The notes under the pieces: generated by a model
Seen by the model: the letters and a program-made list of their open reading frames with translations, nothing else
The model's database searches: none
Told to the model about the DNA's origin: nothing
Source: Pedobacter schmidteae
GTDB lineage: Bacteria > Bacteroidota > Bacteroidia > Sphingobacteriales > Sphingobacteriaceae
Assembly: GCF_900564155.1 (NCBI RefSeq)
Contig: NZ_LS999839.1
Coordinates: forward strand, 5,701,097-5,765,096
Direction: 5' to 3'
DNA length: 64,000 bases
Program-made: the position numbers and the translations under genes
Part shown: positions 1-64,000 of the stretch, one piece after another
How positions within the stretch are numbered: position 1 is the first letter of the stretch
Layout of the letters: each line of letters begins with the position of its first letter

Positions 1-545
1 CTTAATGCATCGGTCGACTGCGGTTCGGCATCGTTATAAATTATACCCACTGTCAGTTTACCTGCTTTGGGTTTCAGCAATTGCGGGATCAGTAAAAACG
101 AAGTGTCTATATAATGCAAATCTTCTACTGTTCCATATAAATTGGCTGGTGCCTTGCCATGTCCATCTAACACCTTCATTAGTTCGGGGGTAGGTGCTAC
201 CATGGCAAAAACAGGAATGGTTTTGGTTTTTTGAAGACTGGTTAAAGTAGATAAGGTAGTACTGGTAGCCAGTATATCCACAGGTTTGTTGACATAATAA
301 TTGGCTATTTGTACGAGGGTTGGGATGCTGCCCTGACCATTGCGGTATTCAATTTTTATGGTATGGTCGGCTTCATTGTAGCCGCCTTTTTTAAGTGCAT
401 CAGTAAAGCCTGTGCGGGCCTGTGCAATTGTAGCATCTTCAAAGGCATCAATAAATCCAACCACTGGCACTTTTTTGTCGGATGAAGTGCAACCGGCAAC
501 TAAATAGACACATAAAATTGCGGCAATGTTTTTAAGCAGTTTCAT
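1..545 (-). CDS. ABC-type substrate-binding lipoprotein (5' part, runs off the window)
   Basis: The minus-strand frame opens at the ATG at 545 and stays open to base 1, giving about 181 residues of the N-terminus. Residues 1-19 are a lipoprotein signal ending in the lipobox LVAGC. The mature part begins KVPVVGFIDAFEDATIAQAR and continues with the alternating strand and helix pattern of the ABC_sub_bind family (PF04392, TrpX-like periplasmic binding proteins). Familiar elements are an IEYRNGQGS stretch, then VDILATSTTLST, then KTIPVFAMVAPTP. Known members bind small ligands such as aromatic amino acids for an ABC importer; the ligand cannot be told here. It lies downstream of locus 1 but is separated from it by a strong hairpin, so it is probably a separate unit. 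Confidence 0.8.
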   Translation of the reverse strand, partial: MKLLKNIAAILCVYLVAGCTSSDKKVPVVGFIDAFEDATIAQARTGFTDALKKGGYNEADHTIKIEYRNGQGSIPTLVQIANYYVNKPVDILATSTTLSTLTSLQKTKTIPVFAMVAPTPELMKVLDGHGKAPANLYGTVEDLHYIDTSFLLIPQLLKPKAGKLTVGIIYNDAEPQSTDAL

Positions 546-612
546 ACCTACTAAGGTAAATATTTTTGATAAATAACCCGAGGATATGAACGGCCTTGGA
601 GCATTAAGAGTT

Positions 613-659
613 AAAAAAGGCTTTAATTAACTGTTGAATAACAGATTAATTAAAGCCTT
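613..659 (-). terminator. Long hairpin terminator at the end of locus 1
   Basis: A 14-bp perfect outer stem (AAGGCTTTAATTAA at 617-630 with its complement at 646-659) encloses a second small stem, CTGTT/AACAG. On the minus strand the stem is followed by a run of six T (the A-run at 613-618). It lies after the stop of the minus-strand gene at 711, so it would end transcription of locus 1. Confidence 0.75.
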
Positions 660-710
660 ATTAATCACAGACCTAATTTTAACGATTGATTTTACAGTAC
701 GCTTGAAAAA

Positions 711-2015
711 CTATTTTTTGTATACCCGGTCAATCCCAGCTTTAATAGCACTCCATTGATTGTTATTAATCACATGCGACAGCTCGAAAGCCATCAAGCC
801 GTCAGTATTTTTCAGGCACAAATAAACTACATCAGAAATCGCTGTGGAGTTACTTCCATATGCATAGGATGCAAAAGATCCGTTCACCTTACAATCGCCT
901 TTTGTAAAATTGTTATAGGTGGTTACAAAATTCTCTACCGACCAAACAGAACCCGGGTTTTCTGATGCCCAGACCGCCTCGGTATAAGCACCAAGTGAAA
1001 AAACATCCAGCTGATCTGCAAAACCGGTTTTGCTGTAGTTATCTGTATATCTTGTACTACTGGCTGGAACATACTTTTTACTTGCCCAATTTTGCCCTAC
1101 CGAATATCGGGAACTCCAATCGGCCGATGCCCATAAATGCAGCTCCATTTTAGGGTTAATAGATTTTATTTTTGACCGGATATTGGTAACCAGATTAGTA
1201 ATGGTCTGGGTGCGAAATTCAATCCAATCTTTATACAGCGGTCCAATTCCTCCACTATTGGTAATGATATCATTATTGCTGTTTACTGTTTTTCCGCTAT
1301 AGGTTTGAAAAGCAGAAATTGTAGCATCTCCAAATCCGTAATTTCCACCATACCAACGGCAATAGTCCAGACAAATACCTTTTAACTTTGGATACTTGGT
1401 TGCAATTTCAGCAATGATAGACAAGACAAAAGACTGGACTTCAGGCAGGCAAGGGTTCAACATCGCTGCATCTACACCGGTTTGATCGCGCATATCTGTA
1501 AGCACAGTTGGTGTCTGACTATTGGTCATCTCCATTTGGGTTTTGCCATTCCATTTGCTATCGTTGTAGATCAATCCTTCCCTGGTTTTGGTATAGCCGT
1601 AGCCCATCACCGATAGACTGGCAATCACCTTCATGTTCAGACGTTCGGCCTCTTCAATCCAAAAACCCAGATAATCCCAGTTGCGGTTTACAGTTTCATT
1701 ATCCCATTTTGTAAGCTTCGGAAGGATGTCACTATTGTACAAGGCATAACCTATTCCTGGTTTTACGTCTACATACAATTCATTGAAACCGGTAGCCTTC
1801 ATCTTTTCAATATAGGTGGTAATGTTGGCTTTGTCGGCAAAGCGACTAAAATTGGCATGGGCATCAATCCACATCTGAATGGGCTTATCGGCTACTGTAG
1901 TCCGGTCTATATCCAGTGGAATATTATGTATAATTACTTCCGGCTCCGTTTTACTTTTCGAGCAGGCAAAAATGGAGCAGGTAATGATAAGTAAGAAAAA
2001 TATGCAGTGTTTCAT
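711..2015 (-). CDS. Glycosyl-hydrolase-like 10 family lipoprotein (TIM barrel)
   Basis: 434 residues. A lipoprotein signal (lipobox SIFAC) is followed by a barrel-like domain over most of the length. Segments such as PIQMWIDAHANF, GFNELYVDVKPGIGYALY, YLGFWIEEAERLNMKVIAS and KGICLDYCRWYGG resemble the GHL10/DUF187 family of putative glycosidases, which resemble GH13/GH10-type barrels. Candidate active-site acids are D in VDVKPG and D in CLDYCRW, but catalysis is not shown. It is the last gene of locus 1, downstream of SusC, SusD and two other lipoproteins, which fits an enzyme or binding protein acting on the imported carbohydrate at the cell surface or in the periplasm. The substrate cannot be read from sequence. 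Confidence 0.72.
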   Translation of the reverse strand: MKHCIFFLLIITCSIFACSKSKTEPEVIIHNIPLDIDRTTVADKPIQMWIDAHANFSRFADKANITTYIEKMKATGFNELYVDVKPGIGYALYNSDILPKLTKWDNETVNRNWDYLGFWIEEAERLNMKVIASLSVMGYGYTKTREGLIYNDSKWNGKTQMEMTNSQTPTVLTDMRDQTGVDAAMLNPCLPEVQSFVLSIIAEIATKYPKLKGICLDYCRWYGGNYGFGDATISAFQTYSGKTVNSNNDIITNSGGIGPLYKDWIEFRTQTITNLVTNIRSKIKSINPKMELHLWASADWSSRYSVGQNWASKKYVPASSTRYTDNYSKTGFADQLDVFSLGAYTEAVWASENPGSVWSVENFVTTYNNFTKGDCKVNGSFASYAYGSNSTAISDVVYLCLKNTDGLMAFELSHVINNNQWSAIKAGIDRVYKK

Positions 2016-2099
2016 CTGTTTTTTATGTTTTTATTTGATGTGTAGTTTTTTCAATGAGCTCAAAAGCCCGTTTTAGAATTCTCCTGAAGATGACCAGAG

Positions 2100-3557
2100 T
2101 TATTCAAAACAAGTCAGCTTATATGTTTTCAATCCAACGCGATCAAACCATATGGCAAGGTGTGCCTCTTTGGCAGCATCGTCATAATACCAGTCTACCC
2201 AGCCACCAAAGCTCCATGCGCGGTTAATAGGAACGGTAATGTTCAGGTTTTCGTGGGCGAGTGTTTGTAAGTCGGACGACAATACAGCTGCTGCATTCCA
2301 GAAAGACGTACCGCTGGTTACTGCAACATAAGTTTTGCCATTAATGGTTAAGGCTGATACCACCGGCGCCCGTCCGCCAACACGGGCTGTTGAAAATCCG
2401 GTCCCCACCCACCAGGTTTGCAATATATTTTGCCATAATCCCGGCATTACCGATAAGGTAGAGCCAGAAAATGATTTGGCATAAGCTTTAATTGAATTTG
2501 CTGCATTTGTAGTCCCTTCTGTATCGCCAACTATAAAACCTGGCTGATCGCTGGCATCGAGAGGAGTGATCATTTGAAAGCCACTACAGTCGCCACTCGA
2601 AATTCCGGTTGTTACCATAGAAGAACTTGTAGCCAACTGGCCATTGGTCACCTTCACACGATAATGCTCCCCTTTGGCCCCCCGCGGTGCCAAGGCTGTA
2701 ATCCAGGCGTTGGCCGTAATATCCCCCGCAACCTGAAAATTAGCCGAGCCATCGCTAGTAGAAGCCATATTTACTGCAATTTTACCTACTAGTTTTGGCG
2801 CATCTGTTGGAGTGGCCCAATAGTAAAATTCTGTCTCGCCATTCTTCACTACCAGCCCCACCAATTTGCCCTTGTAATCGGAGCTGATCATTTTCAGGTC
2901 TTTTACCAAAATCGTTCCCAGGTTCAGGTTACCGCTACTTTTTAAGGTAAGCTTATCTACCACCTTTATTGCATTTGCTGAAGCGGGATCGGCATCGATA
3001 TAAGCACGGGAAAGCAGGACAATAGCATTACCGCAGTAGCCATGATACATATTCAGGTCACCATACAACTTGGAGTCCGCGAATCCAAAATTTCCGGCTT
3101 CGCCCGGATATCCCAGTTCTGGGAAACTTTTGGAGGGACCAATTTCAGCATAGCTGAAACCCTTTCCATCGGCCAATTGATCGGATACGCCCCATGATAC
3201 CGTATAGTCCTGTTTTGTAACACCGTCTTCTGCTGTAACCGTATATTTCACACCGCCTGTCTGCGCAAAATTCTGCGGAATACTAGGCTCAGGAGATACG
3301 GTTGCACCTTTGGAAAGATAAAAAGTAGGCACAGCAGCGGCAAGTAAATCAGTTGCCGATAAATAGGGCGAAACCTTAATCGTAATGGTATGGTCATCAT
3401 TGATTGTTGCCCTGAAAAAAGTATTATTTTTACCCTTCACAGAAAAAGAGTTAATGATTCCAGGCTCATTACTACGTTCTTCTTTTTTACAACCTCCTAA
3501 ACACATCAATAGCCCAAAGACTATCACTGTGTACAATTTTATATTTAGTTTTTTCAT
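2100..3557 (-). CDS. DUF5018-domain surface lipoprotein
   Basis: 485 residues with a lipoprotein signal ending LMCLGGC. Residues about 35-125 form a beta-sandwich typical of DUF5018 (INSFSVKGKNN, then TITIKVSPYLSATDL, then TAEDGVTKQDYTVSW), a module found in Bacteroidota Sus-locus lipoproteins. The rest, about 130-485, is rich in short strands with repeated TL, KL and VG motifs and may be a propeller-like binding domain; I do not recognise a catalytic signature. It sits between the SusD-side lipoprotein at 3611 and the GHL10 protein at 711. By position it is likely a surface glycan-binding protein of locus 1, which is an inference. Confidence 0.7.
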   Translation of the reverse strand: MKKLNIKLYTVIVFGLLMCLGGCKKEERSNEPGIINSFSVKGKNNTFFRATINDDHTITIKVSPYLSATDLLAAAVPTFYLSKGATVSPEPSIPQNFAQTGGVKYTVTAEDGVTKQDYTVSWGVSDQLADGKGFSYAEIGPSKSFPELGYPGEAGNFGFADSKLYGDLNMYHGYCGNAIVLLSRAYIDADPASANAIKVVDKLTLKSSGNLNLGTILVKDLKMISSDYKGKLVGLVVKNGETEFYYWATPTDAPKLVGKIAVNMASTSDGSANFQVAGDITANAWITALAPRGAKGEHYRVKVTNGQLATSSSMVTTGISSGDCSGFQMITPLDASDQPGFIVGDTEGTTNAANSIKAYAKSFSGSTLSVMPGLWQNILQTWWVGTGFSTARVGGRAPVVSALTINGKTYVAVTSGTSFWNAAAVLSSDLQTLAHENLNITVPINRAWSFGGWVDWYYDDAAKEAHLAIWFDRVGLKTYKLTCFE

Positions 3558-3610
3558 TGGAGTATTATTTGGTTTTCATTACCTGTTAATTTATGATCTT
3601 GAGTACATTA

Positions 3611-4057
3611 CTACTCAAAATAGCCTCTCACGCGATACTGTCGGCTTGTTCCTTCACCAGACTTCACCGTAATGATTATTCCCTCTCCGGTAATGTTATG
3701 TCTACCGGATAAAGAAGGTGTGATGACTTCGTCATATGTAACTGTGGCTTTCAGAATAATATTGGACAGGTCCACATCTTTTTCCAGTGATTTAGATATA
3801 GGGAATAAAATAAGACCGTAGCCTCCCTCCACATCCTTTTGCGTGAAATTGCCTTTCATCATGTTGCCGTCTTTATTAAATTCATAAATTTCTGCCCTGA
3901 ACTCGCCCGAACTTTGTGATGCTTTGCAAATCATTTGGGAGATCAGGTTGCTATCGTGGACATATATAAATTCCTGGTTTTCCTTGGCACAATTCCATTG
4001 CGAAATGCTCATCAAAATACCCAGAATCCATAGTCCCGTTTTATACATTAGTTTCAT
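3611..4057 (-). CDS. Small lipoprotein with one beta-sandwich domain
   Basis: 148 residues. The signal peptide ends in a lipobox-like SQWNC. The mature protein is about 125 residues. The C-terminal half (LFPISKSLEKDVDLSNIILK, then ITVKSGEGTSRQYRVRGYFE) looks like the DUF5018-type Ig-like fold that opens the next gene, so the two proteins may share an ancestral module. No catalytic motif is visible. It lies 28 bases after the SusD gene and 53 bases before the 485-residue lipoprotein, all on the same strand, so it should be co-transcribed as part of locus 1. The function is unknown; an accessory surface lipoprotein is likely. Confidence 0.6.
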   Translation of the reverse strand: MKLMYKTGLWILGILMSISQWNCAKENQEFIYVHDSNLISQMICKASQSSGEFRAEIYEFNKDGNMMKGNFTQKDVEGGYGLILFPISKSLEKDVDLSNIILKATVTYDEVITPSLSGRHNITGEGIIITVKSGEGTSRQYRVRGYFE

Positions 4058-4085
4058 ATCTGATACTTTATAGTGCTGTTAGCTA

Positions 4086-5786
4086 TTACCAAAAAGGATT
4101 ATTTTTACACAAATTATTGTTTGCCGTTTCCGCTGTAGGCAATGAGAAATAATAATATTTCTCTAAAAAAATGCGGGGCGACCCGCCATCTACCGCTACA
4201 GTTTCATACGAAAATGTGTTGTTGGTGTTTTTCGTAATCTTCACGCCATGTGCATTTTTACCATTAATTACACTCTCGGCCAGTCGCCACCTACGTAAAT
4301 CCCAATAACGAAAGCCCTCACCTGCCAGTTCTACCGCACGTTCTTTGCGCAACAAAGCCATAAAAGCCTCTTTTGTGGGGGCATCAACAGTTGTCTTCTT
4401 AGGCAAGGCTACACGGCCACGAACTTCATTCAATGCATCCAATGCCTGTGATTGATAGGTAGCATAATCTAACTGCGCATAGGCTTCGGCTTTATTAAGC
4501 AATACTTCTGCGTAACGAAGAACCGCATCATACTGATAACTACCCTTGGTCACAAAATCGGTATTACCCTCCTGCAAATATTTACGCATGTAATAGCCTG
4601 TACAGGTATGCGCGCCGGTAGACGCAGATTGTTCAAAAGCTGTAAATCCATCGCTTCCACCCACGTAAGTCTGAATTTCCCTACCTTCCCAACGGGCTCC
4701 ATTATACATTACTGTGGCATGAAAACGAGGCTCTCTGTCTGTATAAGGATTGGTATGATTGGTTAGATAGGTACTCCAGCTAAATGTTGTCCCGTCTTTG
4801 AATTCATAAAGATCGGCCAATTCGGCCGTTGGAACATGTTCGGCATATACATCTGTAGTGTACACTGCCTTATCTCCAAATGGACGGTTGTAACGATCAT
4901 AATTATGCGTTACACTTCCACTTAAATAGTAAAGCCCAAATAAAATTTCCGTTGAATTGTTCTGTCCACCGTTTACCTGAAATACTTTGGCATAGTCGGC
5001 AGCCAGTTTTCCTCCCAACTCTTTCACTTTATTTGCTGCATCGATGGCCATTTGCCATTTTCCTGCATATAGGGCCATACGTGAGATCAAGCCGTAAGCT
5101 GTTTTCTTTGTCGCCCGTCCTTCCCAGGCAGCAGGCCAGACATCAGGCAGGGTATTGGCAGCCCATTGCAGTTCATTCAGTACAAAGTCCCAGCTCTCCG
5201 CTTCAGTAGCCCGGGCCCGGTTGATATCTTCTGCAATTGCACCGTCGTCCACCCCCCCATTTTTGCCCGAAACATCTGTGCGCAACACAACCCCACCATA
5301 CACTCTGATCAAACGATAGTAAGAAAAAGCACGGCAAAGGCGAATTTCTGCGCGACGAACATTACACCAATCTTCGCCAAATTTGGCTACACCATATCGT
5401 TTGATGTCATTGAGCAATACATTGGCCCGACGGATGCGCTCGCCATATACCTGCGACCAGTTTTCAAAAGCACCCGCACTTCCTGTGGCAAAAGAACTTG
5501 CTTGTAATAAAGCTTTATTATATCCATGGTTATACACATCCCATGAAGTAGATTTGGTGAGGTCCGAGTAACTGTCGTAAAACTCGCCACGGCTATTGGC
5601 CACTTGCGAAACATCAGAAAACGTTTTGTAAGAAGCAGTAATGTACATCTCCGCAGCACTTTCCGTACTCCACATCGCCAGATCCGATAAATTTTGTGTG
5701 TTGTCTATATCCAATGCATCTTTGCAGGATTGGATGGATATCATTAGCGTAAAAACGCTCAATAACAGGAATATTCTTTTTTTCAT
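4086..5786 (-). CDS. SusD/RagB-family nutrient-binding outer-membrane lipoprotein (locus 1)
   Basis: The chosen start gives MKKRIFLLLSVFTLMISIQSC, a normal lipoprotein signal. An ATG six codons upstream overlaps the SusC stop (TAATG) but would put WGEV before the signal. About 566 residues, the usual SusD length. Typical SusD stretches are present: an early LSDLAMWSTESAAEMYITAS region, CRAFSYYRLIRVYGG in the TPR part, YAEVLLNKAEAYAQL, and near the end ERAVELAGEGFRYWDLRRWR. SusD forms the lid over the SusC channel and captures the substrate. It follows SusC by about 17 bases and must be co-expressed with it. Confidence 0.92.
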   Translation of the reverse strand: MKKRIFLLLSVFTLMISIQSCKDALDIDNTQNLSDLAMWSTESAAEMYITASYKTFSDVSQVANSRGEFYDSYSDLTKSTSWDVYNHGYNKALLQASSFATGSAGAFENWSQVYGERIRRANVLLNDIKRYGVAKFGEDWCNVRRAEIRLCRAFSYYRLIRVYGGVVLRTDVSGKNGGVDDGAIAEDINRARATEAESWDFVLNELQWAANTLPDVWPAAWEGRATKKTAYGLISRMALYAGKWQMAIDAANKVKELGGKLAADYAKVFQVNGGQNNSTEILFGLYYLSGSVTHNYDRYNRPFGDKAVYTTDVYAEHVPTAELADLYEFKDGTTFSWSTYLTNHTNPYTDREPRFHATVMYNGARWEGREIQTYVGGSDGFTAFEQSASTGAHTCTGYYMRKYLQEGNTDFVTKGSYQYDAVLRYAEVLLNKAEAYAQLDYATYQSQALDALNEVRGRVALPKKTTVDAPTKEAFMALLRKERAVELAGEGFRYWDLRRWRLAESVINGKNAHGVKITKNTNNTFSYETVAVDGGSPRIFLEKYYYFSLPTAETANNNLCKNNPFW

Positions 5787-5803
5787 TTTTACTTCTCCCC
5801 ACA

Positions 5804-8800
5804 TTAGAATGTTATGTTAATTCCTAGACTATATGTTTTTTGTTGCGGATAATAACCGTTACTTACCGATGGGCTTTCGGGATCTACGTACTTGAAATGA
5901 CTAAACGTAAGCAGGTTTGTTCCTGCCAGATAAATACTAGCCCTGCTAAATGGCGTCTTTTTTAACACCTTCTCCGGAACATTGTATCCGATATTGGCAT
6001 TTTTCAAACGTAAATACTCGCCATTGACCAACCACCAGCTCGATTGCCATGCATTGTTTCCGTTACTTACAGTTGTTAGGCGTGGGTATTTGGCATCCGT
6101 GTTTTCGGGTGTCCAGGCCTCTTCAATACGGTAATATGGCGAATTTCCATTTTCTGAGAAAGTTGAGGTATATACAGTTGAAGAAATGGTCCCCGAGTCG
6201 TACGCACCGGATAATTCATAATCTGTATGGGTTACACCCTGCCAAAGCATCGAAGCATAGAAATTTTTATAGTTTATGTCTATATTCAATGCAAAGTTTA
6301 TTTCCGGAACAGCACCATAACCTGTTTTGACGTAATCGAAAGTAGAGCTGATGATACCATCACCATTCACATCCAGATATTTCAGGTCACCTGGTCGCAA
6401 ATAGCCTGATGGTGCAGCAGGATAATGATCGATTTCGTCCTGACTCTGGAACAAACCCAGTGCCTGGAAACCATACCTTGCTCCCATCGATTCGCCAATG
6501 GCCGCCCGATAGTTAGGGCGGTTGTCGCTCACAATTCTGGAAAGTACCTTGTTACGCGCAAATGCAATATCTCCTCTCACAGAATAGCTCCAATCTGCAT
6601 TGAGCTGATTAAAATGTTTCAGGGAAATTTCAAAGCCCTTGTTTTCTACCTTTCCTGAGTTTTTATATGTTGGATAATACCCACCCAGTGATGTTGGGTA
6701 GTTTCCGCCCTGCGATTCGAGGATATCTTTTGTCAGCTTATAAAATATGTTTACCTCGATGCCTAGTTTTCTGTTCCACAGGTCCATATCTAGCCCAAGA
6801 TTATAACTATCGGTATTTGCCCAGGTCAAATTGCTATACAAATAGGGATTTATTGAATAAAACTGCGAAATAGCCTGATTGCCCAGCACCATGCTGTTAC
6901 TGGCCAGTGCAAACAATGAATTGTGCTGAAATGGACTCACGGCATCATTTCCTGTTTTTCCATAACTGGCACGTAATTTTAAATAATCCACCTGGGGAAG
7001 CGCTTTTGCAAAAAAGTCCTCTTTCGAGACTACCCATCCAATGGAGGCAGATGGAAAGAATCCCCATTGATTTCCTGGTGCGAAAATATACGAACCATCA
7101 TAGCGGAAAGCCACCTCTGCAAGATATTTCTCGGCATAAGCGTAGTTGAAACGTCCCACCCATGAGGCTTGTCCACCGGAATAAACATGAGAACCCGTAA
7201 CTGGTGTAGTCGGGAAGGTAGATCCTAACGATAAATCTACCGGTTCGTCACTGTAATACCCTTGTTTGGTACCCGTCATGGTGTTCGAATAACTCTGTTT
7301 GGCTTCAAACAGTAACATAGCGCCTACATAGTGGTGACCAAATTCGCGGGCATAATCTAATTGCGGGCGCCATAAATAGGAATCGCCCCAGGACGCCGAT
7401 TTTGAATAGGTATTGGCTGGCGAAAAACCACTTGCACCGGCAATGCCTTCATCAAAAGTTGGGTTGACATAATATAGCTCATAGTAGCGATCGTAATTAG
7501 AATCGACCGTGTTTCCATAATTATAGGAGCCAAAAATCGATACTCTTAAGTTTTTCAGTACATCCGTTATATCCGAAAAATCATACTCCAATTTGAAATT
7601 GGAATCAAAATTCCAGCGGGTCTGTTTCTTAAATCCCGACTCTGTCAATGCCGCATAACCGTTTACGTTATAGGTTGAGCCCCTCCATGCGGTTTCGTGC
7701 CCTTTATATTGATCTTTAATAATTGGTATAGAATTTATCGCTTGTCTGATTGGATTAAATTCGCCCTGATTGGTTATTGACGATCCAGGCCATGATCTGT
7801 CTGCACGATATCCTGCAAGATTGGTGGTAAACTTTAGATTTTTAGCCACCTCAATATCCAGGTTGGTCCGCAAGTTATAACGTTTAAGTCCGGTGTTGAT
7901 CAACGTACCTTCCTGATTCATGATGCCTGCACTGGTAAAGTATTTAGTTTTCTCCGAACCTCCCGAGGCTGAAATATTATGTTGCTGGGTCCTTCCTGTC
8001 CTAAAAATCTTATTCAGCCAATCTGTTTGTCCCCAGATACTATTGGGATCATTATCCATCACTTTATTTTGAATATCAGCTGTCCAGATTGGGGTAAGTC
8101 CATCCATTGCCCGCGCCTTATTGTGCCAATACATGTAATCAGGGGCATTCAACATTTCCGGCATCGCTGTATTTTCAGTCAACGTCATCGATGCATCGTA
8201 AAGGATTTGTGCGGGGCCTGCAGTTCCTTTTTTTGTGGTGATCAGGATTACACCATTAGCTCCCTGTATACCATAAATTGCTGCAGCTGCATCTTTCAAA
8301 ACTGATACCGATTCAATATCGTTTGGATTTACATAGTCAATAGGCCTGGGCACCCCATCTACAAGAATCATGGGGCCATTGCTTCCGGCAAATGAGTTCA
8401 GTCCACGTACATACAAAGTTGTTCCGTCCTCGCCGGGTTTTCCTGAACTCTGGATACTGGTCAACCCAGGCAGTTTGCCCGTAAGCATATTGGAAACATT
8501 CTGCATCGGCGCCTTCATCAACTCTTTAGCGCTGATTTGTGAAACTGCTCCGGTCATATGTACCTTTTTTTGGGCGCCATACCCCACAACTACCGAAACT
8601 TCTTCAAGTGCTGATGCAGCAACCTCAAGCGTTATACTCATCAAAAGATTGTCGCCAACTGACACTTCCCTTGTCTTATAACCTAAATAAGAAATGACCA
8701 GTACATCCCCTCTATTTACGCCAGTTAACGTAAAATTTCCGTTTTCATTGGTCACAGTCCCCTTGCCTGTACCTTTCACTTTTACCAAAGCGGCTGGCAG

Positions 8801-9241
8801 CGGTCTGCCATTTTCATCCAATACACGTCCGTTTACGTCAACGGCACGCAATATGGCAACTACATTTTCCAAAAGTGAAGGTTCCTTTTTGACCACAATT
8901 ATGGTGTTCTTCTTGATCTCATAATGGAAAGGCTGTCCCGCAAATACCAGGGTAAGGACATCTTTCAATTCGGCGCTACTCACACTAATATTGACAGGTT
9001 TAGCACCTTTCAGCAAGTTATCTGTGTAAAAAAAATTGTATCCACTCTGGTTCTTGATGGCTTTAAAAACAGCCTGAATGGATTCGTTTGACTTATTGAG
9101 GGTTATTTTTTGTGCAAGCCCTGATGCACTAACCTGCAAAAGAGATGCTATTAATATTACGGTGGTTAATCGCATAATTAACAATATTTTATGGTATAGC
9201 AATCTAGGTATACCAATTTTCCTAGTATATTTTTGATACAT
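5804..9241 (-). CDS. SusC/RagA-family TonB-dependent transporter with STN domain (locus 1)
   Basis: About 1145 residues. I chose the ATG at 9241 over the one at 9280 because it gives the same 22-residue extension before the hydrophobic signal core as three other SusC proteins here. After the signal (MRLTTVILIASLLQVSASG) comes an STN domain that senses or signals in the periplasm, then a carboxypeptidase-regulatory-like sandwich (VNGRVLDENGRPLPAALVKV). Next is the plug (VVGYGAQKK, then MILVDGVPRPIDYVNPNDIE, then GVILITTKKG), and then a 22-strand barrel ending in SLGINITF. It imports a TonB-powered ligand across the outer membrane. STN plus the upstream FecR and ECF genes make it a transducer that induces its own locus. 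Confidence 0.93.
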   Translation of the reverse strand: MYQKYTRKIGIPRLLYHKILLIMRLTTVILIASLLQVSASGLAQKITLNKSNESIQAVFKAIKNQSGYNFFYTDNLLKGAKPVNISVSSAELKDVLTLVFAGQPFHYEIKKNTIIVVKKEPSLLENVVAILRAVDVNGRVLDENGRPLPAALVKVKGTGKGTVTNENGNFTLTGVNRGDVLVISYLGYKTREVSVGDNLLMSITLEVAASALEEVSVVVGYGAQKKVHMTGAVSQISAKELMKAPMQNVSNMLTGKLPGLTSIQSSGKPGEDGTTLYVRGLNSFAGSNGPMILVDGVPRPIDYVNPNDIESVSVLKDAAAAIYGIQGANGVILITTKKGTAGPAQILYDASMTLTENTAMPEMLNAPDYMYWHNKARAMDGLTPIWTADIQNKVMDNDPNSIWGQTDWLNKIFRTGRTQQHNISASGGSEKTKYFTSAGIMNQEGTLINTGLKRYNLRTNLDIEVAKNLKFTTNLAGYRADRSWPGSSITNQGEFNPIRQAINSIPIIKDQYKGHETAWRGSTYNVNGYAALTESGFKKQTRWNFDSNFKLEYDFSDITDVLKNLRVSIFGSYNYGNTVDSNYDRYYELYYVNPTFDEGIAGASGFSPANTYSKSASWGDSYLWRPQLDYAREFGHHYVGAMLLFEAKQSYSNTMTGTKQGYYSDEPVDLSLGSTFPTTPVTGSHVYSGGQASWVGRFNYAYAEKYLAEVAFRYDGSYIFAPGNQWGFFPSASIGWVVSKEDFFAKALPQVDYLKLRASYGKTGNDAVSPFQHNSLFALASNSMVLGNQAISQFYSINPYLYSNLTWANTDSYNLGLDMDLWNRKLGIEVNIFYKLTKDILESQGGNYPTSLGGYYPTYKNSGKVENKGFEISLKHFNQLNADWSYSVRGDIAFARNKVLSRIVSDNRPNYRAAIGESMGARYGFQALGLFQSQDEIDHYPAAPSGYLRPGDLKYLDVNGDGIISSTFDYVKTGYGAVPEINFALNIDINYKNFYASMLWQGVTHTDYELSGAYDSGTISSTVYTSTFSENGNSPYYRIEEAWTPENTDAKYPRLTTVSNGNNAWQSSWWLVNGEYLRLKNANIGYNVPEKVLKKTPFSRASIYLAGTNLLTFSHFKYVDPESPSVSNGYYPQQKTYSLGINITF

Positions 9242-9246
9242 TCGTA

Positions 9247-9372
9247 TATGTTTGGTTAAGCAGAAACCTTTCTTTTCCACGAGGCAGGGTTCTGCGATAG
9301 ATTAAAGTTGTTTTTTCAATTTTAGTATCAAACCAGAACCAGGAGTGTAGCAAGCACTTCTGGTTTGTTTTC
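9247..9372 (+). ncRNA. Candidate antisense RNA opposite the susC leader, locus 1
   Basis: Inferred from two parts seen on the strand opposite to SusC. A TATGTTTG box at 9247-9254 fits the Bacteroidota -7 consensus TAnnTTTG, and a hairpin with T-tract ends near 9371. A transcript of about 110 nt would be antisense to the SusC leader just before its start codon. No good -33 TTG box is seen, so the promoter is uncertain. Four other SusC genes in the window have the same arrangement. Confidence 0.4.
9330..9371 (+). terminator. Antisense-oriented hairpin between fecR and susC, locus 1
   Basis: A 9-bp perfect stem (AAACCAGAA at 9330-9338 with TTCTGGTTT at 9358-9366) is followed on the plus strand by GTTTTCC. 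Genes on both sides run on the minus strand, so the terminator points against them. The T-tract is modest and broken, which makes it the weakest of the five apart from locus 5. Confidence 0.5.
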
Positions 9373-9448
9373 CTTTCGATGGTTATGGTATGCTTTTTCT
9401 CATGTCGTTTTGATTGATGGTAAACATTCTGTTAATTGCCCAATGTGT

Positions 9449-10657
9449 TCATTTTGACACATAAATTTTTCGTCCCTCAATTTTGAAATGAGCCGCTCCG
9501 GTCGATTCTATGATAGAGAGTAAGCTTGATACATTATCAAATCTGGATACTGTCCCACTAAATTTTTCATTGGTTTTATCGCCAATGTACACCACCTCAA
9601 CATTGTACCACCGTTCCACCATTCTCATTACCCCATCAATGGGTTCACTTTTAAACATAAAATCATTGTTTTTCCAGGCTATGGCCAAATCCGTATCAAC
9701 TTTGTCAATGCTAAGTTTATTTCCTTCCAGTTTACCCTGCTCTCCAGGTTTTAAAGTTTCCAGGTTATTGCCTGCCGTGATCCGTACACTTCCTTCCAGC
9801 AAAGTCGTTTTTTCTGTCGGCTCATTCTCATAGCTGTTGATGTTGAAATGCGTTCCCAGCACCTCCACTTCCTGTTTTGCAGTTTTTACCACAAATGGAT
9901 GCGCCTTATCTTTTGAAATTTCAAAATAGCCTTCTCCTTGTAGCTTTACTACCCGTTTACCTTTATCCAACAAGGAGGAAGTATAGGTTAAGCTTGAGGC
10001 TGCATTTAAAAAAACCAAAGATCCATCAGGTAAACGCAGCTGAAAAGTTTGTCCTTTTGCTGTAGACAAGGTATTGCTTGTTCCCGCCATATTTAAATCC
10101 TGCAGCTTTTTATCGGCGATAACATAAAATAATTGTCCATTGGCAGTTTTAGTAATAGACACACCTCCTTCTTTTGCCAGCTGCCCATGAACCGCAGCCG
10201 ACAGCACAATCTTCTTACCATTGGATAAGGTAAGTGTTGCACCAACACCTCCAGGCAAAACATCTTGTTTCCGGGAGGTCAGTTCATCAGGTTTAAGGAT
10301 ATTATGATTTCCTGTAAAAAACCAAACCCCAAAAATCATGAGCACTACCGAAGCGGCTACCATGGCCAGGCGTGGCCATATTTTCAACAATTTCCGTTTG
10401 GAACTACTTGAGGTTGTATGTTCCCCAAATTCAAGTACATGCTGTAATATTCTTGTACGTGCACCTTTGGCATAATAGGTTTCTTCATTGCCCAGTGCAT
10501 CACTATAATCTTCATCATCGTAAATATGGTCTACCGATTTCGCAAATAGCTCATCATACACCCCACTACTAAGCATCTTATAAAACTCTTCCAACTCAAT
10601 TACCGAAGCCTCATGACTACGATAACGATTCAGTAAATAAACAAATCTTTTTTGCAT
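9449..10657 (-). CDS. FecR-family anti-sigma factor with DUF4974 (locus 1)
   Basis: 402 residues. The N-terminal cytoplasmic part (1-90) would hold the sigma factor, and a single membrane helix lies at about 96-115 (LAMVAASVVLMIFGVWFF). The periplasmic FecR sandwich follows, with hallmark stretches LRLPDGSLVFLNAASSLTY, VKLQGEGYFEISKDKAHPF and VEVLGTHFNINSY. The C-terminal DUF4974 (about 330-402) contains MRMVERWYNVEVVY and FSGTVSRFDNVSSLLSIIE. It should receive the signal from the STN domain of the next-downstream SusC and release the ECF factor encoded 93 bases upstream. The DUF4974 fold itself is STN-like. Length and order are standard for the family. Confidence 0.92.
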   Translation of the reverse strand: MQKRFVYLLNRYRSHEASVIELEEFYKMLSSGVYDELFAKSVDHIYDDEDYSDALGNEETYYAKGARTRILQHVLEFGEHTTSSSSKRKLLKIWPRLAMVAASVVLMIFGVWFFTGNHNILKPDELTSRKQDVLPGGVGATLTLSNGKKIVLSAAVHGQLAKEGGVSITKTANGQLFYVIADKKLQDLNMAGTSNTLSTAKGQTFQLRLPDGSLVFLNAASSLTYTSSLLDKGKRVVKLQGEGYFEISKDKAHPFVVKTAKQEVEVLGTHFNINSYENEPTEKTTLLEGSVRITAGNNLETLKPGEQGKLEGNKLSIDKVDTDLAIAWKNNDFMFKSEPIDGVMRMVERWYNVEVVYIGDKTNEKFSGTVSRFDNVSSLLSIIESTGAAHFKIEGRKIYVSK

Positions 10658-10750
10658 CGGCTTTCCATCAAAGGTTTATACCCCTCTTTTTTATACAGAC
10701 TGTTTTACCCATTAAAAAGGAGTAATGTAAACTCAAAAAAAATAAAAAAA

Positions 10751-11350
10751 TTAATTTAGCAGGATTGGTGTAGTTAAAACCAGTACCATACCAGCACTCA
10801 TGCTTGAGCTTACTGATGCCTGAATAAACTTAACAGCCAGTTGAATGTGTTTTTTTATGGTTGCTTCAGAAAGCCCCATCTTTTTGGCAATCTCTTCCGC
10901 TTTTAACCGATCGTAACGACTCATCATGTAAACCGCACGTTGCTGTGGTGGAAGTTTAGCAACGGCATTTTCAATCATCTGACGATATTCGTCGGTGGGA
11001 TTGTCCAGCAAATCGACCTCGGATTCTGCAATCAGCACCTTCTCTAGTTTGGTATGGTATACTCTTTGCGTGGCTATTTTTTTCAATTCATCCAGCGTTT
11101 TATTCCTGCATAACACATACATATACCTGCCAAAGCTGTCAACAGACCGGAGTGTCTCACGCCTCATCCAGATTTTAACAAAAGCATCCTGTACAATTTC
11201 TTCTGTCAGTTCTCTGGATTGTATAAGATTGAACACCAGCTTTCCTAAAGGTTCGTAATACCAATGGAACAGCGTAGTAAAAGCACGCTCGCTTCCTTCT
11301 GCCGTCTGCAACGTCAATTCAGTCTCATTTATAATCGGTTTAATCGACAT
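10751..11350 (-). CDS. ECF RNA polymerase sigma factor (locus 1)
   Basis: 199 residues. Sigma region 2 (FHWYYEPLGKLVFNLIQSRE, then EEIVQDAFVKIWMRRETL, then YMYVLCRNKTLDELKK) and region 4 (AKLPPQQRAVYMMSRYDR, then AEEIAKKMGLSEATIKKHI) are both complete. It heads locus 1 and is probably held inactive by the FecR protein encoded next. The C-terminus carries a hydrophobic tail (GMVLVLTTPILLN) beyond region 4. Such tails recur in this window and could touch the membrane. The divergent gene at 11632 shares its 281-base upstream region. Confidence 0.92.
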   Translation of the reverse strand: MSIKPIINETELTLQTAEGSERAFTTLFHWYYEPLGKLVFNLIQSRELTEEIVQDAFVKIWMRRETLRSVDSFGRYMYVLCRNKTLDELKKIATQRVYHTKLEKVLIAESEVDLLDNPTDEYRQMIENAVAKLPPQQRAVYMMSRYDRLKAEEIAKKMGLSEATIKKHIQLAVKFIQASVSSSMSAGMVLVLTTPILLN

Positions 11351-11631
11351 ATGCTCCTTTGCTACTTGCTGATATTTGGCTGTTATTATTGGCTTTAGTG
11401 TAACTTATCCCCCAGATAAGCTAACACATAGGTACTAATTTTCTGTTGAATTTACAGAGGTGGATGAAAATTTAATATTGAATTGGGAAATACACAAATG
11501 GGTAAATGTGAGTATTTATTTCTCACTGTCACCATACAAAGTCCAACCTAATCACTCAAAATTAGTACAAAAGCACTATTTAGATAAAACGGCATAACTT
11601 ATGCAGATTGGCACACAAACAAATCAAACTA

Positions 11632-12819
11632 ATGAAATTTTTATTTAACGTTCTCGCAATAGGGCTTTTATTGCAGTTCAGCAGTTGCGTAAAAGAAGAA
11701 ATTGACACACCACTACTTTCACCTGAATTAAGTGATTTTACAATTAGCCCAAAACGTATGGGCGAAGAGCCGTTTATATTGGTCAATCCAAAAAGCAAGA
11801 GTGACGGCGTCTTTGTATTTAAGGTAAACGATTCAAGGTTAGCCAGCATTAATGGAAAAGTTGTTACCCTTAAACAGAACGGAACTTGCACCATTACCGC
11901 CATACAACTTGCTTCAGGTGGTTTTAAAAAAGATTCTATACAAGCTACTTTTGTTATTAACCCTTTACAAGCTCCTCTAATGTCTGAATTTAAACTGGCT
12001 ACTAAAATGTTGGGCGAAGCACCATTTGAACTGGTTGCACCAAAAAGTAACAGTAAAGGTGCCATTACCTACACCAGTAGCAATCCCGATGTGGCGAGCA
12101 TTACCGGGAGCACGGTGACTATAAAATCGACAGGAAAAACTACAATAACGGCCAATCAGGCTGCTGATGGCACCTATCTGGCCGGTAAAATTACAAGCGA
12201 ACTGATAATCATTAACCCTCCGGTTCAGGAGCAGACAGTTACCGATGTGGATGGCAATGTTTATAAGACGATTAAAATAGGTACACAGACCTGGATGATG
12301 GAGAATCTTAAAACTACACGCTACAGAGACGGTACTCCTATACCAAATTTAACAGATCCGGCTGCATGGAGTGCTGATCTCGCTGGCGCATACTGTAATT
12401 ATGATAATAACCCCGCCAATGCAAATACGTATGGCAGACTGTATAACTGGGATGCGACTCACAACATACACCAACTTGCACCTACAGGATGGCATGTACC
12501 TACTGAGGCAGAGTGGGCAATATTATATGCTTATATTGGTGGAACCCGGGAAAGCGGTTTAAGGATTCAGGATACCAGGCAGGGTTATTGGGCAAATCAG
12601 GTTGTGGCTAATAATGAAACTAAATTTAGCGGTCTGCCTGGAGGTATCAGAACTGATGCTGGTTTGTATGCAAAGTTGTCATGGGACGGCATATGGTGGA
12701 CAGATACAAGATTGGGAACAGTCACAGCCGTAGCCTATGATTTATATGCGAAAGGATATATTGAGCGATTAGAGGCAAAAAGGGCCAGTGGTTTTTCAGT
12801 CCGTTGCATAAAAGATTAA
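11632..12819 (+). CDS. FISUMP-domain lipoprotein with two Ig-like repeats
   Basis: The ATG at 11632 gives a clean lipoprotein signal (lipobox LQFSSC); a longer frame from a TTG at 11608 is less likely. About 395 residues. Two tandem Ig-like domains of Big_2 character follow: the first has FTISPKRMGEEPFILVNPKS, the second FKLATKMLGEAPFELVAPKS, so they are repeats of one another. The rest is a Fibrobacter succinogenes major paralogous domain (TIGR02145): VTDVDGNVYKTIKIGTQTWM, then MENLKTTRYRDGTPIPNLTD, then WHVPTEAEW, and a C-terminal GFSVRCIKD. Members are surface proteins of poorly known role. It stands alone between loci 1 and 2, divergent from the sigma gene. Confidence 0.85.
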   Translation: MKFLFNVLAIGLLLQFSSCVKEEIDTPLLSPELSDFTISPKRMGEEPFILVNPKSKSDGVFVFKVNDSRLASINGKVVTLKQNGTCTITAIQLASGGFKKDSIQATFVINPLQAPLMSEFKLATKMLGEAPFELVAPKSNSKGAITYTSSNPDVASITGSTVTIKSTGKTTITANQAADGTYLAGKITSELIIINPPVQEQTVTDVDGNVYKTIKIGTQTWMMENLKTTRYRDGTPIPNLTDPAAWSADLAGAYCNYDNNPANANTYGRLYNWDATHNIHQLAPTGWHVPTEAEWAILYAYIGGTRESGLRIQDTRQGYWANQVVANNETKFSGLPGGIRTDAGLYAKLSWDGIWWTDTRLGTVTAVAYDLYAKGYIERLEAKRASGFSVRCIKD

Positions 12820-12836
12820 CGTGATTTACCTGAAAT

Positions 12837-12878
12837 TAACAAAAAACGCCTTTATATAAATAAAGACGTTTTTTGTTA
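12837..12878. terminator. Bidirectional terminator between convergent genes
   Basis: The arms TAACAAAAAACG (12837-12848) and CGTTTTTTGTTA (12867-12878) pair perfectly, and CTTTAT/ATAAAG extends the stem inward. Both strands carry a T-run within the stem base. It separates the plus-strand FISUMP gene from the minus-strand SusD gene and can serve both. Confidence 0.8.
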
Positions 12879-12883
12879 ATCAA

Positions 12884-14407
12884 TTAATAGCCCTGATTTT
12901 GAACCAGGTTTGAGTTCGCTTCAATAGCGCTAATAGGAATCGGCAGCAACACTTTGTATGCCGGTGTAACAAAATCCTTTTCAGCTCTGGCGTCACGGTA
13001 TTTATTGAAACGGACCAGATCGGTTCGACGGTTGCCTTCCCAATAAAGTTCAAACCCTCTTTCCTTTAATATCTTATCCAGATCCAGCGAAGTATAGGCA
13101 GGCATACCACGTTTTGTATTTCTGAGATAATTGATATCTTCAAGTGCTCCGGATACATTGCCCGATCTGAACTTTGCCTCGGCACGCATCAGATAGGTAT
13201 CGGAGATGCGATAAAGAGGGAAATCATTACCTGCATTGCCTGTATTTGTACTGGAAGGATTTGGTGCAAACTTAACTACCCTTACCCCAGCCTCTTCTTT
13301 CGAATTTTTAATGCTAAACTCTTTGGTATATACCAAAGGTTCTCCTGTACGTGTTTTTAAGGCAGCACCTGTAGTTGAATACTGCTGACCTATTAAAAAT
13401 CCCTGATTAAATCCAAGCTGACTAATTAACCTTCTGTCGCTAAACCTTTTATCGGAAGTATCCCAGGTATCTACAAAAGTAGGGGTTGTACAACAGCCAT
13501 TCCACAGACTTGTAAAAGTTCCAAACTTTTGGTTATAATGCAAAGTAATGGGAATCCAGACAGAACCGGTAAGCCCAATGGTTTCATCATAGATTACAGA
13601 CAAAATAGACTCTGTATTTTGAAGATACTTTGCATTGTCATACTGAAACATCCCCCAATAATCATCAGCTACAGTATATTGTCCTGAACCAATAATGGCA
13701 TCGCATGTTGCCACTGTTTCCGGCCATTTGCTTGTTCCGGTATATACCTCATGGTTTAGATACACATTGGCCAATAGCATTTGAGCTGCCGCTTTAGAGA
13801 CTCTGCCATAAGGTACTTCTGATTTATTCTTTAATACCGGGATAATCTCATTCAGTTCCTTGATCATTCGCTCTACCGCAACCTGACGCTCCATAATCCT
13901 TGGGGTAACCGAATAATCTGTCTCGGTATGTTCTCTGAAAGGGAATTTACCAAAATTGTCAGTCAGTTTGAACATACATAACGTCCTTATAAATCTGGCC
14001 TCGGCCATATATCCGTCAATTTTTTCCGATTTTGGAAAAGCCGATAAATACTGTAAAGCAACATTACAACGTGTAATCCCGAGCATAAAGCTGTTCCAGG
14101 TATTTCTGACATAAGAATTGCGGGGATCATAATCATGGGTAAATAACGCTTGCAAATCGGGCGAGACCCAGTCAGAACCTCTTGCCGGCCAGGCCAGCTC
14201 ATCCGTAACGGATTCTAAAGTGCCCCATACCCCGCTTCTGTTTTGAATGTCTCTGAGATAAGCATAAGGAGGCGCAAGAATCATCTCTGCATTATCCGGA
14301 TTAGTGATCACCTTATTCCCATTCACTTCATCTAAAATTTCCTCGTCAACACTACATGAGCCTAAAAAAACCAATAATGCGATGGTCATTAAATATATCT
14401 TTTTCAT
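12884..14407 (-). CDS. SusD/RagB-family outer-membrane lipoprotein (locus 2)
   Basis: The start at 14407 gives MKKIYLMTIALLVFLGSC, a lipoprotein signal. The frame extends 18 codons upstream but those residues (LNYNDALNCIKC) do not suit a signal. About 507 residues. SusD features are AEARFIRTLCMFKLTDNFGK, VSKAAAQMLLANVYLNHEVY, PLYRISDTYLMRAEAKFRSG and ERGFELYWEGNRRTDLVRFN. It is the last gene of locus 2; no hydrolase or further lipoprotein follows before the terminator at 12837. It should bind the locus 2 substrate together with the SusC encoded just upstream. Confidence 0.92.
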   Translation of the reverse strand: MKKIYLMTIALLVFLGSCSVDEEILDEVNGNKVITNPDNAEMILAPPYAYLRDIQNRSGVWGTLESVTDELAWPARGSDWVSPDLQALFTHDYDPRNSYVRNTWNSFMLGITRCNVALQYLSAFPKSEKIDGYMAEARFIRTLCMFKLTDNFGKFPFREHTETDYSVTPRIMERQVAVERMIKELNEIIPVLKNKSEVPYGRVSKAAAQMLLANVYLNHEVYTGTSKWPETVATCDAIIGSGQYTVADDYWGMFQYDNAKYLQNTESILSVIYDETIGLTGSVWIPITLHYNQKFGTFTSLWNGCCTTPTFVDTWDTSDKRFSDRRLISQLGFNQGFLIGQQYSTTGAALKTRTGEPLVYTKEFSIKNSKEEAGVRVVKFAPNPSSTNTGNAGNDFPLYRISDTYLMRAEAKFRSGNVSGALEDINYLRNTKRGMPAYTSLDLDKILKERGFELYWEGNRRTDLVRFNKYRDARAEKDFVTPAYKVLLPIPISAIEANSNLVQNQGY

Positions 14408-14447
14408 CTGTTTTTTATTTAAACACTTTATACAGTTTAACGCGTCA

Positions 14448-17400
14448 TTATAATTCAACATTTATACCAAACAAAACCGTTCTGGCCTTAGGATATGTTG
14501 TCCAGTCTATACCTATTGAAGGTACACCGCTGGCCGAATGGTCGGCATTTACCTCAGGGTCATATCCGGAATATTTAGTAATTACAAATAGGTTGTTGGC
14601 TGTAAGACTAAACCTTACTTTATTTAACCAATCCAGTTTCTTCAACTTCAAGGTATATCCCAGTGTAGCGTTAGACAAGCGCAGGTATGATCCATTTTCG
14701 ATAAAACGGCTACTATAGGTTAAAGTTCCATTTGGATTTTCGTTTGTATTTATTGCATCCTTCCTTACATTCCATTCTTTGGCAATCAATGTATTCTGAT
14801 CAATAATATTGGCCAGGTTATTATAAACTTTGTTTCCAAATATTCCATTGAGCGCCACATTAAAATCAAACTGCTTGTAAAAAATGCTGGTATTAAATCC
14901 GTAAGTAAACTTAGGTAATGCCGAGCCTAAGTCCTGCTGAAGTTCAACACCGTTGGCATCGGTCTCAAAAATACTGTTCCCTTGTTGGTCAAAACCAAGG
15001 AACTTTCTGCCCCAAAAGGTACCGATTGGATATCCGTTTTTAATAATTTGAGAAGAAAATCCTGTTATACCAGGTCCACTAGGTGCTCCGGTTGTAATTT
15101 GACTAATTGGCAGTCCTGAAACCCGGTTTTTTATCGTCGTAAAATTCAACCCCAGGTCCCAGCTAAAATCTTCTTTTTCTACAACAACACCATTTAGCGA
15201 AAGTTCCAGTCCCTGATTTTTAATCTTCATATCCTGAACATTGGTCCATACCCTGGTAGTTGGTGCAGGTGCCACCGAAAAAACCTCCAGCAATACATCC
15301 CTGGTTGTCTTGTTAAAATAATCTATGGTTCCGTTGATCCTGCCTTTCAACAAACCGAAATCAAGCCCCAGGTTATATTGGCTCGTTTTTTCCCAGCGAA
15401 TATCCGGATTAGGCGTACGGGTGAGTGTAATTCCCTGAACAACATTCTTGGTCGACCCATCTAAAATTGCACCACCGGATGAGCCTAATAAAATCTGAGA
15501 TATTTTATTCGGAATTTCCTGATTTCCGGTAATCCCCCATCCCATACGAAGCTTTAAATTGCTAAAAGCATCCAATTGTTTCAAAAATTGTTCTTCACCA
15601 ATTCGCCAGGCTGCCGAGGCAGAAGGGAAATATCCATATTTATTATTTGCACCAAACTTAGTTGAGCCATCGGCCCTTAATGTTGCGGTAAGTAGATATT
15701 TATCATTCAGGCTATAATTTAACCGACCAAAAAAAGATTGAAGTGCATTTTTTACAATGTAAGAACTAACAGTAGCCTGTTTTGAATTCCCTAAACTCAG
15801 ATCATTGATATAATCAAAATCATCAATAGTAAAACCTTCTTCGCTGAGTTTATAAGACTGAGCTTTAAACTGTTGATAGGAATGTCCTGCAAGCGCATTA
15901 AACTTATGCCGATCTGCAACAGTAAAATCATAGGTCAGAAAATTCTCGATCAGGTTACTGGACAGTTCAACATTACTGATATCCGCCGTCCCCTTATTGC
16001 TCAAATATATTAAACTGTGATGTTGGGTAACCTTTCTGGAAGCATTGGAATGGTCTGCCGCCACATTTATTTTATATTTCAACCCTTTGATAATTTCAAG
16101 AGAAGCGGTAATATTTCCCAATACCCTATCATTTTGATTTAAATCGTTTGTACGATTAATCATCGCCAAGGGGTTCCTTACATCTTTACTCATTTGATAA
16201 TAAGTTCCATCCGCATTATATACAGGAAGCGTTGGATTGTTTTTAAGTGCCGACAAAATTACATCGCCTTCAAATCCACCAGTTTCACCTATTGGCACAC
16301 GCTGATCATTAGTCCGCGCTGCCGTAAGGTTTGCCTCAATTCTCAGTTTATCATGAATCAGGTTCTGGGTGACATTAAAACGGGCAGTAATCTTTTCCAA
16401 ACCGGTTTTTCTAATGATTCCGTCCTGATTAAGGTAGCTAACAGAACCCCGGTAGTTTCCCTTGTCGTTTCCACCTCCATAGGAAAGATTGTGATTCTGA
16501 CTGTAGGCCTTTCTAAAAATTTCGTCCTGCCAATTTGTATTTGCACCATAATCTCCTCCCGTAATCCCTTTCGATACGCGGTAAGCTTTAAATTCTTCGG
16601 CATTTAGCATGCTCAACTGCTTTGGCAATTCCGACAAAGAACCCGTTGCAGAATAATTTAAGACGCCTAATCCTGATTTTCCTTTCTTTGTTGTGATTAG
16701 GATTACCCCGTTTGCACCTCTTGAACCGTAAATTGCCGTTGCCGAAGCATCCTTTAAAATGTCTATCGAGGCAATGTCATCAGGATTTAAAAAGTTAAGC
16801 GGGTTTTTGGCGGCATTGCTACCAGTCCCTGAAATTGTTGCTCCTGAAGGCTGGATGTTGGTGATATCCAAAGGGACACCATCTACCACATATAACGGAT
16901 CCTGGCCAGACCTGACAGAATTCGATCCACGAACCCGAACCAATGCACCCGCTCCTGGCTCACCCCCATTGGTAATCACATTAATTCCCGACATACGTCC
17001 CTGCATTAAATCAACGGGGTTACTAACCAATCCTTTGTTAAAATCCTTACTACTCAAAGTAGCAACAGAACCAGTCAGGTCTTTTTTGCTAACAGCACCA
17101 TAACCTACCGAAACCACAACTTCATTTAGTCCAACAGCGCTGCTTTCCAGTCTGACGTTCAATACTCCCTTTCCGTCTGTTTTTATTTCTTTCGGCTCCA
17201 GTCCTACGTAGGAAAAAACCAGCACATCACCAATTTGAGGAGAGATTTCATATTTCCCCTGCAAATCAGTAGTTGTTCCCAGTTTTGAATTTTTCACTTT
17301 GACTGACACCCCCGGAAGCGTAACACCTGAAGCGTCGGTTACAGTTCCTGAAACCCTTTGTCCTTTAATTTTCTCCTGGGGCTTTTCAACGCGAGGCTTT

Positions 17401-17750
17401 AAAACAATAAGATGATCTTTCTGGACGCTATAGGTGATTGTTTTATCGGCGAACAACGTACCAAGTATTTCCTGAATTGACTTATTTGTAGCCCGAATAG
17501 AAACCTTACGATTTACATCAATCTGTTCGCGCTGGTAAAAAAAACGATAAGGTGTTTTTTGCTCAATTGCCTTTAGCACATCAACAATTCTGGCCTGTTC
17601 ATAATTTAATGTTAACGTATTTGGGGTTTGGGCTTTCCCTTCCAAAACAATAAACATGAAGCTGAACAACCAAATAACAAATGTCCACCTGAGCCCCGAC
17701 GATTTAATTGCATTTGAAACTAATAAGTAGTTTTTATATATTTTTTGCAT
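14448..17750 (-). CDS. SusC/RagA-family TonB-dependent transporter with STN domain (locus 2)
   Basis: 1100 residues. The signal region is FVIWLFSFMFIVLEGKAQ at about 25-41. The STN domain (YEQARIVDVLKAIEQKTPYR to YSVQKDHLIVLKP) is followed by a carboxypeptidase-regulatory-like domain (VSGTVTDASGVTLPGVSVKV), a plug (VVSVGYGAVSKKDLTGSV, then DPLYVVDGVPLDITNIQPSG, then GVILITTKKG) and a barrel ending TVLFGINVEL. Its N-terminus differs from those of loci 1, 3, 4 and 5, so it belongs to another SusC subgroup. It works with the SusD encoded 40 bases downstream. STN and the upstream FecR and ECF genes point to substrate-induced expression. The imported compound is unknown, as no enzyme is linked. 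Confidence 0.93.
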   Translation of the reverse strand: MQKIYKNYLLVSNAIKSSGLRWTFVIWLFSFMFIVLEGKAQTPNTLTLNYEQARIVDVLKAIEQKTPYRFFYQREQIDVNRKVSIRATNKSIQEILGTLFADKTITYSVQKDHLIVLKPRVEKPQEKIKGQRVSGTVTDASGVTLPGVSVKVKNSKLGTTTDLQGKYEISPQIGDVLVFSYVGLEPKEIKTDGKGVLNVRLESSAVGLNEVVVSVGYGAVSKKDLTGSVATLSSKDFNKGLVSNPVDLMQGRMSGINVITNGGEPGAGALVRVRGSNSVRSGQDPLYVVDGVPLDITNIQPSGATISGTGSNAAKNPLNFLNPDDIASIDILKDASATAIYGSRGANGVILITTKKGKSGLGVLNYSATGSLSELPKQLSMLNAEEFKAYRVSKGITGGDYGANTNWQDEIFRKAYSQNHNLSYGGGNDKGNYRGSVSYLNQDGIIRKTGLEKITARFNVTQNLIHDKLRIEANLTAARTNDQRVPIGETGGFEGDVILSALKNNPTLPVYNADGTYYQMSKDVRNPLAMINRTNDLNQNDRVLGNITASLEIIKGLKYKINVAADHSNASRKVTQHHSLIYLSNKGTADISNVELSSNLIENFLTYDFTVADRHKFNALAGHSYQQFKAQSYKLSEEGFTIDDFDYINDLSLGNSKQATVSSYIVKNALQSFFGRLNYSLNDKYLLTATLRADGSTKFGANNKYGYFPSASAAWRIGEEQFLKQLDAFSNLKLRMGWGITGNQEIPNKISQILLGSSGGAILDGSTKNVVQGITLTRTPNPDIRWEKTSQYNLGLDFGLLKGRINGTIDYFNKTTRDVLLEVFSVAPAPTTRVWTNVQDMKIKNQGLELSLNGVVVEKEDFSWDLGLNFTTIKNRVSGLPISQITTGAPSGPGITGFSSQIIKNGYPIGTFWGRKFLGFDQQGNSIFETDANGVELQQDLGSALPKFTYGFNTSIFYKQFDFNVALNGIFGNKVYNNLANIIDQNTLIAKEWNVRKDAINTNENPNGTLTYSSRFIENGSYLRLSNATLGYTLKLKKLDWLNKVRFSLTANNLFVITKYSGYDPEVNADHSASGVPSIGIDWTTYPKARTVLFGINVEL

Positions 17751-17838
17751 AGTTTTAAATAAAGATTAATTCTAAAATCCTTTTGAGTTTGTCTTTATGC
17801 CGAAAGAAAGGTTGAAGCGTCTTTCGGCATCTTTTTTT
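17750..17838 (+). ncRNA. Candidate antisense RNA opposite the susC leader, locus 2
   Basis: The plus-strand terminator at 17797-17838 is strong and lies in the 138-base gap between the FecR and SusC genes, opposing both. The best upstream -7 candidate is TAGTTTTA at 17750-17757, one base off the TAnnTTTG consensus and placed exactly over the SusC start codon as in loci 4 and 5. The RNA would be about 75 nt. The promoter half is weak here and is an inference. Confidence 0.35.
17797..17838 (+). terminator. Antisense-oriented intrinsic terminator between fecR and susC, locus 2
   Basis: An 11-bp perfect stem (ATGCCGAAAGA at 17797-17807 with TCTTTCGGCAT at 17820-17830) is followed by C and seven T on the plus strand. 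The minus strand has no T-run after the stem, so direction is clear: it opposes both neighbouring genes. Confidence 0.78.
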
Positions 17839-17888
17839 TAGTCTCCTGTTGTTTACATAGGCTTTTTATTATTTAAAAAATCTGTTAA

Positions 17889-18848
17889 TTATTGTTTCTC
17901 AATCTGTATGTTCCCATTATCTTTTACTGTATATTTAAAGGGTAGTGTTTCTTTAAGGATATCCAACACCTTATCAAGCGCCTCGTCTCTTATTGTGCCA
18001 TCATAGTGATAATTAAACAATTCAGGATCGTCAACTTCAAAATGGACGTTATATCTGCCTTCCAGCATCTTTAACAAATCTTTAAAATTCTTATTTTCAA
18101 ACCGGACTTCAGTTTCTTTCCATAAAGAAGAAAAACCGGATTCAACATTCCTCAGGTCAACCAATCCCGTCGTTTTATGAAAGGTAAACTGCTGTCCAGG
18201 TTTTAGCTTAACGGATGAAATATTCTTCTGACCTTTAACAGGAAGGATCTCAATTACTCCCTCCTGAAGGGTAGTCACTACTTCTTGTTTATTCCGGTAA
18301 GCACAAACATTAAATTTTGTTCCATGTACCAGTACACGATAGCCGGAAGTATGCACAACAAAAGGAACCTTGCTATTTTTTCGAACATCAAACCAGGCTT
18401 CGCCGTTCAAAAACACCTCTCTCCTACCATCATTGGTATTTAGTTGATAGCGAAGTCTGGAATTTGAATTCAGAAAAATCCGGGTACCATCAGGTAAAAT
18501 ACTTTCTGCTTTTGATTCAGCTGGCGCTATGAATGTAAATGTTGCTTTTTCATTTTGATCAAAATAAGATTGGACAAAAAAGATGTAAAACAGTATACCA
18601 AATACAAATACCGCTGCACTGGAAACTACATATTTAGCCCAGCGAACGATACGTTTTCTTTTTATTCCACGTTCATTGTCGGCTATGGTATTGCAAATTC
18701 TATCATACAAGGGATCCAGACTAACACCTTCCTGTTCAAATGAAGTTTCACAATCTAAAACCCGATATAAATCTCCCTTTACCTCAAACTCCAGCTCCGG
18801 CTGATAAAATGATCTGACAATTTTTTCCTGATGATCTTCTGTATGCAT
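17889..18848 (-). CDS. FecR-family anti-sigma factor with DUF4974 (locus 2)
   Basis: 319 residues, shorter than the other four FecR proteins because the section between the membrane helix and the FecR sandwich is compact. The membrane helix lies at about 72-92 (KYVVSSAAVFVFGILFYIFF). The FecR core shows ILPDGTRIFLNSNSRLRYQL, VFLNGEAWFDVRKNSKVPFV and VLVHGTKFNVCAYRNK. DUF4974 at the C-terminus has FKDLLKMLEGRYNVHFEVDD and LDKVLDILKETLPFKYTV. It is encoded between its sigma factor and SusC, as in the other loci, and should relay the SusC signal to the sigma factor. Confidence 0.9.
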   Translation of the reverse strand: MHTEDHQEKIVRSFYQPELEFEVKGDLYRVLDCETSFEQEGVSLDPLYDRICNTIADNERGIKRKRIVRWAKYVVSSAAVFVFGILFYIFFVQSYFDQNEKATFTFIAPAESKAESILPDGTRIFLNSNSRLRYQLNTNDGRREVFLNGEAWFDVRKNSKVPFVVHTSGYRVLVHGTKFNVCAYRNKQEVVTTLQEGVIEILPVKGQKNISSVKLKPGQQFTFHKTTGLVDLRNVESGFSSLWKETEVRFENKNFKDLLKMLEGRYNVHFEVDDPELFNYHYDGTIRDEALDKVLDILKETLPFKYTVKDNGNIQIEKQ

Positions 18849-18943
18849 ATTTTAAGTAAGGATATTATGGCTTAAACCCTGCCTTACCTACCTTATACGA
18901 ATGAAATACGCCAACTACTCACTCAGCAAAAAAATAATTGATA

Positions 18944-19528
18944 TTAGTAGAAATAATACAACAGCAGATACAAAATGTATTTGCTATCGATATGTAATTT
19001 TAAGAAAGCCATTGCCCTGTAAACCTGGTTTTCAACCGTTCTAACAGAAATATTTAGTTTTTTGGCAATTTCTTCATAACTCAACCCCTCAACCCTGCTC
19101 ATGGTAAATACCAGTCGCCGCTGGTCGGGCATCTGGCCAATAAGTTGATCAATCTGTTCCTGAAGCTCATTAAACATCAGGTTATTCCATGTGGTATCAT
19201 CCTGTTCACTTAACTTATAGGAAGACCATTCGGCACATAACTTCTCCAGTTTTCTTTTTCTCAACTGGTCATAAATTATGTTAACTGCAATTTTATAAAT
19301 AAAAGCCTTAACATTCCTCGATTCATCGATGTACTCAAATTGATTCCACAACTTTATAAAAACATCCTGAACCAGCTCTTCAGTATCATGTACGGACTTT
19401 AAGTAGGACATGCCAAATGAATAAATTTTTGGGCCATAAAGCTTAAACAGCGCTTTAAACGCTTCGTTCCTTTCTTTTTCATTTCTCTTATCAGCAGAAA
19501 GAAAACTAATCTTAGGCCCCGTATTCAA
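18944..19528 (-). CDS. ECF RNA polymerase sigma factor (locus 2)
   Basis: 194 residues with intact region 2 (KLYGPKIYSFGMSYLKSVHD, then EELVQDVFIKLWNQFEYI, then KAFIYKIAVNIIYDQLRKRK) and region 4 (GQMPDQRRLVFTMSRVEGLS, then YEEIAKKLNISVRTVENQVY). It ends in a strikingly hydrophobic, tyrosine-rich tail, ILYLLLYYFY. It opens locus 2 and is separated from locus 3 by the terminator at 19601 and the inverted-repeat region after it. The target is presumably the SusC/SusD promoter of locus 2. Confidence 0.92.
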   Translation of the reverse strand: MNTGPKISFLSADKRNEKERNEAFKALFKLYGPKIYSFGMSYLKSVHDTEELVQDVFIKLWNQFEYIDESRNVKAFIYKIAVNIIYDQLRKRKLEKLCAEWSSYKLSEQDDTTWNNLMFNELQEQIDQLIGQMPDQRRLVFTMSRVEGLSYEEIAKKLNISVRTVENQVYRAMAFLKLHIDSKYILYLLLYYFY

Positions 19529-19600
19529 CTTAAATTCAATTTGGTTTTAGTTGGAAAGATACACAAGTGCCTCAATAATGCAAAAATATTTCTCTTAAAA

Positions 19601-19630
19601 GCCCCGCTTAGTTTAATAACTAAGCGGGGC
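19601..19630 (-). terminator. Strong terminator at the end of locus 3
   Basis: A perfect 13-bp stem (GCCCCGCTTAGTT at 19601-19613, complement at 19618-19630) with a TAAT loop is followed on the minus strand by TTTTAAGAG. It lies downstream of the TlpA gene ending at 19812 and upstream of the locus 2 sigma gene. Confidence 0.8.
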
Positions 19631-19702
19631 TCTTCATATCAATACCAATCTGCCACCGGTACTCCTGTTGTAATTAATATTTCTTCACAAAGTTGACGAT
19701 TC

Positions 19703-19783
19703 TTCACACCTTCTTCACACCTCCTTCACACAAAACCCACAAAAGGGTACTTTTTTGTGAAGGATATGTGGAGATGGTGTGAA
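19703..19783. repeat. TTCACAC repeat cluster forming an extended imperfect inverted repeat
   Basis: TTCTTCACAC-type units recur at 19681, 19700, 19711 and 19723. The first half pairs with the second: TTCACACC (19703-19710) with GGTGTGAA (19776-19783), TCCTTCACA (19722-19730) with TGTGAAGGA (19756-19764), and an inner ACCC/GGGT hairpin at 19735-19748. It lies between the TlpA stop codon and the terminator at 19601, so it would be in the 3' untranslated part of the locus 3 transcript. The function is unknown. Confidence 0.6.
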
Positions 19784-19811
19784 CTATGTGAGGAAAAGGT
19801 ATCCGGAAGTT

Positions 19812-20945
19812 TTATTTTATAAAAGCACCAATTTTCTTGTTCACATCTTCTCCCCTCAGGTCTTTCGCAATAATGACACCTTCAGGATTAACCAGAAAAT
19901 TCTGTGGAATGGCCGAGATGCCATATTTAACAGCCAATTCACTCTTAAAGCCTTTCAGGTCACTTACCTGTATCCAGGGCATCCCATCTTGTTTTACAGC
20001 ATTTAACCATGCTGCTTTTGTTTCATCCAGAGAAACACCCACTACTTCAAATTTTTTGTTTTTTAGCTCATTATAAGCTTTCAACAAATGAGGATTCTCT
20101 GCACGGCATGGCCCGCACCAGCTGGCCCAAAAATCAACCAATACATATTTACCTTTTAATGAAGACAGTTTAAATTCATTGCCCTTATCATCGGTTTGGG
20201 TAAAATCTACGGTCTTTCCTATGGCTATCTGTTTTGCCTTATCATATTTTGCGGTCAATGCTTGCCCGGTGAAGCTGCCCAGTACTCGTTTACTTAACGG
20301 CTTATAATAAGCCTCAAAAACTTTTGGATCAATTACGGCAGTCTTTTCTGAAGCAATGAGGTCAAGGGCTACATAAGAATCGGGGTGACTAAAGATAAAA
20401 GAATCCAATGCAGCTTCAATTTTTGCATGTACCGGCCTCGCTTCTGCCTGGATTTTTTTGATCTCAACTGTATCTTTTACTTTAGCGTAATAAACTTTGC
20501 TGAAGCGTTGGGTAATTTCCCTGAACTGCGCCAGTAATGCTTCCGACTTAGAGGTCCATAGCAGAAAATCGCTTTGCGCAGCAGTGCCCGTAATGTTTGC
20601 TTTGGATATATTTCCGTCGCCTGTTACTTTATACTTTCCTTTTTCCAGGTAAAATTCTTTATATCCCTCGCCTCCTCTTCGCACTGAGGTATCTTTTTTC
20701 AACGGTACCAGGCTCAGGTAAGCCCTGTTACCAAAAGCAGTAGTCCCATTGAGCACAAATTTGCCATTTTTGACTAATGCAGAGTCTTTAGCATCTTTGC
20801 CTTCGCTATTCTTATAGCTTAATATCACTTTTTTATCGCTCCCTATACCAGAAAAGTTTCCCGAAATTTCAAATTTATCCTGTGCCATGCTTAAACTTGC
20901 AGGAAACAACAACAGGGCTCCGATAATTATTTTAAGGTTCATCAT
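19812..20945 (-). CDS. TlpA-family thioredoxin with DUF4369 (second copy, locus 3)
   Basis: 377 residues. A cleavable signal peptide (LLLFPASLSMAQ) is followed by DUF4369 (about 22-120, FEISGNFSGIGSDKKVILSY), a helical linker and a C-terminal thioredoxin-like domain. The active site is WCGPC with cysteines at 277 and 280, and the cis-proline segment is ISAIPQNFLV. It should act in the periplasm as a disulfide reductase or oxidoreductase. It lies 11 bases after a close paralogue; the two share nearly the same residues around the active site (KYVLVDFWASWCGPCRAENP), so they arose by tandem duplication. Placement at the end of a SusC/SusD operon suggests redox processing of the imported ligand or of partner proteins, which is an inference. 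Confidence 0.9.
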   Translation of the reverse strand: MMNLKIIIGALLLFPASLSMAQDKFEISGNFSGIGSDKKVILSYKNSEGKDAKDSALVKNGKFVLNGTTAFGNRAYLSLVPLKKDTSVRRGGEGYKEFYLEKGKYKVTGDGNISKANITGTAAQSDFLLWTSKSEALLAQFREITQRFSKVYYAKVKDTVEIKKIQAEARPVHAKIEAALDSFIFSHPDSYVALDLIASEKTAVIDPKVFEAYYKPLSKRVLGSFTGQALTAKYDKAKQIAIGKTVDFTQTDDKGNEFKLSSLKGKYVLVDFWASWCGPCRAENPHLLKAYNELKNKKFEVVGVSLDETKAAWLNAVKQDGMPWIQVSDLKGFKSELAVKYGISAIPQNFLVNPEGVIIAKDLRGEDVNKKIGAFIK

Positions 20946-20956
20946 GTATTTTTATG

Positions 20957-22093
20957 TTACTTAATCAATTCAGCTAATTTTTTTGTCAGCGCTTCTCCCC
21001 TCAGGTTTTTGGCGATGATTACACCTTGCGGATTAATAAGCAGATTTTGCGGAACGGAATTGATGCCATACATAACTGCCACTTCATTTTTCCAGCCTTT
21101 CAGGTCACTTACATGAATCCATGGCAAACCATCTTTTTTAACCGCCTCTGCCCAGGCCGCTTTACCTCCTGGATAATCAAGTGATACGCCTACGATTTCA
21201 AAATTCTTGCCTTTCAATTCATTGTATGCTTTTACCACATTGGGATTCTCGGCCCTGCAGGGTCCACACCAACTGGCCCAAAAATCAACCAGTACATATT
21301 TACCTCTTAATGAAGAAAGGGTAAATGGATTACCATTTAAATCATTTTGAGTAAAATCTGTGGCTTTAGCCCCAGTTTGACGACGTCTGCCAATTTCAAT
21401 TTTTTCCGCGGTACGCTGTCCGAGCGGAGAAGATCTGAGTTCTGCAGAAAAACGCCTGAAAAGCGGTTCTACTTTTGCAACTTCGAAATGACTATCCAGC
21501 ACATACATATTGAACGTGTACAGCCCCATAAAGGTGTTTAAATGGCTTTCTGCAAACTTCAGGCTGATATCCTTGTTTTTAGCCACTAACTTTTGAATGC
21601 TGTCGCCCGCCATTTTACGTTCTTCCAAAGATTTGATATAGGATCCGTCGGCGGCTTTCTTCCCAAATTCATCTTGCACTTTGATAATCTTAGCCGTAAC
21701 GGGCTTAATCATGGCTTCCCGCTCTTCGTTTTCACGGTTGGCAACCGAACCGGTAATTTTAGCATTGCTAATCAAATCTGTTCCAACCATGGTAATCTTC
21801 GAGTTCTCGATAAAAAAACCTTGAGAATCGCGAGGATTTCCCAAAGCCGACTCACCGAAATGTCTAACCGTTAAAATGGCATTTTGAGGTTCATTAACAC
21901 TTCCGGTAAATTGAAACGCTCCACTCTTTATTTCAGTCGAATCGACTTCTTTCCAGGCATTGTTTTTTAAAAGAACAAGGTAAGCTTTAGCCTGGCCTTT
22001 AATGGCCGGTAATTTTCCTTGTATGGTATAGCTTTTTTGAGCTGCTGCCATAAAGGGCAGCAGCATCAAAATTGGAATCAATGATTTTTTCAT
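20957..22093 (-). CDS. TlpA-family thioredoxin with DUF4369 (first copy, locus 3)
   Basis: 378 residues. A signal peptide (ILMLLPFMAAAQ) is followed by DUF4369 at about 21-120 (YTIQGKLPAIKGQAKAYLVL), a helical middle part and a thioredoxin-like domain from about 240. The CGPC active site has cysteines at 276 and 279, and the cis-proline segment is INSVPQNLLI. It is paralogous to the next gene, but the DUF4369 and helical parts have diverged much more than the thioredoxin part, which suggests that the N-terminal region carries partner specificity. It is encoded 35 bases after the discoidin lipoprotein in the same operon. Confidence 0.9.
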   Translation of the reverse strand: MKKSLIPILMLLPFMAAAQKSYTIQGKLPAIKGQAKAYLVLLKNNAWKEVDSTEIKSGAFQFTGSVNEPQNAILTVRHFGESALGNPRDSQGFFIENSKITMVGTDLISNAKITGSVANRENEEREAMIKPVTAKIIKVQDEFGKKAADGSYIKSLEERKMAGDSIQKLVAKNKDISLKFAESHLNTFMGLYTFNMYVLDSHFEVAKVEPLFRRFSAELRSSPLGQRTAEKIEIGRRRQTGAKATDFTQNDLNGNPFTLSSLRGKYVLVDFWASWCGPCRAENPNVVKAYNELKGKNFEIVGVSLDYPGGKAAWAEAVKKDGLPWIHVSDLKGWKNEVAVMYGINSVPQNLLINPQGVIIAKNLRGEALTKKLAELIK

Positions 22094-22128
22094 TATTGTG
22101 TTATTTATCGATTATAAGTTGTTTACAA

Positions 22129-23100
22129 TTAGTTCCTCAACAAAATTCCACCTACAAAACCTATATTGTAAACAATCGTTGCCGATACATTGTAAGGCGT
22201 TGCAGTCAAAATGGTAAAGCGCAGATATCTGGCAGTGGTTAACGAAGGCATATTTATAGTCTGCCTTTTTAATGTATTGTTGACATCTATTGCATACGTA
22301 CCCTTGTCTACCCAGTTAATGTTATCCGAACTTGTTTCCACTTTAGCAGAGGTGGTATAACCACCAACAGCTGCTGTTATGCCAGTTGGAAAGAAATAGT
22401 CAAATGACGGGAAAGTAACATTTCGCCCAAAATCAATACTCAACCACTGTGGTAAAGCTACCGTATTAGAACTTGCCCAAAAAGTTGTACCAGTAGTGGC
22501 ATCTATTGCTCTGGCAGGTACATTCACCCCCAGTGTGGACGATGCAGTGGCTACCAGGGTATATCCTGTATGGTCAATATAGGTAGCATCCCCTGTTTTA
22601 AAAACATAGTAAATTAACTTGCGTGTTTTTGGGTCCTGCATTTGCCCATCTACGGAGGAAATCACCAGCGGAAGCACATAAGTACTGTGTGCTTTTAACG
22701 AGGTGAGCACGCGAAAGTTTAGCACACCTGCTTCTGAAATGTTAGCACCAGCAGGAATGGTTACATTTGGTTTGTAATAAAGATAGGCTGTAGTAGGCAG
22801 TAACAGGGCACCAGCTCCATACTTTTGCCTATAATCAACAATCTTAGCTGTATCTGTTGCAAAAGTTACCTGATGTACATCCGTAGAAGTTTCACCCTGT
22901 AAGGTTGCTTTCATCTCCAGGCTAATTAAGGCCTCATTCCTAATGTCCAGATCCCTTACCACAACATCTGTCGATGCGGGCACGTCAAAGGCCACACGCC
23001 CTTCAGCCAGGGGCTCAGGGGCAGTTTTGTCTTTTTTACAAGACATAAACAATATCACAATCGTGCATATTGCTAATATATTTAACTTATAGGTCTTCAT
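22129..23100 (-). CDS. DUF1735 plus F5/8 type C (discoidin) lipoprotein (locus 3)
   Basis: 323 residues. A lipoprotein signal (lipobox ILFMSC) is followed by DUF1735 at about 35-170 (EGRVAFDVPASTDVVVRDLD, then LLPTTAYLYYKPNVTIPAGA, then TYVLPLVISSVDG). A C-terminal F5/8 discoidin-like sandwich at about 180-315 has WASSNTVALPQWLSIDFGRN, then VETSSDNINWVDKGTY, then ARYLRFTI. Discoidin modules bind glycans or other surface ligands, and DUF1735 is a common spacer in Sus-locus surface binding proteins. It is placed 16 bases after SusD, so it is probably the accessory surface binder of locus 3. No catalytic residues are seen. Confidence 0.85.
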   Translation of the reverse strand: MKTYKLNILAICTIVILFMSCKKDKTAPEPLAEGRVAFDVPASTDVVVRDLDIRNEALISLEMKATLQGETSTDVHQVTFATDTAKIVDYRQKYGAGALLLPTTAYLYYKPNVTIPAGANISEAGVLNFRVLTSLKAHSTYVLPLVISSVDGQMQDPKTRKLIYYVFKTGDATYIDHTGYTLVATASSTLGVNVPARAIDATTGTTFWASSNTVALPQWLSIDFGRNVTFPSFDYFFPTGITAAVGGYTTSAKVETSSDNINWVDKGTYAIDVNNTLKRQTINMPSLTTARYLRFTILTATPYNVSATIVYNIGFVGGILLRN

Positions 23101-23116
23101 CTTCTAAATTTTATAT

Positions 23117-24487
23117 CTATGGATTCTGTATCATGTCAGGATTAAAAGCCATCACCTGTACCGGTATTTGCAGCGTATATTTGCTACTGTGTGGTTCAAG
23201 TGTTGCCACTACTACATTCTGTGCAGTTGTACGGGTAATTGTTGACATTCTGTTCTCTGTATCCAGTCTTCTCATATCGAACCAGCGTAAACCATGGAAA
23301 GGCAATTCCCGCCTTCTTTCTGCCAATACTTCGTTCAATATGTCAATCTGATTGCCGGAATTAAAATCTCTGCTTGTTACTGGTGTACCAGTATATCGAT
23401 TCCTACGTACCTGATTCAGGTGATCAAGAGCTGTCGTAAGGCTATTTGCCCGTGCAGCGCACTCGGCGGCAATCAAACGCATCTCCTGCACAGTTGTGCC
23501 GGTGTTTGTTAGTGCAAAAACGGGGGTAACATTTTGAGCATTAAACTGCGTCGCTCCTCTTACGTTACTGGACCAATTGACATACAAAACGGTTCTCCTC
23601 GCATCATTGTTGGCAAACGTACTTTTGAGTTCTGCAGTTAATGACAATCCAGCAGCAGCAGTTGACCTCCCGTAAATTACGTCGGGATGTGACACCACAT
23701 TTCTATTGGTCGGAAAAGTTGCAGCATTGGTGAAATCAATCATCGTTGCACGGGTATTGGCTAGCGCCAGCTCAGCATAACGTTGCGCTTCACTATATTC
23801 CCTCCTGTATAAATAAACCCGTGCCAGTACACTATATGCCGCAGCTTTCGAGCCCCGAAATCTTGCATTGCTGTTATCAACGGGAAGATTAGGAATAGCT
23901 TCATTGATATCGTCAATGATGTGTTGGTAAATTTCAGCTGTGGTACTTCTGTTTGGTGCCTTTTGACTTACATTGTCCGAAGTAACAAAAGGTACCGCCA
24001 GGTCGGTTGCAGCGGTTGCTGCATCGTATGGCTTGGCATATTCATTAACCAGGTAGAAATAAGAATGTGCACGGCCTAATAAGGCCTCGGCCCTGATACT
24101 ATTTTTTTGCGATACAGTACCGCCTTGCGCAGCGTCGATACCCAATAATACAGTATTGAACAGGCTAATCCTTTTATAGTGCTCGCCCCATAAATAGGTG
24201 AACGATGTCACATCAGTTGTAAACTGAGGTGCCCAGGTATAAATCAGATCACCCAAGGTGATAGGCGGATTACCAACGGTTACAAAATCAACATTGTCCG
24301 TCATGTAGTTCAATATATTACTCTCCGTTTCAGAAGTGAGCGCAATGCTATTCAACCAGAGATCAAAGTCATTCGTTGTTTTCAGCAATTGCTTGCCCTT
24401 TGGCTCAACATCCAGATATTTGTCGCAACCGCTAAATACCATACAGCAAATAAGCAATTGGGCGGCTATATATTTAAATTTCTTCAT
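23117..24487 (-). CDS. SusD/RagB-family outer-membrane lipoprotein (locus 3)
   Basis: 456 residues, short for the family. The lipoprotein signal ends CCMVFSGC. The N-terminal CDKYLDVEPKGKQLLKTTND, the helical LGRAHSYFYLVNEYAKPYDA and KAAAYSVLARVYLYRREYSE, and the C-terminal ERRRELPFHGLRWFDMRRLD are typical SusD_RagB and SusD-like_3 features. It is encoded 11 bases after SusC. Together they would form the capture and import complex of locus 3. The ligand may not be a glycan, since no CAZyme is in the operon. Confidence 0.92.
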   Translation of the reverse strand: MKKFKYIAAQLLICCMVFSGCDKYLDVEPKGKQLLKTTNDFDLWLNSIALTSETESNILNYMTDNVDFVTVGNPPITLGDLIYTWAPQFTTDVTSFTYLWGEHYKRISLFNTVLLGIDAAQGGTVSQKNSIRAEALLGRAHSYFYLVNEYAKPYDAATAATDLAVPFVTSDNVSQKAPNRSTTAEIYQHIIDDINEAIPNLPVDNSNARFRGSKAAAYSVLARVYLYRREYSEAQRYAELALANTRATMIDFTNAATFPTNRNVVSHPDVIYGRSTAAAGLSLTAELKSTFANNDARRTVLYVNWSSNVRGATQFNAQNVTPVFALTNTGTTVQEMRLIAAECAARANSLTTALDHLNQVRRNRYTGTPVTSRDFNSGNQIDILNEVLAERRRELPFHGLRWFDMRRLDTENRMSTITRTTAQNVVVATLEPHSSKYTLQIPVQVMAFNPDMIQNP

Positions 24488-24498
24488 TGTTGTAAATT

Positions 24499-27400
24499 TT
24501 AGAAGTTGGTAAACAAACCTAGTGTGTACGTAGGAGTTAAATAAGATTTTGCATAACTTCCTGTTGCCATACTAAAGTTATAACGGTTAAAGCCTACCGT
24601 GTACAGGTTAGAGGCCTGGGCTTTGATCTCGAAGTTCTTGAATCCTGCCTTTTTTATGAAATTCACGTCATTCAACCGATAAGAAACCGTAAGATCACCA
24701 AGTGTCATGTAATCACCGTCCACTACATAGTTGCTGTTATAGCGGTAAGCCCATGATGGATTTGTAGCATTCAGGTCAACCAGGTTTGGAATATCTGTTT
24801 TCAACTCATCACCCGGAACTCTCCAAAAGTTATTAGAGCCCGGCAAAGGTCTAATATCTGCAGGAGTAGGCCTTGGTACCCTTACCTTAAAACCACCGTA
24901 ATAATTAATCATTGCAAAGAAGTAAAAATTGCCGACATCAACCCGGTTACTTAATCCAGCATTAATAGTTGGAATAGTAGTTCCGGAGTACTGCACCAAT
25001 CCCGATTCCTTACTTGACATTGCAGTAGCTATAGGCGTTCCTGTATTACTGGTATTAACCACATATTGTACCCCGCTAGGGTCTACAACAATCGGATGTC
25101 CCTCATTATTCAACCCAATGGTATTGTAGGAAAACATAGACCCAACAGGATAACCACTTACATAACCCAGTACATCAAGGGTTATCGGATCGTACCGGCC
25201 CGTTCTAAAAACGTCCAGTACTTTACTGTTATTTTTGGCAATCACCAGGCCTGTATTCCAATTAAAGTTTCTATTGGATATCCAATCCGATTTCAGGCTA
25301 AACTCTAATCCATTATTTCTGATGGTGGCATAATTGATTAAGGCAGAGCTGGCACCAAGCGTTGGGTCGATGGTAGAATTTCCCATCACATCAGTCGTTT
25401 TTTTGGTATAATAATCGAAACTCCCTGTGATGTTCTTAAAAACATTAAAATCAAGTCCCAGATTAAAGTTCTCTGTTGTTTCCCAACGAAGACCGGTATT
25501 GGCATTGGATAATAACGTTAGCGATTGAAGTGTAGGAGTATTGGCTGCATTATTTTCAGCCCTGGCAATTACCTGAGGAAGCGAAAGTTTGGCTACATTT
25601 CCATTAAAACCAAATGCACTACGCAGTTTCAACTGGTGAAGCCAGTTGAAGCCCTTCATAAATTCCTCCCTGTGGATGTTCCAGGCAGCACCTAACGACC
25701 ACAAGGGTTTGTACTTATATTTTGGATCACTACCAAAAAGATTTGACTGGTCTATGCGGATACTTCCTGATAAGGAATAGGTATCTTTAAAGGAATAGAC
25801 AACATTAGAAAATGCCGACAAGTACCTGTCTTCACTATAAATCTGGTTAAAATAATTATTTAAAGCCCCAAGGGTTGGTCCAGTAACAATAGTACCCCTA
25901 ACTGCTGCGTCACCATTAATGATTGCAGCATAATCAACCGGTTGGTGCAGTAAACTCTGGTCGTTATAGCCAAAATAGGAAGCTAAATTACCTTTATTTA
26001 AAACGCTACGTATTTCGGCACCTGCGATGGCATTTAACGAATGGTCACCAATTCTTTTATTATAATTTAGTTGTGCACGGGCTGTATAACCAGTAGATGT
26101 GGTATTCTGCTGACGCAGGAAATCTCCATCAGGAATATTTCTTTTGAATACTAAGGAAGGATTAGCTGTAGTCGGCGTAACGGTATAGGTATTTACCATG
26201 CCATTCACTTCATTAGAGCCCTGGGCAGCCAGATGCCGGAATTCTGTACGGGATGTTTCATATACCCCGCCAAACAAAAGATTAAAGCCTTTTCCAATGT
26301 CGTAGGTAAAATTGGCAATGGCCTTATTATTCAAGGTCCGTGTCTTATCACTTACTTTATACGCTTCAATCAGCGGATAATAATTTTGATCTAACAAACC
26401 TTGCGACATCACATAGCTATTAAACACTGGTGCAAAGCTTTTTGAAATGATGGGCGCTGGATTGCCGTTTACATCATCATAGCGCTCATAACCCGCATAT
26501 TCGGCAACTCCAGGTATAGGTGCGCCATTGATGCGTTGTTCCTGATATTCTGTTGTAAGTTCTAAGCTTAATCGTTTGGCTAGTTTAAGCGTGGTACGAC
26601 CAGTCAATTGAAACTTGCTGTTGTCATTCAGTATTTTATTATCGCGATTACCGGTATAATTGGCTGTGATGTAATACAGTGCATTTGGCACACCACCTGA
26701 AATGTTCAAGGTATTGGTTTGCATCAGTGCCGTCCTTTGGAACAAGCGACGGTAATCGTCCAGATTATCGTAGTTAGCCAGTTCAGCAAAAGAACTTTCG
26801 GCCTGCTCGGGGGTAATCATGCCGCCGGCAAGTTGGGCCTGGATAAAGAAAGGAATGGAACGTCGTATACTGCCTACTCCCGGGTTAAACAAAGTTGACC
26901 ATGTGGATGGTACAATAATGAGCGATTGCCTTTCCCTGATGTAATTGGCATTGATGCCAGATGCTTCTGGATCCCAACGATAGCGGCTATAATTTTCCGC
27001 TGGTGTTAGTCCCAAGGTAGTTCTGAAACTGAACTGAGCAGCCCCAGGACTCGCCTGCTTTCTCTCAATAATAATTACTCCATTAGATGCCCTTACCCCA
27101 TATACTGTAGCGGAGGCCGCATCTTTAAGGATGGTAACCGACTTGATCTCATTTGGATCTATCATATCCAACGTCAATTCTGTTGGATAACCATCCACTA
27201 CAATCAACGGACTTTGGTTGGCTGACATCGTGGAGATACCACGGATATTAAATAAAGGCCTGGTAGTTTCGCCAACACCGGGTGTGGTACTGGTAAATTG
27301 CACAGCGTTATTAATCATCAATCCCGGTAAACGGTTTACCAGTCCATCCAGGAAATTAGAACTTACCCTTGATTCATATTCTTTTGTACCGATTTGCGCA

Positions 27401-28101
27401 ACCGCACCTGTACTTTGTTCAGGTTTAATACGTTGATATCCGGTGTTTACCGTCACTGCAACTTCTTCCAGATTGCCCACAGCAACTTCCATCCGGATGC
27501 TCCCAAGATCTCTGGAAGCGGTTAGCTCTTTTGTCTTATACCCCGTATAGCTAATAATAACCGTGGCATCTTCTTCAACATTTTGTAGCAGGAAAGAGCC
27601 ATCTGCCCCCGTCCTTACGCCTTGTTTCCGTCCCTTAACAGTCACGGTAGCACCCGGTAACGGACCACCGGAGTTATCCACAACCCGGCCACGTACATCA
27701 ATGTTTACAAAAACAGCACGAAGGTTATCTATAAAAGAAGGTTTGGCAGGTTCTATTACAATAAATTTGTCCTTAACCGAATAGTTGAGGTTTTGGTTAC
27801 TGAAAAGCACCTTAAGGACTTCTTCCAGTTCAACATTTTTAAGATTAATGGTTACCTTCTTTGCATTTTCTACTTCTTTTGTGTTAAAAACAAAGTCGTA
27901 TCCGGTTTGCAATCGTATTTTATTAATTACATTTCCAAGAGAAGCACCTTTTTCATTTAAAGTGACCTTCTGGGCATACCCAGCAGCACTTGCCTGAATC
28001 AAAAAGGCGGTCATTAGTACTATGATTAACTTCATAATCAATAGGAGTTTGGCTGGCAGCCACTTAAACGGCTTACCACAGTTTAAAGCATCGTTGTCCA
28101 T
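24499..28101 (-). CDS. SusC/RagA-family TonB-dependent transporter with STN domain (locus 3)
   Basis: 1200 residues. A 22-residue extension precedes the signal core (MKLIIVLMTAFLIQASAAG). The STN domain (GNVINKIRLQTGYDFVFNTK, then YSVKDKFIVIEPA) is followed by a carboxypeptidase-regulatory-like domain (VRGRVVDNSGGPLPGATVTV), a plug (VNTGYQRIKPEQSTGAVAQ, then SPLIVVDGYPTELTLDMIDP) and a barrel ending YTLGLFTNF. The plug departs from the usual motif: GVIIIERKQ stands where most members have GVILITTKKG, and TGYQRI replaces VVGYG. This subgroup is often found with TlpA and discoidin lipoproteins rather than glycosidases, as here. Confidence 0.93.
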   Translation of the reverse strand: MDNDALNCGKPFKWLPAKLLLIMKLIIVLMTAFLIQASAAGYAQKVTLNEKGASLGNVINKIRLQTGYDFVFNTKEVENAKKVTINLKNVELEEVLKVLFSNQNLNYSVKDKFIVIEPAKPSFIDNLRAVFVNIDVRGRVVDNSGGPLPGATVTVKGRKQGVRTGADGSFLLQNVEEDATVIISYTGYKTKELTASRDLGSIRMEVAVGNLEEVAVTVNTGYQRIKPEQSTGAVAQIGTKEYESRVSSNFLDGLVNRLPGLMINNAVQFTSTTPGVGETTRPLFNIRGISTMSANQSPLIVVDGYPTELTLDMIDPNEIKSVTILKDAASATVYGVRASNGVIIIERKQASPGAAQFSFRTTLGLTPAENYSRYRWDPEASGINANYIRERQSLIIVPSTWSTLFNPGVGSIRRSIPFFIQAQLAGGMITPEQAESSFAELANYDNLDDYRRLFQRTALMQTNTLNISGGVPNALYYITANYTGNRDNKILNDNSKFQLTGRTTLKLAKRLSLELTTEYQEQRINGAPIPGVAEYAGYERYDDVNGNPAPIISKSFAPVFNSYVMSQGLLDQNYYPLIEAYKVSDKTRTLNNKAIANFTYDIGKGFNLLFGGVYETSRTEFRHLAAQGSNEVNGMVNTYTVTPTTANPSLVFKRNIPDGDFLRQQNTTSTGYTARAQLNYNKRIGDHSLNAIAGAEIRSVLNKGNLASYFGYNDQSLLHQPVDYAAIINGDAAVRGTIVTGPTLGALNNYFNQIYSEDRYLSAFSNVVYSFKDTYSLSGSIRIDQSNLFGSDPKYKYKPLWSLGAAWNIHREEFMKGFNWLHQLKLRSAFGFNGNVAKLSLPQVIARAENNAANTPTLQSLTLLSNANTGLRWETTENFNLGLDFNVFKNITGSFDYYTKKTTDVMGNSTIDPTLGASSALINYATIRNNGLEFSLKSDWISNRNFNWNTGLVIAKNNSKVLDVFRTGRYDPITLDVLGYVSGYPVGSMFSYNTIGLNNEGHPIVVDPSGVQYVVNTSNTGTPIATAMSSKESGLVQYSGTTIPTINAGLSNRVDVGNFYFFAMINYYGGFKVRVPRPTPADIRPLPGSNNFWRVPGDELKTDIPNLVDLNATNPSWAYRYNSNYVVDGDYMTLGDLTVSYRLNDVNFIKKAGFKNFEIKAQASNLYTVGFNRYNFSMATGSYAKSYLTPTYTLGLFTNF

Positions 28102-28151
28102 ACTTCGTCATTGCTTTGTATTCAAACATAAGGGAGCCGACGATAGGCCTT

Positions 28152-28177
28152 CAATATTGCTTTGTTGCGCAATATTG
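28152..28177. repeat. Small inverted repeat upstream of susC, locus 3
   Basis: CAATATTGC (28152-28160) and GCAATATTG (28169-28177) form a 9-bp perfect palindrome with an 8-base spacer, in the 300-base gap between FecR and SusC. It directly overlaps the -33 to -7 region of the proposed antisense promoter, so it may be an operator as well as a hairpin. Confidence 0.5.
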
Positions 28178-28306
28178 CCTAAGTTTGAATTGGTTTGAGT
28201 TGATAATTGATTGTTAGCACATAATAGTTCTTCCTGATTTTTCTCAGGAATGGTTGCTCAAACTTCTGCCGGAAAGTGTTGGTAGCACTTTTCGGCTTTT
28301 TATTTT
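28157..28306 (+). ncRNA. Candidate antisense RNA opposite the susC leader, locus 3
   Basis: This is the best-supported of the five candidates at the promoter end. On the plus strand TTG (28157-28159), 20 bases, then TAAGTTTG (28180-28187) matches the Bacteroidota TTG/TAnnTTTG promoter. A strong hairpin and T-tract end at about 28306. A start near 28193 gives an RNA of about 110 nt lying wholly within the FecR-SusC gap, antisense to the long SusC leader. Transcription itself is inferred. Confidence 0.5.
28268..28306 (+). terminator. Antisense-oriented intrinsic terminator between fecR and susC, locus 3
   Basis: An 11-bp stem with one G-U pair (GCCGGAAAGTG at 28268-28278, CACTTTTCGGC at 28286-28296) is followed by TTTTTATTTT on the plus strand. 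Both neighbouring genes are on the minus strand, and that strand shows no T-run after the stem. Confidence 0.78.
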
Positions 28307-28401
28307 AAGCCACCGCTTTTCTTATGGTCTTAATTGAGTAGAATTTCTTTCATCATGCGGTTCTTTGTTTAGTGATTAATATGATTTGTTTAGGTTGATG
28401 T

Positions 28402-29526
28402 TTATTTGGTTACAGTTATTGTTCTGCCTTCAATTTTAAATTTAACACTGCCAGTGGTTTGCATGCGTTCCAAAACGGCTGAAATATTTCTTGCCCTGGA
28501 CACAGCCCCACTAAATGTTTCGTACTTTGGTGCGTCATCAGCATACACAACAGTTACATCGTACCACCGGGCAAGCTCACGCATAATGTCTTCCAAAGTT
28601 TTGTCTTTAAATACAATATTTCCATTTTTCCAGGCTACGGCCTCTTCTACATCAACTTTCTGCACCTGAATATTCCCGCTATTTATCGCCTGATCACCTG
28701 GTTTTAATACAGTCGATATATTTTTAGCAACCGCAACGCGCACGCTACCTTCCAATAAAGTGGTTTTTGTGGCCGCTTCATCTACATAACTGTTCACGTT
28801 AAAATGTGTGCCTAGTACAGTCACTTCCTGTTTATCGGTAGCCACAACAAAAGGTATCAGTTCGCCACCTGTTTGATCGGCCTTACCTTTCGAACGGTAA
28901 CTTTTTGCTACTTCAAAATATGCTTCACCCTTTAATAAGACCCTGCGTTCCGATCCAGAAAAATCAGAGAGGAAAGAGAGTTTAGAATCGGCATTCATCC
29001 AAACATGTGTACCATCTGGAAGGGTAACCTCGTAAGTTCCGCCACGGGGTGTAGCAGCCGTCAGCATTTGGGGCTTACCTGCATCGGCGGCAACCTGGGT
29101 TCCATCGTAATATTTCAATTCAGCGCCAACGGTTACCCCATGTTGATTATCGCTAAGTTGTATCGTTTTTCCGTTGGCCAAGGTAAGAGTGGCTGTATTT
29201 TTCCCAGGAACAACGTCATTTTGGTAAACGATCTCGGCTTTGCGACCAAAACGCAGCGGCGAAGTGTAAAACCAGAATCCGAAAACGACAGCGACTGCAG
29301 CGGCTATTGCAGCAATTTTATAGTAACGAAGGCGAATAACACCTTTATGATCTATTCGATCATAGATATTTGTCAACATACTGGTTTTCAGCATACCAAA
29401 ATCAGAAATAGGCTGACCATTGGCCTGCATAGCGTTGCACCAGACATTGTATTTACTGAGTTCTTCATCAGTCGCAATTCCGGCCGCAATCCGTTCTATT
29501 AATTCTAGCGTTTCTTTATCATTCAT
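28402..29526 (-). CDS. FecR-family anti-sigma factor with DUF4974 (locus 3)
   Basis: The start at 29526 (MNDKETLELIERIAAG) is preferred. The frame extends 19 codons upstream to 29583, but those codons read GARCPSCPYVLNGDQYG, unlike other family members. About 374 residues. The membrane helix is IAAIAAAVAVVFGFWFY at about 70-87. The FecR core has VTLPDGTHVWMNADSKLSFL, VLLKGEAYFEVAKSYRSKGK (with a small insert before PFVV) and VTVLGTHFNVNSY. DUF4974 at the end has MRELARWYDVTVVYAD and FSGAVSRARNISAVLERM. It should control the sigma factor encoded upstream in response to the locus 3 SusC. Confidence 0.9.
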   Translation of the reverse strand: MNDKETLELIERIAAGIATDEELSKYNVWCNAMQANGQPISDFGMLKTSMLTNIYDRIDHKGVIRLRYYKIAAIAAAVAVVFGFWFYTSPLRFGRKAEIVYQNDVVPGKNTATLTLANGKTIQLSDNQHGVTVGAELKYYDGTQVAADAGKPQMLTAATPRGGTYEVTLPDGTHVWMNADSKLSFLSDFSGSERRVLLKGEAYFEVAKSYRSKGKADQTGGELIPFVVATDKQEVTVLGTHFNVNSYVDEAATKTTLLEGSVRVAVAKNISTVLKPGDQAINSGNIQVQKVDVEEAVAWKNGNIVFKDKTLEDIMRELARWYDVTVVYADDAPKYETFSGAVSRARNISAVLERMQTTGSVKFKIEGRTITVTK

Positions 29527-29618
29527 CATTCCGTATTGATCCCCGTTTAATACATAGGGACACGAAGGGCACCTAGCCCCCAAACAAAATCATAAATATT
29601 TTAAAATAATTTTTATGA

Positions 29619-30179
29619 TCAGATAAAAGTCGACCAGAAGGACATTTTTCCGAGGCCCGACTTTAGTTTTTTCAGCACAATGGTCATTTGGTTTTCGACC
29701 GTTTTTTCAGATATGCCTAACCTAATTGCAATTTCCTTATTGGAAAGATATTCGTTACGGCTCATTTCAAAAATCTGTCTGGCCCGTTCGGGAAGATTAA
29801 TCACAAATTCCTGAATGGCATTCTTGAGCTCTTTTATTTCCAGACTATCGTCAACAAATGACTCTTCCTTCAATGGATTTGATGCCAGAATTTCTGCCCT
29901 TCTCTTGCTGCCCTGGATAAGCCGGGTTAGTTTATACTTTACCGCAGCAATAAGGTACCCCTTTAAAACAGTGACATTAATTTTTTTCTTGTTTTCCCAC
30001 AGCCAAACAAAAATATCCTGAACCGCATCTGTACATTCATCTTGGTCCCGGAGTATGTTTAAAGCATATTGATATAAATACTCTGCATAGCGATGATAGA
30101 TCTGGTTAAAGGCCTCCCGATCTCCAAGCTTAAGCAAAGCAGTCAGCTCCTGATCTGTATGTTCGTCGTATGCAAGCAT
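29619..30179 (-). CDS. ECF RNA polymerase sigma factor (locus 3)
   Basis: 186 residues. Region 2 has YHRYAEYLYQYALNILRDQD, then CTDAVQDIFVWLWENKKKIN, then YLIAAVKYKLTRLIQGSKRR. Region 4 has INLPERARQIFEMSRNEYLS and IAIRLGISEKTVENQM. The family start YDEHTDQELTALLKLGDREA matches locus 4 and 5 sigma factors, so these three are closer to each other than to those of loci 1 and 2. It opens locus 3, with FecR 93 bases downstream. Confidence 0.92.
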   Translation of the reverse strand: MLAYDEHTDQELTALLKLGDREAFNQIYHRYAEYLYQYALNILRDQDECTDAVQDIFVWLWENKKKINVTVLKGYLIAAVKYKLTRLIQGSKRRAEILASNPLKEESFVDDSLEIKELKNAIQEFVINLPERARQIFEMSRNEYLSNKEIAIRLGISEKTVENQMTIVLKKLKSGLGKMSFWSTFI

Positions 30180-30239
30180 TATAGTTTCATTTATAATGAA
30201 ACAAACATATAGAATATTTACCTAACGGCCCCAATTATC

Positions 30240-30848
30240 TTAATCCCTACCCTTTTTACAAATTATCATATAGAATGGATAGTTTTCTTCAATTTCAACG
30301 ATATCCATAAGTCCCGAATACTCAAATTCATTTTTTATAGTTTCTTTATCGTAAAAGAACATTTTTACCCCGCCAAACATTTCAAATCTATCTTTACTCA
30401 GATAAGTCCCTTTTCCGTAAGTCTGCGCATTTTTTGTGATGGCGGTAAACACCATATATCCGTTTTCAGCAAGTTGATCGTAACAGTCTGATATGAGTTT
30501 GGCTCTTTCATTCTGGTCCAATAAATGGATCAGGCCATAACAAAATATTCCATCATATTTTTCGTCATCAAAAGGCATATCGGTTACAGAACCATGATAA
30601 ATCGTCATATCGGTTCCATAATGCTTTTGAGATAGTTCAATAGCGGTTTTTGAAATTTCTATCCCTGTTACCTGCATTCCGCTATCCACAAATGATTGGG
30701 CATTTCGTCCGTAACCAATTCCCGGGATCAATACTTTTTTTATCGACTTCTCCAGAAACAATTTACTGGCCAGCACTGCAGATGCAGCTGCCTCCAATCC
30801 CCACATCTCCTGTTTGTCGGCAAAACTTTCTTCCCAAAACTCTGTCAT
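30240..30848 (-). CDS. Class I SAM-dependent methyltransferase
   Basis: 202 residues. The fold is clear from motif I (VLIPGIGYGRNAQSFVDSG), the acidic end of strand 2 (GIEISKTAIELS) and VTDMPFDDEKYDGIFCYGLI. The PGxGxGR form of motif I and an N-terminal WEESFADKQEMWG resemble the thiopurine/tellurite-resistance-like methyltransferases, but the substrate cannot be told. It stands alone, 60 bases from the sigma gene end, in the same direction as the DUF4886 gene below it. It has no evident link to the Sus loci. Confidence 0.8.
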   Translation of the reverse strand: MTEFWEESFADKQEMWGLEAAASAVLASKLFLEKSIKKVLIPGIGYGRNAQSFVDSGMQVTGIEISKTAIELSQKHYGTDMTIYHGSVTDMPFDDEKYDGIFCYGLIHLLDQNERAKLISDCYDQLAENGYMVFTAITKNAQTYGKGTYLSKDRFEMFGGVKMFFYDKETIKNEFEYSGLMDIVEIEENYPFYMIICKKGRD

Positions 30849-30948
30849 ATTTATTTGTCTGAAATATAGTGAAATGGAATGCCTCCCTGGGCTTTTTAAG
30901 ACGTACCAGCCTTATTAAAATATAAATCTGGTACGCTTTAAATGGATT

Positions 30949-31875
30949 TTATTTCTGATTTGCAGCAACTGTTTCTGATGCAACTTCTTTCAAAAAAGCA
31001 GAAAAATCATCAGATACTGATGCAGGTTTAAACTTTACATTAGCTGGGTTCTCTTTAAACAAATCGTTGTACCAAACTAAACCTGCCAGGTAACATCCTG
31101 CCTCATTAGCGTGGTTAGGGTCAAACTCCAGTGTTTTATCCTTTTTCCAGCTGTATCCCATGTTTATAGAGTTTTCCTGCGATGGCAAATTAGGATAAAC
31201 CGGCTTGGCATAATCAAACGCTTCATCTTTTTTGAAGCCCCATTTTTTGTCGGTTGCCACCCTATAAAATGCATCACCGGATGGAATGATAGGCAAATCG
31301 CCAAGGTTTTTTGCCAGATGATGATAGGCAGCTCTTGATTTTTCCCACATTTCTTTATTATTTTTTGCACGCTTGTTTTCAGCCACCATTCCCCAATTTA
31401 TGGCATCTGCACGATATGCCCATGTTTGATGAATATAAATTTTGGCATCTGGCTGATAGCTTTTAACCATATCATAAATATATTTTGCAAAAGGCTGATA
31501 AGTTGCTTCATCACCAGACAACAGAGAGTACTGTTGCATGGTAACGATGTCCCATTTCTCTGATGATAGCAACTGTCGCAAAGATTTACCTTTATAGGCT
31601 TTGCCTTTATTGGTATCGATATTATTTACTAAAACCGAATCCCAATGACGTTTTAACGAGCATCCGCCCATTTCTGCCCTCCCCAATACAAGGTTTATGT
31701 TGGCTTCTTCCGCCATTTGAGGCAAGTACCTCGATGCATTTTGTGAAAAACTATTGCCAATCAGCAAAACCTTTACAGTCTTTGCGGCTTGCTGGGCATT
31801 TACCTGCAAACACATCGTCAAAACCAAGGCTACGACAAGTTTTGTCTTAATAAATAATTTCATTTTTTTGTTCAT
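30949..31875 (-). CDS. DUF4886 secreted SGNH-hydrolase-like protein
   Basis: 308 residues with a signal peptide (LVVALVLTMCLQVNAQ). The mature protein starts VKVLLIGNSFSQNASRYLPQ, where GNSFS carries the nucleophile serine of an SGNH esterase fold. Near the C-terminus FDPNHANEAGCYLAGLVWY carries the D-x-x-H pair, and QTWAYRADAINWG lies in the middle. This matches DUF4886, whose members are secreted and often lie in carbohydrate loci, where deacetylation of glycans is the usual guess. No Sus genes are directly attached here. Length is normal for the family. Confidence 0.82.
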   Translation of the reverse strand: MNKKMKLFIKTKLVVALVLTMCLQVNAQQAAKTVKVLLIGNSFSQNASRYLPQMAEEANINLVLGRAEMGGCSLKRHWDSVLVNNIDTNKGKAYKGKSLRQLLSSEKWDIVTMQQYSLLSGDEATYQPFAKYIYDMVKSYQPDAKIYIHQTWAYRADAINWGMVAENKRAKNNKEMWEKSRAAYHHLAKNLGDLPIIPSGDAFYRVATDKKWGFKKDEAFDYAKPVYPNLPSQENSINMGYSWKKDKTLEFDPNHANEAGCYLAGLVWYNDLFKENPANVKFKPASVSDDFSAFLKEVASETVAANQK

Positions 31876-31984
31876 TGTGGTTATAGGTTCATTTGAGTTA
31901 AGACAACGATAGGTTATCCCGTTTAATATTACTCAATAAGATCGAAAAAACCTATTTTGGTTTAAATGGATTCAAAAAAAAGGC

Positions 31985-32200
31985 TTATGCCGGCAAGTAT
32001 TTATTGAGTATTTTTCCATTTTTAAACGCAACTAAACTTTCCAGTTTCAACAATTTTCTTTCCTTAAAAATGGAAAGTCCGCTACCCAACGTAACTGGAT
32101 TTCTGATAATGTAATATTCATCATTGAGGTTCTGTTCAACATTTTGTATTAACCCCCAATACAACGCCGTAGGACTGATCCCGATGATTTTATAGCTCCC
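31985..32200 (-). pseudogene. 3' remnant of a dihydrofolate-reductase (RibD C-terminal) family gene
   Basis: The minus-strand frame ending at 31985 reads GISPTALYWGLIQNVEQNLN, then DEYYIIRNPVTLGSGLSIFK, then LESLVAFKNGKILNKYLP. This is the C-terminal third of the DHFR/RibD_C family (DEY.x..NPVxLGSG...F plus the closing FKNG...Y). Upstream of about 32200 the frame runs into the DUF1275 gene and loses similarity, so the N-terminal two thirds are missing. It is a 5'-truncated remnant abutting the DUF1275 stop codon, probably left by a deletion or insertion. It is not a recent copy of the intact DHFR-family gene at 36922, as the residues differ widely. Confidence 0.65.
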
Positions 32201-32933
32201 TGCGCTCTTTTGGCAACAGTAGATTATGGTAAAAAAGTTTGATATTAATTCTGAAAATATCATAAAACAAAGCATACAACAACAAAAATACCGGACATAA
32301 AAAAGCGTAAAAAGAAAACCGATTAAAAAGGTAAGCACCCAAGAGTGCTCCTAACAGAAAAAACAATACGATCGTAACGCGTAATTTTATCCGGGAACGC
32401 AGTAAAACATTTCCCTTATTGACCCTTTGAATTACCCGGGCCAGTTCAATTCCAAGATCCGTGAATGTCCCCGTAAGATGAGTTGTCCTAACAACCGAAC
32501 CAGATATCATTGAAACGAGTGAATTTTGCAACCCCATTACAAAAAGTAAACTCCCGGCAAACAGCTCCCTTCTCACAAGACTACCATCATAGTCCCTGCC
32601 GGTAAAAGCCACCACAACCAGCACAACCAACTCTAGCAGAATTGGAATAACATAGGAAAACTGTTGATTACGACCAATAATAGAAACGATCAGACTAGAA
32701 ATAAATGCCCCACACAAAAAAAGAAACATCCACAAAGCAACGATCCTGGCGGTCTGCCAATCCTGCATAGCTATTCGTTCGGCAAACAAAGCGGCATGCC
32801 CGGTTACATTAGTAGTCAGTACAGAAAACCCAAGAAAACCAGCCGCATTAACAAATCCTGCAGTAATGCACAGCAATGTTGCAAGCTTCACATTATGCCG
32901 GTAAGTCCGTTTTGTCCCCAGGTGTCTTAACAT
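32190..32933 (-). CDS. DUF1275 (YoaK-family) integral membrane protein
   Basis: The start at 32933 gives MLRHLGTKRTYRHNVKLATLL, about 247 residues. The frame extends to 33077, but that part overlaps the divergent methyltransferase gene. Six or so membrane helices are visible. Family signatures are CITAGFVNAAGFLGFSVLTT with NVTGHAALF, GSLLFVMGLQNSLVSMISGS, and VRTTHLTGTFTDLG. Members are thought to be small-molecule transporters of unknown substrate. It is divergent from the methyltransferase at 33082 with about 148 bases between start codons. Its stop is directly followed by the DHFR remnant. Confidence 0.85.
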   Translation of the reverse strand: MLRHLGTKRTYRHNVKLATLLCITAGFVNAAGFLGFSVLTTNVTGHAALFAERIAMQDWQTARIVALWMFLFLCGAFISSLIVSIIGRNQQFSYVIPILLELVVLVVVAFTGRDYDGSLVRRELFAGSLLFVMGLQNSLVSMISGSVVRTTHLTGTFTDLGIELARVIQRVNKGNVLLRSRIKLRVTIVLFFLLGALLGAYLFNRFSFYAFLCPVFLLLYALFYDIFRINIKLFYHNLLLPKERREL

Positions 32934-33081
32934 ATTCAAAATTAACAGTTCTGTTAGGCAATATCCAGAAGCATGAACGTTAAAAAAGATGATATTTATC
33001 ATCTTTATCGCTGATCTGATACCACTATACTGCTTTTTCTGGTTCATTAATTTTGCTCCGAACAAAGCAACATCCACTCAC

Positions 33082-33690
33082 ATGCCACAACTCATAACCG
33101 GTGAAGTCCAAATCACCCTCAATTACAAGGATGACGATGCTTTTGATGCTTATTTTTCCCAAAAAATCCAAAAAGTATCAAAAGTACACTGGACCCCATT
33201 ACAGGTAGCAAAAAAGGCAGCTGAATTCCTGGCACCTCATCCGGGCTGTAAAATTATAGATATCGGCAGTGGTCCGGGAAAATTTTGTATCGCAGCAGCC
33301 TACCACCATCCCGATTCGGAATTCCACGGTATTGAACAACGCGAACAGCTTCACCGGAGCGCGATTCACCTAAAGACTTTAATCGGCATGGACAATGTAC
33401 ATTTTATGCATGGGGATTTCACTGAGCTGAGTATGGCTGAATACACTGGTTTTTACTTTTTCAATTCTTTTGCAGAAAACCTTTATACCTTTGGCAGAAT
33501 AGACAGTACCATATCACATTCTGTGAGTTTGTATAATTACTACTCCAATTATTTTCATAAAATATTGGAACAAAAACCAAGCGGGACCAGACTAGCCAGT
33601 TACCATGCGTTTGAAAATGAATTTCCAGACAGCTACCAATTACATTCGACTTACTTTAAAAATAACCTGAAATTGTGGATCAAACGATAA
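33082..33690 (+). CDS. Class I SAM-dependent methyltransferase
   Basis: The ATG at 33082 (MPQLITGEVQITLNYKDDDA) is preferred; the frame is open 31 codons upstream but encodes a hydrophobic stretch overlapping the divergent promoter region. 202 residues. Motif I is IIDIGSGPGKFCIAAAYHHP, followed by HGIEQREQLHRSA and FMHGDFTELSMAEYTGFYFF. The substrate is unknown. A TAATTTTG box at 33048-33055 could drive it with a 20-base leader. Two genes follow with tiny gaps (a small unknown protein and a Crp-type regulator), so it probably leads a three-gene operon. Confidence 0.8.
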   Translation: MPQLITGEVQITLNYKDDDAFDAYFSQKIQKVSKVHWTPLQVAKKAAEFLAPHPGCKIIDIGSGPGKFCIAAAYHHPDSEFHGIEQREQLHRSAIHLKTLIGMDNVHFMHGDFTELSMAEYTGFYFFNSFAENLYTFGRIDSTISHSVSLYNYYSNYFHKILEQKPSGTRLASYHAFENEFPDSYQLHSTYFKNNLKLWIKR

Positions 33691-33692
33691 CC

Positions 33693-33956
33693 ATGCCCTT
33701 AGAACAATACCTTGACAATATCATCCAGCAAATTGGCGAAATGGAAAATTACAGCCAGGTTGAAACACTCATCTCAGATTTGACGGACCAGAAAACCAAA
33801 CATACCATTTCAGCGCAAGATCAATTCAGAATCCTGGAAGCGAAAATTGAAAGCCTGTCACCAATACCACTCAACAGCACACAATGGAGTTGTTTACGTT
33901 ATGCCCTGATCTGCCTGCGTAGTTTATCCCCAAAACTACAGACTACGGCGACATAA
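33693..33956 (+). CDS. Small protein of unknown function between methyltransferase and Crp regulator
   Basis: 87 residues from the ATG at 33693, two bases after the methyltransferase stop; an ATG at 33675 inside the upstream gene is also possible. Sequence begins MPLEQYLDNIIQQIGEMENY and is mostly helical and acidic in the first half (VETLISDLTDQKTKHTISAQ), with RYALICLRSLSPKL near the end. No signal peptide or membrane segment is seen, and I do not recognise a family. Tight packing with both neighbours and a normal coding look support a real gene. Confidence 0.55.
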   Translation: MPLEQYLDNIIQQIGEMENYSQVETLISDLTDQKTKHTISAQDQFRILEAKIESLSPIPLNSTQWSCLRYALICLRSLSPKLQTTAT

Positions 33957-33972
33957 TCCTATCTTTGCTACC

Positions 33973-34680
33973 ATGAGTTTATCCGGCATTTTCCCAATTG
34001 AAAAATGGAACTTTAATACCCAGTCAGTTTTAAATACCCTTACCAAAGAAGAATATCAACAGCTGATCACCAAACAGGGGTCTCAAAAATACCAGAAAGG
34101 AGAAATTATCTTCAAGGAAGGTATGGTTCCTTCAGGTATCTATTTTATACATCAGGGAAAAATAAAAAAATATAAAACCGGTTTAGCAGGAAAAGAGCAG
34201 ATCATCTACGTAGCCAATAAAAACGAATTTATCGGCTACCATGCAATTTTATCTGAAGAACGCTATCCCGATTCTGCAGCAACACTTGAAAAAAGTGAGC
34301 TTACCTTTATTCCCAAAGAGGATTTTTTACAAATGCTTCAACAATCACCAACTCTTGCCCGCAGATTACTTAAATCTCTTAGCCACGAATACAGTGTATT
34401 AGCCAATAACATCTCCCTATCTGCCCAGGGTACTTCAGCGGAACGGTTGGCGGTTGCACTGATTCTAATGAGGGAAAAATCAAAAACAGAGACTCCGTTA
34501 GGAGAAGAACCCGTCATTAATATTTCCAGAAGTGACCTGGCAGGCATGGCGGGTATTGCCAAAGAAAATGTCATACGCCTGCTCAGCGAGTTCAAATCCG
34601 AACAGATCATCAAGACAGAGGGTCGTAAAATATGGGTTCAGGATATCGTCAAACTCGTCAATCGCTCTAATTATAAGTAG
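33973..34680 (+). CDS. Crp/Fnr-family transcriptional regulator
   Basis: 235 residues. A cyclic-nucleotide-binding-like sandwich at about 30-130 (KGEIIFKEGMVPSGIYFIHQ, then FIGYHAILSEERYPDSAATL) is followed by the dimer helix and a winged helix at about 155-230 (INISRSDLAGMAGIAKENVI, then RLLSEFKSEQII). There are no cysteines at all, so it is not an iron-sulfur or haem-thiolate FNR type. The usual cAMP-binding RxS signature is not evident. It lies 16 bases after the small unknown gene. A TATCTTTG box sits at 33960-33967, too close to the start codon for a normal leader. Confidence 0.85.
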   Translation: MSLSGIFPIEKWNFNTQSVLNTLTKEEYQQLITKQGSQKYQKGEIIFKEGMVPSGIYFIHQGKIKKYKTGLAGKEQIIYVANKNEFIGYHAILSEERYPDSAATLEKSELTFIPKEDFLQMLQQSPTLARRLLKSLSHEYSVLANNISLSAQGTSAERLAVALILMREKSKTETPLGEEPVINISRSDLAGMAGIAKENVIRLLSEFKSEQIIKTEGRKIWVQDIVKLVNRSNYK

Positions 34681-34864
34681 AAAGCTGCCTTCACTTTACA
34701 AATAAAGTAATTAATACAGTTGTTCCGGGGAATTCATTCAACGGCCTTGTGTTTGGCATGATCTTGTTAAAGGGTAAATCAACGAATGTGTGAACTCATA
34801 GTATCGAAATTGCCTTGGTTTGTCCATATTGTAACAAATCGCAATCATCCTGTGTCTCAACAAC

Positions 34865-35497
34865 ATGCTAACTTTTAATAAATTCGTAAAGAAATACCAG
34901 GATACAAAAATTATTGATATTCAGGAACTAAGCTTAACTCCTGGCATTTATTGGCTTAAAGGTGCAAATGGTTCAGGAAAAAGCACCTTACTGAAATCTC
35001 TGGCTGGCATTTTACACTTTGAGGGCGATGTATTACTTAACAACCAGCTGAGTATAAAAAAAAATAAAAACAATTACAGAAGGTTAGTAAATTTTGCCGA
35101 AGCAGAGCCCATCTTTCCAGAATTTCTTACGGGAAAAGAGTTAATCGATATGTTCGCCGAAGCTAAGGGCGGAACAAATGAACAAAAATTATTTTATTGC
35201 CAGACAATTGGTCTTCAATCGTATATAGACCAACCTTTAGGTACTTACTCCAGTGGCATGCTGAAGAAACTTTCGTTGATATTGGCTTTCCTGGGAGCGC
35301 CGAAACTCATTTTATTGGATGAACCATTGATCACAGTAGATTTAGCCTCCCTGGAAGTTCTTTATAACTGGATTATTGAAAAAAACAAATCCGAAAACAC
35401 CAGTTTTATCCTTGCTTCACACCAATCTCTGGACGGTTCAGGTATTCCGGTAAATACCATACTCTCCATTCAGGACACGTTATTATCGTTGCACTAA
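34865..35497 (+). CDS. ABC transporter ATP-binding protein
   Basis: 210 residues. Walker A is GANGSGKST (33-41), the ABC signature is YSSGMLKKLSL and Walker B is PKLILLDEP followed by LITVD. The H-loop is ILASHQS. The protein is shorter than most exporters' ATPases, with a compact helical domain. It is followed two bases later by the membrane partner, so the two form a likely ABC-2-type exporter or lipid/peptide transporter. No substrate is visible from context. The signature has SSGM in place of the canonical LSGGQ, which is common in this subgroup. Confidence 0.88.
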   Translation: MLTFNKFVKKYQDTKIIDIQELSLTPGIYWLKGANGSGKSTLLKSLAGILHFEGDVLLNNQLSIKKNKNNYRRLVNFAEAEPIFPEFLTGKELIDMFAEAKGGTNEQKLFYCQTIGLQSYIDQPLGTYSSGMLKKLSLILAFLGAPKLILLDEPLITVDLASLEVLYNWIIEKNKSENTSFILASHQSLDGSGIPVNTILSIQDTLLSLH

Positions 35498-35499
35498 TT

Positions 35500-36624
35500 A
35501 TGTTACCGATCAGAACTGTATTAACCAAATCATTCGCATGGAGGTTTTATAAAGAACATTCCGGAATGCTTCTTTTCTTTTTTGTAACGGTGATCAGCTA
35601 TTGTTTCTTCATCAAAACAGCAGGAATATACAGAAAAGAAGAATCTTTTTTCTACCACATGATGTTAATGATGACATTCCTGACTTCACCAGCTATTATG
35701 GTTACTGTATTTGTACTTTGGATATTTTACACCATTAAAGGTTGGCAGTTCATCAGGCAGGAACTTAAGAAAGATCAATTCAAGTTTCTATTTTACAGTA
35801 TTACATCCTCAAACAAATCAACTCAATTTTTTTCCTGGTGCTATGTACAAGTGATGATTTCTTTGCCACTTATTGGCTACTGGTTATTTGCTACAATACT
35901 TGGACTGATCTATCATTCCTTCTTAATCCCACTTATTGCGCTTGGTTTTATATTACTCTTAATCGGCCTGAGCGCAATTGTATATTCAAATTTCACCAAT
36001 CAATTAGAGCCTTCCAAGTCAAGTAACATACTCTATAAACGTATTTCAGGTTACAAAAAGAATTTTTCGACTTTATTTCTTTATCAACTATTAATCAGTG
36101 GTAAGTTTGCTTTTTTGCTTACCAAACTCTTTTCATGGCTGACGATTATTGGAATGATCAATGTTTCGCTAGTGAAACTAAACGACAGCAGAATGCCTTT
36201 AATATTTATACTCGGGATAGTTACTATTCACAGTTTTTTAATCTACCAATCCAGCTATTTCCAGGAGCAGAAACTCAGTTTGATGCGAAATCTACCGGTG
36301 GGCCGTTTTCAGCTTTTCATTAGTTTCGCCATAATCTGGTTTTTGATCACCATACCAGAAACACTTTGGCTCTTTTCTGTATTTCCGTTATGGATTGCTT
36401 TGTATTGTATTTTTACAGGACTAAGCATCGCATTACTTTTTAAGTCACTTCCATTACTTACCGGGCTCAGAATTTTCAGATACCTAATCTGGATTTTCGC
36501 CCTCTTTGTACTACTGTTTTATGGGCTTGTTTGTGGAGGAACTTATATAACAGCTTTTGTATGCCTGGCTATGGCTTACCTGATCTTTTTTTATAGATAC
36601 TATAGACCTCATCCGATAAGCTGA
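35500..36624 (+). CDS. ABC transporter membrane protein
   Basis: 374 residues, with about ten hydrophobic segments, for example LLFFFVTVISYCFFIKTAG, MVTVFVLWIFYTI, LIALGFILLLIGLSAIVYS and YLIWIFALFVLLFYGLVCGG. It starts two bases after the ATPase gene stop. There is no binding protein nearby, so export is more likely than import. I do not recognise the exact family; it is not a MacB or FtsX protein, since it lacks a large periplasmic domain. Confidence 0.72.
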   Translation: MLPIRTVLTKSFAWRFYKEHSGMLLFFFVTVISYCFFIKTAGIYRKEESFFYHMMLMMTFLTSPAIMVTVFVLWIFYTIKGWQFIRQELKKDQFKFLFYSITSSNKSTQFFSWCYVQVMISLPLIGYWLFATILGLIYHSFLIPLIALGFILLLIGLSAIVYSNFTNQLEPSKSSNILYKRISGYKKNFSTLFLYQLLISGKFAFLLTKLFSWLTIIGMINVSLVKLNDSRMPLIFILGIVTIHSFLIYQSSYFQEQKLSLMRNLPVGRFQLFISFAIIWFLITIPETLWLFSVFPLWIALYCIFTGLSIALLFKSLPLLTGLRIFRYLIWIFALFVLLFYGLVCGGTYITAFVCLAMAYLIFFYRYYRPHPIS

Positions 36625-36921
36625 GCATTAAAACATATTGGGGTCAATCTAATTAAATCCGTTATATGTTCCACATTACAGGAGAAGAATTTCATCCCCC
36701 CCGAGGAGATTTCTCACTCCCGGAGGCCATTTACAATTTTCAGTTATAAAGAAATGAGATCTGGTCATAAAGTCGCAAATTGCCCGTTTAAATGTCGCGA
36801 GTACACCTCAGGTATTTTGCTATAACACCGTAAATTAGCGAAAGCGTTTCTAACATTAAACAACCGACAACAGAATGGACAAACAGAATAAACACTTAAA
36901 CAAACATAAAATGAGAAAATT

Positions 36922-37479
36922 ATGAGAAAGCTCATTTATGGTATCAACATTAGTTTGGACGGCTGCTGCGATCATACCAAATTTAGTGGTGGAGATGAGA
37001 TTCAGGACTATTTCCGCAAGCTGCTGGAAGGTGTTGACCTGGTCATTTACGGGCGAAAAACTTATGAACTGATGGTGCCTTTCTGGCCGGAGGTTGCCAA
37101 AACCCAATCCATGAATGAAGCTGCAAATGCCTTTGCTAAAGTCTTCGCTAATCTGAAGCGTGTGGTGGTTTCCAAAACCATAGACATTGCAGAGGACCAA
37201 CACACAACCATTATTCGCGACAACCTGAAAGATGAAATCCTCAAACTAAAGCAGCAACCCGGTAAAGCGATCTCTACCGGAGGTGTGGAATTACCTGCCC
37301 GATTGATTGAATTGGGGTTGGTAGATGAATTCCATATGGTCATTCACCCGCTAATCGTTGGACAGGGACGGCGCCTGTTCTCTGAAATGTCTTTGCCGGA
37401 AAGCCTGGGTTTAAAACTAACGTCATCAGAAACACTGAGGTCTGGTTGCGTAGTATTACGGTATGAGCGGATACCCTGA
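36922..37479 (+). CDS. Dihydrofolate-reductase family protein (RibD C-terminal domain)
   Basis: 185 residues, complete. The family pattern is clear: MRKLIYGINISLDGCCDH, then LVIYGRKTYELMVPFWPE, then KRVVVSKTI, then ISTGGVELPARLIELGLVDE, then FHMVIHPLIVGQGRRLFSEM and the closing CVVLRYE. Members bind NADPH and reduce pteridine- or pyrimidine-like substrates, but most are uncharacterised; this is not the housekeeping folA. The ATG at 36922 is used, since an ATG at 36911 meets a stop after four codons. It stands alone; the 297 bases upstream hold no recognisable gene. Confidence 0.82.
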   Translation: MRKLIYGINISLDGCCDHTKFSGGDEIQDYFRKLLEGVDLVIYGRKTYELMVPFWPEVAKTQSMNEAANAFAKVFANLKRVVVSKTIDIAEDQHTTIIRDNLKDEILKLKQQPGKAISTGGVELPARLIELGLVDEFHMVIHPLIVGQGRRLFSEMSLPESLGLKLTSSETLRSGCVVLRYERIP

Positions 37480-37489
37480 AGTAAGGATC

Positions 37490-37523
37490 CTATCTTTAAG
37501 GTTCTACTATCTTTAAGGTTCTA
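37490..37523 (+). repeat. 17-bp perfect tandem duplication upstream of metA
   Basis: The unit CTATCTTTAAGGTTCTA occurs at 37490-37506 and again at 37507-37523 without a gap. It lies just after the DHFR-family gene stop. A simple recent slippage duplication is the likely cause. A second, 12-bp direct repeat (TTATTTTTGGCT) flanks the following stretch at 37549-37560 and 37656-37667, each holding a TATTTTTG promoter-like box. Confidence 0.75.
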
Positions 37524-37654
37524 AAGAAATCGATTCATCGGCAAGAGTTTATTTTTGGCTAATCTCAACAAGCTATTTGAGATCATCGAAAAGCAACAAA
37601 ACAGATTGAAGCTTTACAAAAGCGTATGGACAAAATGGAAGACAATGTATTATT

Positions 37655-37691
37655 CTTATTTTTGGCTTTTAAATAAGAACAAGGGAGGTGA
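37655..37691 (+). promoter_or_regulatory. metA promoter-like box and unusually strong Shine-Dalgarno site
   Basis: TATTTTTG at 37657-37664 matches the Bacteroidota -7 box. At 37684-37692 GGAGGTGAT is a nine-base match to the 16S rRNA 3' end, six bases before the ATG at 37695. Bacteroidota genes normally lack such sites, and I see none at other starts in this window. Confidence 0.65.
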
Positions 37692-37694
37692 TAA

Positions 37695-38639
37695 ATGCCA
37701 GTTAAGATTCCGAATAATTTACCAGCTATAGAGCTTTTAAAGAAGGAAAATATATTTGTTATGAGTGATCTGAGAGCGAATACTCAAGATATTCGCCCAA
37801 TGCGTGTGCTTATCCTCAACCTGATGCCTCTTAAAATATCTGCTGAAACGGATTTTGTTCGTTTATTATCCAACAATCCTCTACAGGTTGAAATAGAATT
37901 TTTAAGACTCGATTCCCACACTTCTAAAAATACATCTGAAGAACATCTGGAAATGTTCTATAAAGGTTTTGGCGAAATAAAGGAAAACTTCTATGACGGT
38001 TTGATCGTTACCGGCGCTCCTGTAGAAATGCTGGAGTTTGAGGAAGTAAGCTATTGGAATGAGATCACTCAAATCTTCGACTGGGCCAGAAAACACGTTA
38101 CCTCAACGCTTTATATTTGCTGGGCGTCTCAGGCTGCGCTCTATCATTTTTATGGGGTAGAAAAAAAACCATTAAACGAAAAATTATCTGGCGTTTTCAA
38201 GCATACTGCCACTGAAAAGGGGCACTCCTTGTTAAGAGGCTTTGACGACGAATTCTTTATTCCTCATAGCAGGCACACTACAATATTGAAATCGGATTTG
38301 GCTGATAAGGAAGATCTTCGGATCCTGTCAGAATCTTCGGATGCAGGAGTAGCCATTGTATTTTCCCGAGGCGGGCGTGAATTTTATCTTACCGGTCACT
38401 CAGAATACGCTCCGCTAACCCTTCACGAGGAATACGTCAGAGACAGGGAGAAAGGTCTTGATGTACCTGTACCGAAAAACTATTACCGGGACAATAATCC
38501 TGAGAATGCGCCATTGGTATGTTGGACAAGTCATGCGAATTTACTCTTCAATAATTGGCTCAACTACTTTGTGTACCAGGAAACACCTTATAATCTAGAA
38601 GACGTGGGTAAATTGGGAGACATTGTTCAAAATGTATAG
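37695..38639 (+). CDS. metA: MetA homoserine O-acyltransferase, predicted O-acetyltransferase
   Basis: 314 residues; numbering matches the family reference. The catalytic cysteine is C142 (YICWASQAALYHFYG), and the His and Glu of the triad are H235 and E237 (LTGHSEYAP). Residue 111 is glutamate (GAPVEMLEF). In characterised MetA proteins G111 goes with succinyl-CoA and E111 with acetyl-CoA, so O-acetyl-L-homoserine is the expected product, the first step of methionine synthesis from homoserine. It is cytoplasmic. It is a single gene; no SAM riboswitch fold is evident in the 215 bases upstream. The strong Shine-Dalgarno site is unlike its neighbours and may hint at transfer or special control. 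Confidence 0.95.
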   Translation: MPVKIPNNLPAIELLKKENIFVMSDLRANTQDIRPMRVLILNLMPLKISAETDFVRLLSNNPLQVEIEFLRLDSHTSKNTSEEHLEMFYKGFGEIKENFYDGLIVTGAPVEMLEFEEVSYWNEITQIFDWARKHVTSTLYICWASQAALYHFYGVEKKPLNEKLSGVFKHTATEKGHSLLRGFDDEFFIPHSRHTTILKSDLADKEDLRILSESSDAGVAIVFSRGGREFYLTGHSEYAPLTLHEEYVRDREKGLDVPVPKNYYRDNNPENAPLVCWTSHANLLFNNWLNYFVYQETPYNLEDVGKLGDIVQNV

Positions 38640-38659
38640 CGGCGATCACAAAAAACAGA

Positions 38660-38745
38660 CTGTATCATTAATCCGGTCGTCATCCTGAATTTATTTCAGG
38701 ATCTCGAAACGCATAAAGAATTGCATACACGGATTAATGATACAG
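38660..38745. terminator. Composite palindrome: REP-like repeat nested in a 16-bp stem
   Basis: The outer arms CTGTATCATTAATCCG (38660-38675) and CGGATTAATGATACAG (38730-38745) pair perfectly. Inside lies the REP-like unit starting CGTCATCCTGAATTTATTT at 38678, whose own stem is TCCTGAA/TTCAGGA (38683-38689, 38695-38701). It sits between convergent metA and locus 4, so it may end transcription from both sides. T-tracts are short, hence moderate confidence for termination. Confidence 0.6.
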
Positions 38746-38786
38746 CCTAATTTTTTGCGGGATTTGTTCTCTGGAATTAGAAAATA

Positions 38787-39989
38787 TTAATTTGCTGTTG
38801 AAATTTTCTGATTTAACATCCAGGTAGCATTTGCGCCAAAAATTACGGCATTGTTGTTATTACCCGATACATCCTTAATTACATTTCCGGCGCCTTCATT
38901 TGCTCTCCAATAGCCAATAAGGCCAGGTGTTGTAGGTTTAATACCATACATATTGCTACGGATTTCGGCCTCAGTCCTCGCCACCGACCAGAACCTCAAT
39001 TCAGCGGTCTGCACATTCGAAACCATGTAGGAATCATTGTCGCTTTCGCCACAAAATCTAAATCCACGGTCTGAGCTGGAGTTGACAGTTGTCGGCAATT
39101 TTGCATTATCAAAGCTGCCATCCAATACGCCGTTTACATAAATTTGCATTTTTCCAGTTGTATTGTTATTTACACAGGCAATATGATACCAACGGTTGTT
39201 TACAAAGGAAGTAGTGGCATCGTAGCTTTTACCCTGATTTTTGATCTGAAATTTGTCCCACTTACCAGCTGCTCCATCTGCAGCAAACCTGGTAAAGATT
39301 TCTCCATCAGAACCACCTTTGCTGGTCGGAAAATCGGCAGCATTAAATAAGATCTGATTGTTTCTGTTTAATGCAAGATTACTCATTTTCACTAAAAATT
39401 CGACCGTAAAATCCTGCACAGTTACCGAACTATTGGCAAGTGTCATCTTCATCCCATTAGCCCGCTTTAATACAGGCACGTCTGCATAAGGCGTTTGCGC
39501 AATTACATACAAAAAACTACTTCCTGTTTGTAATGCGCTTGTTCCAAAGTTACTTCCTGCAATCTTTAAAGGAATGGCATAGGTTAACCCGCTTTTAGCC
39601 AACTCATTACTTAAAGGTTTAACTTTTAAGTTGATCAATGAACCCATAATTTCACCTTTATTGATGGTTACCTGGTCCTTATCTAGTGAAAAAAAGCTTG
39701 CTGGCAACATGACGTAATCACTTGAATGGCGTTGATTATAAGTATTGAGTACTTCCTCATCTACAACCACAGATATAGTGGCAGTCTCAGGTGATTTCTG
39801 AGCAGTACGCACCTGGAAAGGCTCATTAATATCAACATTGTCTATATTTAGTATTTTGTAATTGTCATTGCTGCTATTCGCAATGTAAATGGAATTATCT
39901 ATAGGACCGTATTCCGATTTAGTACATGCAGCCAGGCAAAATGCAAGGCAGCATATCCATAAAGTGTATGTATTCTGAATAAGTTTCAT
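38787..39989 (-). CDS. DUF1735 plus LamG-like (concanavalin A fold) lipoprotein (locus 4)
   Basis: 400 residues. The lipoprotein signal ends LAFCLAAC. DUF1735 follows at about 30-170 (FQVRTAQKSPETATISVVVD, then YVMLPASFFSLDKDQVTINK). A LamG/concanavalin-A-like jelly roll spans about 185-385 (FTVEFLVKMSNLALNRNNQI, then RWYHIACVNNNTTGKMQIYV, then NGVLDGSFDNAKLPTT, then AELRFWSVARTEAEIRSNMY). The domain pair is typical of surface glycan-binding proteins next to GH18 endoglycosidases in Bacteroides N-glycan loci. It is the last gene of locus 4, 18 bases after the GH18 gene. Confidence 0.87.
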   Translation of the reverse strand: MKLIQNTYTLWICCLAFCLAACTKSEYGPIDNSIYIANSSNDNYKILNIDNVDINEPFQVRTAQKSPETATISVVVDEEVLNTYNQRHSSDYVMLPASFFSLDKDQVTINKGEIMGSLINLKVKPLSNELAKSGLTYAIPLKIAGSNFGTSALQTGSSFLYVIAQTPYADVPVLKRANGMKMTLANSSVTVQDFTVEFLVKMSNLALNRNNQILFNAADFPTSKGGSDGEIFTRFAADGAAGKWDKFQIKNQGKSYDATTSFVNNRWYHIACVNNNTTGKMQIYVNGVLDGSFDNAKLPTTVNSSSDRGFRFCGESDNDSYMVSNVQTAELRFWSVARTEAEIRSNMYGIKPTTPGLIGYWRANEGAGNVIKDVSGNNNNAVIFGANATWMLNQKISTAN

Positions 39990-40007
39990 AATCTAAATTT
40001 GTTTACA

Positions 40008-41087
40008 TTATTTGGTATTCATTATTCTGATGGCATTGCGGGTAAAGGGATAAAAGCCATTTTGTCCCGGTACCTGATATTCATATTCTACATGGTAGCT
40101 ACCTACACCACCCTTTCTATACCTAACACCACCAATAAGTGGCTGCCAGGCTGCCATACCTGCAAGTGACTTGGTCATCGTGTTATCTTCCTGTCTAAAA
40201 TTGGCTCCACCAGTAGTATAATATGCCGCCTTTTCAAAATTTTCGGTCACTATATATTTCCTGCTTACATCCGAGGCCTTCATTACCGTGGCATAGTTGT
40301 TTATCGTAGCGGTTAGCCTGTTGTTCAGGTTTGTATATGAAGTAGCATCATAAGCCTGCACAATAAAATAGTTAAAATACGGCCCGGTTTCGGCAGGCAT
40401 AGATTGTGGTTCACCATCAACAGCCAAAATTTTACCGGTACCGGATTTGAGCCCAAAAGATTTACCCAGTTCATTAATGAAAATAGTTAATCGTGGACCG
40501 CTGCTTGCCAGGTCGCCATGGCCACCAAAATTAGGTTCAAAATCCATATCAAAACCATCGTAGCCCAGTGAGTCTACCATTCTGCTAATTGCTTTTGCAT
40601 ACTTTCTGATGGCCTGCTCTTGATTTGCAGTTGGCGCAGCACTTAGCGCACTTTCGGAGGCATCCCAACCCCAATATTCTTTTACCGACTTTCCGGCTGG
40701 CGTAAATCCATCCCCTACGTTCATTGCAAAGGAACAGGCCAGCACTTTTAAACCTTTGACCTTTTGTGCTGTTTCTAAATCTTTACGTTTCGCTTCGTTA
40801 ATGTTCTTCCAGTCGCCCCAAATAGACACCATGTGCATGCTATCGGGCAAACCAATCAGTGAACTGTTCAGTGCTGTTCCACTCCCTGTCCAGCCACCAA
40901 ACCAGGCAAATGTAATTTGCTTTCCACCTGTTGTATCGGCTTTCCACGCTCTCAGATTTGTGTAATAGCTTTCGGAGTTTAATGGGAGATTAAAATCATC
41001 AGACTTGGCTTCTGTCCATTTTTTGCAGGATAATGTCATCATACAGATCATCACCATCAGCATACTCAATATTTTTATAGTTTTCAT
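40008..41087 (-). CDS. GH18 endo-beta-N-acetylglucosaminidase-like lipoprotein (locus 4)
   Basis: 359 residues. The lipoprotein signal ends MMTLSC. The GH18 catalytic motif DxxDxDxE is complete: D177-G-F-D180-M-D182-F-E184 in GYDGFDMDFEPNFGGHG. The catalytic acid would be E184, and D182 would assist the substrate N-acetyl group. Other barrel strands are ITFAWFGGWTG, HMVSIWGDW, KVLACSFAMNVGDGF and YFNYFIVQAYDA. The barrel is compact with no chitin-binding domain, like EndoF/EndoBT-type enzymes that cut the chitobiose core of N-glycans; chitinase activity is the alternative. As a surface lipoprotein beside SusC/SusD it would release glycan for import. Confidence 0.87.
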   Translation of the reverse strand: MKTIKILSMLMVMICMMTLSCKKWTEAKSDDFNLPLNSESYYTNLRAWKADTTGGKQITFAWFGGWTGSGTALNSSLIGLPDSMHMVSIWGDWKNINEAKRKDLETAQKVKGLKVLACSFAMNVGDGFTPAGKSVKEYWGWDASESALSAAPTANQEQAIRKYAKAISRMVDSLGYDGFDMDFEPNFGGHGDLASSGPRLTIFINELGKSFGLKSGTGKILAVDGEPQSMPAETGPYFNYFIVQAYDATSYTNLNNRLTATINNYATVMKASDVSRKYIVTENFEKAAYYTTGGANFRQEDNTMTKSLAGMAAWQPLIGGVRYRKGGVGSYHVEYEYQVPGQNGFYPFTRNAIRIMNTK

Positions 41088-41103
41088 AAATTAATGCATT
41101 TAA

Positions 41104-42657
41104 TTATGGTTTCTGTGTGTTCTTATCCCACCAAAGTTTTGTGCCATAGGTATCAGTTCCATTTAGCAAACTCACTGCATTGACATAATTTTCATTGTTA
41201 CTGATTTTTTCACTTGGCGCAAACGGAATCCGAGATGCAAACTTTGTAGTTAATGATGCATCTGTATTTTTGTTTACTATTACCGGAAAAAAGCGTGGAA
41301 ATCCGGTGCGCCTTTGTTCACTCCAGGCTTCCTGACCCAAGGGATATAGTGCTATCCATTTTTGGGTCATTAAACGTTCCAACTTGGTAGAAAAAACATC
41401 TGCTTCATTCCATTTGATGGTAATTGTACTTACCGCCGGACTTGCAGGTGCAATATTATAGGCCACTTGCTTTTTGGTATTATCCGCAATATATGCAGCC
41501 AAAGAACCAGAAACATTATACTGGGCAAAAGAAAGGCTGATACCTTGTTCGTAAAACTGTTGTGCAGTACCATTCATGGTCCAACCTCTCAAGGCTCCTT
41601 CCGATTTGAGAAATGAAACTTCCGAGGCCATCATCCACAATAAAGGATCGGATTCTACATAGATAGGCGCAGAAAAGGGCAATACTGATGCTTTGCTGGC
41701 AATATTAATGCCTGTTCTCAATCCCTGGTAAGCGGTGGTTCCGCCTACAGTTCCCATCGCAAAATATTTAGGCAAACGTGGATCAGCATAACCAACCATA
41801 TGAGTTACCAGATCTGCGCAGGCCCGGGTATCAGAATATTGATCCCACATAATCTTTATCGGATTTGGCGTGTATCTGATCTGGGCATTATCCTCGTTCG
41901 ATGTCATCGGCCCAATACTGTGCTGCACCGCCTCTTCGGCCTTTTGCCTGGCCAGCTTATCATTGGCATACACGACCCTCATCGCCATACGAAGCTTTAA
42001 TGAATTGGCAAACTTTACCCATTTCACATAATCACCATTGTATATCTTATCATAATCCTTCATGGGTTTATCACCAGGAAATGAAATGGTATAAGCGGTT
42101 AGTGTGTTGATTGCGGCATCAAGATCGGCGAACATCTGGTTATAAACCTCTTCCTGACTATCGTATGGTACCGAAATATCGCCACTGCCCACCTTAGAAT
42201 AAGGAATTGGCCCATATAAATCAGTCATTCGCTGCATGGCCGCTACTTTCATAACCTGGGCCCAGGCATAATTTACCCCTGTGGCATTGGTTCTTTTTTT
42301 AACTTCAACAAATGCAGAATAAAACGTTGAAAATGTTCGTTTGAAAGGCGCGTTAATCCAATCATCGGGTGCGTTAAAGGTGGCAAAATTAGTTGCCCAG
42401 CCGCTGTTGGTAATGCTCATATAACGACCATATACATCGCCTATCAGATTCTCATTCATCTGGTAATCATTTTCCTGAGCCGGATAAACAATGTTTTGCA
42501 TTTGGATGAAATAGTTGCCCATTGGCAAAGTTTGAGGCAAATATTCTGGTGTATTGATGTCTTTAAACCTGGAGCATGACGATAAGCCAACTACCAGTAA
42601 TAAAGTCAGGCTCAACAACAGTACAAACTGCTTTCTGCCCATATTATATTTTTTCAT
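41104..42657 (-). CDS. SusD/RagB-family outer-membrane lipoprotein, SusD-like_2 type (locus 4)
   Basis: 517 residues with a lipoprotein signal ending VVGLSSC. It belongs to the SusD-like_2 subgroup (PF12771): NTPEYLPQTLPMGNYFIQMQ near the start, YAWAQVMKVAAMQRMTDLYG with GPIPYSKVG, VKFANSLKLRMAMRVVYAND, and near the end LERLMTQKWIALYPLGQEAW with RRTGFPRFFP. This subgroup is the usual partner of GH18-containing loci. It is encoded 18 bases after SusC and 16 bases before the GH18 gene. It should capture the released oligosaccharide. Confidence 0.92.
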   Translation of the reverse strand: MKKYNMGRKQFVLLLSLTLLLVVGLSSCSRFKDINTPEYLPQTLPMGNYFIQMQNIVYPAQENDYQMNENLIGDVYGRYMSITNSGWATNFATFNAPDDWINAPFKRTFSTFYSAFVEVKKRTNATGVNYAWAQVMKVAAMQRMTDLYGPIPYSKVGSGDISVPYDSQEEVYNQMFADLDAAINTLTAYTISFPGDKPMKDYDKIYNGDYVKWVKFANSLKLRMAMRVVYANDKLARQKAEEAVQHSIGPMTSNEDNAQIRYTPNPIKIMWDQYSDTRACADLVTHMVGYADPRLPKYFAMGTVGGTTAYQGLRTGINIASKASVLPFSAPIYVESDPLLWMMASEVSFLKSEGALRGWTMNGTAQQFYEQGISLSFAQYNVSGSLAAYIADNTKKQVAYNIAPASPAVSTITIKWNEADVFSTKLERLMTQKWIALYPLGQEAWSEQRRTGFPRFFPVIVNKNTDASLTTKFASRIPFAPSEKISNNENYVNAVSLLNGTDTYGTKLWWDKNTQKP

Positions 42658-42675
42658 GATAATCGATTAATAAAG

Positions 42676-45600
42676 TTAAAACTCAAATTTTACACTGAAA
42701 CCCAGATTTCTAAGGCTTGGCGCCATGAAATAATCCAATCCCTGCAAATAATTACTTGTTGAAGCAATATTTTCAGGGTCAAAGGGAGCCTTGTTGTAAA
42801 TCATCCATAAGTTTCTTCCAATGACAGATGCAGTGGCATTCACTTTATCGCCCAGCCATTTTTTAGGAATGCGATAACTGATATTCGCCTCTTGTAAACG
42901 TACATTTGTTGCACTGTAAACGTAATTGGAATAAATACCGCCTGTTCCGCCAATCGTTTTGTAATAAGATTCAGCTGAGATTACGCCATTATTTATCGGA
43001 ATGCCACCATTATCGCGGGATATTGCAGAAGCTTCACTAACACCATAAGCATCAAGAATAGCCTGGGTGTAAGATACCACCTTGCCCCCTAACCTGGCTG
43101 TAAAGGTAAAACCCAGGCTAAAGTCCTTGTAGGTAAAATTATTGCTAAACCCAAGATTCCATGATGCATTTAAAGAACCAACTTTTTGAAGGTAATCCTG
43201 AGAAGCCAGCGCTCCGGAAACCGCGTCGACATAAACATATCCATTCTGATCGTGTTTCAATACATTTGTTGTCCACAGATCGCCCAGCGAGCCACCCTTT
43301 TTTAATAAAATCAATGAAGAGCCGATGCGTGTTTTTTCAATCTGATCCAACTGAGTCAATACACCGTTTTCGTTGGTATACCGCCCCAAATCAACAATTT
43401 TATTTCTATTGGCAGCGGCTGTGACATTTGTTTTCCAGCTAAAATCTCCCAGTTTTTGTTTGTAGCCCAGTCCAAGTTCTATCCCTTTGTTCTCAATATT
43501 ACCTGTTTGTGCAATGATGGAAGAGTAGCCCGATGATTCGGAAATTGGAACCGTTAAAGTCTGGTTGTAGGTATTTGATTTATAAAGCGTTGCCTTGAAG
43601 TCAATTTTGTTATCCAGAAAGCGCAGATCGACACCTGCTTCATATGAATTTGTTCGCTCTGGCAGCAAATCTCCGATTGGCATAAATGTATTGGTTTTCC
43701 AATTACCTGTAGCATCATCATATTCGTAATGCGGTATGGAAAGATTTCTTGGAATTGGACTACCAACCGAGGCATAGGAACCTCTTACTTTGAAATAACT
43801 AATAAACTTTGGTAAAGTTGTCATCTCCGATACCAATGCAGACAACCCTATACTTGGATAAAAATACGATTGGGTGCTCATACCTGCCAGTGCAGAATCC
43901 CATTCGTTTCTTCCTGTTAAGGTCAGGAACAACTGGCTTTTGTAACCGAACTCAAAATTACCAAATACAGCCTGGTTCTGTTGTCTCCAGGCATTTTCAA
44001 GCGCCCTTGTTTTTCCGTCGGCCCTGTCGATATTTCTAAGTGCAAAAAGATTAGGAATGGTACCCAAATTTCCGTTCATGCCATTCATATCAAAACTGGT
44101 TAAATTGTAACTTGAACCAACATTGGCATTGAAAGATACCTTTTGTGAGATGGGTTTATTGATGTTGAAAATCACATCGCCATACAACTGATTTTCGCTT
44201 TCGGCTGTGCGCGAATAGGCGCCGTTACTGTTGGCAAAAAGGGTTATCGTAGAAGCATATAAACGTTTCTGAACTTCTGAACTGGAATTATCCAGACGGA
44301 TACGCCCTACCACATTGATCCAGCTGGCTATATCATATTTCAGATTTGCATTTAACATATACCTTTTCCGGTCGTTATTAAACAGGTTCCGGTAAGCTGT
44401 CCAATATGGGTTTTGCAGATTTAAGCCTTCATCGCCCCATATCCAACGCTGAGTGTTAATTTCACGGCCTTCATTGTATTGCTCGTAAAGTCTTACGGCC
44501 TCAAAATTTTCTCCTCTCGGATAGGTATAAACCGCTACCAAAGGATTGAAATATTGCCCCTGAGCAATCATATTCTGATTTTTTTGAAGCACGTAACTTG
44601 CCCCCACATCCAGGGTCATTTTATCATTCAAAAATGAAGTCGTATTTCTAAAAGTAAAATTGTAACGGCTGTATTTATTGTTGGGCATTATACCATTGGC
44701 ATTTGTTGTTGCCGCCGACAGGTAGGTCTGATTTTTCTCGTTACCCGTTGACAAAGAAACAGAATTTTGCACGTTTATTCCGGTATTGAAAAATTTTGCC
44801 GGGTCATAATTCTGTGGTTGATCCAATTTACCTCCCCAGGAAGCATAAACACCAGGCAAATTGCCGTATCTATTTTGAAATTTGGGTAAGGAGACAGGAT
44901 TGGAAAAGCTGGTTTGATTAGAAACCGTAATTTTAGCTTTACCTATATTTCCTTTTTTGGTAGTGATTACAATGGCACCATTAGCGGCTGCTCCTCCATA
45001 CAGAGCTGATGCTGCCGGGCCTAATAATACGGTCATCGATTCAATATCATCAGGATTCAAATCACCAATACCTTCGCCTCCTACCGGCTGAGGTGAATAA
45101 ATCCCCTGGTTCATCTCATCGTCTTTTTTTAAGCTCGACTTCGAATAATTATAAATTGGAATTCCATCAATCACATATAATACATTATTGTTTTGTTCGA
45201 TAGATTTGTTTCCTCTAATTACCACACGTGTTGCAGCACCAGGCCCTGAAGAAGAGGAGTTCACGCTCAGTCCAGCTACTTTTCCTGTTAAAGAATTGAC
45301 AAAATTAGGATCTTTAACTGTACTGGCCACCTCTCCGTTCAGCACATCTGCATTGTAACTCAAAGTACGTTCGCTACGTTTTATACCAAGCGCTGTAACC
45401 ACTACCTGTTCCAATTCCCGTCTTTCTTCACTTAGCACTATGAACAACCTGGTTTCTGATTTGATGATTACTTCTTTTTTCTGAAACCCAACTGAAGAGA
45501 ATGACAATACATCGCCAATGTTTGCATCTAATGAAAAGTTACCGGAATTATCTGTTGTATAAGTCTTTCCGGTAGTTTTATTTACAATTGAAACATTGGG

Positions 45601-46038
45601 TATAGTGATACCAGAAGTATCCCGAACTACGCCGGTAATTTTCAAAAAAGCCCTACTTTCCATTTCCTGGGTGCCAGAAGTCTTGCGGCTTACAATAACT
45701 ACAGTATTGTTTTTAATGGTGTATGATAAAGGCTGATTTTCAAAGCAAACCTTTAGCACTTCCTCCAGTGAGGCATTTTTGAATTGAACTGTAACGGGTC
45801 GGGCATCTTTAAGGCTGTATATGTTATACAGAAAATTTGTCCCCGTTTGTTTTTTTATATTGGTTAGAATATCTACAAGTGCTGCTTTTTTCTCATTTAA
45901 AGAAATCTGTGCCCTTGTAGTTGCACTTACTTGTAATAAACAAGCTGTCATTATGATCACGATGATTCTCATAACCCTGATAATTTGTTTAGGAATACGA
46001 CTGAAGCGAATGCCTCTCCTGACATTACTAAATTTCAT
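42676..46038 (-). CDS. SusC/RagA-family TonB-dependent transporter with STN domain (locus 4)
   Basis: 1120 residues. A 22-residue extension precedes the signal core (MRIIVIIMTACLLQVSATT). The STN domain (VDILTNIKKQTGTNFLYNIY, then YTIKNNTVVIV) is followed by a carboxypeptidase-regulatory-like domain (ITGVVRDTSGITIPNVSIVN), the plug (VVTALGIKRSERTLSYNADV, then NNVLYVIDGIPIYNYSKSSL, then GAIVITTKKG) and a barrel ending RNLGFSVKFEF. The TALGIKR plug motif marks the subgroup that pairs with SusD-like_2. It imports the GH18 product, an inference from the operon. The 5' end faces the antisense terminator described at 46112. Confidence 0.93.
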   Translation of the reverse strand: MKFSNVRRGIRFSRIPKQIIRVMRIIVIIMTACLLQVSATTRAQISLNEKKAALVDILTNIKKQTGTNFLYNIYSLKDARPVTVQFKNASLEEVLKVCFENQPLSYTIKNNTVVIVSRKTSGTQEMESRAFLKITGVVRDTSGITIPNVSIVNKTTGKTYTTDNSGNFSLDANIGDVLSFSSVGFQKKEVIIKSETRLFIVLSEERRELEQVVVTALGIKRSERTLSYNADVLNGEVASTVKDPNFVNSLTGKVAGLSVNSSSSGPGAATRVVIRGNKSIEQNNNVLYVIDGIPIYNYSKSSLKKDDEMNQGIYSPQPVGGEGIGDLNPDDIESMTVLLGPAASALYGGAAANGAIVITTKKGNIGKAKITVSNQTSFSNPVSLPKFQNRYGNLPGVYASWGGKLDQPQNYDPAKFFNTGINVQNSVSLSTGNEKNQTYLSAATTNANGIMPNNKYSRYNFTFRNTTSFLNDKMTLDVGASYVLQKNQNMIAQGQYFNPLVAVYTYPRGENFEAVRLYEQYNEGREINTQRWIWGDEGLNLQNPYWTAYRNLFNNDRKRYMLNANLKYDIASWINVVGRIRLDNSSSEVQKRLYASTITLFANSNGAYSRTAESENQLYGDVIFNINKPISQKVSFNANVGSSYNLTSFDMNGMNGNLGTIPNLFALRNIDRADGKTRALENAWRQQNQAVFGNFEFGYKSQLFLTLTGRNEWDSALAGMSTQSYFYPSIGLSALVSEMTTLPKFISYFKVRGSYASVGSPIPRNLSIPHYEYDDATGNWKTNTFMPIGDLLPERTNSYEAGVDLRFLDNKIDFKATLYKSNTYNQTLTVPISESSGYSSIIAQTGNIENKGIELGLGYKQKLGDFSWKTNVTAAANRNKIVDLGRYTNENGVLTQLDQIEKTRIGSSLILLKKGGSLGDLWTTNVLKHDQNGYVYVDAVSGALASQDYLQKVGSLNASWNLGFSNNFTYKDFSLGFTFTARLGGKVVSYTQAILDAYGVSEASAISRDNGGIPINNGVISAESYYKTIGGTGGIYSNYVYSATNVRLQEANISYRIPKKWLGDKVNATASVIGRNLWMIYNKAPFDPENIASTSNYLQGLDYFMAPSLRNLGFSVKFEF

Positions 46039-46147
46039 ACATTTGCATTTAAGTTTGGTTAGTCTATTGAATTTGTTAACTGCATTTTTTTAACGAGTCC
46101 AAACGAATATGGTCAGGGGTAGGTCGAATTACTCCTGGCTTTTTTTT
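46038..46147 (+). ncRNA. Candidate antisense RNA opposite the susC leader, locus 4
   Basis: Two plus-strand TAnnTTTG boxes lie at the SusC start: TACATTTG at 46038-46045 and TAAGTTTG at 46050-46057. A strong antisense terminator ends at 46147. The RNA would be about 85-95 nt. The second box continues GGTTAG, as do the boxes of loci 1 (GGTTAA) and 5 (GGTTAG). No -33 TTG is seen at the right distance, so the promoter is only a candidate. Confidence 0.42.
46112..46147 (+). terminator. Antisense-oriented intrinsic terminator between fecR and susC, locus 4
   Basis: A 10-bp stem with two G-U pairs (GTCAGGGGTA at 46112-46121 with TACTCCTGGC at 46130-46139) is followed by eight T on the plus strand (46140-46147). 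The opposite strand has no T-run, so it acts against the direction of FecR and SusC. Confidence 0.78.
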
Positions 46148-46170
46148 GGACCTCTTTTATTTGATATAAA

Positions 46171-47328
46171 TTAGTCCATAACGATTACGCTCCTTCCTTT
46201 CATTTTAAAGTGTACAGTATTTGTAAGTTCAATCATATTGAGTACGCTGGAAAGGTTATCAAACCGGGAAACACTTCCGGCAAAGGCCTTATTGGTCATG
46301 TCACCCTGATAAATAATATCCACATCGTACCAACGTCCTATTTTTCTCATGATCTGCTCAATGGGCTCATTTACAAAAACAAACTGTCCATTTCTCCAGG
46401 CAACTTCTGCCTGTACGTCGGCATTTGCCTGTACAGCCAGTTTATTTTGGTTCATTATGGCCAGATCACCCGGTTTCAATATTAGGTCCTGAGTCAGCAT
46501 CTGTTTCTCATCGCGTTTGCCAATACGCACCTTTCCTTCAATCAAGGCCGTTTTGGTTAACGGTTCGTCAGGATACGCATTCACATTAAAGTGTGTCCCC
46601 AATACCTCTACCTCTTGTTGATTTGAAGAAACGATAAATGGATGTTCCTTATCCTTTGCCACCTGGAAATAAGCTTCGCCTTCTAAATATACCCGTCTGA
46701 ATTTAGCGGATTGAAATGAACTCGGATATTTTATTGTTGATGCCGCATTCAGCCAGATCATCGTGCCATCCGGTAAACTTACCTGATAAGTACCACCGCG
46801 GGGCGTGCTGAGCACCATTTCCCTAACGACATGGGATTGTGTTTTTTCCGGGGAGATACCCAATTCTTCTCCGTCATTATATTTTAAACCCTGCTCGTCT
46901 ATCACCAGTCCCGACTTTGCATTACTCAACTGAATCACCTTTCCGTTGGCAAGCGTAAGTGTTGCTCTATTTGTCGCCGGCGCAATGTCCTGTAATGCCA
47001 GCCCATCTTTAACTTGGTTTGGCCTATCCTTGTTATTGCTTATATAAAACCAAACCCCAAAAACAATTGCAACCATAGCGGCCACGCTAAGCCAAAGCTT
47101 CATTTTTATGCCTTTGGACTTAGGTATCTCTCCTCCTGTACTCAGTATGATGCGTTGCTTTAACCGTTCTTCCAGTAATTTGGATTCGTCTTTAGTTCCA
47201 GTAACCACTTCTACATCACTGTCGTCAAACGCCTTGTACCAATTGTGCAGCATTTGCTGCTCAGCATCAGTTGCTTTACCTTTAAGATAATGCGCTACAG
47301 CTTGTAAAAATTCATCTGAATGCTTCAT
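46171..47328 (-). CDS. FecR-family anti-sigma factor with DUF4974 (locus 4)
   Basis: 385 residues. The N-terminal cytoplasmic part is followed by a membrane helix at about 78-97 (LWLSVAAMVAIVFGVWFYI). The FecR core has VSLPDGTMIWLNAASTIKYP, VYLEGEAYFQVAKDKEHPFI and VEVLGTHFNVNAY. DUF4974 has QIMRKIGRWYDVDIIYQGDM and FAGSVSRFDNLSSVLNMIEL. It is encoded 78 bases downstream of its sigma factor and 132 bases upstream of SusC. It should release the sigma factor when SusC signals substrate. Confidence 0.92.
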   Translation of the reverse strand: MKHSDEFLQAVAHYLKGKATDAEQQMLHNWYKAFDDSDVEVVTGTKDESKLLEERLKQRIILSTGGEIPKSKGIKMKLWLSVAAMVAIVFGVWFYISNNKDRPNQVKDGLALQDIAPATNRATLTLANGKVIQLSNAKSGLVIDEQGLKYNDGEELGISPEKTQSHVVREMVLSTPRGGTYQVSLPDGTMIWLNAASTIKYPSSFQSAKFRRVYLEGEAYFQVAKDKEHPFIVSSNQQEVEVLGTHFNVNAYPDEPLTKTALIEGKVRIGKRDEKQMLTQDLILKPGDLAIMNQNKLAVQANADVQAEVAWRNGQFVFVNEPIEQIMRKIGRWYDVDIIYQGDMTNKAFAGSVSRFDNLSSVLNMIELTNTVHFKMKGRSVIVMD

Positions 47329-47406
47329 AGACCTGTTGATTTATATGCCCTTTTTAGGTATGTGTATCAACGGGGCCGCAGCACCTATGCTAATAGCAAA
47401 AAAAAA

Positions 47407-47973
47407 TTAAAATAATATCATATGCCCATTCTTTACCTTCTGTCGCAAAATGGTCAGGGCCTTATTCATCTGGTTTTCAACAGTGCTGGTAGAAATGTTC
47501 ATTTTTTCGGCAATCTCTTTATTGGTCATATGAGCTTCACGGTTATACTTAAATACGAGACGACATTTTTCCGGCAATTGTTCAACCTCATCATTCACCA
47601 TTTCCAGCAAGCGCTTATAGTGTAACCGATCTACCATATCATCCTGTATCGCCACAAAATACAGCTCATCCATACCATCATTTTCAGTCAGAAACTTATT
47701 GGCGCGCTTAATCAGGTGAAAAATCATGTACTTTGTGGCTGTGGCCAAATAAGCGCCCAACTGCTCCACTTCTGCCGTTTCTCTGTTGTTCCACAAGCTC
47801 ACCAGCACATCGTGAACTACATCTTCGGCCGACTGCGTGTTCCGCAAACGGTTATAAGCTATCGCATATAAGGTTTTCCAATAACGATCGTAGATCTCAG
47901 TAAAAGCAGTCCTATCTCCATCCTTCAGCAAAGCAGTCAATTCATAATCCTTAAATGAGTTGTAGGCCGTCAT
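47407..47973 (-). CDS. ECF RNA polymerase sigma factor (locus 4)
   Basis: 188 residues. Region 2 has YDRYWKTLYAIAYNRLRNTQ, then AEDVVHDVLVSLWNNRETAE, then YLATATKYMIFHLIKRANKF. Region 4 has EQLPEKCRLVFKYNREAHMT and IAEKMNISTSTVENQMNKAL. The start SFKDYELTALLKDGDRTAFT matches loci 3 and 5. It opens locus 4. There is no hydrophobic tail. Its 222-base upstream region is shared with the divergent small-protein cluster at 48196. Confidence 0.92.
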   Translation of the reverse strand: MTAYNSFKDYELTALLKDGDRTAFTEIYDRYWKTLYAIAYNRLRNTQSAEDVVHDVLVSLWNNRETAEVEQLGAYLATATKYMIFHLIKRANKFLTENDGMDELYFVAIQDDMVDRLHYKRLLEMVNDEVEQLPEKCRLVFKYNREAHMTNKEIAEKMNISTSTVENQMNKALTILRQKVKNGHMILF

Positions 47974-48129
47974 GGTTTATATCGAGTGGGGAATTTAAAT
48001 ATTTTTTGCCAGCTTGTATATAAATATTTACACCGGACCATCCCTAAAGGGGGTAGAATATTTCATCGACCAGAGTAAAAAAACCGCGTAAGCTCCTATT
48101 GAGGTAAGTTTTGTAAGCACAATCTAATA

Positions 48130-48153
48130 AAATTAGATCATTTGCTCTAATTT
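48130..48153. promoter_or_regulatory. Palindrome upstream of the TetR cluster, candidate operator
   Basis: AAATTAG (48130-48136) and CTAATTT (48147-48153) form an inverted repeat with a 10-base spacer, 43 bases before the first gene of a cluster that ends in a TetR-type regulator. The size and spacing suit a dimeric repressor. A weak -7-like CATATTTG follows at about 48167-48174. Binding by the TetR protein at 48791 is an inference. Confidence 0.4.
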
Positions 48154-48195
48154 CGATAAATTGTCCATATTTGCATGGTCATCAAAATCTTTAAT

Positions 48196-48396
48196 ATGGC
48201 TTACGAACAAAAAAAGGGGTGGTTTGAAAGGAACTACGAATACATGCGCAATACGATGGCACCGATTGATCCATCTGATACAAAGCGTCAAAAATGGTGG
48301 AAAGATTTAGGCTTTCATACGTTTATGGGTTTGCTTTCGATTTTATTATTATGTGCCAGCCTCGGAATCATCTTCGCAGCGTCCTTCGCTCATTGA
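48196..48396 (+). CDS. Small protein with one C-terminal membrane segment, unknown function
   Basis: 66 residues from the ATG at 48196 (an ATG at 48175 adds seven). It starts MAYEQKKGWFERNYEYMRNT, is charged and aromatic, then has DTKRQKWWKDLGFHTF, and ends in one membrane helix (FMGLLSILLLCASLGIIFAA). I do not recognise a family. The stop codon overlaps the proposed TTG start of the next membrane protein, and a TetR gene follows, which supports a real three-gene operon. Confidence 0.5.
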   Translation: MAYEQKKGWFERNYEYMRNTMAPIDPSDTKRQKWWKDLGFHTFMGLLSILLLCASLGIIFAASFAH

Positions 48397-48815
48397 TCAA
48401 TGATCTGGTCGACTCCCTGTTCATAGTCTATTGGCTGTGCTGGTTCTTTATCAGATTTTGCAGAAATCACCACATTGAGGTTGGTATGCTCAACAGTTGG
48501 TTAACGGATTTCATATTCGTTCCCATTATTATTCATGTAGCACTGGTACTCAGCAATCATGTATTGGGAAGTGTAAAGGTACTTCGTTATCCTCTTTTCC
48601 TAATCATGCTCACTTCCGCTCTAGTTTCCATATCTTTCGAATGGATATTACCTCAGATCACCACATATAATACAGGCGATCCAATAGACGTCCTGATGTA
48701 TTTTTCAGGCGGTTTATTCTATTATTATGTACATCAGCATATTTATATTAAAAAATTAAAAAACAGGCAGTTGCCGATCCTACATACATCATGGACACAA
48801 AAAGAAAAATACTAA
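48393..48815 (+). CDS. Small integral membrane protein with VanZ-like pattern
   Basis: The frame is open from 48294, but the part before 48393 overlaps the upstream gene and reads poorly. A TTG at 48393 overlapping that gene's TGA gives about 140 residues. Three to four membrane helices are visible (SLFIVYWLCWFFI, FIFVPIIIHVALVLS, YPLFLIMLTSALVSISFEWI, VLMYFSGGLFYYYV). The acidic cluster SFEWILPQ, then GDPIDVLMYFSGG resembles VanZ-like or short Bacteroidota proteins named magnesium citrate transporter. The function is unknown. The 3' end overlaps the TetR gene by 25 bases. Confidence 0.55.
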   Translation: MINDLVDSLFIVYWLCWFFIRFCRNHHIEVGMLNSWLTDFIFVPIIIHVALVLSNHVLGSVKVLRYPLFLIMLTSALVSISFEWILPQITTYNTGDPIDVLMYFSGGLFYYYVHQHIYIKKLKNRQLPILHTSWTQKEKY

Positions 48816-49378
48816 ACGCGGCCTTAGAACTATACAATAATAAAGGCATCAATGCCACAACTCGTCATATTGCCGAAGACATTGCCATCAGCGTTGGCAA
48901 CTTGCATTATCATTTTAAACATACCGATGACATCGTCTTAGCACTTTATGAGCAAATAGCAGCTGAATTTGATGTGGTAATCGGGGGCCTGGATAAACAT
49001 GACCTCCTTAACCATTCTGTATTTGACCAAATGCTTTCCTCCTCATTTAATATCGTATACCGGTACCGTTTTTTCTTTCTAAACTTTGTAGAAATCGGTA
49101 GACGTATTCCTATGATTAAAAAGTATTACCAAGAGCTAATGGGGAGACGCCAAAAGGAATTAAAAGTCACTTTTCGCAAATTTGTAGCCGATGGACACTT
49201 CCGTGGAGACCTTTCGGAACAGGCATACGATTCACTAGTCACTCAATGTTTTATTTTAAATGATTTCTGGCTATCTCACAATGAATTGGTTGATCAGCTG
49301 GATGAACAGGAGGCCGAAAAGCGGTACATGGAGCTCATGAAAAATGTGTTAAATCCTTATATGACGAAAGTGCAATGA
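48791..49378 (+). CDS. TetR-family transcriptional regulator
   Basis: 195 residues. The N-terminal helix-turn-helix is clear: RKILNAALELYNNKGINATT, then RHIAEDIAISVGNLHYHFKH with TDDIVLALYE. The rest is a helical ligand and dimer domain (FRGDLSEQAYDSLVTQCFIL). The GNLHYHFK form is typical of Bacteroidota TetR proteins near membrane genes. It overlaps the upstream membrane gene by 25 bases, so it likely regulates this cluster and possibly the methyltransferase gene at 49464. Palindromes at 48130 and 49442 are candidate targets. Confidence 0.85.
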   Translation: MDTKRKILNAALELYNNKGINATTRHIAEDIAISVGNLHYHFKHTDDIVLALYEQIAAEFDVVIGGLDKHDLLNHSVFDQMLSSSFNIVYRYRFFFLNFVEIGRRIPMIKKYYQELMGRRQKELKVTFRKFVADGHFRGDLSEQAYDSLVTQCFILNDFWLSHNELVDQLDEQEAEKRYMELMKNVLNPYMTKVQ

Positions 49379-49441
49379 TCGTATCGAACACCATGTAACA
49401 TTCAACAGAACAACAAATTAAACTGTGAAAAATGTTATCTT

Positions 49442-49460
49442 TATAGTAAACCAAACTATA
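49442..49460. promoter_or_regulatory. Palindrome just before the O-methyltransferase start
   Basis: TATAGT (49442-49447) and ACTATA (49455-49460) form an inverted repeat with a 7-base spacer, ending three bases before the ATG at 49464. It could be an operator or a start-site hairpin. It does not match the palindrome at 48130. Confidence 0.35.
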
Positions 49461-49463
49461 AAC

Positions 49464-50504
49464 ATGGAACCACAAACCAACCATCCGAGCCCGGCAACCA
49501 TCATGCAGATAGGCACCGGCTTTTGGGCCTCAAAAATCCTGTTATCTGCTGTTAACTTTCAATTGTTTACATTGCTGGCAAAACGCAGGAAGATGCAGGC
49601 AAAAGAAATTAAGGCTGAGCTTGGCTTAAATTGCACAGACCGGAATGTTTATGATTTCCTTGATGCACTGACAGGGTTCGGGTTTCTAAATCGTGAAGGA
49701 TTGCTGGAAACAGCGACATATTCGAACGGCGGGGATGCAGATTTCTTTCTTGACAAGAATAAACCTACTTATATCGGCGGAATGCTGGAGATGCTCAATA
49801 ACCGACTGTATGGATTTTGGGGTAACCTGGAAGAAGGCTTGCGCACGGGACTTCCACAGAATGAGGCTAAGAATGGCGAAAATCTTTTTGAAACGCTTTA
49901 CGCAGATGCGGATCGGCTGAAAGGATTCATTCACGCCATGAGCGGTATCCAAATGGGGGCCTTTATGGCTTTCGCTCAAAAATTTGATTTCTCTAATGTC
50001 AGAACGCTCGTTGACATCGGCGGATCGGCAGGTTTATTGTCGCTGATAGTTGCAAAACATCAGGCACACATGAGTTGTACGTCATGGGACCTGCCGGCTG
50101 TAGCCCCTATTGCCAATGAGACTATTGCAAAATTCCAGCTCCAAGACCGGGTGAAAACAGCGAATGGTGACTTTTTTAAAGATGATTTCCCAAAAGCGGA
50201 CATGGTGGTAATGGGCAATATTCTTCATGACTGGGACGAAGATACCAAGCTCATGCTAATGCAGAAAGCCTACGATGCATTACCGGCGGGCGGCTGTTTT
50301 GTAGCAATTGAAGGTGTGATTGATGATGACAGGAGAAAGAATGTTTTTGGCATGATGATGAGCATAAATATGCTTATTGAAACGGGTACTGGATTTGACT
50401 ATTCTTTTGCCGACTTCAATGGCTGGACAAAAACAATAGGGTTCAAATCAACATCCCTGCTCTCACTGGCAGGTCCTACTAGTGCAGCGATTGCCTATAA
50501 GTAA
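49464..50504 (+). CDS. Plant-type O-methyltransferase family (class I SAM)
   Basis: The ATG at 49464 gives MEPQTNHPSPATIMQIGTGF; thirteen codons upstream are open but read like a leader. 346 residues. An N-terminal winged-helix dimerisation domain at about 10-95 (SAVNFQLFTLLAKRRKMQAK) is followed by the SAM domain (TLVDIGGSAGLLSLIVAKHQ, then SCTSWDLPAVAPIA, then MVVMGNILHDWDEDTKLMLM). This matches the acetylserotonin or hydroxyneurosporene O-methyltransferase family; HDWDE carries the usual catalytic-base histidine. The substrate is unknown. It lies 85 bases after the TetR gene. Confidence 0.83.
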   Translation: MEPQTNHPSPATIMQIGTGFWASKILLSAVNFQLFTLLAKRRKMQAKEIKAELGLNCTDRNVYDFLDALTGFGFLNREGLLETATYSNGGDADFFLDKNKPTYIGGMLEMLNNRLYGFWGNLEEGLRTGLPQNEAKNGENLFETLYADADRLKGFIHAMSGIQMGAFMAFAQKFDFSNVRTLVDIGGSAGLLSLIVAKHQAHMSCTSWDLPAVAPIANETIAKFQLQDRVKTANGDFFKDDFPKADMVVMGNILHDWDEDTKLMLMQKAYDALPAGGCFVAIEGVIDDDRRKNVFGMMMSINMLIETGTGFDYSFADFNGWTKTIGFKSTSLLSLAGPTSAAIAYK

Positions 50505-50575
50505 ATCTTTTTGATTAAAAATTTTAAACAATCATTGACATCATATTGACACCACAAATATTTTCCAATAAAAAA

Positions 50576-50601
50576 CCCGCTTAATTTTAAAATTAAGCGG
50601 G
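50576..50601. terminator. Bidirectional terminator between methyltransferase and tRNA-Arg
   Basis: A perfect 13-bp palindrome (CCCGCTTAATTTT at 50576-50588 with its complement at 50589-50601) is flanked by TTTT on the plus strand and a six-base T-run on the minus strand. It can end the plus-strand methyltransferase transcript and the minus-strand tRNA-Arg transcript. Confidence 0.85.
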
Positions 50602-50618
50602 TTTTATCATTATTGCTG

Positions 50619-50690
50619 TGTCCCCGACGAGATTCGAACTCATATCGTTGGTACCGGAAACCAAAATTCTATCCATTGAACTACGGAGAC
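50619..50690 (-). tRNA. tRNA-Arg (anticodon CCG)
   Basis: The minus strand folds as a full cloverleaf. The acceptor stem is GTCTCCG with CGGGGAC (one T-G pair) and the discriminator is A. The D arm is GTTC/GAAT. The anticodon stem TTGGT/ACCAA holds the loop TTCCGGT, giving anticodon CCG. The T arm is ATGAG-TTCGAAT-CTCGT. No CCA is encoded. It would read the CGG codon. Confidence 0.95.
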
Positions 50691-50735
50691 AGGAGCGCAA
50701 ATATATGGATTCATTTAAATAAAATCCACATCATT

Positions 50736-51251
50736 TTACTTTACTGTAAAAGGAACCTGAATATCGCCCCAAATTAAAGCTACTTTTCCTCCTTTATCAA
50801 CTGTAAAAGTCATTTTTTCGGTAAATGAAGCAGCTTTTGCCGGCTTAACTTTAATTTTCAACGCATCTTCCGCTTCGTTGTATTCTGTACCCGATTTCTG
50901 CCATTTTTTGTTAAAAATAAGCGTCCATTCTTTCTCGCCAGGGATAGAATGCAATGCATATTTACCTGCTGGCAACGCTTTACCATCCACTTTAACAGCT
51001 TTACTTACTTCAAAAATAGTAGCTTCATTGGCACCAGTACGCCATACTTTTCCGTAAGGAGCAATTTCTTTACCAATGGTACGGCCTTTAACAGAAGGCT
51101 GACTGTAATCGATCATTACCGCAGCGCCCGAGCTCAATGTCTCTTTTACAACTGCTGGTGGGCTTGGTCTTTTGCTTTTGTCCTGCTGCGCAGAAACCTT
51201 TAGGGTGGTAAACATCACTGCTACCATTGCCAATAAAATTATTTTTTTCAT
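50736..51251 (-). CDS. DUF2911 secreted protein
   Basis: 171 residues. A signal peptide (IILLAMVAVMFTTLKVSAQQ) is followed by a single beta-sandwich domain: VMIDYSQPSVKGRTIGKEIA, then YGKVWRTGANEATIFEVSKA, then LPAGKYALHSIPGEKEWTLI, then FNKKWQKSGTEYNEAEDAL. These are the conserved blocks of DUF2911, a Bacteroidota-rich periplasmic family of unknown role. Complete and of usual length. It is followed on the same strand by tRNA-Arg 45 bases later and may share a transcript. Confidence 0.87.
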   Translation of the reverse strand: MKKIILLAMVAVMFTTLKVSAQQDKSKRPSPPAVVKETLSSGAAVMIDYSQPSVKGRTIGKEIAPYGKVWRTGANEATIFEVSKAVKVDGKALPAGKYALHSIPGEKEWTLIFNKKWQKSGTEYNEAEDALKIKVKPAKAASFTEKMTFTVDKGGKVALIWGDIQVPFTVK

Positions 51252-51420
51252 GAGTTATCTTTTTATCCCTAAGATAGCGAAACATCCTCATCTTACAAAT
51301 CATTGCGTAAAAAGAACAGCAACACCTCTGTAATAATTTTATGGTTATAAATTTTGATCTCAACTTTAAATTGAATAAATTCAATAGTCCTATGGTCAGC
51401 CAGGACCAATTTTATTTAAA

Positions 51421-52722
51421 ATGTTCCATAAAAATATACTAATTGTTAAAAAAAATGCCCCGAGTGCTGATGATAAATTTCTTATCCATCAGTTGTTAAA
51501 CATTGGCTACCAACAACCTCAACTATTTGTATGTACAGGATTTAATTATCCTAAGGGTACCGACGAATATGAAGCCCTGTTTTTACTGGCCGAAGATATA
51601 AACGATACCCCTGCCATAGTATTGCAAATAGCCGCTGATTTCCCGGAAGTACCATTAATTATTATGGTGAGCAACATCTCTTCAACCCAGCACCTGCCTG
51701 CCGGGGCAGACGACTGGATGCTAAAATCCTGGACCGAGCCTTTACTTCTGAAAAAGACCATACAACTGGCCATATATCGGAAAAAAACAACCTTAAACTA
51801 TCTGAACATATTCAGGGAAAATCCAAGCCCCATGTATATTTATGAAAAAGAAGGCTATCAGTTTCAGGAGGTAAATCTGGCCGCTTTACGCCAGTATGGT
51901 TATAGCAAAGCCGATTTTATGCAGCTCACCGCCGAAAACATCCGTCCGGAAAATGAGTTGGAAGCTTTTTACAAAATCAATGAAGACCTGCCCTCCAATT
52001 ATTCCAATGCAGGAATTTGGCAACATACCAGAAAAAACGGAGAAACATTTTATGTCCATATTTTTACCCACGAAATTCTGTTTGGTGGTAAAAACTGTAA
52101 GCTGGTAATGGCTATTGACATAGATAACAGTGTGAAAGCCGAACTGGCCCTGAAAGAAAAAGCCCGCGAAATAGAAAATATCCTGGAGAGTATTACCGAT
52201 GGCTTTTTTACGGTCAACAAAAATTGGGAATTCACTTACATCAACAAAGAGTTTGAGCGAATACTAAAAAGGACCAGAGCCGATTTGTTGGGACAAAATC
52301 TGTGGGAAGCCTTTCCGGAAATTACCGATCTTGAGTTTTATCCACAGTACCAAAAGGCTATGAACGAGCAGGTATCGGTCCATTTTGAGGAATTTAACCC
52401 TGTTATCTCCTCCTGGTTATCCGTAAATGCATACCCCACCAATGCCGGCTTAGCCATCTACTTTATTGATAATACCGAACAGAAAAACTACCAGCAAAAA
52501 ATAGAAAGCCAAAACAGACAGTTTAAAGAAATTGCCTGGGTACAGGCGCACCAGATTCGCGGTCCGGTATCTAACCTGCTCGGATTGGTCGATCTTTTCA
52601 ATATCAAACAACCCAATCATCCCGACAACTTAGAACTCCTGGCCCGTGTAAAACATACGGCCATACAAATGGACGAGTCCATCCAGGAAATTGTTTACCT
52701 TACCCGTAAACTTGAATCCTGA
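51421..52722 (+). CDS. PAS-domain signalling protein with degenerate receiver and H-box but no ATPase
   Basis: 433 residues. The N-terminal part, about 1-120, looks like a response-regulator receiver (NILIVKKNAPSADDKFLIHQ, then EVPLIIMVSN, then ADDWMLKSW), but the acidic pocket is replaced by KKN, so phosphorylation is unlikely. Two PAS domains follow (about 125-240 and 245-355; FTVNKNWEFTYINKEFERIL). The C-terminus has a dimerisation helix with H377 in AWVQAHQIRGPVSNLLGLVD, the H-box form common in Bacteroidota kinases. The protein ends at 433 with no HATPase domain. It may therefore be phosphorylated in trans or act as a scaffold. No frameshift is visible downstream. Confidence 0.75.
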   Translation: MFHKNILIVKKNAPSADDKFLIHQLLNIGYQQPQLFVCTGFNYPKGTDEYEALFLLAEDINDTPAIVLQIAADFPEVPLIIMVSNISSTQHLPAGADDWMLKSWTEPLLLKKTIQLAIYRKKTTLNYLNIFRENPSPMYIYEKEGYQFQEVNLAALRQYGYSKADFMQLTAENIRPENELEAFYKINEDLPSNYSNAGIWQHTRKNGETFYVHIFTHEILFGGKNCKLVMAIDIDNSVKAELALKEKAREIENILESITDGFFTVNKNWEFTYINKEFERILKRTRADLLGQNLWEAFPEITDLEFYPQYQKAMNEQVSVHFEEFNPVISSWLSVNAYPTNAGLAIYFIDNTEQKNYQQKIESQNRQFKEIAWVQAHQIRGPVSNLLGLVDLFNIKQPNHPDNLELLARVKHTAIQMDESIQEIVYLTRKLES

Positions 52723-52783
52723 ACAGCAGAATTATGCCTAAAAAGTTCTACTTTTAAAAAATTATCATTCAATCTTTTTTCTG

Positions 52784-53545
52784 ATGAAACAAACTATTGC
52801 CCTATTACTGATATTGTTCCTGGCCAAAAACATACAGGCACAGGATACACCCCCTGTTACCTATCCCCCACTTACTATAAAAGGATACAGCATTTATCTT
52901 TCGGGCAAACAACTGGATCTCAATCTTGATGGCTTTCCTGCTATGGTTCAAACTTCATTTAAACTCATTACCGAACCTATACATTTTCATCTGCCACGCA
53001 CATCCAACCATAAGGACATTAAGCTTAAAATTGAGCCCATCCTTTTTTCAAGAAAAGTACCTAAAAAAATAAACTGGACAGTAAAAAATACGTCTGACAG
53101 TTTGAATATGGAAGTAAAGGGTAATGTAGACCTGAGCGGAAAAATGGATTATGCAGTTAAAATTACAGCCCTTCAGGATATCGACCTCGACAACATCAGA
53201 CTGCATATTCCTTTTACACCAGAAGCAGCCAAATACGTAAGGGGACTTCATCAGACAAGTGATGAACGAGCCCCTGCTATTGACTGGAAATGGGCGACCA
53301 CAGGTAAAGACCAAAGCAAGGTTTGGGTTGGCAATACAAACGGAGGTTTACAATATATATTGCAGGACAATAAACACAACGCCTTACCGGTTTCCTGGTC
53401 CAATGGTGATAAAGGTGGTATCCATATCGAACAAAAAGGGAAAGCAATTTTGGCCGACAACTACAGTGGCGAACACCATATGAAAAAGGGAGAGGTATTG
53501 TATTACAATTTCAGTATGCAAATCACAACAGAAATGACCAATTGA
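52784..53545 (+). CDS. Secreted protein of unknown function
   Basis: 253 residues. A signal peptide (LLLILFLAKNIQAQ) is followed by a beta-rich protein: YPPLTIKGYSIYLSGKQLDL, then VKNTSDSLNMEVKGNVDLSG, then ITALQDIDLDNIRLHIPF. The segment IDWKWATTGKDQSKVWVGNT plus GGLQYILQ recalls the N-terminal sandwich of GH123/DUF6067-type glycoside hydrolases, but no catalytic barrel follows. I do not assign a function. It lies between the PAS protein and TspO, on the same strand, with no clear operon link. Confidence 0.6.
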   Translation: MKQTIALLLILFLAKNIQAQDTPPVTYPPLTIKGYSIYLSGKQLDLNLDGFPAMVQTSFKLITEPIHFHLPRTSNHKDIKLKIEPILFSRKVPKKINWTVKNTSDSLNMEVKGNVDLSGKMDYAVKITALQDIDLDNIRLHIPFTPEAAKYVRGLHQTSDERAPAIDWKWATTGKDQSKVWVGNTNGGLQYILQDNKHNALPVSWSNGDKGGIHIEQKGKAILADNYSGEHHMKKGEVLYYNFSMQITTEMTN

Positions 53546-53569
53546 TAAACAGTCTGGCCCCTATCTTTG
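53542..53569 (+). promoter_or_regulatory. Bacteroidota-type promoter of the TspO gene
   Basis: TTG (53542-53544), 17 bases, then TATCTTTG (53562-53569) fits the TTG/TAnnTTTG consensus. The start would be near 53576, about 14 bases before the ATG at 53590. The box overlaps the end of the upstream secreted-protein gene by only a few bases. Confidence 0.55.
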
Positions 53570-53589
53570 TTATTTACCAATAAGTCCTT

Positions 53590-54063
53590 ATGAAATTTAA
53601 CCCCGTTGCTTTTATTGTCAACATTGCTATTCCGCTTGCCATTGGTGCTGTTGGCGCATTTTTTACCGCCAGCTCTGTAAAAACCTGGTATGTAACCCTG
53701 GCCAAACCTTCATTCAACCCGCCAAACACCATTTTTGCACCGGTGTGGACCGCCCTATATATCATCATGGGTATATCAGCCTATCTGGTATGGCAAAAGC
53801 GACATACCATCAAGCATTTATCGCGTACCATAGCCATCTATCTGATGCAACTGGTTCTAAACCTCATGTGGTCCTTTATTTTCTTTTATGCCCATCAAAT
53901 TGGTGTCGCATTGATCGAAATTGTATTCCTGTTGTTCATTATCATCTTAAATGCAGTCACTTTCTACAAAATAGACAAAGCTGCAGGTTTGCTCTACATC
54001 CCATACATTTTATGGGTAAGCTTTGCAACAGTACTTACGTATAATATCTTCATTTTGAACTAA
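53590..54063 (+). CDS. TspO/MBR-family membrane protein
   Basis: 157 residues with five membrane helices, complete. Family landmarks are GAVGAFFTASSVKTWYVTLA with KPSFNPPNTIFAPVWTALYI, MGISAYLVWQ, LMQLVLNLMWSFIFFYAHQI and the final FYKIDKAAGLLYIPYILWVS. TspO proteins bind porphyrins and other tetrapyrroles and influence stress or pigment control in bacteria. It ends 18 bases before the patatin-like gene and may be co-transcribed with it. Confidence 0.92.
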   Translation: MKFNPVAFIVNIAIPLAIGAVGAFFTASSVKTWYVTLAKPSFNPPNTIFAPVWTALYIIMGISAYLVWQKRHTIKHLSRTIAIYLMQLVLNLMWSFIFFYAHQIGVALIEIVFLLFIIILNAVTFYKIDKAAGLLYIPYILWVSFATVLTYNIFILN

Positions 54064-54081
54064 TTTCCCTATTTTTAGGGT

Positions 54082-56406
54082 GTGAGGTTTTTAAAAAAAT
54101 CAGTTGTAATTGCCTTTACTTTTTTGACATTTCCCCTATATGCTCAAAAAGTCGGATTAGTATTGAGCGGCGGGGGTGCCAAAGGCATTGCCCATATTGG
54201 TACCTTAAAAGCACTCGAGGAAAACAACATTCCTATTGATTACATCACCGGCACTTCCATGGGCGGTATAGTCGGCGCCATGTATGCCGCCGGTTACACA
54301 CCCGCTCAAATAGAAAAAGTAGCTTTAAGTCCCGAATTTCAGGATTGGGTAAGCGGCCGGTTCAAAAGCGATTACAGCTTTTTCTTCCAAAAAAAAGCAC
54401 TAAATCCGGCTATTGTAACTGCTAAATTATCTCTCGATACCGGCTTGCGGATGAGTTTCCGGTCAAATCTTGTAAACGACATCCCCCTGAATTTTGCCCT
54501 GCTCGAACTATTTTCGCAGGCATCTGCCATATCTAAAGACAATTTCGACAATCTTTTTGTGCCTTATCGCTGCATGGTTTCGGATGTATTGTCGCAAACC
54601 AGTATCACCGTCAAAAAAGGGAGCCTGGCCGAAGCCGTACGGGCAACCATGACAGTACCTTTGGTTTACCGCCCTATAAAACTGGATGGCAAATATGTTT
54701 TTGACGGCGGACTGTACAATAACTTTCCGGCCGATATCATGAAAAAAGAATTCAATCCCGATTTTATCATTGGCGCAAATGTATCCTCCAAAACCTATAA
54801 CGAATATCCCAAAAACCGCGACGAAAGATTGATGAACCGGTTGATGGTATTTATGTTTCTTTCCAAATCTGACTCTACCCTGATTGGTGAAAACGGCGTG
54901 TATGTACAGCCCGATCTTAAGGACTACAGTGTCACCAATTTCACCCCCGTACAAGCTTTAATCAAACAAGGTTACGATGCTACTATGGCCAATATGGCAA
55001 ACATTAAAAAACAAGTAAAAAGAAGAGTAGACATCCACGACCTGATGAAAAGGAGAAATGATTTTAACAGCAAAAAGCCCGATCTGATATTCAGCAATGT
55101 GAAGGTAACTGGTGTCAATTCAGAACAAAAAAAGTACATAGCACGTCTTTTTAAAAGTGACAAAGCCACATTTGATTTAAATGATATCAAACGGGGTTAT
55201 TATAAACTGGTGGCCGACGAGACCTTCGAAACCATTTACCCCAAAATATCCTATGACCCTGATTCCGATAGCTACAATTTCGAAATCCTTGCCCAACCTA
55301 CAAAAAGCTTAAAGATTGACTTTGGAGGCAATATTTCGACCAGACCCATCAGCAATGTCTTTTTGGGTGTGCAGTACAATTACCTGAGTAGAAAAGCTTA
55401 TACTTTTGGACTAAACTTCTATTCGGGCCGCTTTTACGAATCGGTACAAGCCACTGGCCGTATAGATTTCCCTTCGCGCCTGCCACTTTTTCTGGCAGCA
55501 GAAGTTACCTATAACCACTTTAATTTTTATAAAACCAGTTCCATATTTATCGAGAATACCCGCCCTACCTATGTAGAGCAGTCCGACCGAAAAATCGACC
55601 TTAAAATGGGCATGCCTTTAAACAGAAATACCCGTATTATACTCGGCACGGCCTTTATCAACAACAACGACAGGTATAGTCCAAACAACACGTTTTCTAT
55701 TGGCGATGAGCTGGAAAGAACGGTACTTAATGGCTCCCGGTCCAATTTATCCTTTGAACAATATACGTTTAACCGTAAGCAATACGCCAGTCGCGGCCGC
55801 AACTTCCTGTTAAGCCTCAACTATTTTGCCGGTCGCGAAAGTTATACACCAGGCAACATCAATCCGGCTACAGCTGCACCCATAGTGCCCAAAGTTGGGG
55901 TTACCAAACAATTCCGGCAATGGCTCAACCTCAAAATAAGCGACGAGAATTATTTCCTAAGGCTCAACAAATATACCCTGGGTTATCAGGCCGAGGCCGT
56001 CATTTCCAATCAGCCATTGTTTTCCAATTATTATTCAACGCTGCTGGCTGCCCCGGCATTTTATCCATTGCAGGACAGCAAATCCCTGTTTCTCGAAAAT
56101 TTCAGGGCCAGCAATTACCTGGCCGGCGGACTCAAAAACGTATACAGCATCAAAAGAAATCTGGACCTCCGTGTAGAAGGGTACCTATTTTTTCCTTACC
56201 GGGAATTCGAACGATCGGGTTTCCAGGAAGTACAATACCGCCGGGCTTTCACCAAATGGCATTATGCCGGCACCGCCGGCCTGGTTTACCACACTCCGTT
56301 GGGGCCTATCAGCATTAGTTATAATTTATACGATGATCCAATAAAAAGAAACGGTGTTTTATTACATTTGGGGTACTTAATTTACAATAAACGATCTTTA
56401 GAATGA
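54082..56406 (+). CDS. Patatin-like phospholipase with C-terminal outer-membrane barrel
   Basis: 774 residues from a GTG at 54082; this start gives a normal signal peptide (VVIAFTFLTFPLYAQ). The patatin domain at about 23-320 has the oxyanion motif GGGAKG (30-35), the nucleophile S59 in GTSMG and the second dyad residue D208 in DGG. A POTRA-like linker (FSNVKVTGVNSEQKKYIARL) precedes a surface-antigen/BamA-like barrel from about 410 to the end (LKIDFGGNISTRPISNVFLG, ending LLHLGYLIYNKRSLE). This is the patatin plus Omp85-type layout related to type Vd autotransporters such as PlpD. The lipase domain likely faces outside or is released. Confidence 0.9.
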   Translation: MRFLKKSVVIAFTFLTFPLYAQKVGLVLSGGGAKGIAHIGTLKALEENNIPIDYITGTSMGGIVGAMYAAGYTPAQIEKVALSPEFQDWVSGRFKSDYSFFFQKKALNPAIVTAKLSLDTGLRMSFRSNLVNDIPLNFALLELFSQASAISKDNFDNLFVPYRCMVSDVLSQTSITVKKGSLAEAVRATMTVPLVYRPIKLDGKYVFDGGLYNNFPADIMKKEFNPDFIIGANVSSKTYNEYPKNRDERLMNRLMVFMFLSKSDSTLIGENGVYVQPDLKDYSVTNFTPVQALIKQGYDATMANMANIKKQVKRRVDIHDLMKRRNDFNSKKPDLIFSNVKVTGVNSEQKKYIARLFKSDKATFDLNDIKRGYYKLVADETFETIYPKISYDPDSDSYNFEILAQPTKSLKIDFGGNISTRPISNVFLGVQYNYLSRKAYTFGLNFYSGRFYESVQATGRIDFPSRLPLFLAAEVTYNHFNFYKTSSIFIENTRPTYVEQSDRKIDLKMGMPLNRNTRIILGTAFINNNDRYSPNNTFSIGDELERTVLNGSRSNLSFEQYTFNRKQYASRGRNFLLSLNYFAGRESYTPGNINPATAAPIVPKVGVTKQFRQWLNLKISDENYFLRLNKYTLGYQAEAVISNQPLFSNYYSTLLAAPAFYPLQDSKSLFLENFRASNYLAGGLKNVYSIKRNLDLRVEGYLFFPYREFERSGFQEVQYRRAFTKWHYAGTAGLVYHTPLGPISISYNLYDDPIKRNGVLLHLGYLIYNKRSLE

Positions 56407-56933
56407 GACCACTTTATGTATTGCTCCTGCTGTTGGCCCTTGCCGGAAAAAGCTTTGCCCAAAAAGCAGACATTAATAACTTTGTAGTGAAAGAAAGTTT
56501 GCTTAAAAACAGCAAACTGGCCATCATAGCAACTGATTCTTTAGAAAACCCGCTCGAGAAAATCAATGGCGTTTATACTTTCACGGTAAGTGGTTTTACG
56601 CAGCAGGTCAACTTTCACGATGGCATAGCCATTCTGCCCCTGCAATTGGAGCGATCAGCATTTGTATATATCAAACATCAAAACGACAGTGGTACGCATA
56701 GCAAGCTACTGTATGTGTATAAAAAAGACGGCACCTTGAATCCTTACGCCATCAACAGCATGTGGTTGGTTCTTTTTCCGGCGCTGATTGTGTTTTTGGC
56801 TTTTGCCTTCCGTAAATTCATTATCGCAGCGGTGGTTATTCTGATCATTTACATTTATTTTAATCACAGCAATGGCCTCAATCTGTCAACCTTTTTCGAG
56901 ACTATTTTTGATGGTCTAAAATCAATGTTTTAG
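56403..56933 (+). CDS. Secreted or membrane-anchored protein of unknown function
   Basis: 176 residues. The ATG overlaps the patatin gene stop (ATGA), so it is translationally coupled to it. A signal peptide (YVLLLLLALAGKSFAQ) is followed by an Ig-like extracytoplasmic part (VKESLLKNSKLAIIATDSLE, then GFTQQVNFHDGIAILPLQLE) and a C-terminal pair of hydrophobic helices (MWLVLFPALIVFLAFAF, FIIAAVVILIIYIYF). I do not recognise the family. Its 3' end overlaps the convergent Omp85 gene by four bases. Confidence 0.65.
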   Translation: MRPLYVLLLLLALAGKSFAQKADINNFVVKESLLKNSKLAIIATDSLENPLEKINGVYTFTVSGFTQQVNFHDGIAILPLQLERSAFVYIKHQNDSGTHSKLLYVYKKDGTLNPYAINSMWLVLFPALIVFLAFAFRKFIIAAVVILIIYIYFNHSNGLNLSTFFETIFDGLKSMF

Positions 56934-59314
56934 AAAGGCATACCAATGCCGAAGTTGTACTGTACAAAACGGTACCTGTCGGGTGAGTTTGCGGCATCGT
57001 AAGCACTTCTGAAAGCTTTTCCGCCACCCAAAAATTTGCTGATCACCCACTGGTCGGAGCCCTGAAACTGTGGATCTTTCAGTTTCAGCCCAACATCAAA
57101 CCTGAACACAAAATACTGCACATCGTATCTGAAACCAGTACCAGCTCCAATGGCAATCTGGCTACCTAGTTTTTTAAAATCAAACCTGGTTTCCGAAGGT
57201 CCGTTCGAAATGTTCCAAATGTTACCTACATCTACAAAAACAGCCCCCTTCAGCTTCGCCCCAAAAAACTTGTTCAACAGTTTGTAACGATATTCAAAAT
57301 TAGTTTCAATGTGCAGCTCTCCGGTTTGGTCCAGGCCATAATATATTTTTCTTTCATATTCGTTAGGAATTGCTTCACCACGGTTGTAATTTCCGGGTCC
57401 TAAAGTTCTTGCCTGCCAGGCACGGATGCCGCTGGAACCTCCACCAAAAAATAATTTTTCAAAAGGCACTTCTTTAGTATTTCCGTAAGCATAAGCAATC
57501 CCGGCATTTAACCGGGCTACAAACTGCCTTTCCTCACCCAGGCGCTTATACCATCTTAAATCTATCTCCGGGCGTACATACTGATTAAAAGGAACACCAA
57601 ATATAGTTGCGGCCCCGGTTGAATCAATTCTCGTCTTCAATAGCTTTGAAACGCCCTGCAAGGCATTACCTGCCAAATCTACCTCTCCCCTGAAATAGAA
57701 AAAATTGCCGTTGGTGGTCAACTTTTCCGCATTTAGCGAATAAGCGTATTTAATGCCCAATGTGATAGTTTTGCGGTTCAACAACTGGAGCGTATACAAA
57801 TTGTTGAGCAGGTTTTCCGGGTTGGTTATGGTCGAATCTATCAGTAAATTTCCAAAGCGGTACTCCAGGTTCAAAGGTGTTACGATGTGGAATTTGGACC
57901 TTGTTTCCCTGAACTCATAGGCTACAGAAGTTAGGATTACCCTGCGTTGAAAGGCGCTTTTTTGCAAGCCATACACATAACTGGCCGAAAAAATGGTATG
58001 CGGCATGCCTCCTCTTCCCGGTCGCGACCTCGTAAAAGGAATCATCAACCGTGGTACCGTAAGGGTTGTACTTACCGAAAAATCGCGCTGATAAATCTCA
58101 TTGATCAGGGAGCCCCCCTGTCCAAGCCGGGCCTGCAAGCCACCTTTTACCTGAAATTCAAACTTCTCGGCCCCTTTAAAAAGGTTGTTATTGGTATAGG
58201 TATTACTCAATGTAAAGCCAACCGTACCGCCGTTAAAAGGAATTTCTCCTTCAACCCGGTTGCTCATGATTTTTTGGGGGATGAGCTGGATAACCGGATT
58301 TACTGTATTTGTACTATCTTTTGATTTGTTGTATTCAATTTTAACATTCTTAAAAACACTAAGCTCATACATGCGGTCGTACGTCACGTTCTCATTCCTG
58401 ATGTCATAACGATCGCCTGGATGCAGAAAATTGTATCTGGTGATCGGATTTCGCCTGAATTTGCCCGATAAATCGGTGAATCGTACATTCTTGTACATCC
58501 TGTCGTTCATTTTAATGGAATCCGGAAAGCCATCGGCATTTGGCGCAATGATGATATTAGTTTCGCCCAGCTTATACTGTAAATGTTTGGGTTTATCTAC
58601 AGGGTTGTCAATAATGAGGGTTACATTGGCTTTGCTGTTGTTCAGGTTCGAATCCACCGAAAATTTGATGTAAGGGCGCGAAAAATCATAATATCCCCTT
58701 TGTTTCATCACCTGATAAATCTGGTCGCGTTCGTAGGCCAGCGAGTCATCATCGTACCTTTTGCCCTCTTTCAAATGGCTAAAAGCCTCTTTACTCCCCA
58801 GGTACAGGTCTTTTATAAGCGGATCGGGAATTTCGTAATTGATTTTATTTATCTTAAAGGCCGCACCCGTATCTGCTTCAAAAAATACCTCGGCACGTTT
58901 ATTTTTCACTTTAATATCCGACTGCACCTTTGCGTTAAAATAGCCTTTACTGGCCAGGTATTTCTCAATCTGGCTACGCGAAATTTCAACCAGGGTACTA
59001 TCCAAAATAGGTGGCGGAGTGCCCAAAGGCCTGATGTTGCTTGTTTTATACTTACCGTCTTTGGTATTAAACATATTATAAATTAATACATTGATACCCA
59101 ATCGGGAAGTTGGCCGGATGTCTTTCTGAATATAGTTGAGGGCTTCTTCTTCAAAAGCCTCCGGGATGCTGTCAATCTTTACCTTTTTTACGATAGACTG
59201 GTAGTCGGCAATGTACTTTGTTGATGAACATGCTGTAACAAAAACAATAATAAATAGTAATATTGCACGAAACAGGACATTTTTTTTATAATCGTGGTAT
59301 GGTTTCAAAATCAC
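56930..59314 (-). CDS. BamA/TamA-family outer-membrane protein (lipoprotein-type)
   Basis: 794 residues with a GTG start at 59314; a TTG at 59308 is equally possible. The signal ends in a lipobox (FIIVFVTAC). POTRA repeats cover about 30-330 (FKINKINYEIPDPLIKDLYL, then VIQLIPQKIMSNRVEGEIPF marks the end). The barrel (Bac_surface_Ag) follows with FGGGSSGIRAWQARTLGPGN and ends in FRFVQYNFGIGMPF, with a C-terminal aromatic as needed for barrel insertion. It resembles TamA/TamL lipoproteins of Bacteroidota that work with TamB in envelope transport. The start region overlaps the divergent trmH-like gene. Confidence 0.88.
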   Translation of the reverse strand: MILKPYHDYKKNVLFRAILLFIIVFVTACSSTKYIADYQSIVKKVKIDSIPEAFEEEALNYIQKDIRPTSRLGINVLIYNMFNTKDGKYKTSNIRPLGTPPPILDSTLVEISRSQIEKYLASKGYFNAKVQSDIKVKNKRAEVFFEADTGAAFKINKINYEIPDPLIKDLYLGSKEAFSHLKEGKRYDDDSLAYERDQIYQVMKQRGYYDFSRPYIKFSVDSNLNNSKANVTLIIDNPVDKPKHLQYKLGETNIIIAPNADGFPDSIKMNDRMYKNVRFTDLSGKFRRNPITRYNFLHPGDRYDIRNENVTYDRMYELSVFKNVKIEYNKSKDSTNTVNPVIQLIPQKIMSNRVEGEIPFNGGTVGFTLSNTYTNNNLFKGAEKFEFQVKGGLQARLGQGGSLINEIYQRDFSVSTTLTVPRLMIPFTRSRPGRGGMPHTIFSASYVYGLQKSAFQRRVILTSVAYEFRETRSKFHIVTPLNLEYRFGNLLIDSTITNPENLLNNLYTLQLLNRKTITLGIKYAYSLNAEKLTTNGNFFYFRGEVDLAGNALQGVSKLLKTRIDSTGAATIFGVPFNQYVRPEIDLRWYKRLGEERQFVARLNAGIAYAYGNTKEVPFEKLFFGGGSSGIRAWQARTLGPGNYNRGEAIPNEYERKIYYGLDQTGELHIETNFEYRYKLLNKFFGAKLKGAVFVDVGNIWNISNGPSETRFDFKKLGSQIAIGAGTGFRYDVQYFVFRFDVGLKLKDPQFQGSDQWVISKFLGGGKAFRSAYDAANSPDRYRFVQYNFGIGMPF

Positions 59315-60048
59315 AGATAAGTTTTATAAAATCATTACATCAAAAAAAGTACCGTAAAGAAAACGGGATATTCATTATTGAAGGTATAAAATCTATTCAA
59401 GAATTTATTCTGTCCAATTACCAGATCCACAGTATTTATTATCTGGAGCAATATCACGCAGCATTAACAGCTTTGCCCACAAATATAAAGTTATTTGAAG
59501 TAAACAACGCCGAACTGGATAAGATTAGTACTTTACAAACTCCACAAGGAATTCTGGCATTGGTACACATTCCAAAAGCAGCAGTTTTGAAACCTGAAGC
59601 CTTAAAAAACACGTTTACATTGGTACTGGATGGCGTGCAGGATCCAGGAAACATGGGCACCATTATCCGCACGGCCGATTGGTTTGGCTTTAAACAAATC
59701 ATTTGTTCGGCCGATTGTGTAGAAGTTTACAACCCTAAAACCGTACAGGCTACCATGGGCTCCTTAAGCAGGACAAATATTTTTTATGAAGAGTTGCCAC
59801 AGGTACTAAAAGACATTCAGATACCGATATTTGGAGCTGTATTGGACGGAAAGAGCCTATATAAAACCGATTGGGGCAAAGAAGGATTGGTTATTTTAGG
59901 CAATGAAGGACAAGGAATCAGTGCCCCCGTAATGAAATTAATTACCAATCGCGTAACCATTCCACGCATCGGAGGTGCTGAGTCATTGAACGTTGCCATA
60001 TCGGCGGCAATATTATGTGCAGAAATCAGCAGAAATTTTCACAAATAA
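59299..60048 (+). CDS. SpoU/TrmH-family RNA 2'-O-methyltransferase
   Basis: 249 residues from the ATG at 59299. An N-terminal substrate-binding domain (IKSLHQKKYRKENGIFIIEG) is followed by the SpoU knot: motif 1 LVLDGVQDPGNMGTIIRTAD, motif 2 LVILGNEGQGIS, motif 3 IPRIGGAESLNVAISAAILC. These are the SAM-binding trefoil-knot motifs and show an intact enzyme that methylates ribose in rRNA or tRNA; the exact site is unknown. Its start codon lies inside the 5' end of the divergent Omp85 gene, so the two share overlapping starts. Confidence 0.9.
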   Translation: MVSKSQISFIKSLHQKKYRKENGIFIIEGIKSIQEFILSNYQIHSIYYLEQYHAALTALPTNIKLFEVNNAELDKISTLQTPQGILALVHIPKAAVLKPEALKNTFTLVLDGVQDPGNMGTIIRTADWFGFKQIICSADCVEVYNPKTVQATMGSLSRTNIFYEELPQVLKDIQIPIFGAVLDGKSLYKTDWGKEGLVILGNEGQGISAPVMKLITNRVTIPRIGGAESLNVAISAAILCAEISRNFHK

Positions 60049-60049
60049 A

Positions 60050-60079
60050 TTGCATCCTAATATAAAATTACTATTTTTG
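60050..60079 (+). promoter_or_regulatory. Consensus promoter for tRNA-Cys and the 58-residue gene
   Basis: TTG (60050-60052), 19 bases, then TATTTTTG (60072-60079) is an exact Bacteroidota TTG/TAnnTTTG promoter. It starts within two bases of the RNA-methyltransferase stop codon and 17 bases before the mature tRNA. It is the best promoter match in the window and served as the standard for judging the others. Confidence 0.75.
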
Positions 60080-60096
60080 CAGCCTGAATTTTAACA

Positions 60097-60170
60097 GGTC
60101 GAGTGGCCGAGTGGCTAGGCAGAGGTCTGCAAAACCTTGTACAGCGGTTCGAATCCGCTCTCGACCTCCA
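60097..60170 (+). tRNA. tRNA-Cys (anticodon GCA)
   Basis: A full cloverleaf. The acceptor stem GGTCGAG/CTCGACC is perfect, the discriminator is T, and CCA is encoded at 60168-60170. The anticodon stem GAGGT/ACCTT holds the loop CTGCAAA, giving GCA. The T arm is AGCGG-TTCGAAT-CCGCT. Confidence 0.96.
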
Positions 60171-60200
60171 GATTATTTTAATAAATAAAAAAAGATTGAC

Positions 60201-60377
60201 ATGGCAGTTACCAGATTAAAAAGAAAAGACAGAAGAAATAAAACTTTCGCAAAGTTAGATGTGAAATTCTTAAAATTAGCTACTAACATTGAATTGGGTA
60301 GCAGATCAAAACAATCTACTAAAAATCAGTTGGCAAAAAACAATGCTGTTTTAGCTCAACTTACTGCAAAAGCCTAA
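60201..60377 (+). CDS. 58-residue basic conserved protein downstream of tRNA-Cys
   Basis: The frame from the ATG at 60201 to the TAA at 60377 encodes a strongly basic protein beginning MAVTRLKRKDRRNKTFAKLD and continuing VKFLKLATNIELGSRSKQST, then AKNNAVLAQL. I recall very similar short proteins throughout Sphingobacteriaceae, so it is a real gene although it is too short for common cut-offs. The Arg/Lys-rich start suggests contact with RNA or the ribosome; that is an inference. It lies 30 bases after tRNA-Cys, with no promoter between, and a terminator follows at 60402, so both share one transcript. Confidence 0.8.
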   Translation: MAVTRLKRKDRRNKTFAKLDVKFLKLATNIELGSRSKQSTKNQLAKNNAVLAQLTAKA

Positions 60378-60401
60378 GCTTTTCTACAAAAAGTATTAAA
60401 A

Positions 60402-60429
60402 GGTCTCTGTTTTACAGAGGCCTTTTTTT
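60402..60429 (+). terminator. Terminator of the tRNA-Cys operon
   Basis: The stem GGTCTCTG (60402-60409) with CAGAGGCC (60415-60422) has one T-G pair, followed by seven T (60423-60429). A clear intrinsic terminator on the plus strand. Confidence 0.85.
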
Positions 60430-60563
60430 ATGCCTATCCCGGTTTCATGCTTTAATCAAAACCCGAAAAGCACCAATAATTCCAGAAACCCCACAATATC
60501 ATATAATTTAGCTATTATTGACCAACCAAACCGTAACCTCAATAAATTCATTCCCTGCTAAGC

Positions 60564-61148
60564 ATGAATAGTTATAATGCCTACAACGATCAGGAATTAG
60601 CTGCCTTACTTATGGGGGGAGACAGAAAGGCTTATGCCGAGATTTTTGAAAGGTATTCGCGGTTACTCATTGCACATGCCTATAAAATACTGGCAGACCA
60701 GGATGCAGCGAGCGACATAGTCCATGATGTCATATTGAACCTATGGGAAAAGAGAACGCAAATCAATTTGAATTTCTCGTTAAGTGGCTATCTCTACATC
60801 GCGGTGCGCAACCGCATATTCAATGCCATGTCCCATAAAAAGGTTGCCGGTAAATATGCAGAGTCGATAATTGCCTATATGGAAGGTACACACGTGCACT
60901 CCGACGATCAGTTACGGGAAAAAGAGCTTACGGCACTTTTGGAAAAGGAAATCAACGCGTTACCCGAAAAAATGCGGGAAGTGTTCATTTTATACAAAAT
61001 GGAGGAGCTGAGTTATAAGGAAATTGCCGATCGTTTAGGCATTACCGACAAAACTGCAAAACAGCAGGTTTACAATGCCGTCAAAATCCTCAAAACAAAA
61101 ATCGATATCTATTTAACCCTCCTTCCCATCCTCTACCAGCATTTGTAG
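60564..61148 (+). CDS. ECF RNA polymerase sigma factor (locus 5)
   Basis: 194 residues. Region 2 has FERYSRLLIAHAYKILADQD, then ASDIVHDVILNLWEKRTQIN, then YLYIAVRNRIFNAMSHKKVA. Region 4 has NALPEKMREVFILYKMEELS and IADRLGITDKTAKQQVYNAV. A short hydrophobic tail (IYLTLLPILYQHL) ends the protein. It opens locus 5, with FecR 217 bases downstream; that gap holds a half REP-like repeat. Confidence 0.92.
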   Translation: MNSYNAYNDQELAALLMGGDRKAYAEIFERYSRLLIAHAYKILADQDAASDIVHDVILNLWEKRTQINLNFSLSGYLYIAVRNRIFNAMSHKKVAGKYAESIIAYMEGTHVHSDDQLREKELTALLEKEINALPEKMREVFILYKMEELSYKEIADRLGITDKTAKQQVYNAVKILKTKIDIYLTLLPILYQHL

Positions 61149-61190
61149 TTTACATCTTTAGTGACTTGTTTTAATCGTTTAATGTGTGAT

Positions 61191-61219
61191 CGTCATCCTG
61201 AATTTATTTTGCATGACGG
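61191..61219 (+). repeat. REP-like repeat, partial copy
   Basis: CGTCATCCTGAATTTATTT at 61191-61209 is identical over 19 bases to the repeat at 38678. The usual closing half (TTCAGGATCTC) is replaced by TGCATGACGG, which instead pairs with the opening CGTCAT. It lies between the sigma and FecR genes of locus 5. Confidence 0.7.
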
Positions 61220-61365
61220 GCGTCTACATCTAAGCCAGCTTAAATGTAAAAGTGCCATCATTAGATATAAACTACAGCATTTATAATTTTTTTCAATGGC
61301 CCCTATGACTTATGCCCCATCAAACTGTATAAGTATAAAAGGGGTATTCCAACCCGGCATAAAAT

Positions 61366-62589
61366 ATGAACGAAGAAAAAGCTATAGCACTGATCAGAAA
61401 ATACCAGCAAGGTGAACTAACGCCCCAGCAGGAGCAACAATTAAATGAATGGTACCTCATCAATGCAACAGAAAGTAAAGCAGAACTGAATGCCGAACAA
61501 ATGGAGCAGGCTATTGAACAGCTTCGCAAAAAGTTGCCGCTACAAGACCCTGCAGTAAAAATAAAATTATGGCCACGTATTGTCGCTGCAGCTTCTGTAC
61601 TTTTAATCCTTGGTACGGGTTTGTGGTTTTACAACTCCCGTCAGGCAGGTAGTCATCATCCTGAGCTGGCGCGGGCCGGTACAGGATCTCATGACATTGC
61701 CCCGGGCAAAATAGGCGCCACACTTACCCTGGCCAATGGCAAAAAGATCAGACTATCCGATGCTGCCAATGGCGAAATTGCAAAAGAGGCAGGTATCAGT
61801 GTCACTAAAACCGCCGATGGGCAACTGATTTATGAAGTTTTAGCCAGCGGCACTTCTTCGCGACAAAACCAAAGGGGCACATCTGATCCGGGTGGAGAAA
61901 CCAACACCCTCTCTACTGCCAAAGGCGAAACCTACCAGGTGAAACTACCCGATGGCTCGTCGGTATGGCTCAATGCAGCTTCCAGTCTTACTTATACCAC
62001 CTCATTAAAGCAAGCCACAAAACGCGTTGTAGAACTTCGCGGTGAAGGCTATTTTCAAGTTGCTAAGGACAAAAAACATCCTTTTATAGTCAAAACAGCG
62101 CAACAAGAGGTACAAGTACTAGGTACGCATTTCAACATCAATAGTTACGAAAGCGAAAACGCCGTGAAAACAACGCTATTGGAAGGCTCTGTACGCGTAA
62201 GTGCCACAAACGGTCGCCACGCAGCAGCAAACGATCGGCATCCTGACCTTGTTTCAGGACCTCACACCAGCAACGCTATAACCCTCCGCCCCAACCAGCA
62301 ATCTATTTTACTAAATACCGGCATCAAAGTAATTGATGTAGATGTAGAAAGTACCATCGCCTGGAAAAATGGATATTTCCTGTTTGACAATGAAAATATC
62401 TACACCATTATGAATATGATTTCCCGCTGGTATGATGTAGAGATCGAGTATAAAGGAAATATGGACGACAAGATTTTTGTAGGCCGGATATCCAGGTTCA
62501 AAAACGTTTCTGAGGTATTGAAACTACTGGAGATGACCGGAGATATTCACTTTAAAGTCCAGGGAAGGAGGATTACTGTGATGACCTAA
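61366..62589 (+). CDS. FecR-family anti-sigma factor with DUF4974 (locus 5), with repeat-derived inserts
   Basis: 407 residues. The membrane helix is at about 70-89 (PRIVAAASVLLILGTGLWFY). The FecR core has VKLPDGSSVWLNAASSLTYT, VELRGEGYFQVAKDKKHPFI and VQVLGTHFNINSY. DUF4974 has IYTIMNMISRWYDVEIEYKG and FVGRISRFKNVSEVLKLLEM. Two inserts not found in the other FecR proteins here lie at residues 97-110 (HHPELARAGTGSHD) and about 282-302 (with RHPDLVSGPH). Both are encoded by REP-like repeat sequence read in frame, in loops between strands. The gene appears functional otherwise. Confidence 0.9.
   Translation: MNEEKAIALIRKYQQGELTPQQEQQLNEWYLINATESKAELNAEQMEQAIEQLRKKLPLQDPAVKIKLWPRIVAAASVLLILGTGLWFYNSRQAGSHHPELARAGTGSHDIAPGKIGATLTLANGKKIRLSDAANGEIAKEAGISVTKTADGQLIYEVLASGTSSRQNQRGTSDPGGETNTLSTAKGETYQVKLPDGSSVWLNAASSLTYTTSLKQATKRVVELRGEGYFQVAKDKKHPFIVKTAQQEVQVLGTHFNINSYESENAVKTTLLEGSVRVSATNGRHAAANDRHPDLVSGPHTSNAITLRPNQQSILLNTGIKVIDVDVESTIAWKNGYFLFDNENIYTIMNMISRWYDVEIEYKGNMDDKIFVGRISRFKNVSEVLKLLEMTGDIHFKVQGRRITVMT
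61654..61695 (+). repeat. REP-like repeat embedded in frame in fecR (first)
   Basis: CATCCTGAGCT at 61657 and ACAGGATCTCATGAC at 61681-61695 form the two ends of a divergent REP-like unit (TCCTG with CAGGA). Read in the FecR frame it encodes HHPELARAGTGSHD, just after the membrane helix. Confidence 0.5.
62236..62265 (+). repeat. REP-like repeat embedded in frame in fecR (second)
   Basis: CGGCATCCTGACCTTGTTTC followed by AGGACCTCAC matches the REP-like pattern (stem TCCTGA/TCAGGA at 62241-62246 and 62254-62259). It encodes RHPDLVSGPH, residues 291-300, exactly where the other FecR proteins have a shorter loop. Confidence 0.65.
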
Positions 62590-62610
62590 ATTGAACCACA
62601 TACAAGTACC

Positions 62611-62642
62611 GATAAAACCAGGAGCGCTGGAGACGCCCCTGG
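62611..62642 (-). terminator. Antisense-oriented hairpin between fecR and susC, locus 5
   Basis: On the minus strand a 9-bp stem with one G-U pair (plus-strand arms CCAGGAGCG at 62618-62626 and CGCCCCTGG at 62634-62642) is followed by TTTTATC. FecR and SusC here run on the plus strand, so again it points against them. The T-tract is short. Confidence 0.55.
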
Positions 62643-62704
62643 AAAAGTCCAGGTTACTTCCGAAATAAGCTATAGTCCGTTTAAACCTAAACTAACCAAA
62701 TGTA
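62614..62704 (-). ncRNA. Candidate antisense RNA opposite the susC leader, locus 5
   Basis: A minus-strand TACATTTG box (plus coordinates 62697-62704) overlaps the SusC start codon exactly as in locus 4 and continues GGTTAG. The antisense terminator is at 62611-62642. The RNA would be about 75-80 nt. No -33 TTG is seen. Locus 5 lies on the other strand from loci 1-4, so the feature follows the locus and not the chromosome strand. Confidence 0.4.
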
Positions 62705-64000
62705 TGAAATTTTACTCTTTTGGTGTATGCGCCAAACAAACCGGCATACACTACAAAATTTTGTTGATTATGAAACTCATAATTGTTTTGATGATCTCCA
62801 CTTTCCTGCAGGTATACGCCACAGGCTATGCACAGAAATTTACCATATCAAAAAAGAATGCCTCGTTGGAGCAGATTTTCAAAGAGATCAAAAAACAAAG
62901 TCATTATACCTTCCTGTATAACATCAGCACCCTTAAAAAGGCCAATCGCATTGCCATCGATGTGAAGGATCAAAGTATTGATGAAGTGCTGAAATACTGT
63001 TTTAAAGATCAACCGCTGAGCTATAAAATAGCCAACGACATCATTGTAGTGCAAAAAAAGGTAGCCCCACAGCCTGGCGCTATGCAAGCACAAACAACCG
63101 TCAGCGGTAAAATTACCGATGAGACAGGGCTTCCGCTATCAGGGGTTTCTATCCGGACCAAAGACGGAAGGGTCAAATCCTCTACCAATCCCAATGGCCA
63201 ATTTGAACTAAAGGGCATCCTGGCTGATGATGTTTTACTCGTTTCCTTTATCGGCTTTGCTACGCAGGAAATTGCCGTTGTAGGTCGCACCATCATTAAC
63301 ATTGTTTTGAAAGAAGATACAAAAGGCCTAAATGAGGTGGTGGTAGTGGGCTACGGAACCACCAAAAAGGCCAACCTTACCGGTGCTGTAGATCAGATCG
63401 GCAGCGAGTATTTCCAAGACCGCCCGGTAGCCAATACCACAAGGGCATTACAAGGTGTTATCCCCGGCCTCAACATCAAAATGACCGACGGCAAACCTAC
63501 CCGAAGCTCGGTATACAACATTCGTGGAGTTACTTCCATAGGTGCAGCTTCCAGTGAGGCCGGCGCACTCGTTTTGGTCGATGGTGTACCCTCAAATCCC
63601 AACAACCTCAATCCTACCGATATTGCTACGGTAACCGTACTCAAAGATGCCGCCTCGGCTGCCATCTACGGGGCAAGGGGCTCTTTTGGGGTAGTCCTGA
63701 TTACCACTAAGGTTCCCCAGAAAGGAAAAGTCCAGTTCAATTACAGTTCCAACTTTTCGATTAACCAACACACCAACCGGCCCGATTTTATCAACGATGG
63801 ATATTCCTGGGCCAAGGTTTTTGACGAAGCCTATGCCGGTTGGTTTGATTATACCGAGCGGCCCGCAAATATCAACGGCGTTTATCCTTTTTCGCAAACT
63901 TATCTGGAAGAGCTGAAACGGCGTTCGGAAGACCCTTCACTACCTAAAGTAGAAGTCAATGCCGCCGGCAACTATGTGTATTACAACAGTACCGACTGGA
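62704..64000 (+). CDS. SusC/RagA-family TonB-dependent transporter with STN domain (5' part, locus 5)
   Basis: The ATG at 62704 opens a frame that stays open to the window end, giving about 432 residues. The 22-residue extension precedes the signal core (MKLIIVLMISTFLQVYATG). The STN domain (EQIFKEIKKQSHYTFLYNIS, then YKIANDIIVVQKK) is followed by a carboxypeptidase-regulatory-like domain (VSGKITDETGLPLSGVSIRT) and the plug (VVVVGYGTTKKANLTGAVDQ, then GALVLVDGVPSNPNNLNPTD, then GVVLITTKVP). The barrel has just begun. SusD and any enzymes of locus 5 should follow outside the window. Confidence 0.93.
   Translation, partial: MKFYSFGVCAKQTGIHYKILLIMKLIIVLMISTFLQVYATGYAQKFTISKKNASLEQIFKEIKKQSHYTFLYNISTLKKANRIAIDVKDQSIDEVLKYCFKDQPLSYKIANDIIVVQKKVAPQPGAMQAQTTVSGKITDETGLPLSGVSIRTKDGRVKSSTNPNGQFELKGILADDVLLVSFIGFATQEIAVVGRTIINIVLKEDTKGLNEVVVVGYGTTKKANLTGAVDQIGSEYFQDRPVANTTRALQGVIPGLNIKMTDGKPTRSSVYNIRGVTSIGAASSEAGALVLVDGVPSNPNNLNPTDIATVTVLKDAASAAIYGARGSFGVVLITTKVPQKGKVQFNYSSNFSINQHTNRPDFINDGYSWAKVFDEAYAGWFDYTERPANINGVYPFSQTYLEELKRRSEDPSLPKVEVNAAGNYVYYNSTDW

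Follow-up and report, generated by a model that had tools for sequence, protein, structure and literature searches.

How does a non-coding repeat come to encode part of a protein? An anti-sigma gene of Pedobacter schmidteae raises this question. It lies in a stretch of 64,000 nucleotides (the window) from a genome that consists of one contig of 6.2 Mb. A preliminary description of the window had proposed that two copies of a REP-like repeat, which also occurs between genes, were absorbed in frame into this gene, where they encode extra loops.

The FecR gene and its repeats

The gene's product has the FecR and FecR_C domains and a helix (residues 69-95 of an AlphaFold model) that we take to be the transmembrane helix, and the gene adjoins that of an ECF sigma factor (Table 1), so we consider it a FecR-type anti-sigma regulator. 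The upstream sigma factor, the single transmembrane helix, the FecR domain, and the conserved Gly-Thr are all as in known FecR-type regulators. What sets it apart is that it is one of many Bacteroidota paralogs with a FecR_C domain and that the linkers are partly made of repeats. The Gly-Thr bond is described as the point of self-cleavage in FecR-type proteins of other bacteria (PMC9249621), and by analogy, the window protein may be self-cleaved there as well. We will refer to three linkers of these proteins: A, after the putative transmembrane helix; B, before the FecR domain; and C, between the FecR and FecR_C domains.

Table 1. Positions of the FecR gene, its parts, and nearby features within the window
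Feature	Positions	Strand	Remarks
Intact intergenic REP, P. schmidteae type (reference copy)	38678..38704	+	
ECF sigma factor gene	60564..61148	+	Directly upstream of the FecR gene; Pfam Sigma70_r2 and Sigma70_r4_2
Truncated CGTC-type REP (CGTCATCCTGAATTTATTTTGCATGACGG)	61191..61219	+	Between the sigma factor and FecR genes; exact TCATCCTGA at 61193
FecR-type anti-sigma regulator, 407 aa, intact	61366..62589	+	Pfam FecR at 181-277, FecR_C at 337-405
Linker A with probable worn REP, after the transmembrane helix	61654..61695	+	Arms at 61657-61689, 17-base core
Linker B, long (30 residues)	61837..61919	+	No recognised REP half-site
Gly-Thr, residues 253-254	62122..62127	+	Invariant in 87 sequences
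Linker C, 28 residues, between FecR and FecR_C domains	62200..62277	+	
In-frame REP reading RHPDLVSGP, in linker C	62236..62262	+	2 of 27 bases mismatch the genus consensus

The repeat of P. schmidteae is CGTCATCCTGAATTTATTTCAGGATCT. A tolerant scan lists at least 64 copies, and 32 of those 64 form 16 inverted pairs (dimers) about 55 bp apart. Most of the copies whose flanks were seen are preceded by CGTC. The stem (ATCCTGAA / TTCAGGAT) has 8 bp and the loop (mostly TTTAT or CTTGT) has 5 bases, which fits CGTC-type REPs, with stems of 8-9 bp that start with A-T, T-A and loops of 4-5 bases. Instead of CCA, the tail has CT or CC and then varied bases; CCA fits most but not all tails of CGTC REPs (PMC3733652). 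The intergenic copies that had been reported at 38678 and, in partial form, at 61191 are indeed present, the first of them intact.

We found no Y1_Tnp gene in the P. schmidteae genome (0 matches to PF01797), so the RAYT-type transposase that the preliminary description suggested looking for did not turn up. The repeats resemble REPINs in that they form inverted pairs, and they differ from the REPIN/RAYT system in that no Y1_Tnp was found in the genome and in that they are of the CGTC rather than the GTAG type. Y1_Tnp is present in 24 of the 31 genomes searched, and, judged by eye, the number of RAYTs does not visibly track that of REPs across these 31 genomes. RAYT as the mover is not supported for P. 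schmidteae.

Within the gene, the copy in linker C is nearly canonical, as had been claimed. Its core is CCTTGT, as compared to ATTTAT in most listed copies from P. schmidteae, and it is the only exact match in that genome to the CTTGTTTC-core pattern. (CTTGT and TTTAT cores are both common among the listed copies from the genus.) It is preceded by CGGC rather than CGTC, and it is a single copy, not a dimer. Given the odd core and the lack of other matches, this copy may have come with the gene from a relative, or it may have outlived its kind.

In linker A, the match to the REP is confined to the arms (CATCCTGA and CAGGATCT), which are separated by 17 bases instead of 8, and there is no ungapped match to the REP within 8 mismatches. 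The pair of arms was absent from all 20,000 codon shuffles of the gene, so the match is unlikely to be due to chance, and linker A likely contains a worn copy. A similarly expanded copy is found in linker B of another FecR (L087).

As compared to three paralogs in the window (the fourth, with 319 aa, is too short to measure), linker A has 22 residues instead of 18-20, linker B has 30 instead of 18-23, and linker C has 28 instead of 8-14. Judging by these lengths, linker C is a real extra loop, and linker A is barely longer than in the paralogs. In other words, for the second of the two proposed loops, we support the idea that a repeat became protein within an intact regulator; for the first, whose arms do match the repeat but which is hardly an extra loop, the idea is only plausible. 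The long linker B had been missed. The other four FecRs of the window were said to lack the loops, and none of them has a match to the REP with 8 or fewer mismatches in 27 bases.

The preliminary description also expected a clear comparison of before and after, but the best listed homologues are just 51% identical over their full length, or up to 57% over part of it. (We searched 145 genomes from the genus and scored at most 12 candidates per genome.) None of the listed homologues is close enough to serve as an orthologue with an empty site. Nor is this gene a single unusual case: we found CGTC-type repeats, belonging to several families, in these three linkers in 20 FecR genes (11 genomes). 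If the match were a coincidence, then distant orthologues might have the same loops with unrelated codons; instead, the other FecRs share the DNA repeat itself.

Repeats inside and outside of FecR genes

We classified 288 distinct exact copies of this first REP family from sampled Pedobacter, including 23 from P. schmidteae. These are part of the genus' copies, taken from the matches listed, at places that were chosen by hand with suspected coding clusters first. We included loci that were fetched by the REP pattern or by place around listed REPs and excluded loci that were fetched otherwise. Almost all of the copies (274/288) lie outside of any ORF of 100 aa or more. Nine FecR genes contain ten copies (one of these genes, L101, is truncated to an N-terminal piece), a GH2 gene contains one, and three copies are in short and doubtful ORFs of 103-142 aa (L115, L137, and L371, the last without a Pfam match). 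So, 10 of the 11 copies in recognisable genes are in FecR. If FecR accounts for 1.1% of coding DNA (assuming 1170 bp per gene and that 88% of the genome is coding) and if the copies are independent, then the binomial P is about 3e-19; because the copies are not independent, this overstates the significance. Across 12 genomes, 8 of which were picked for having a FecR with the repeat, we found 17-115 matches to PF04773 per genome, or about 1% of the DNA at 1170 bp each. P. schmidteae had the most (115).

The GH2 gene (L096, at G086:C182) has an in-frame antisense REP and is the only recognisable gene in the census that is not a FecR. Beside this REP is a second peptide that resembles a repeat, IPAQAGIS.

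Among the 30 copies with loci from the tolerant scan of P. schmidteae, the window's FecR contains one, and the other 29 lie outside of any ORF of 100 aa. In other genera of the bacterial family, none of 32 REPs (at 30 loci) is in a FecR and one is at codon 10 of an ORF; 32 copies are too few to claim that other genera differ. Some REPs form regularly spaced arrays, with spacings of about 116-370 bp (151-153 in two genomes), and these lie outside of any ORF of 100 aa or more (G010:C12:94463-94722, G129:C50:33145-33470, G140:C7:137429-137757, and G144:C26:6754-7706). The REP clusters of G010 were suspected to be coding, but they lie in no ORF of 130 aa.

Three of the repeat's six frames are open, and all three are used in FecRs, on both strands. 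The same-strand frames give RHPELVSGS or RHPEFISGS and, in L311, VILNSFQDP; the opposite-strand frame gives EILKQVQDD or similar (L086 and L160). The use of three frames and both strands implies that DNA was inserted, not that a peptide was conserved. One gene (L160, also seen as L129) has three REPs, one per linker.

FecRs also contain other CGTC-type repeats. With four families of repeats and exact half-sites, we found 47 half-sites in 17 of 159 FecRs (0-1 in codon-shuffled sequences) and just 1 in 224 other ORFs (shuffled, 0-1). The contrast is smaller if one mismatch is tolerated, at 93 half-sites in 23 of 159 FecRs (shuffled, 3-7) and 14 in 11 of 224 other ORFs (shuffled, 1-13). The 17 FecRs with exact half-sites, the window gene, L517, and L518 make up the 20 repeat-bearing genes. 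Some of the FecRs were fetched because of a repeat; without them, exact half-sites are in 8 of 144 FecRs versus 1 of 224 control ORFs (P = 0.003, Fisher exact test; counts taken by hand). (Eleven FecRs came from repeat-fetched loci; L085, the gene of L087, was kept because it was also found by homology.) Four of those 8 FecRs are from G032, which we infer to be P. ginsengisoli. In a de novo comparison to intergenic pieces, 14 of 158 FecR ORFs had repeats, versus 2 of 224 other ORFs, in each of which the repeat was among the first 34 codons. In P. schmidteae, 20 further FecRs have no half-site, even with one mismatch allowed. A list of overrepresented intergenic words was mostly other repeated sequence and was set aside.

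The linkers of G032's FecRs are assembled from several CGTC repeats. For the CGTCATTGCGAG pattern, 18 of the 67 half-sites in this genome are, by their coordinates, in seven FecR genes, versus 0.36 expected. Of the 43 half-sites with ORF context, 24 are in no ORF of 150 aa, 18 are in FecR (3 of these are also inside a 218-aa antisense ORF), and one is at codon 9 of another ORF. Of the six G032 FecRs that were chosen by Pfam coordinates alone, four have exact half-sites. Linker B of L089 contains a complete CGTCATTGCGAGG-type inverted dimer, and repeats occur in every linker of L474. The CGTCATTGCGAGG repeat is abundant in many other Pedobacter genomes, but we found no copy in P. schmidteae. 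Genus-wide, 35 of 39 half-sites (at 30 loci) are outside of ORFs of 150 aa, two are at codons 2-9 of one ORF, and two are in linker C of FecRs from G022 and G023, where each is its genome's single CGTCATTGCGAGG match.

Different palindromes are found in a few FecRs. L472 has CCCGAAGTAAATTCGGG in frame at one edge of its transmembrane segment, and in linker A of both L219 and L472, the REP is replaced by a CCCCGAA..TTCGGGG palindrome. In another genome, G012, the one exact REP match is inside a FecR. As in G022 and G023, the sole exact match to the searched pattern lies within FecR, as if preserved by the gene.

Why the repeats are in FecR linkers

The three linkers are modeled with low confidence by AlphaFold. 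For the window protein (87 sequences; mean pLDDT of 86.7), the only runs of at least three residues with pLDDT below 50 are in linker A (96-105) and linker C (296-301), and ten-residue blocks in linker B have means of 55 and 68. The one other block below 70 is 61-70 (59), before the transmembrane helix. For L474, pLDDT is below 50 in parts of linkers B and C (170-186, 196-200, 210-212, and 349-351), linker A is modeled as a helix (72-79), and the cytoplasmic block 81-90 has a pLDDT of 55. Linkers that bear REPs are longer: the medians are 27 versus 10 residues for C, 21 versus 18 for A, and 24 versus 20 for B.

We think it probable that REPs have repeatedly inserted into permissive linkers of FecR, were tolerated there, and then spread by duplication and recombination. 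CGTC-type REPs, which are small palindromes with an 8-bp stem, spread within Pedobacter genomes and are rarely found inside genes, presumably because they are purged from other genes. They would insert again and again into FecR anti-sigma genes, where they may survive because of the three flexible linkers. Because three of the six frames are open, an in-frame insertion would add some 9-30 tolerated residues and might be nearly neutral. Such a REP could then be inherited with its gene, could multiply as the many FecR paralogs duplicate and recombine, and might outlive the other copies of its kind in the genome. However, permissive linkers alone leave it unexplained that flexible linkers in other proteins are spared.

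The distribution of the repeats across a tree of 110 FecRs from the Pedobacter group, of which 18 have repeats, indicates both several origins and shared descent. The repeat label needs 8 changes on this tree, and at least 4 of these are forced by its starred branches. (This was a quick tree without bootstrap, with a warning about one long-branch join, and mosaicism may distort it.) If the labels are shuffled, an average of 16.8 changes are needed, and 0 of 500 shuffles needed as few as 8. Of the 18 repeat-bearing FecRs, 13 are in one set of 28 rows (SH-aLRT 99). Because the repeats cluster on the tree, part of the count of repeats is due to shared ancestry.

Peptides such as RHPELVSGS might instead resemble a translated REP by chance or by convergence, and it is true that the linkers are variable and that linker A of the window gene lacks an ungapped match. 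But we consider this extremely improbable: 13 copies in FecRs have 0-2 mismatches in 27 bases and none have 3-7, while codon-shuffled sequences (one for each of 120 FecR ORFs) gave none below 8. (Since all ungapped matches have either 0-2 or at least 8 mismatches, we saw no graded wear of the copies within genes.) For linker C of the window gene, this gap rules out chance. Also, chance would not account for repeats in three frames and on two strands or for inverted dimers in linker B of G032's genes. Another explanation, which seems distinctly unlikely to us, is that the inserts are selected for a function, such as the reach of the periplasmic domain, access for proteases, or an mRNA hairpin, located between domains, that tunes the amount of FecR. 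Stepwise proteolysis does activate FecR-type proteins (PMC9249621), and G012, G022, and G023 retain little-changed copies and have no other exact match to the searched pattern. (Between the FecRs of G022 and G023, a segment of linker C is identical over 45 bases, while the other segments, except for linker B, are 92-97% identical.) Yet the same linkers are served by peptides from unrelated frames, and most of the FecRs that we examined have no inserts. Furthermore, in these two sister genes (L517 and L518, 92.6% identical over 2.2 kb), the one difference in length is of 15 bases, within a repeat of linker B, and that linker is just 84% identical without the gaps.

The repeats might also be kept because they are joints: at the domain borders of many paralogs, they would provide homology, and recombination could exchange sigma-binding N-termini, FecR domains, and C-terminal domains among the paralogs. 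This is possible but unlikely. In its favor, eight repeat-bearing FecRs of G032 look mosaic: their identity at fourfold-degenerate third positions peaks from linker A through B (0.54, 0.57, and 0.53), as compared to 0.33 at the N-terminus and 0.27 for random codons. Similarly, linker B is 99% identical between L089 and L219 (117 bases), versus 34% for the N-terminus and 54% for the C-terminus. These sequences suggest exchange between FecR paralogs, in this one genome. But the region behind linker C (0.51, then 0.44) and the FecR domain (0.44) have raised identity as well, and the value is just 0.28 right before linker C. The G032 paralogs may be young duplicates with changed N-termini. FecR sets from G000 (P. 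schmidteae), G025, and G033 have fourfold identities of 0.17-0.40 and no peak at linkers A-B, but these sets, unlike that of G032, were not chosen for their repeats. We prefer recurrent insertion into tolerant linkers, with recombination among paralogs as a probable means of later spread.

Relation to known repeats

Palindromes that lie in frame within genes, which stay open, are reportedly known from Rickettsia (the palindromic elements RPE-1 to RPE-6 of Ogata, Claverie and co-workers). These elements hit many unrelated genes. The Pedobacter palindromes are likewise in frame within open genes, but they are concentrated in FecR, between domains. RPE-4 and RPE-6 are CGTC REPs (PMC3733652). The Pedobacter repeats are similar to the CGTC-tagged REPs of Di Nocera et al. 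2013 (PMC3733652): both have the CGTC end, an 8-bp stem with the A-T pair first, and a 5-base loop; both form inverted dimers and are mostly intergenic, with some copies in genes; and both lack a dedicated transposase. The intragenic CGTC REPs of that study are scattered among unrelated genes, many of which function in DNA repair, and the possible neutrality of insertions into linkers was already suggested there. In contrast, nearly all of the in-gene copies that we sampled from Pedobacter are in three linkers of one family, with several families of repeats and dimers per gene. The words Pedobacter and FecR are both absent from the main text of that study, and our literature search, with most subscription journals out of reach, did not find the concentration of REPs in FecR in print. 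In-frame REPs were already known, so their concentration in one family of regulators is the apparent novelty.

Coding REPs have been known mainly as scattered insertions in unrelated genes. In the FecR family, several families of REPs are in the same three linkers, which provides natural replicates of a non-coding repeat becoming protein, and close pairs such as L517 and L518 let evolution inside the inserts be followed. A bolder and rather improbable idea is that REPs of several families are exchangeable joints of a large anti-sigma family and allow its sensor and sigma-binding modules to recombine, so that a selfish intergenic repeat diversifies signaling at the cell surface of Pedobacter. 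If so, REPs would be tied to the expansion of sigma/anti-sigma pairs in the Bacteroidota, many of which are thought to control the use of polysaccharides.
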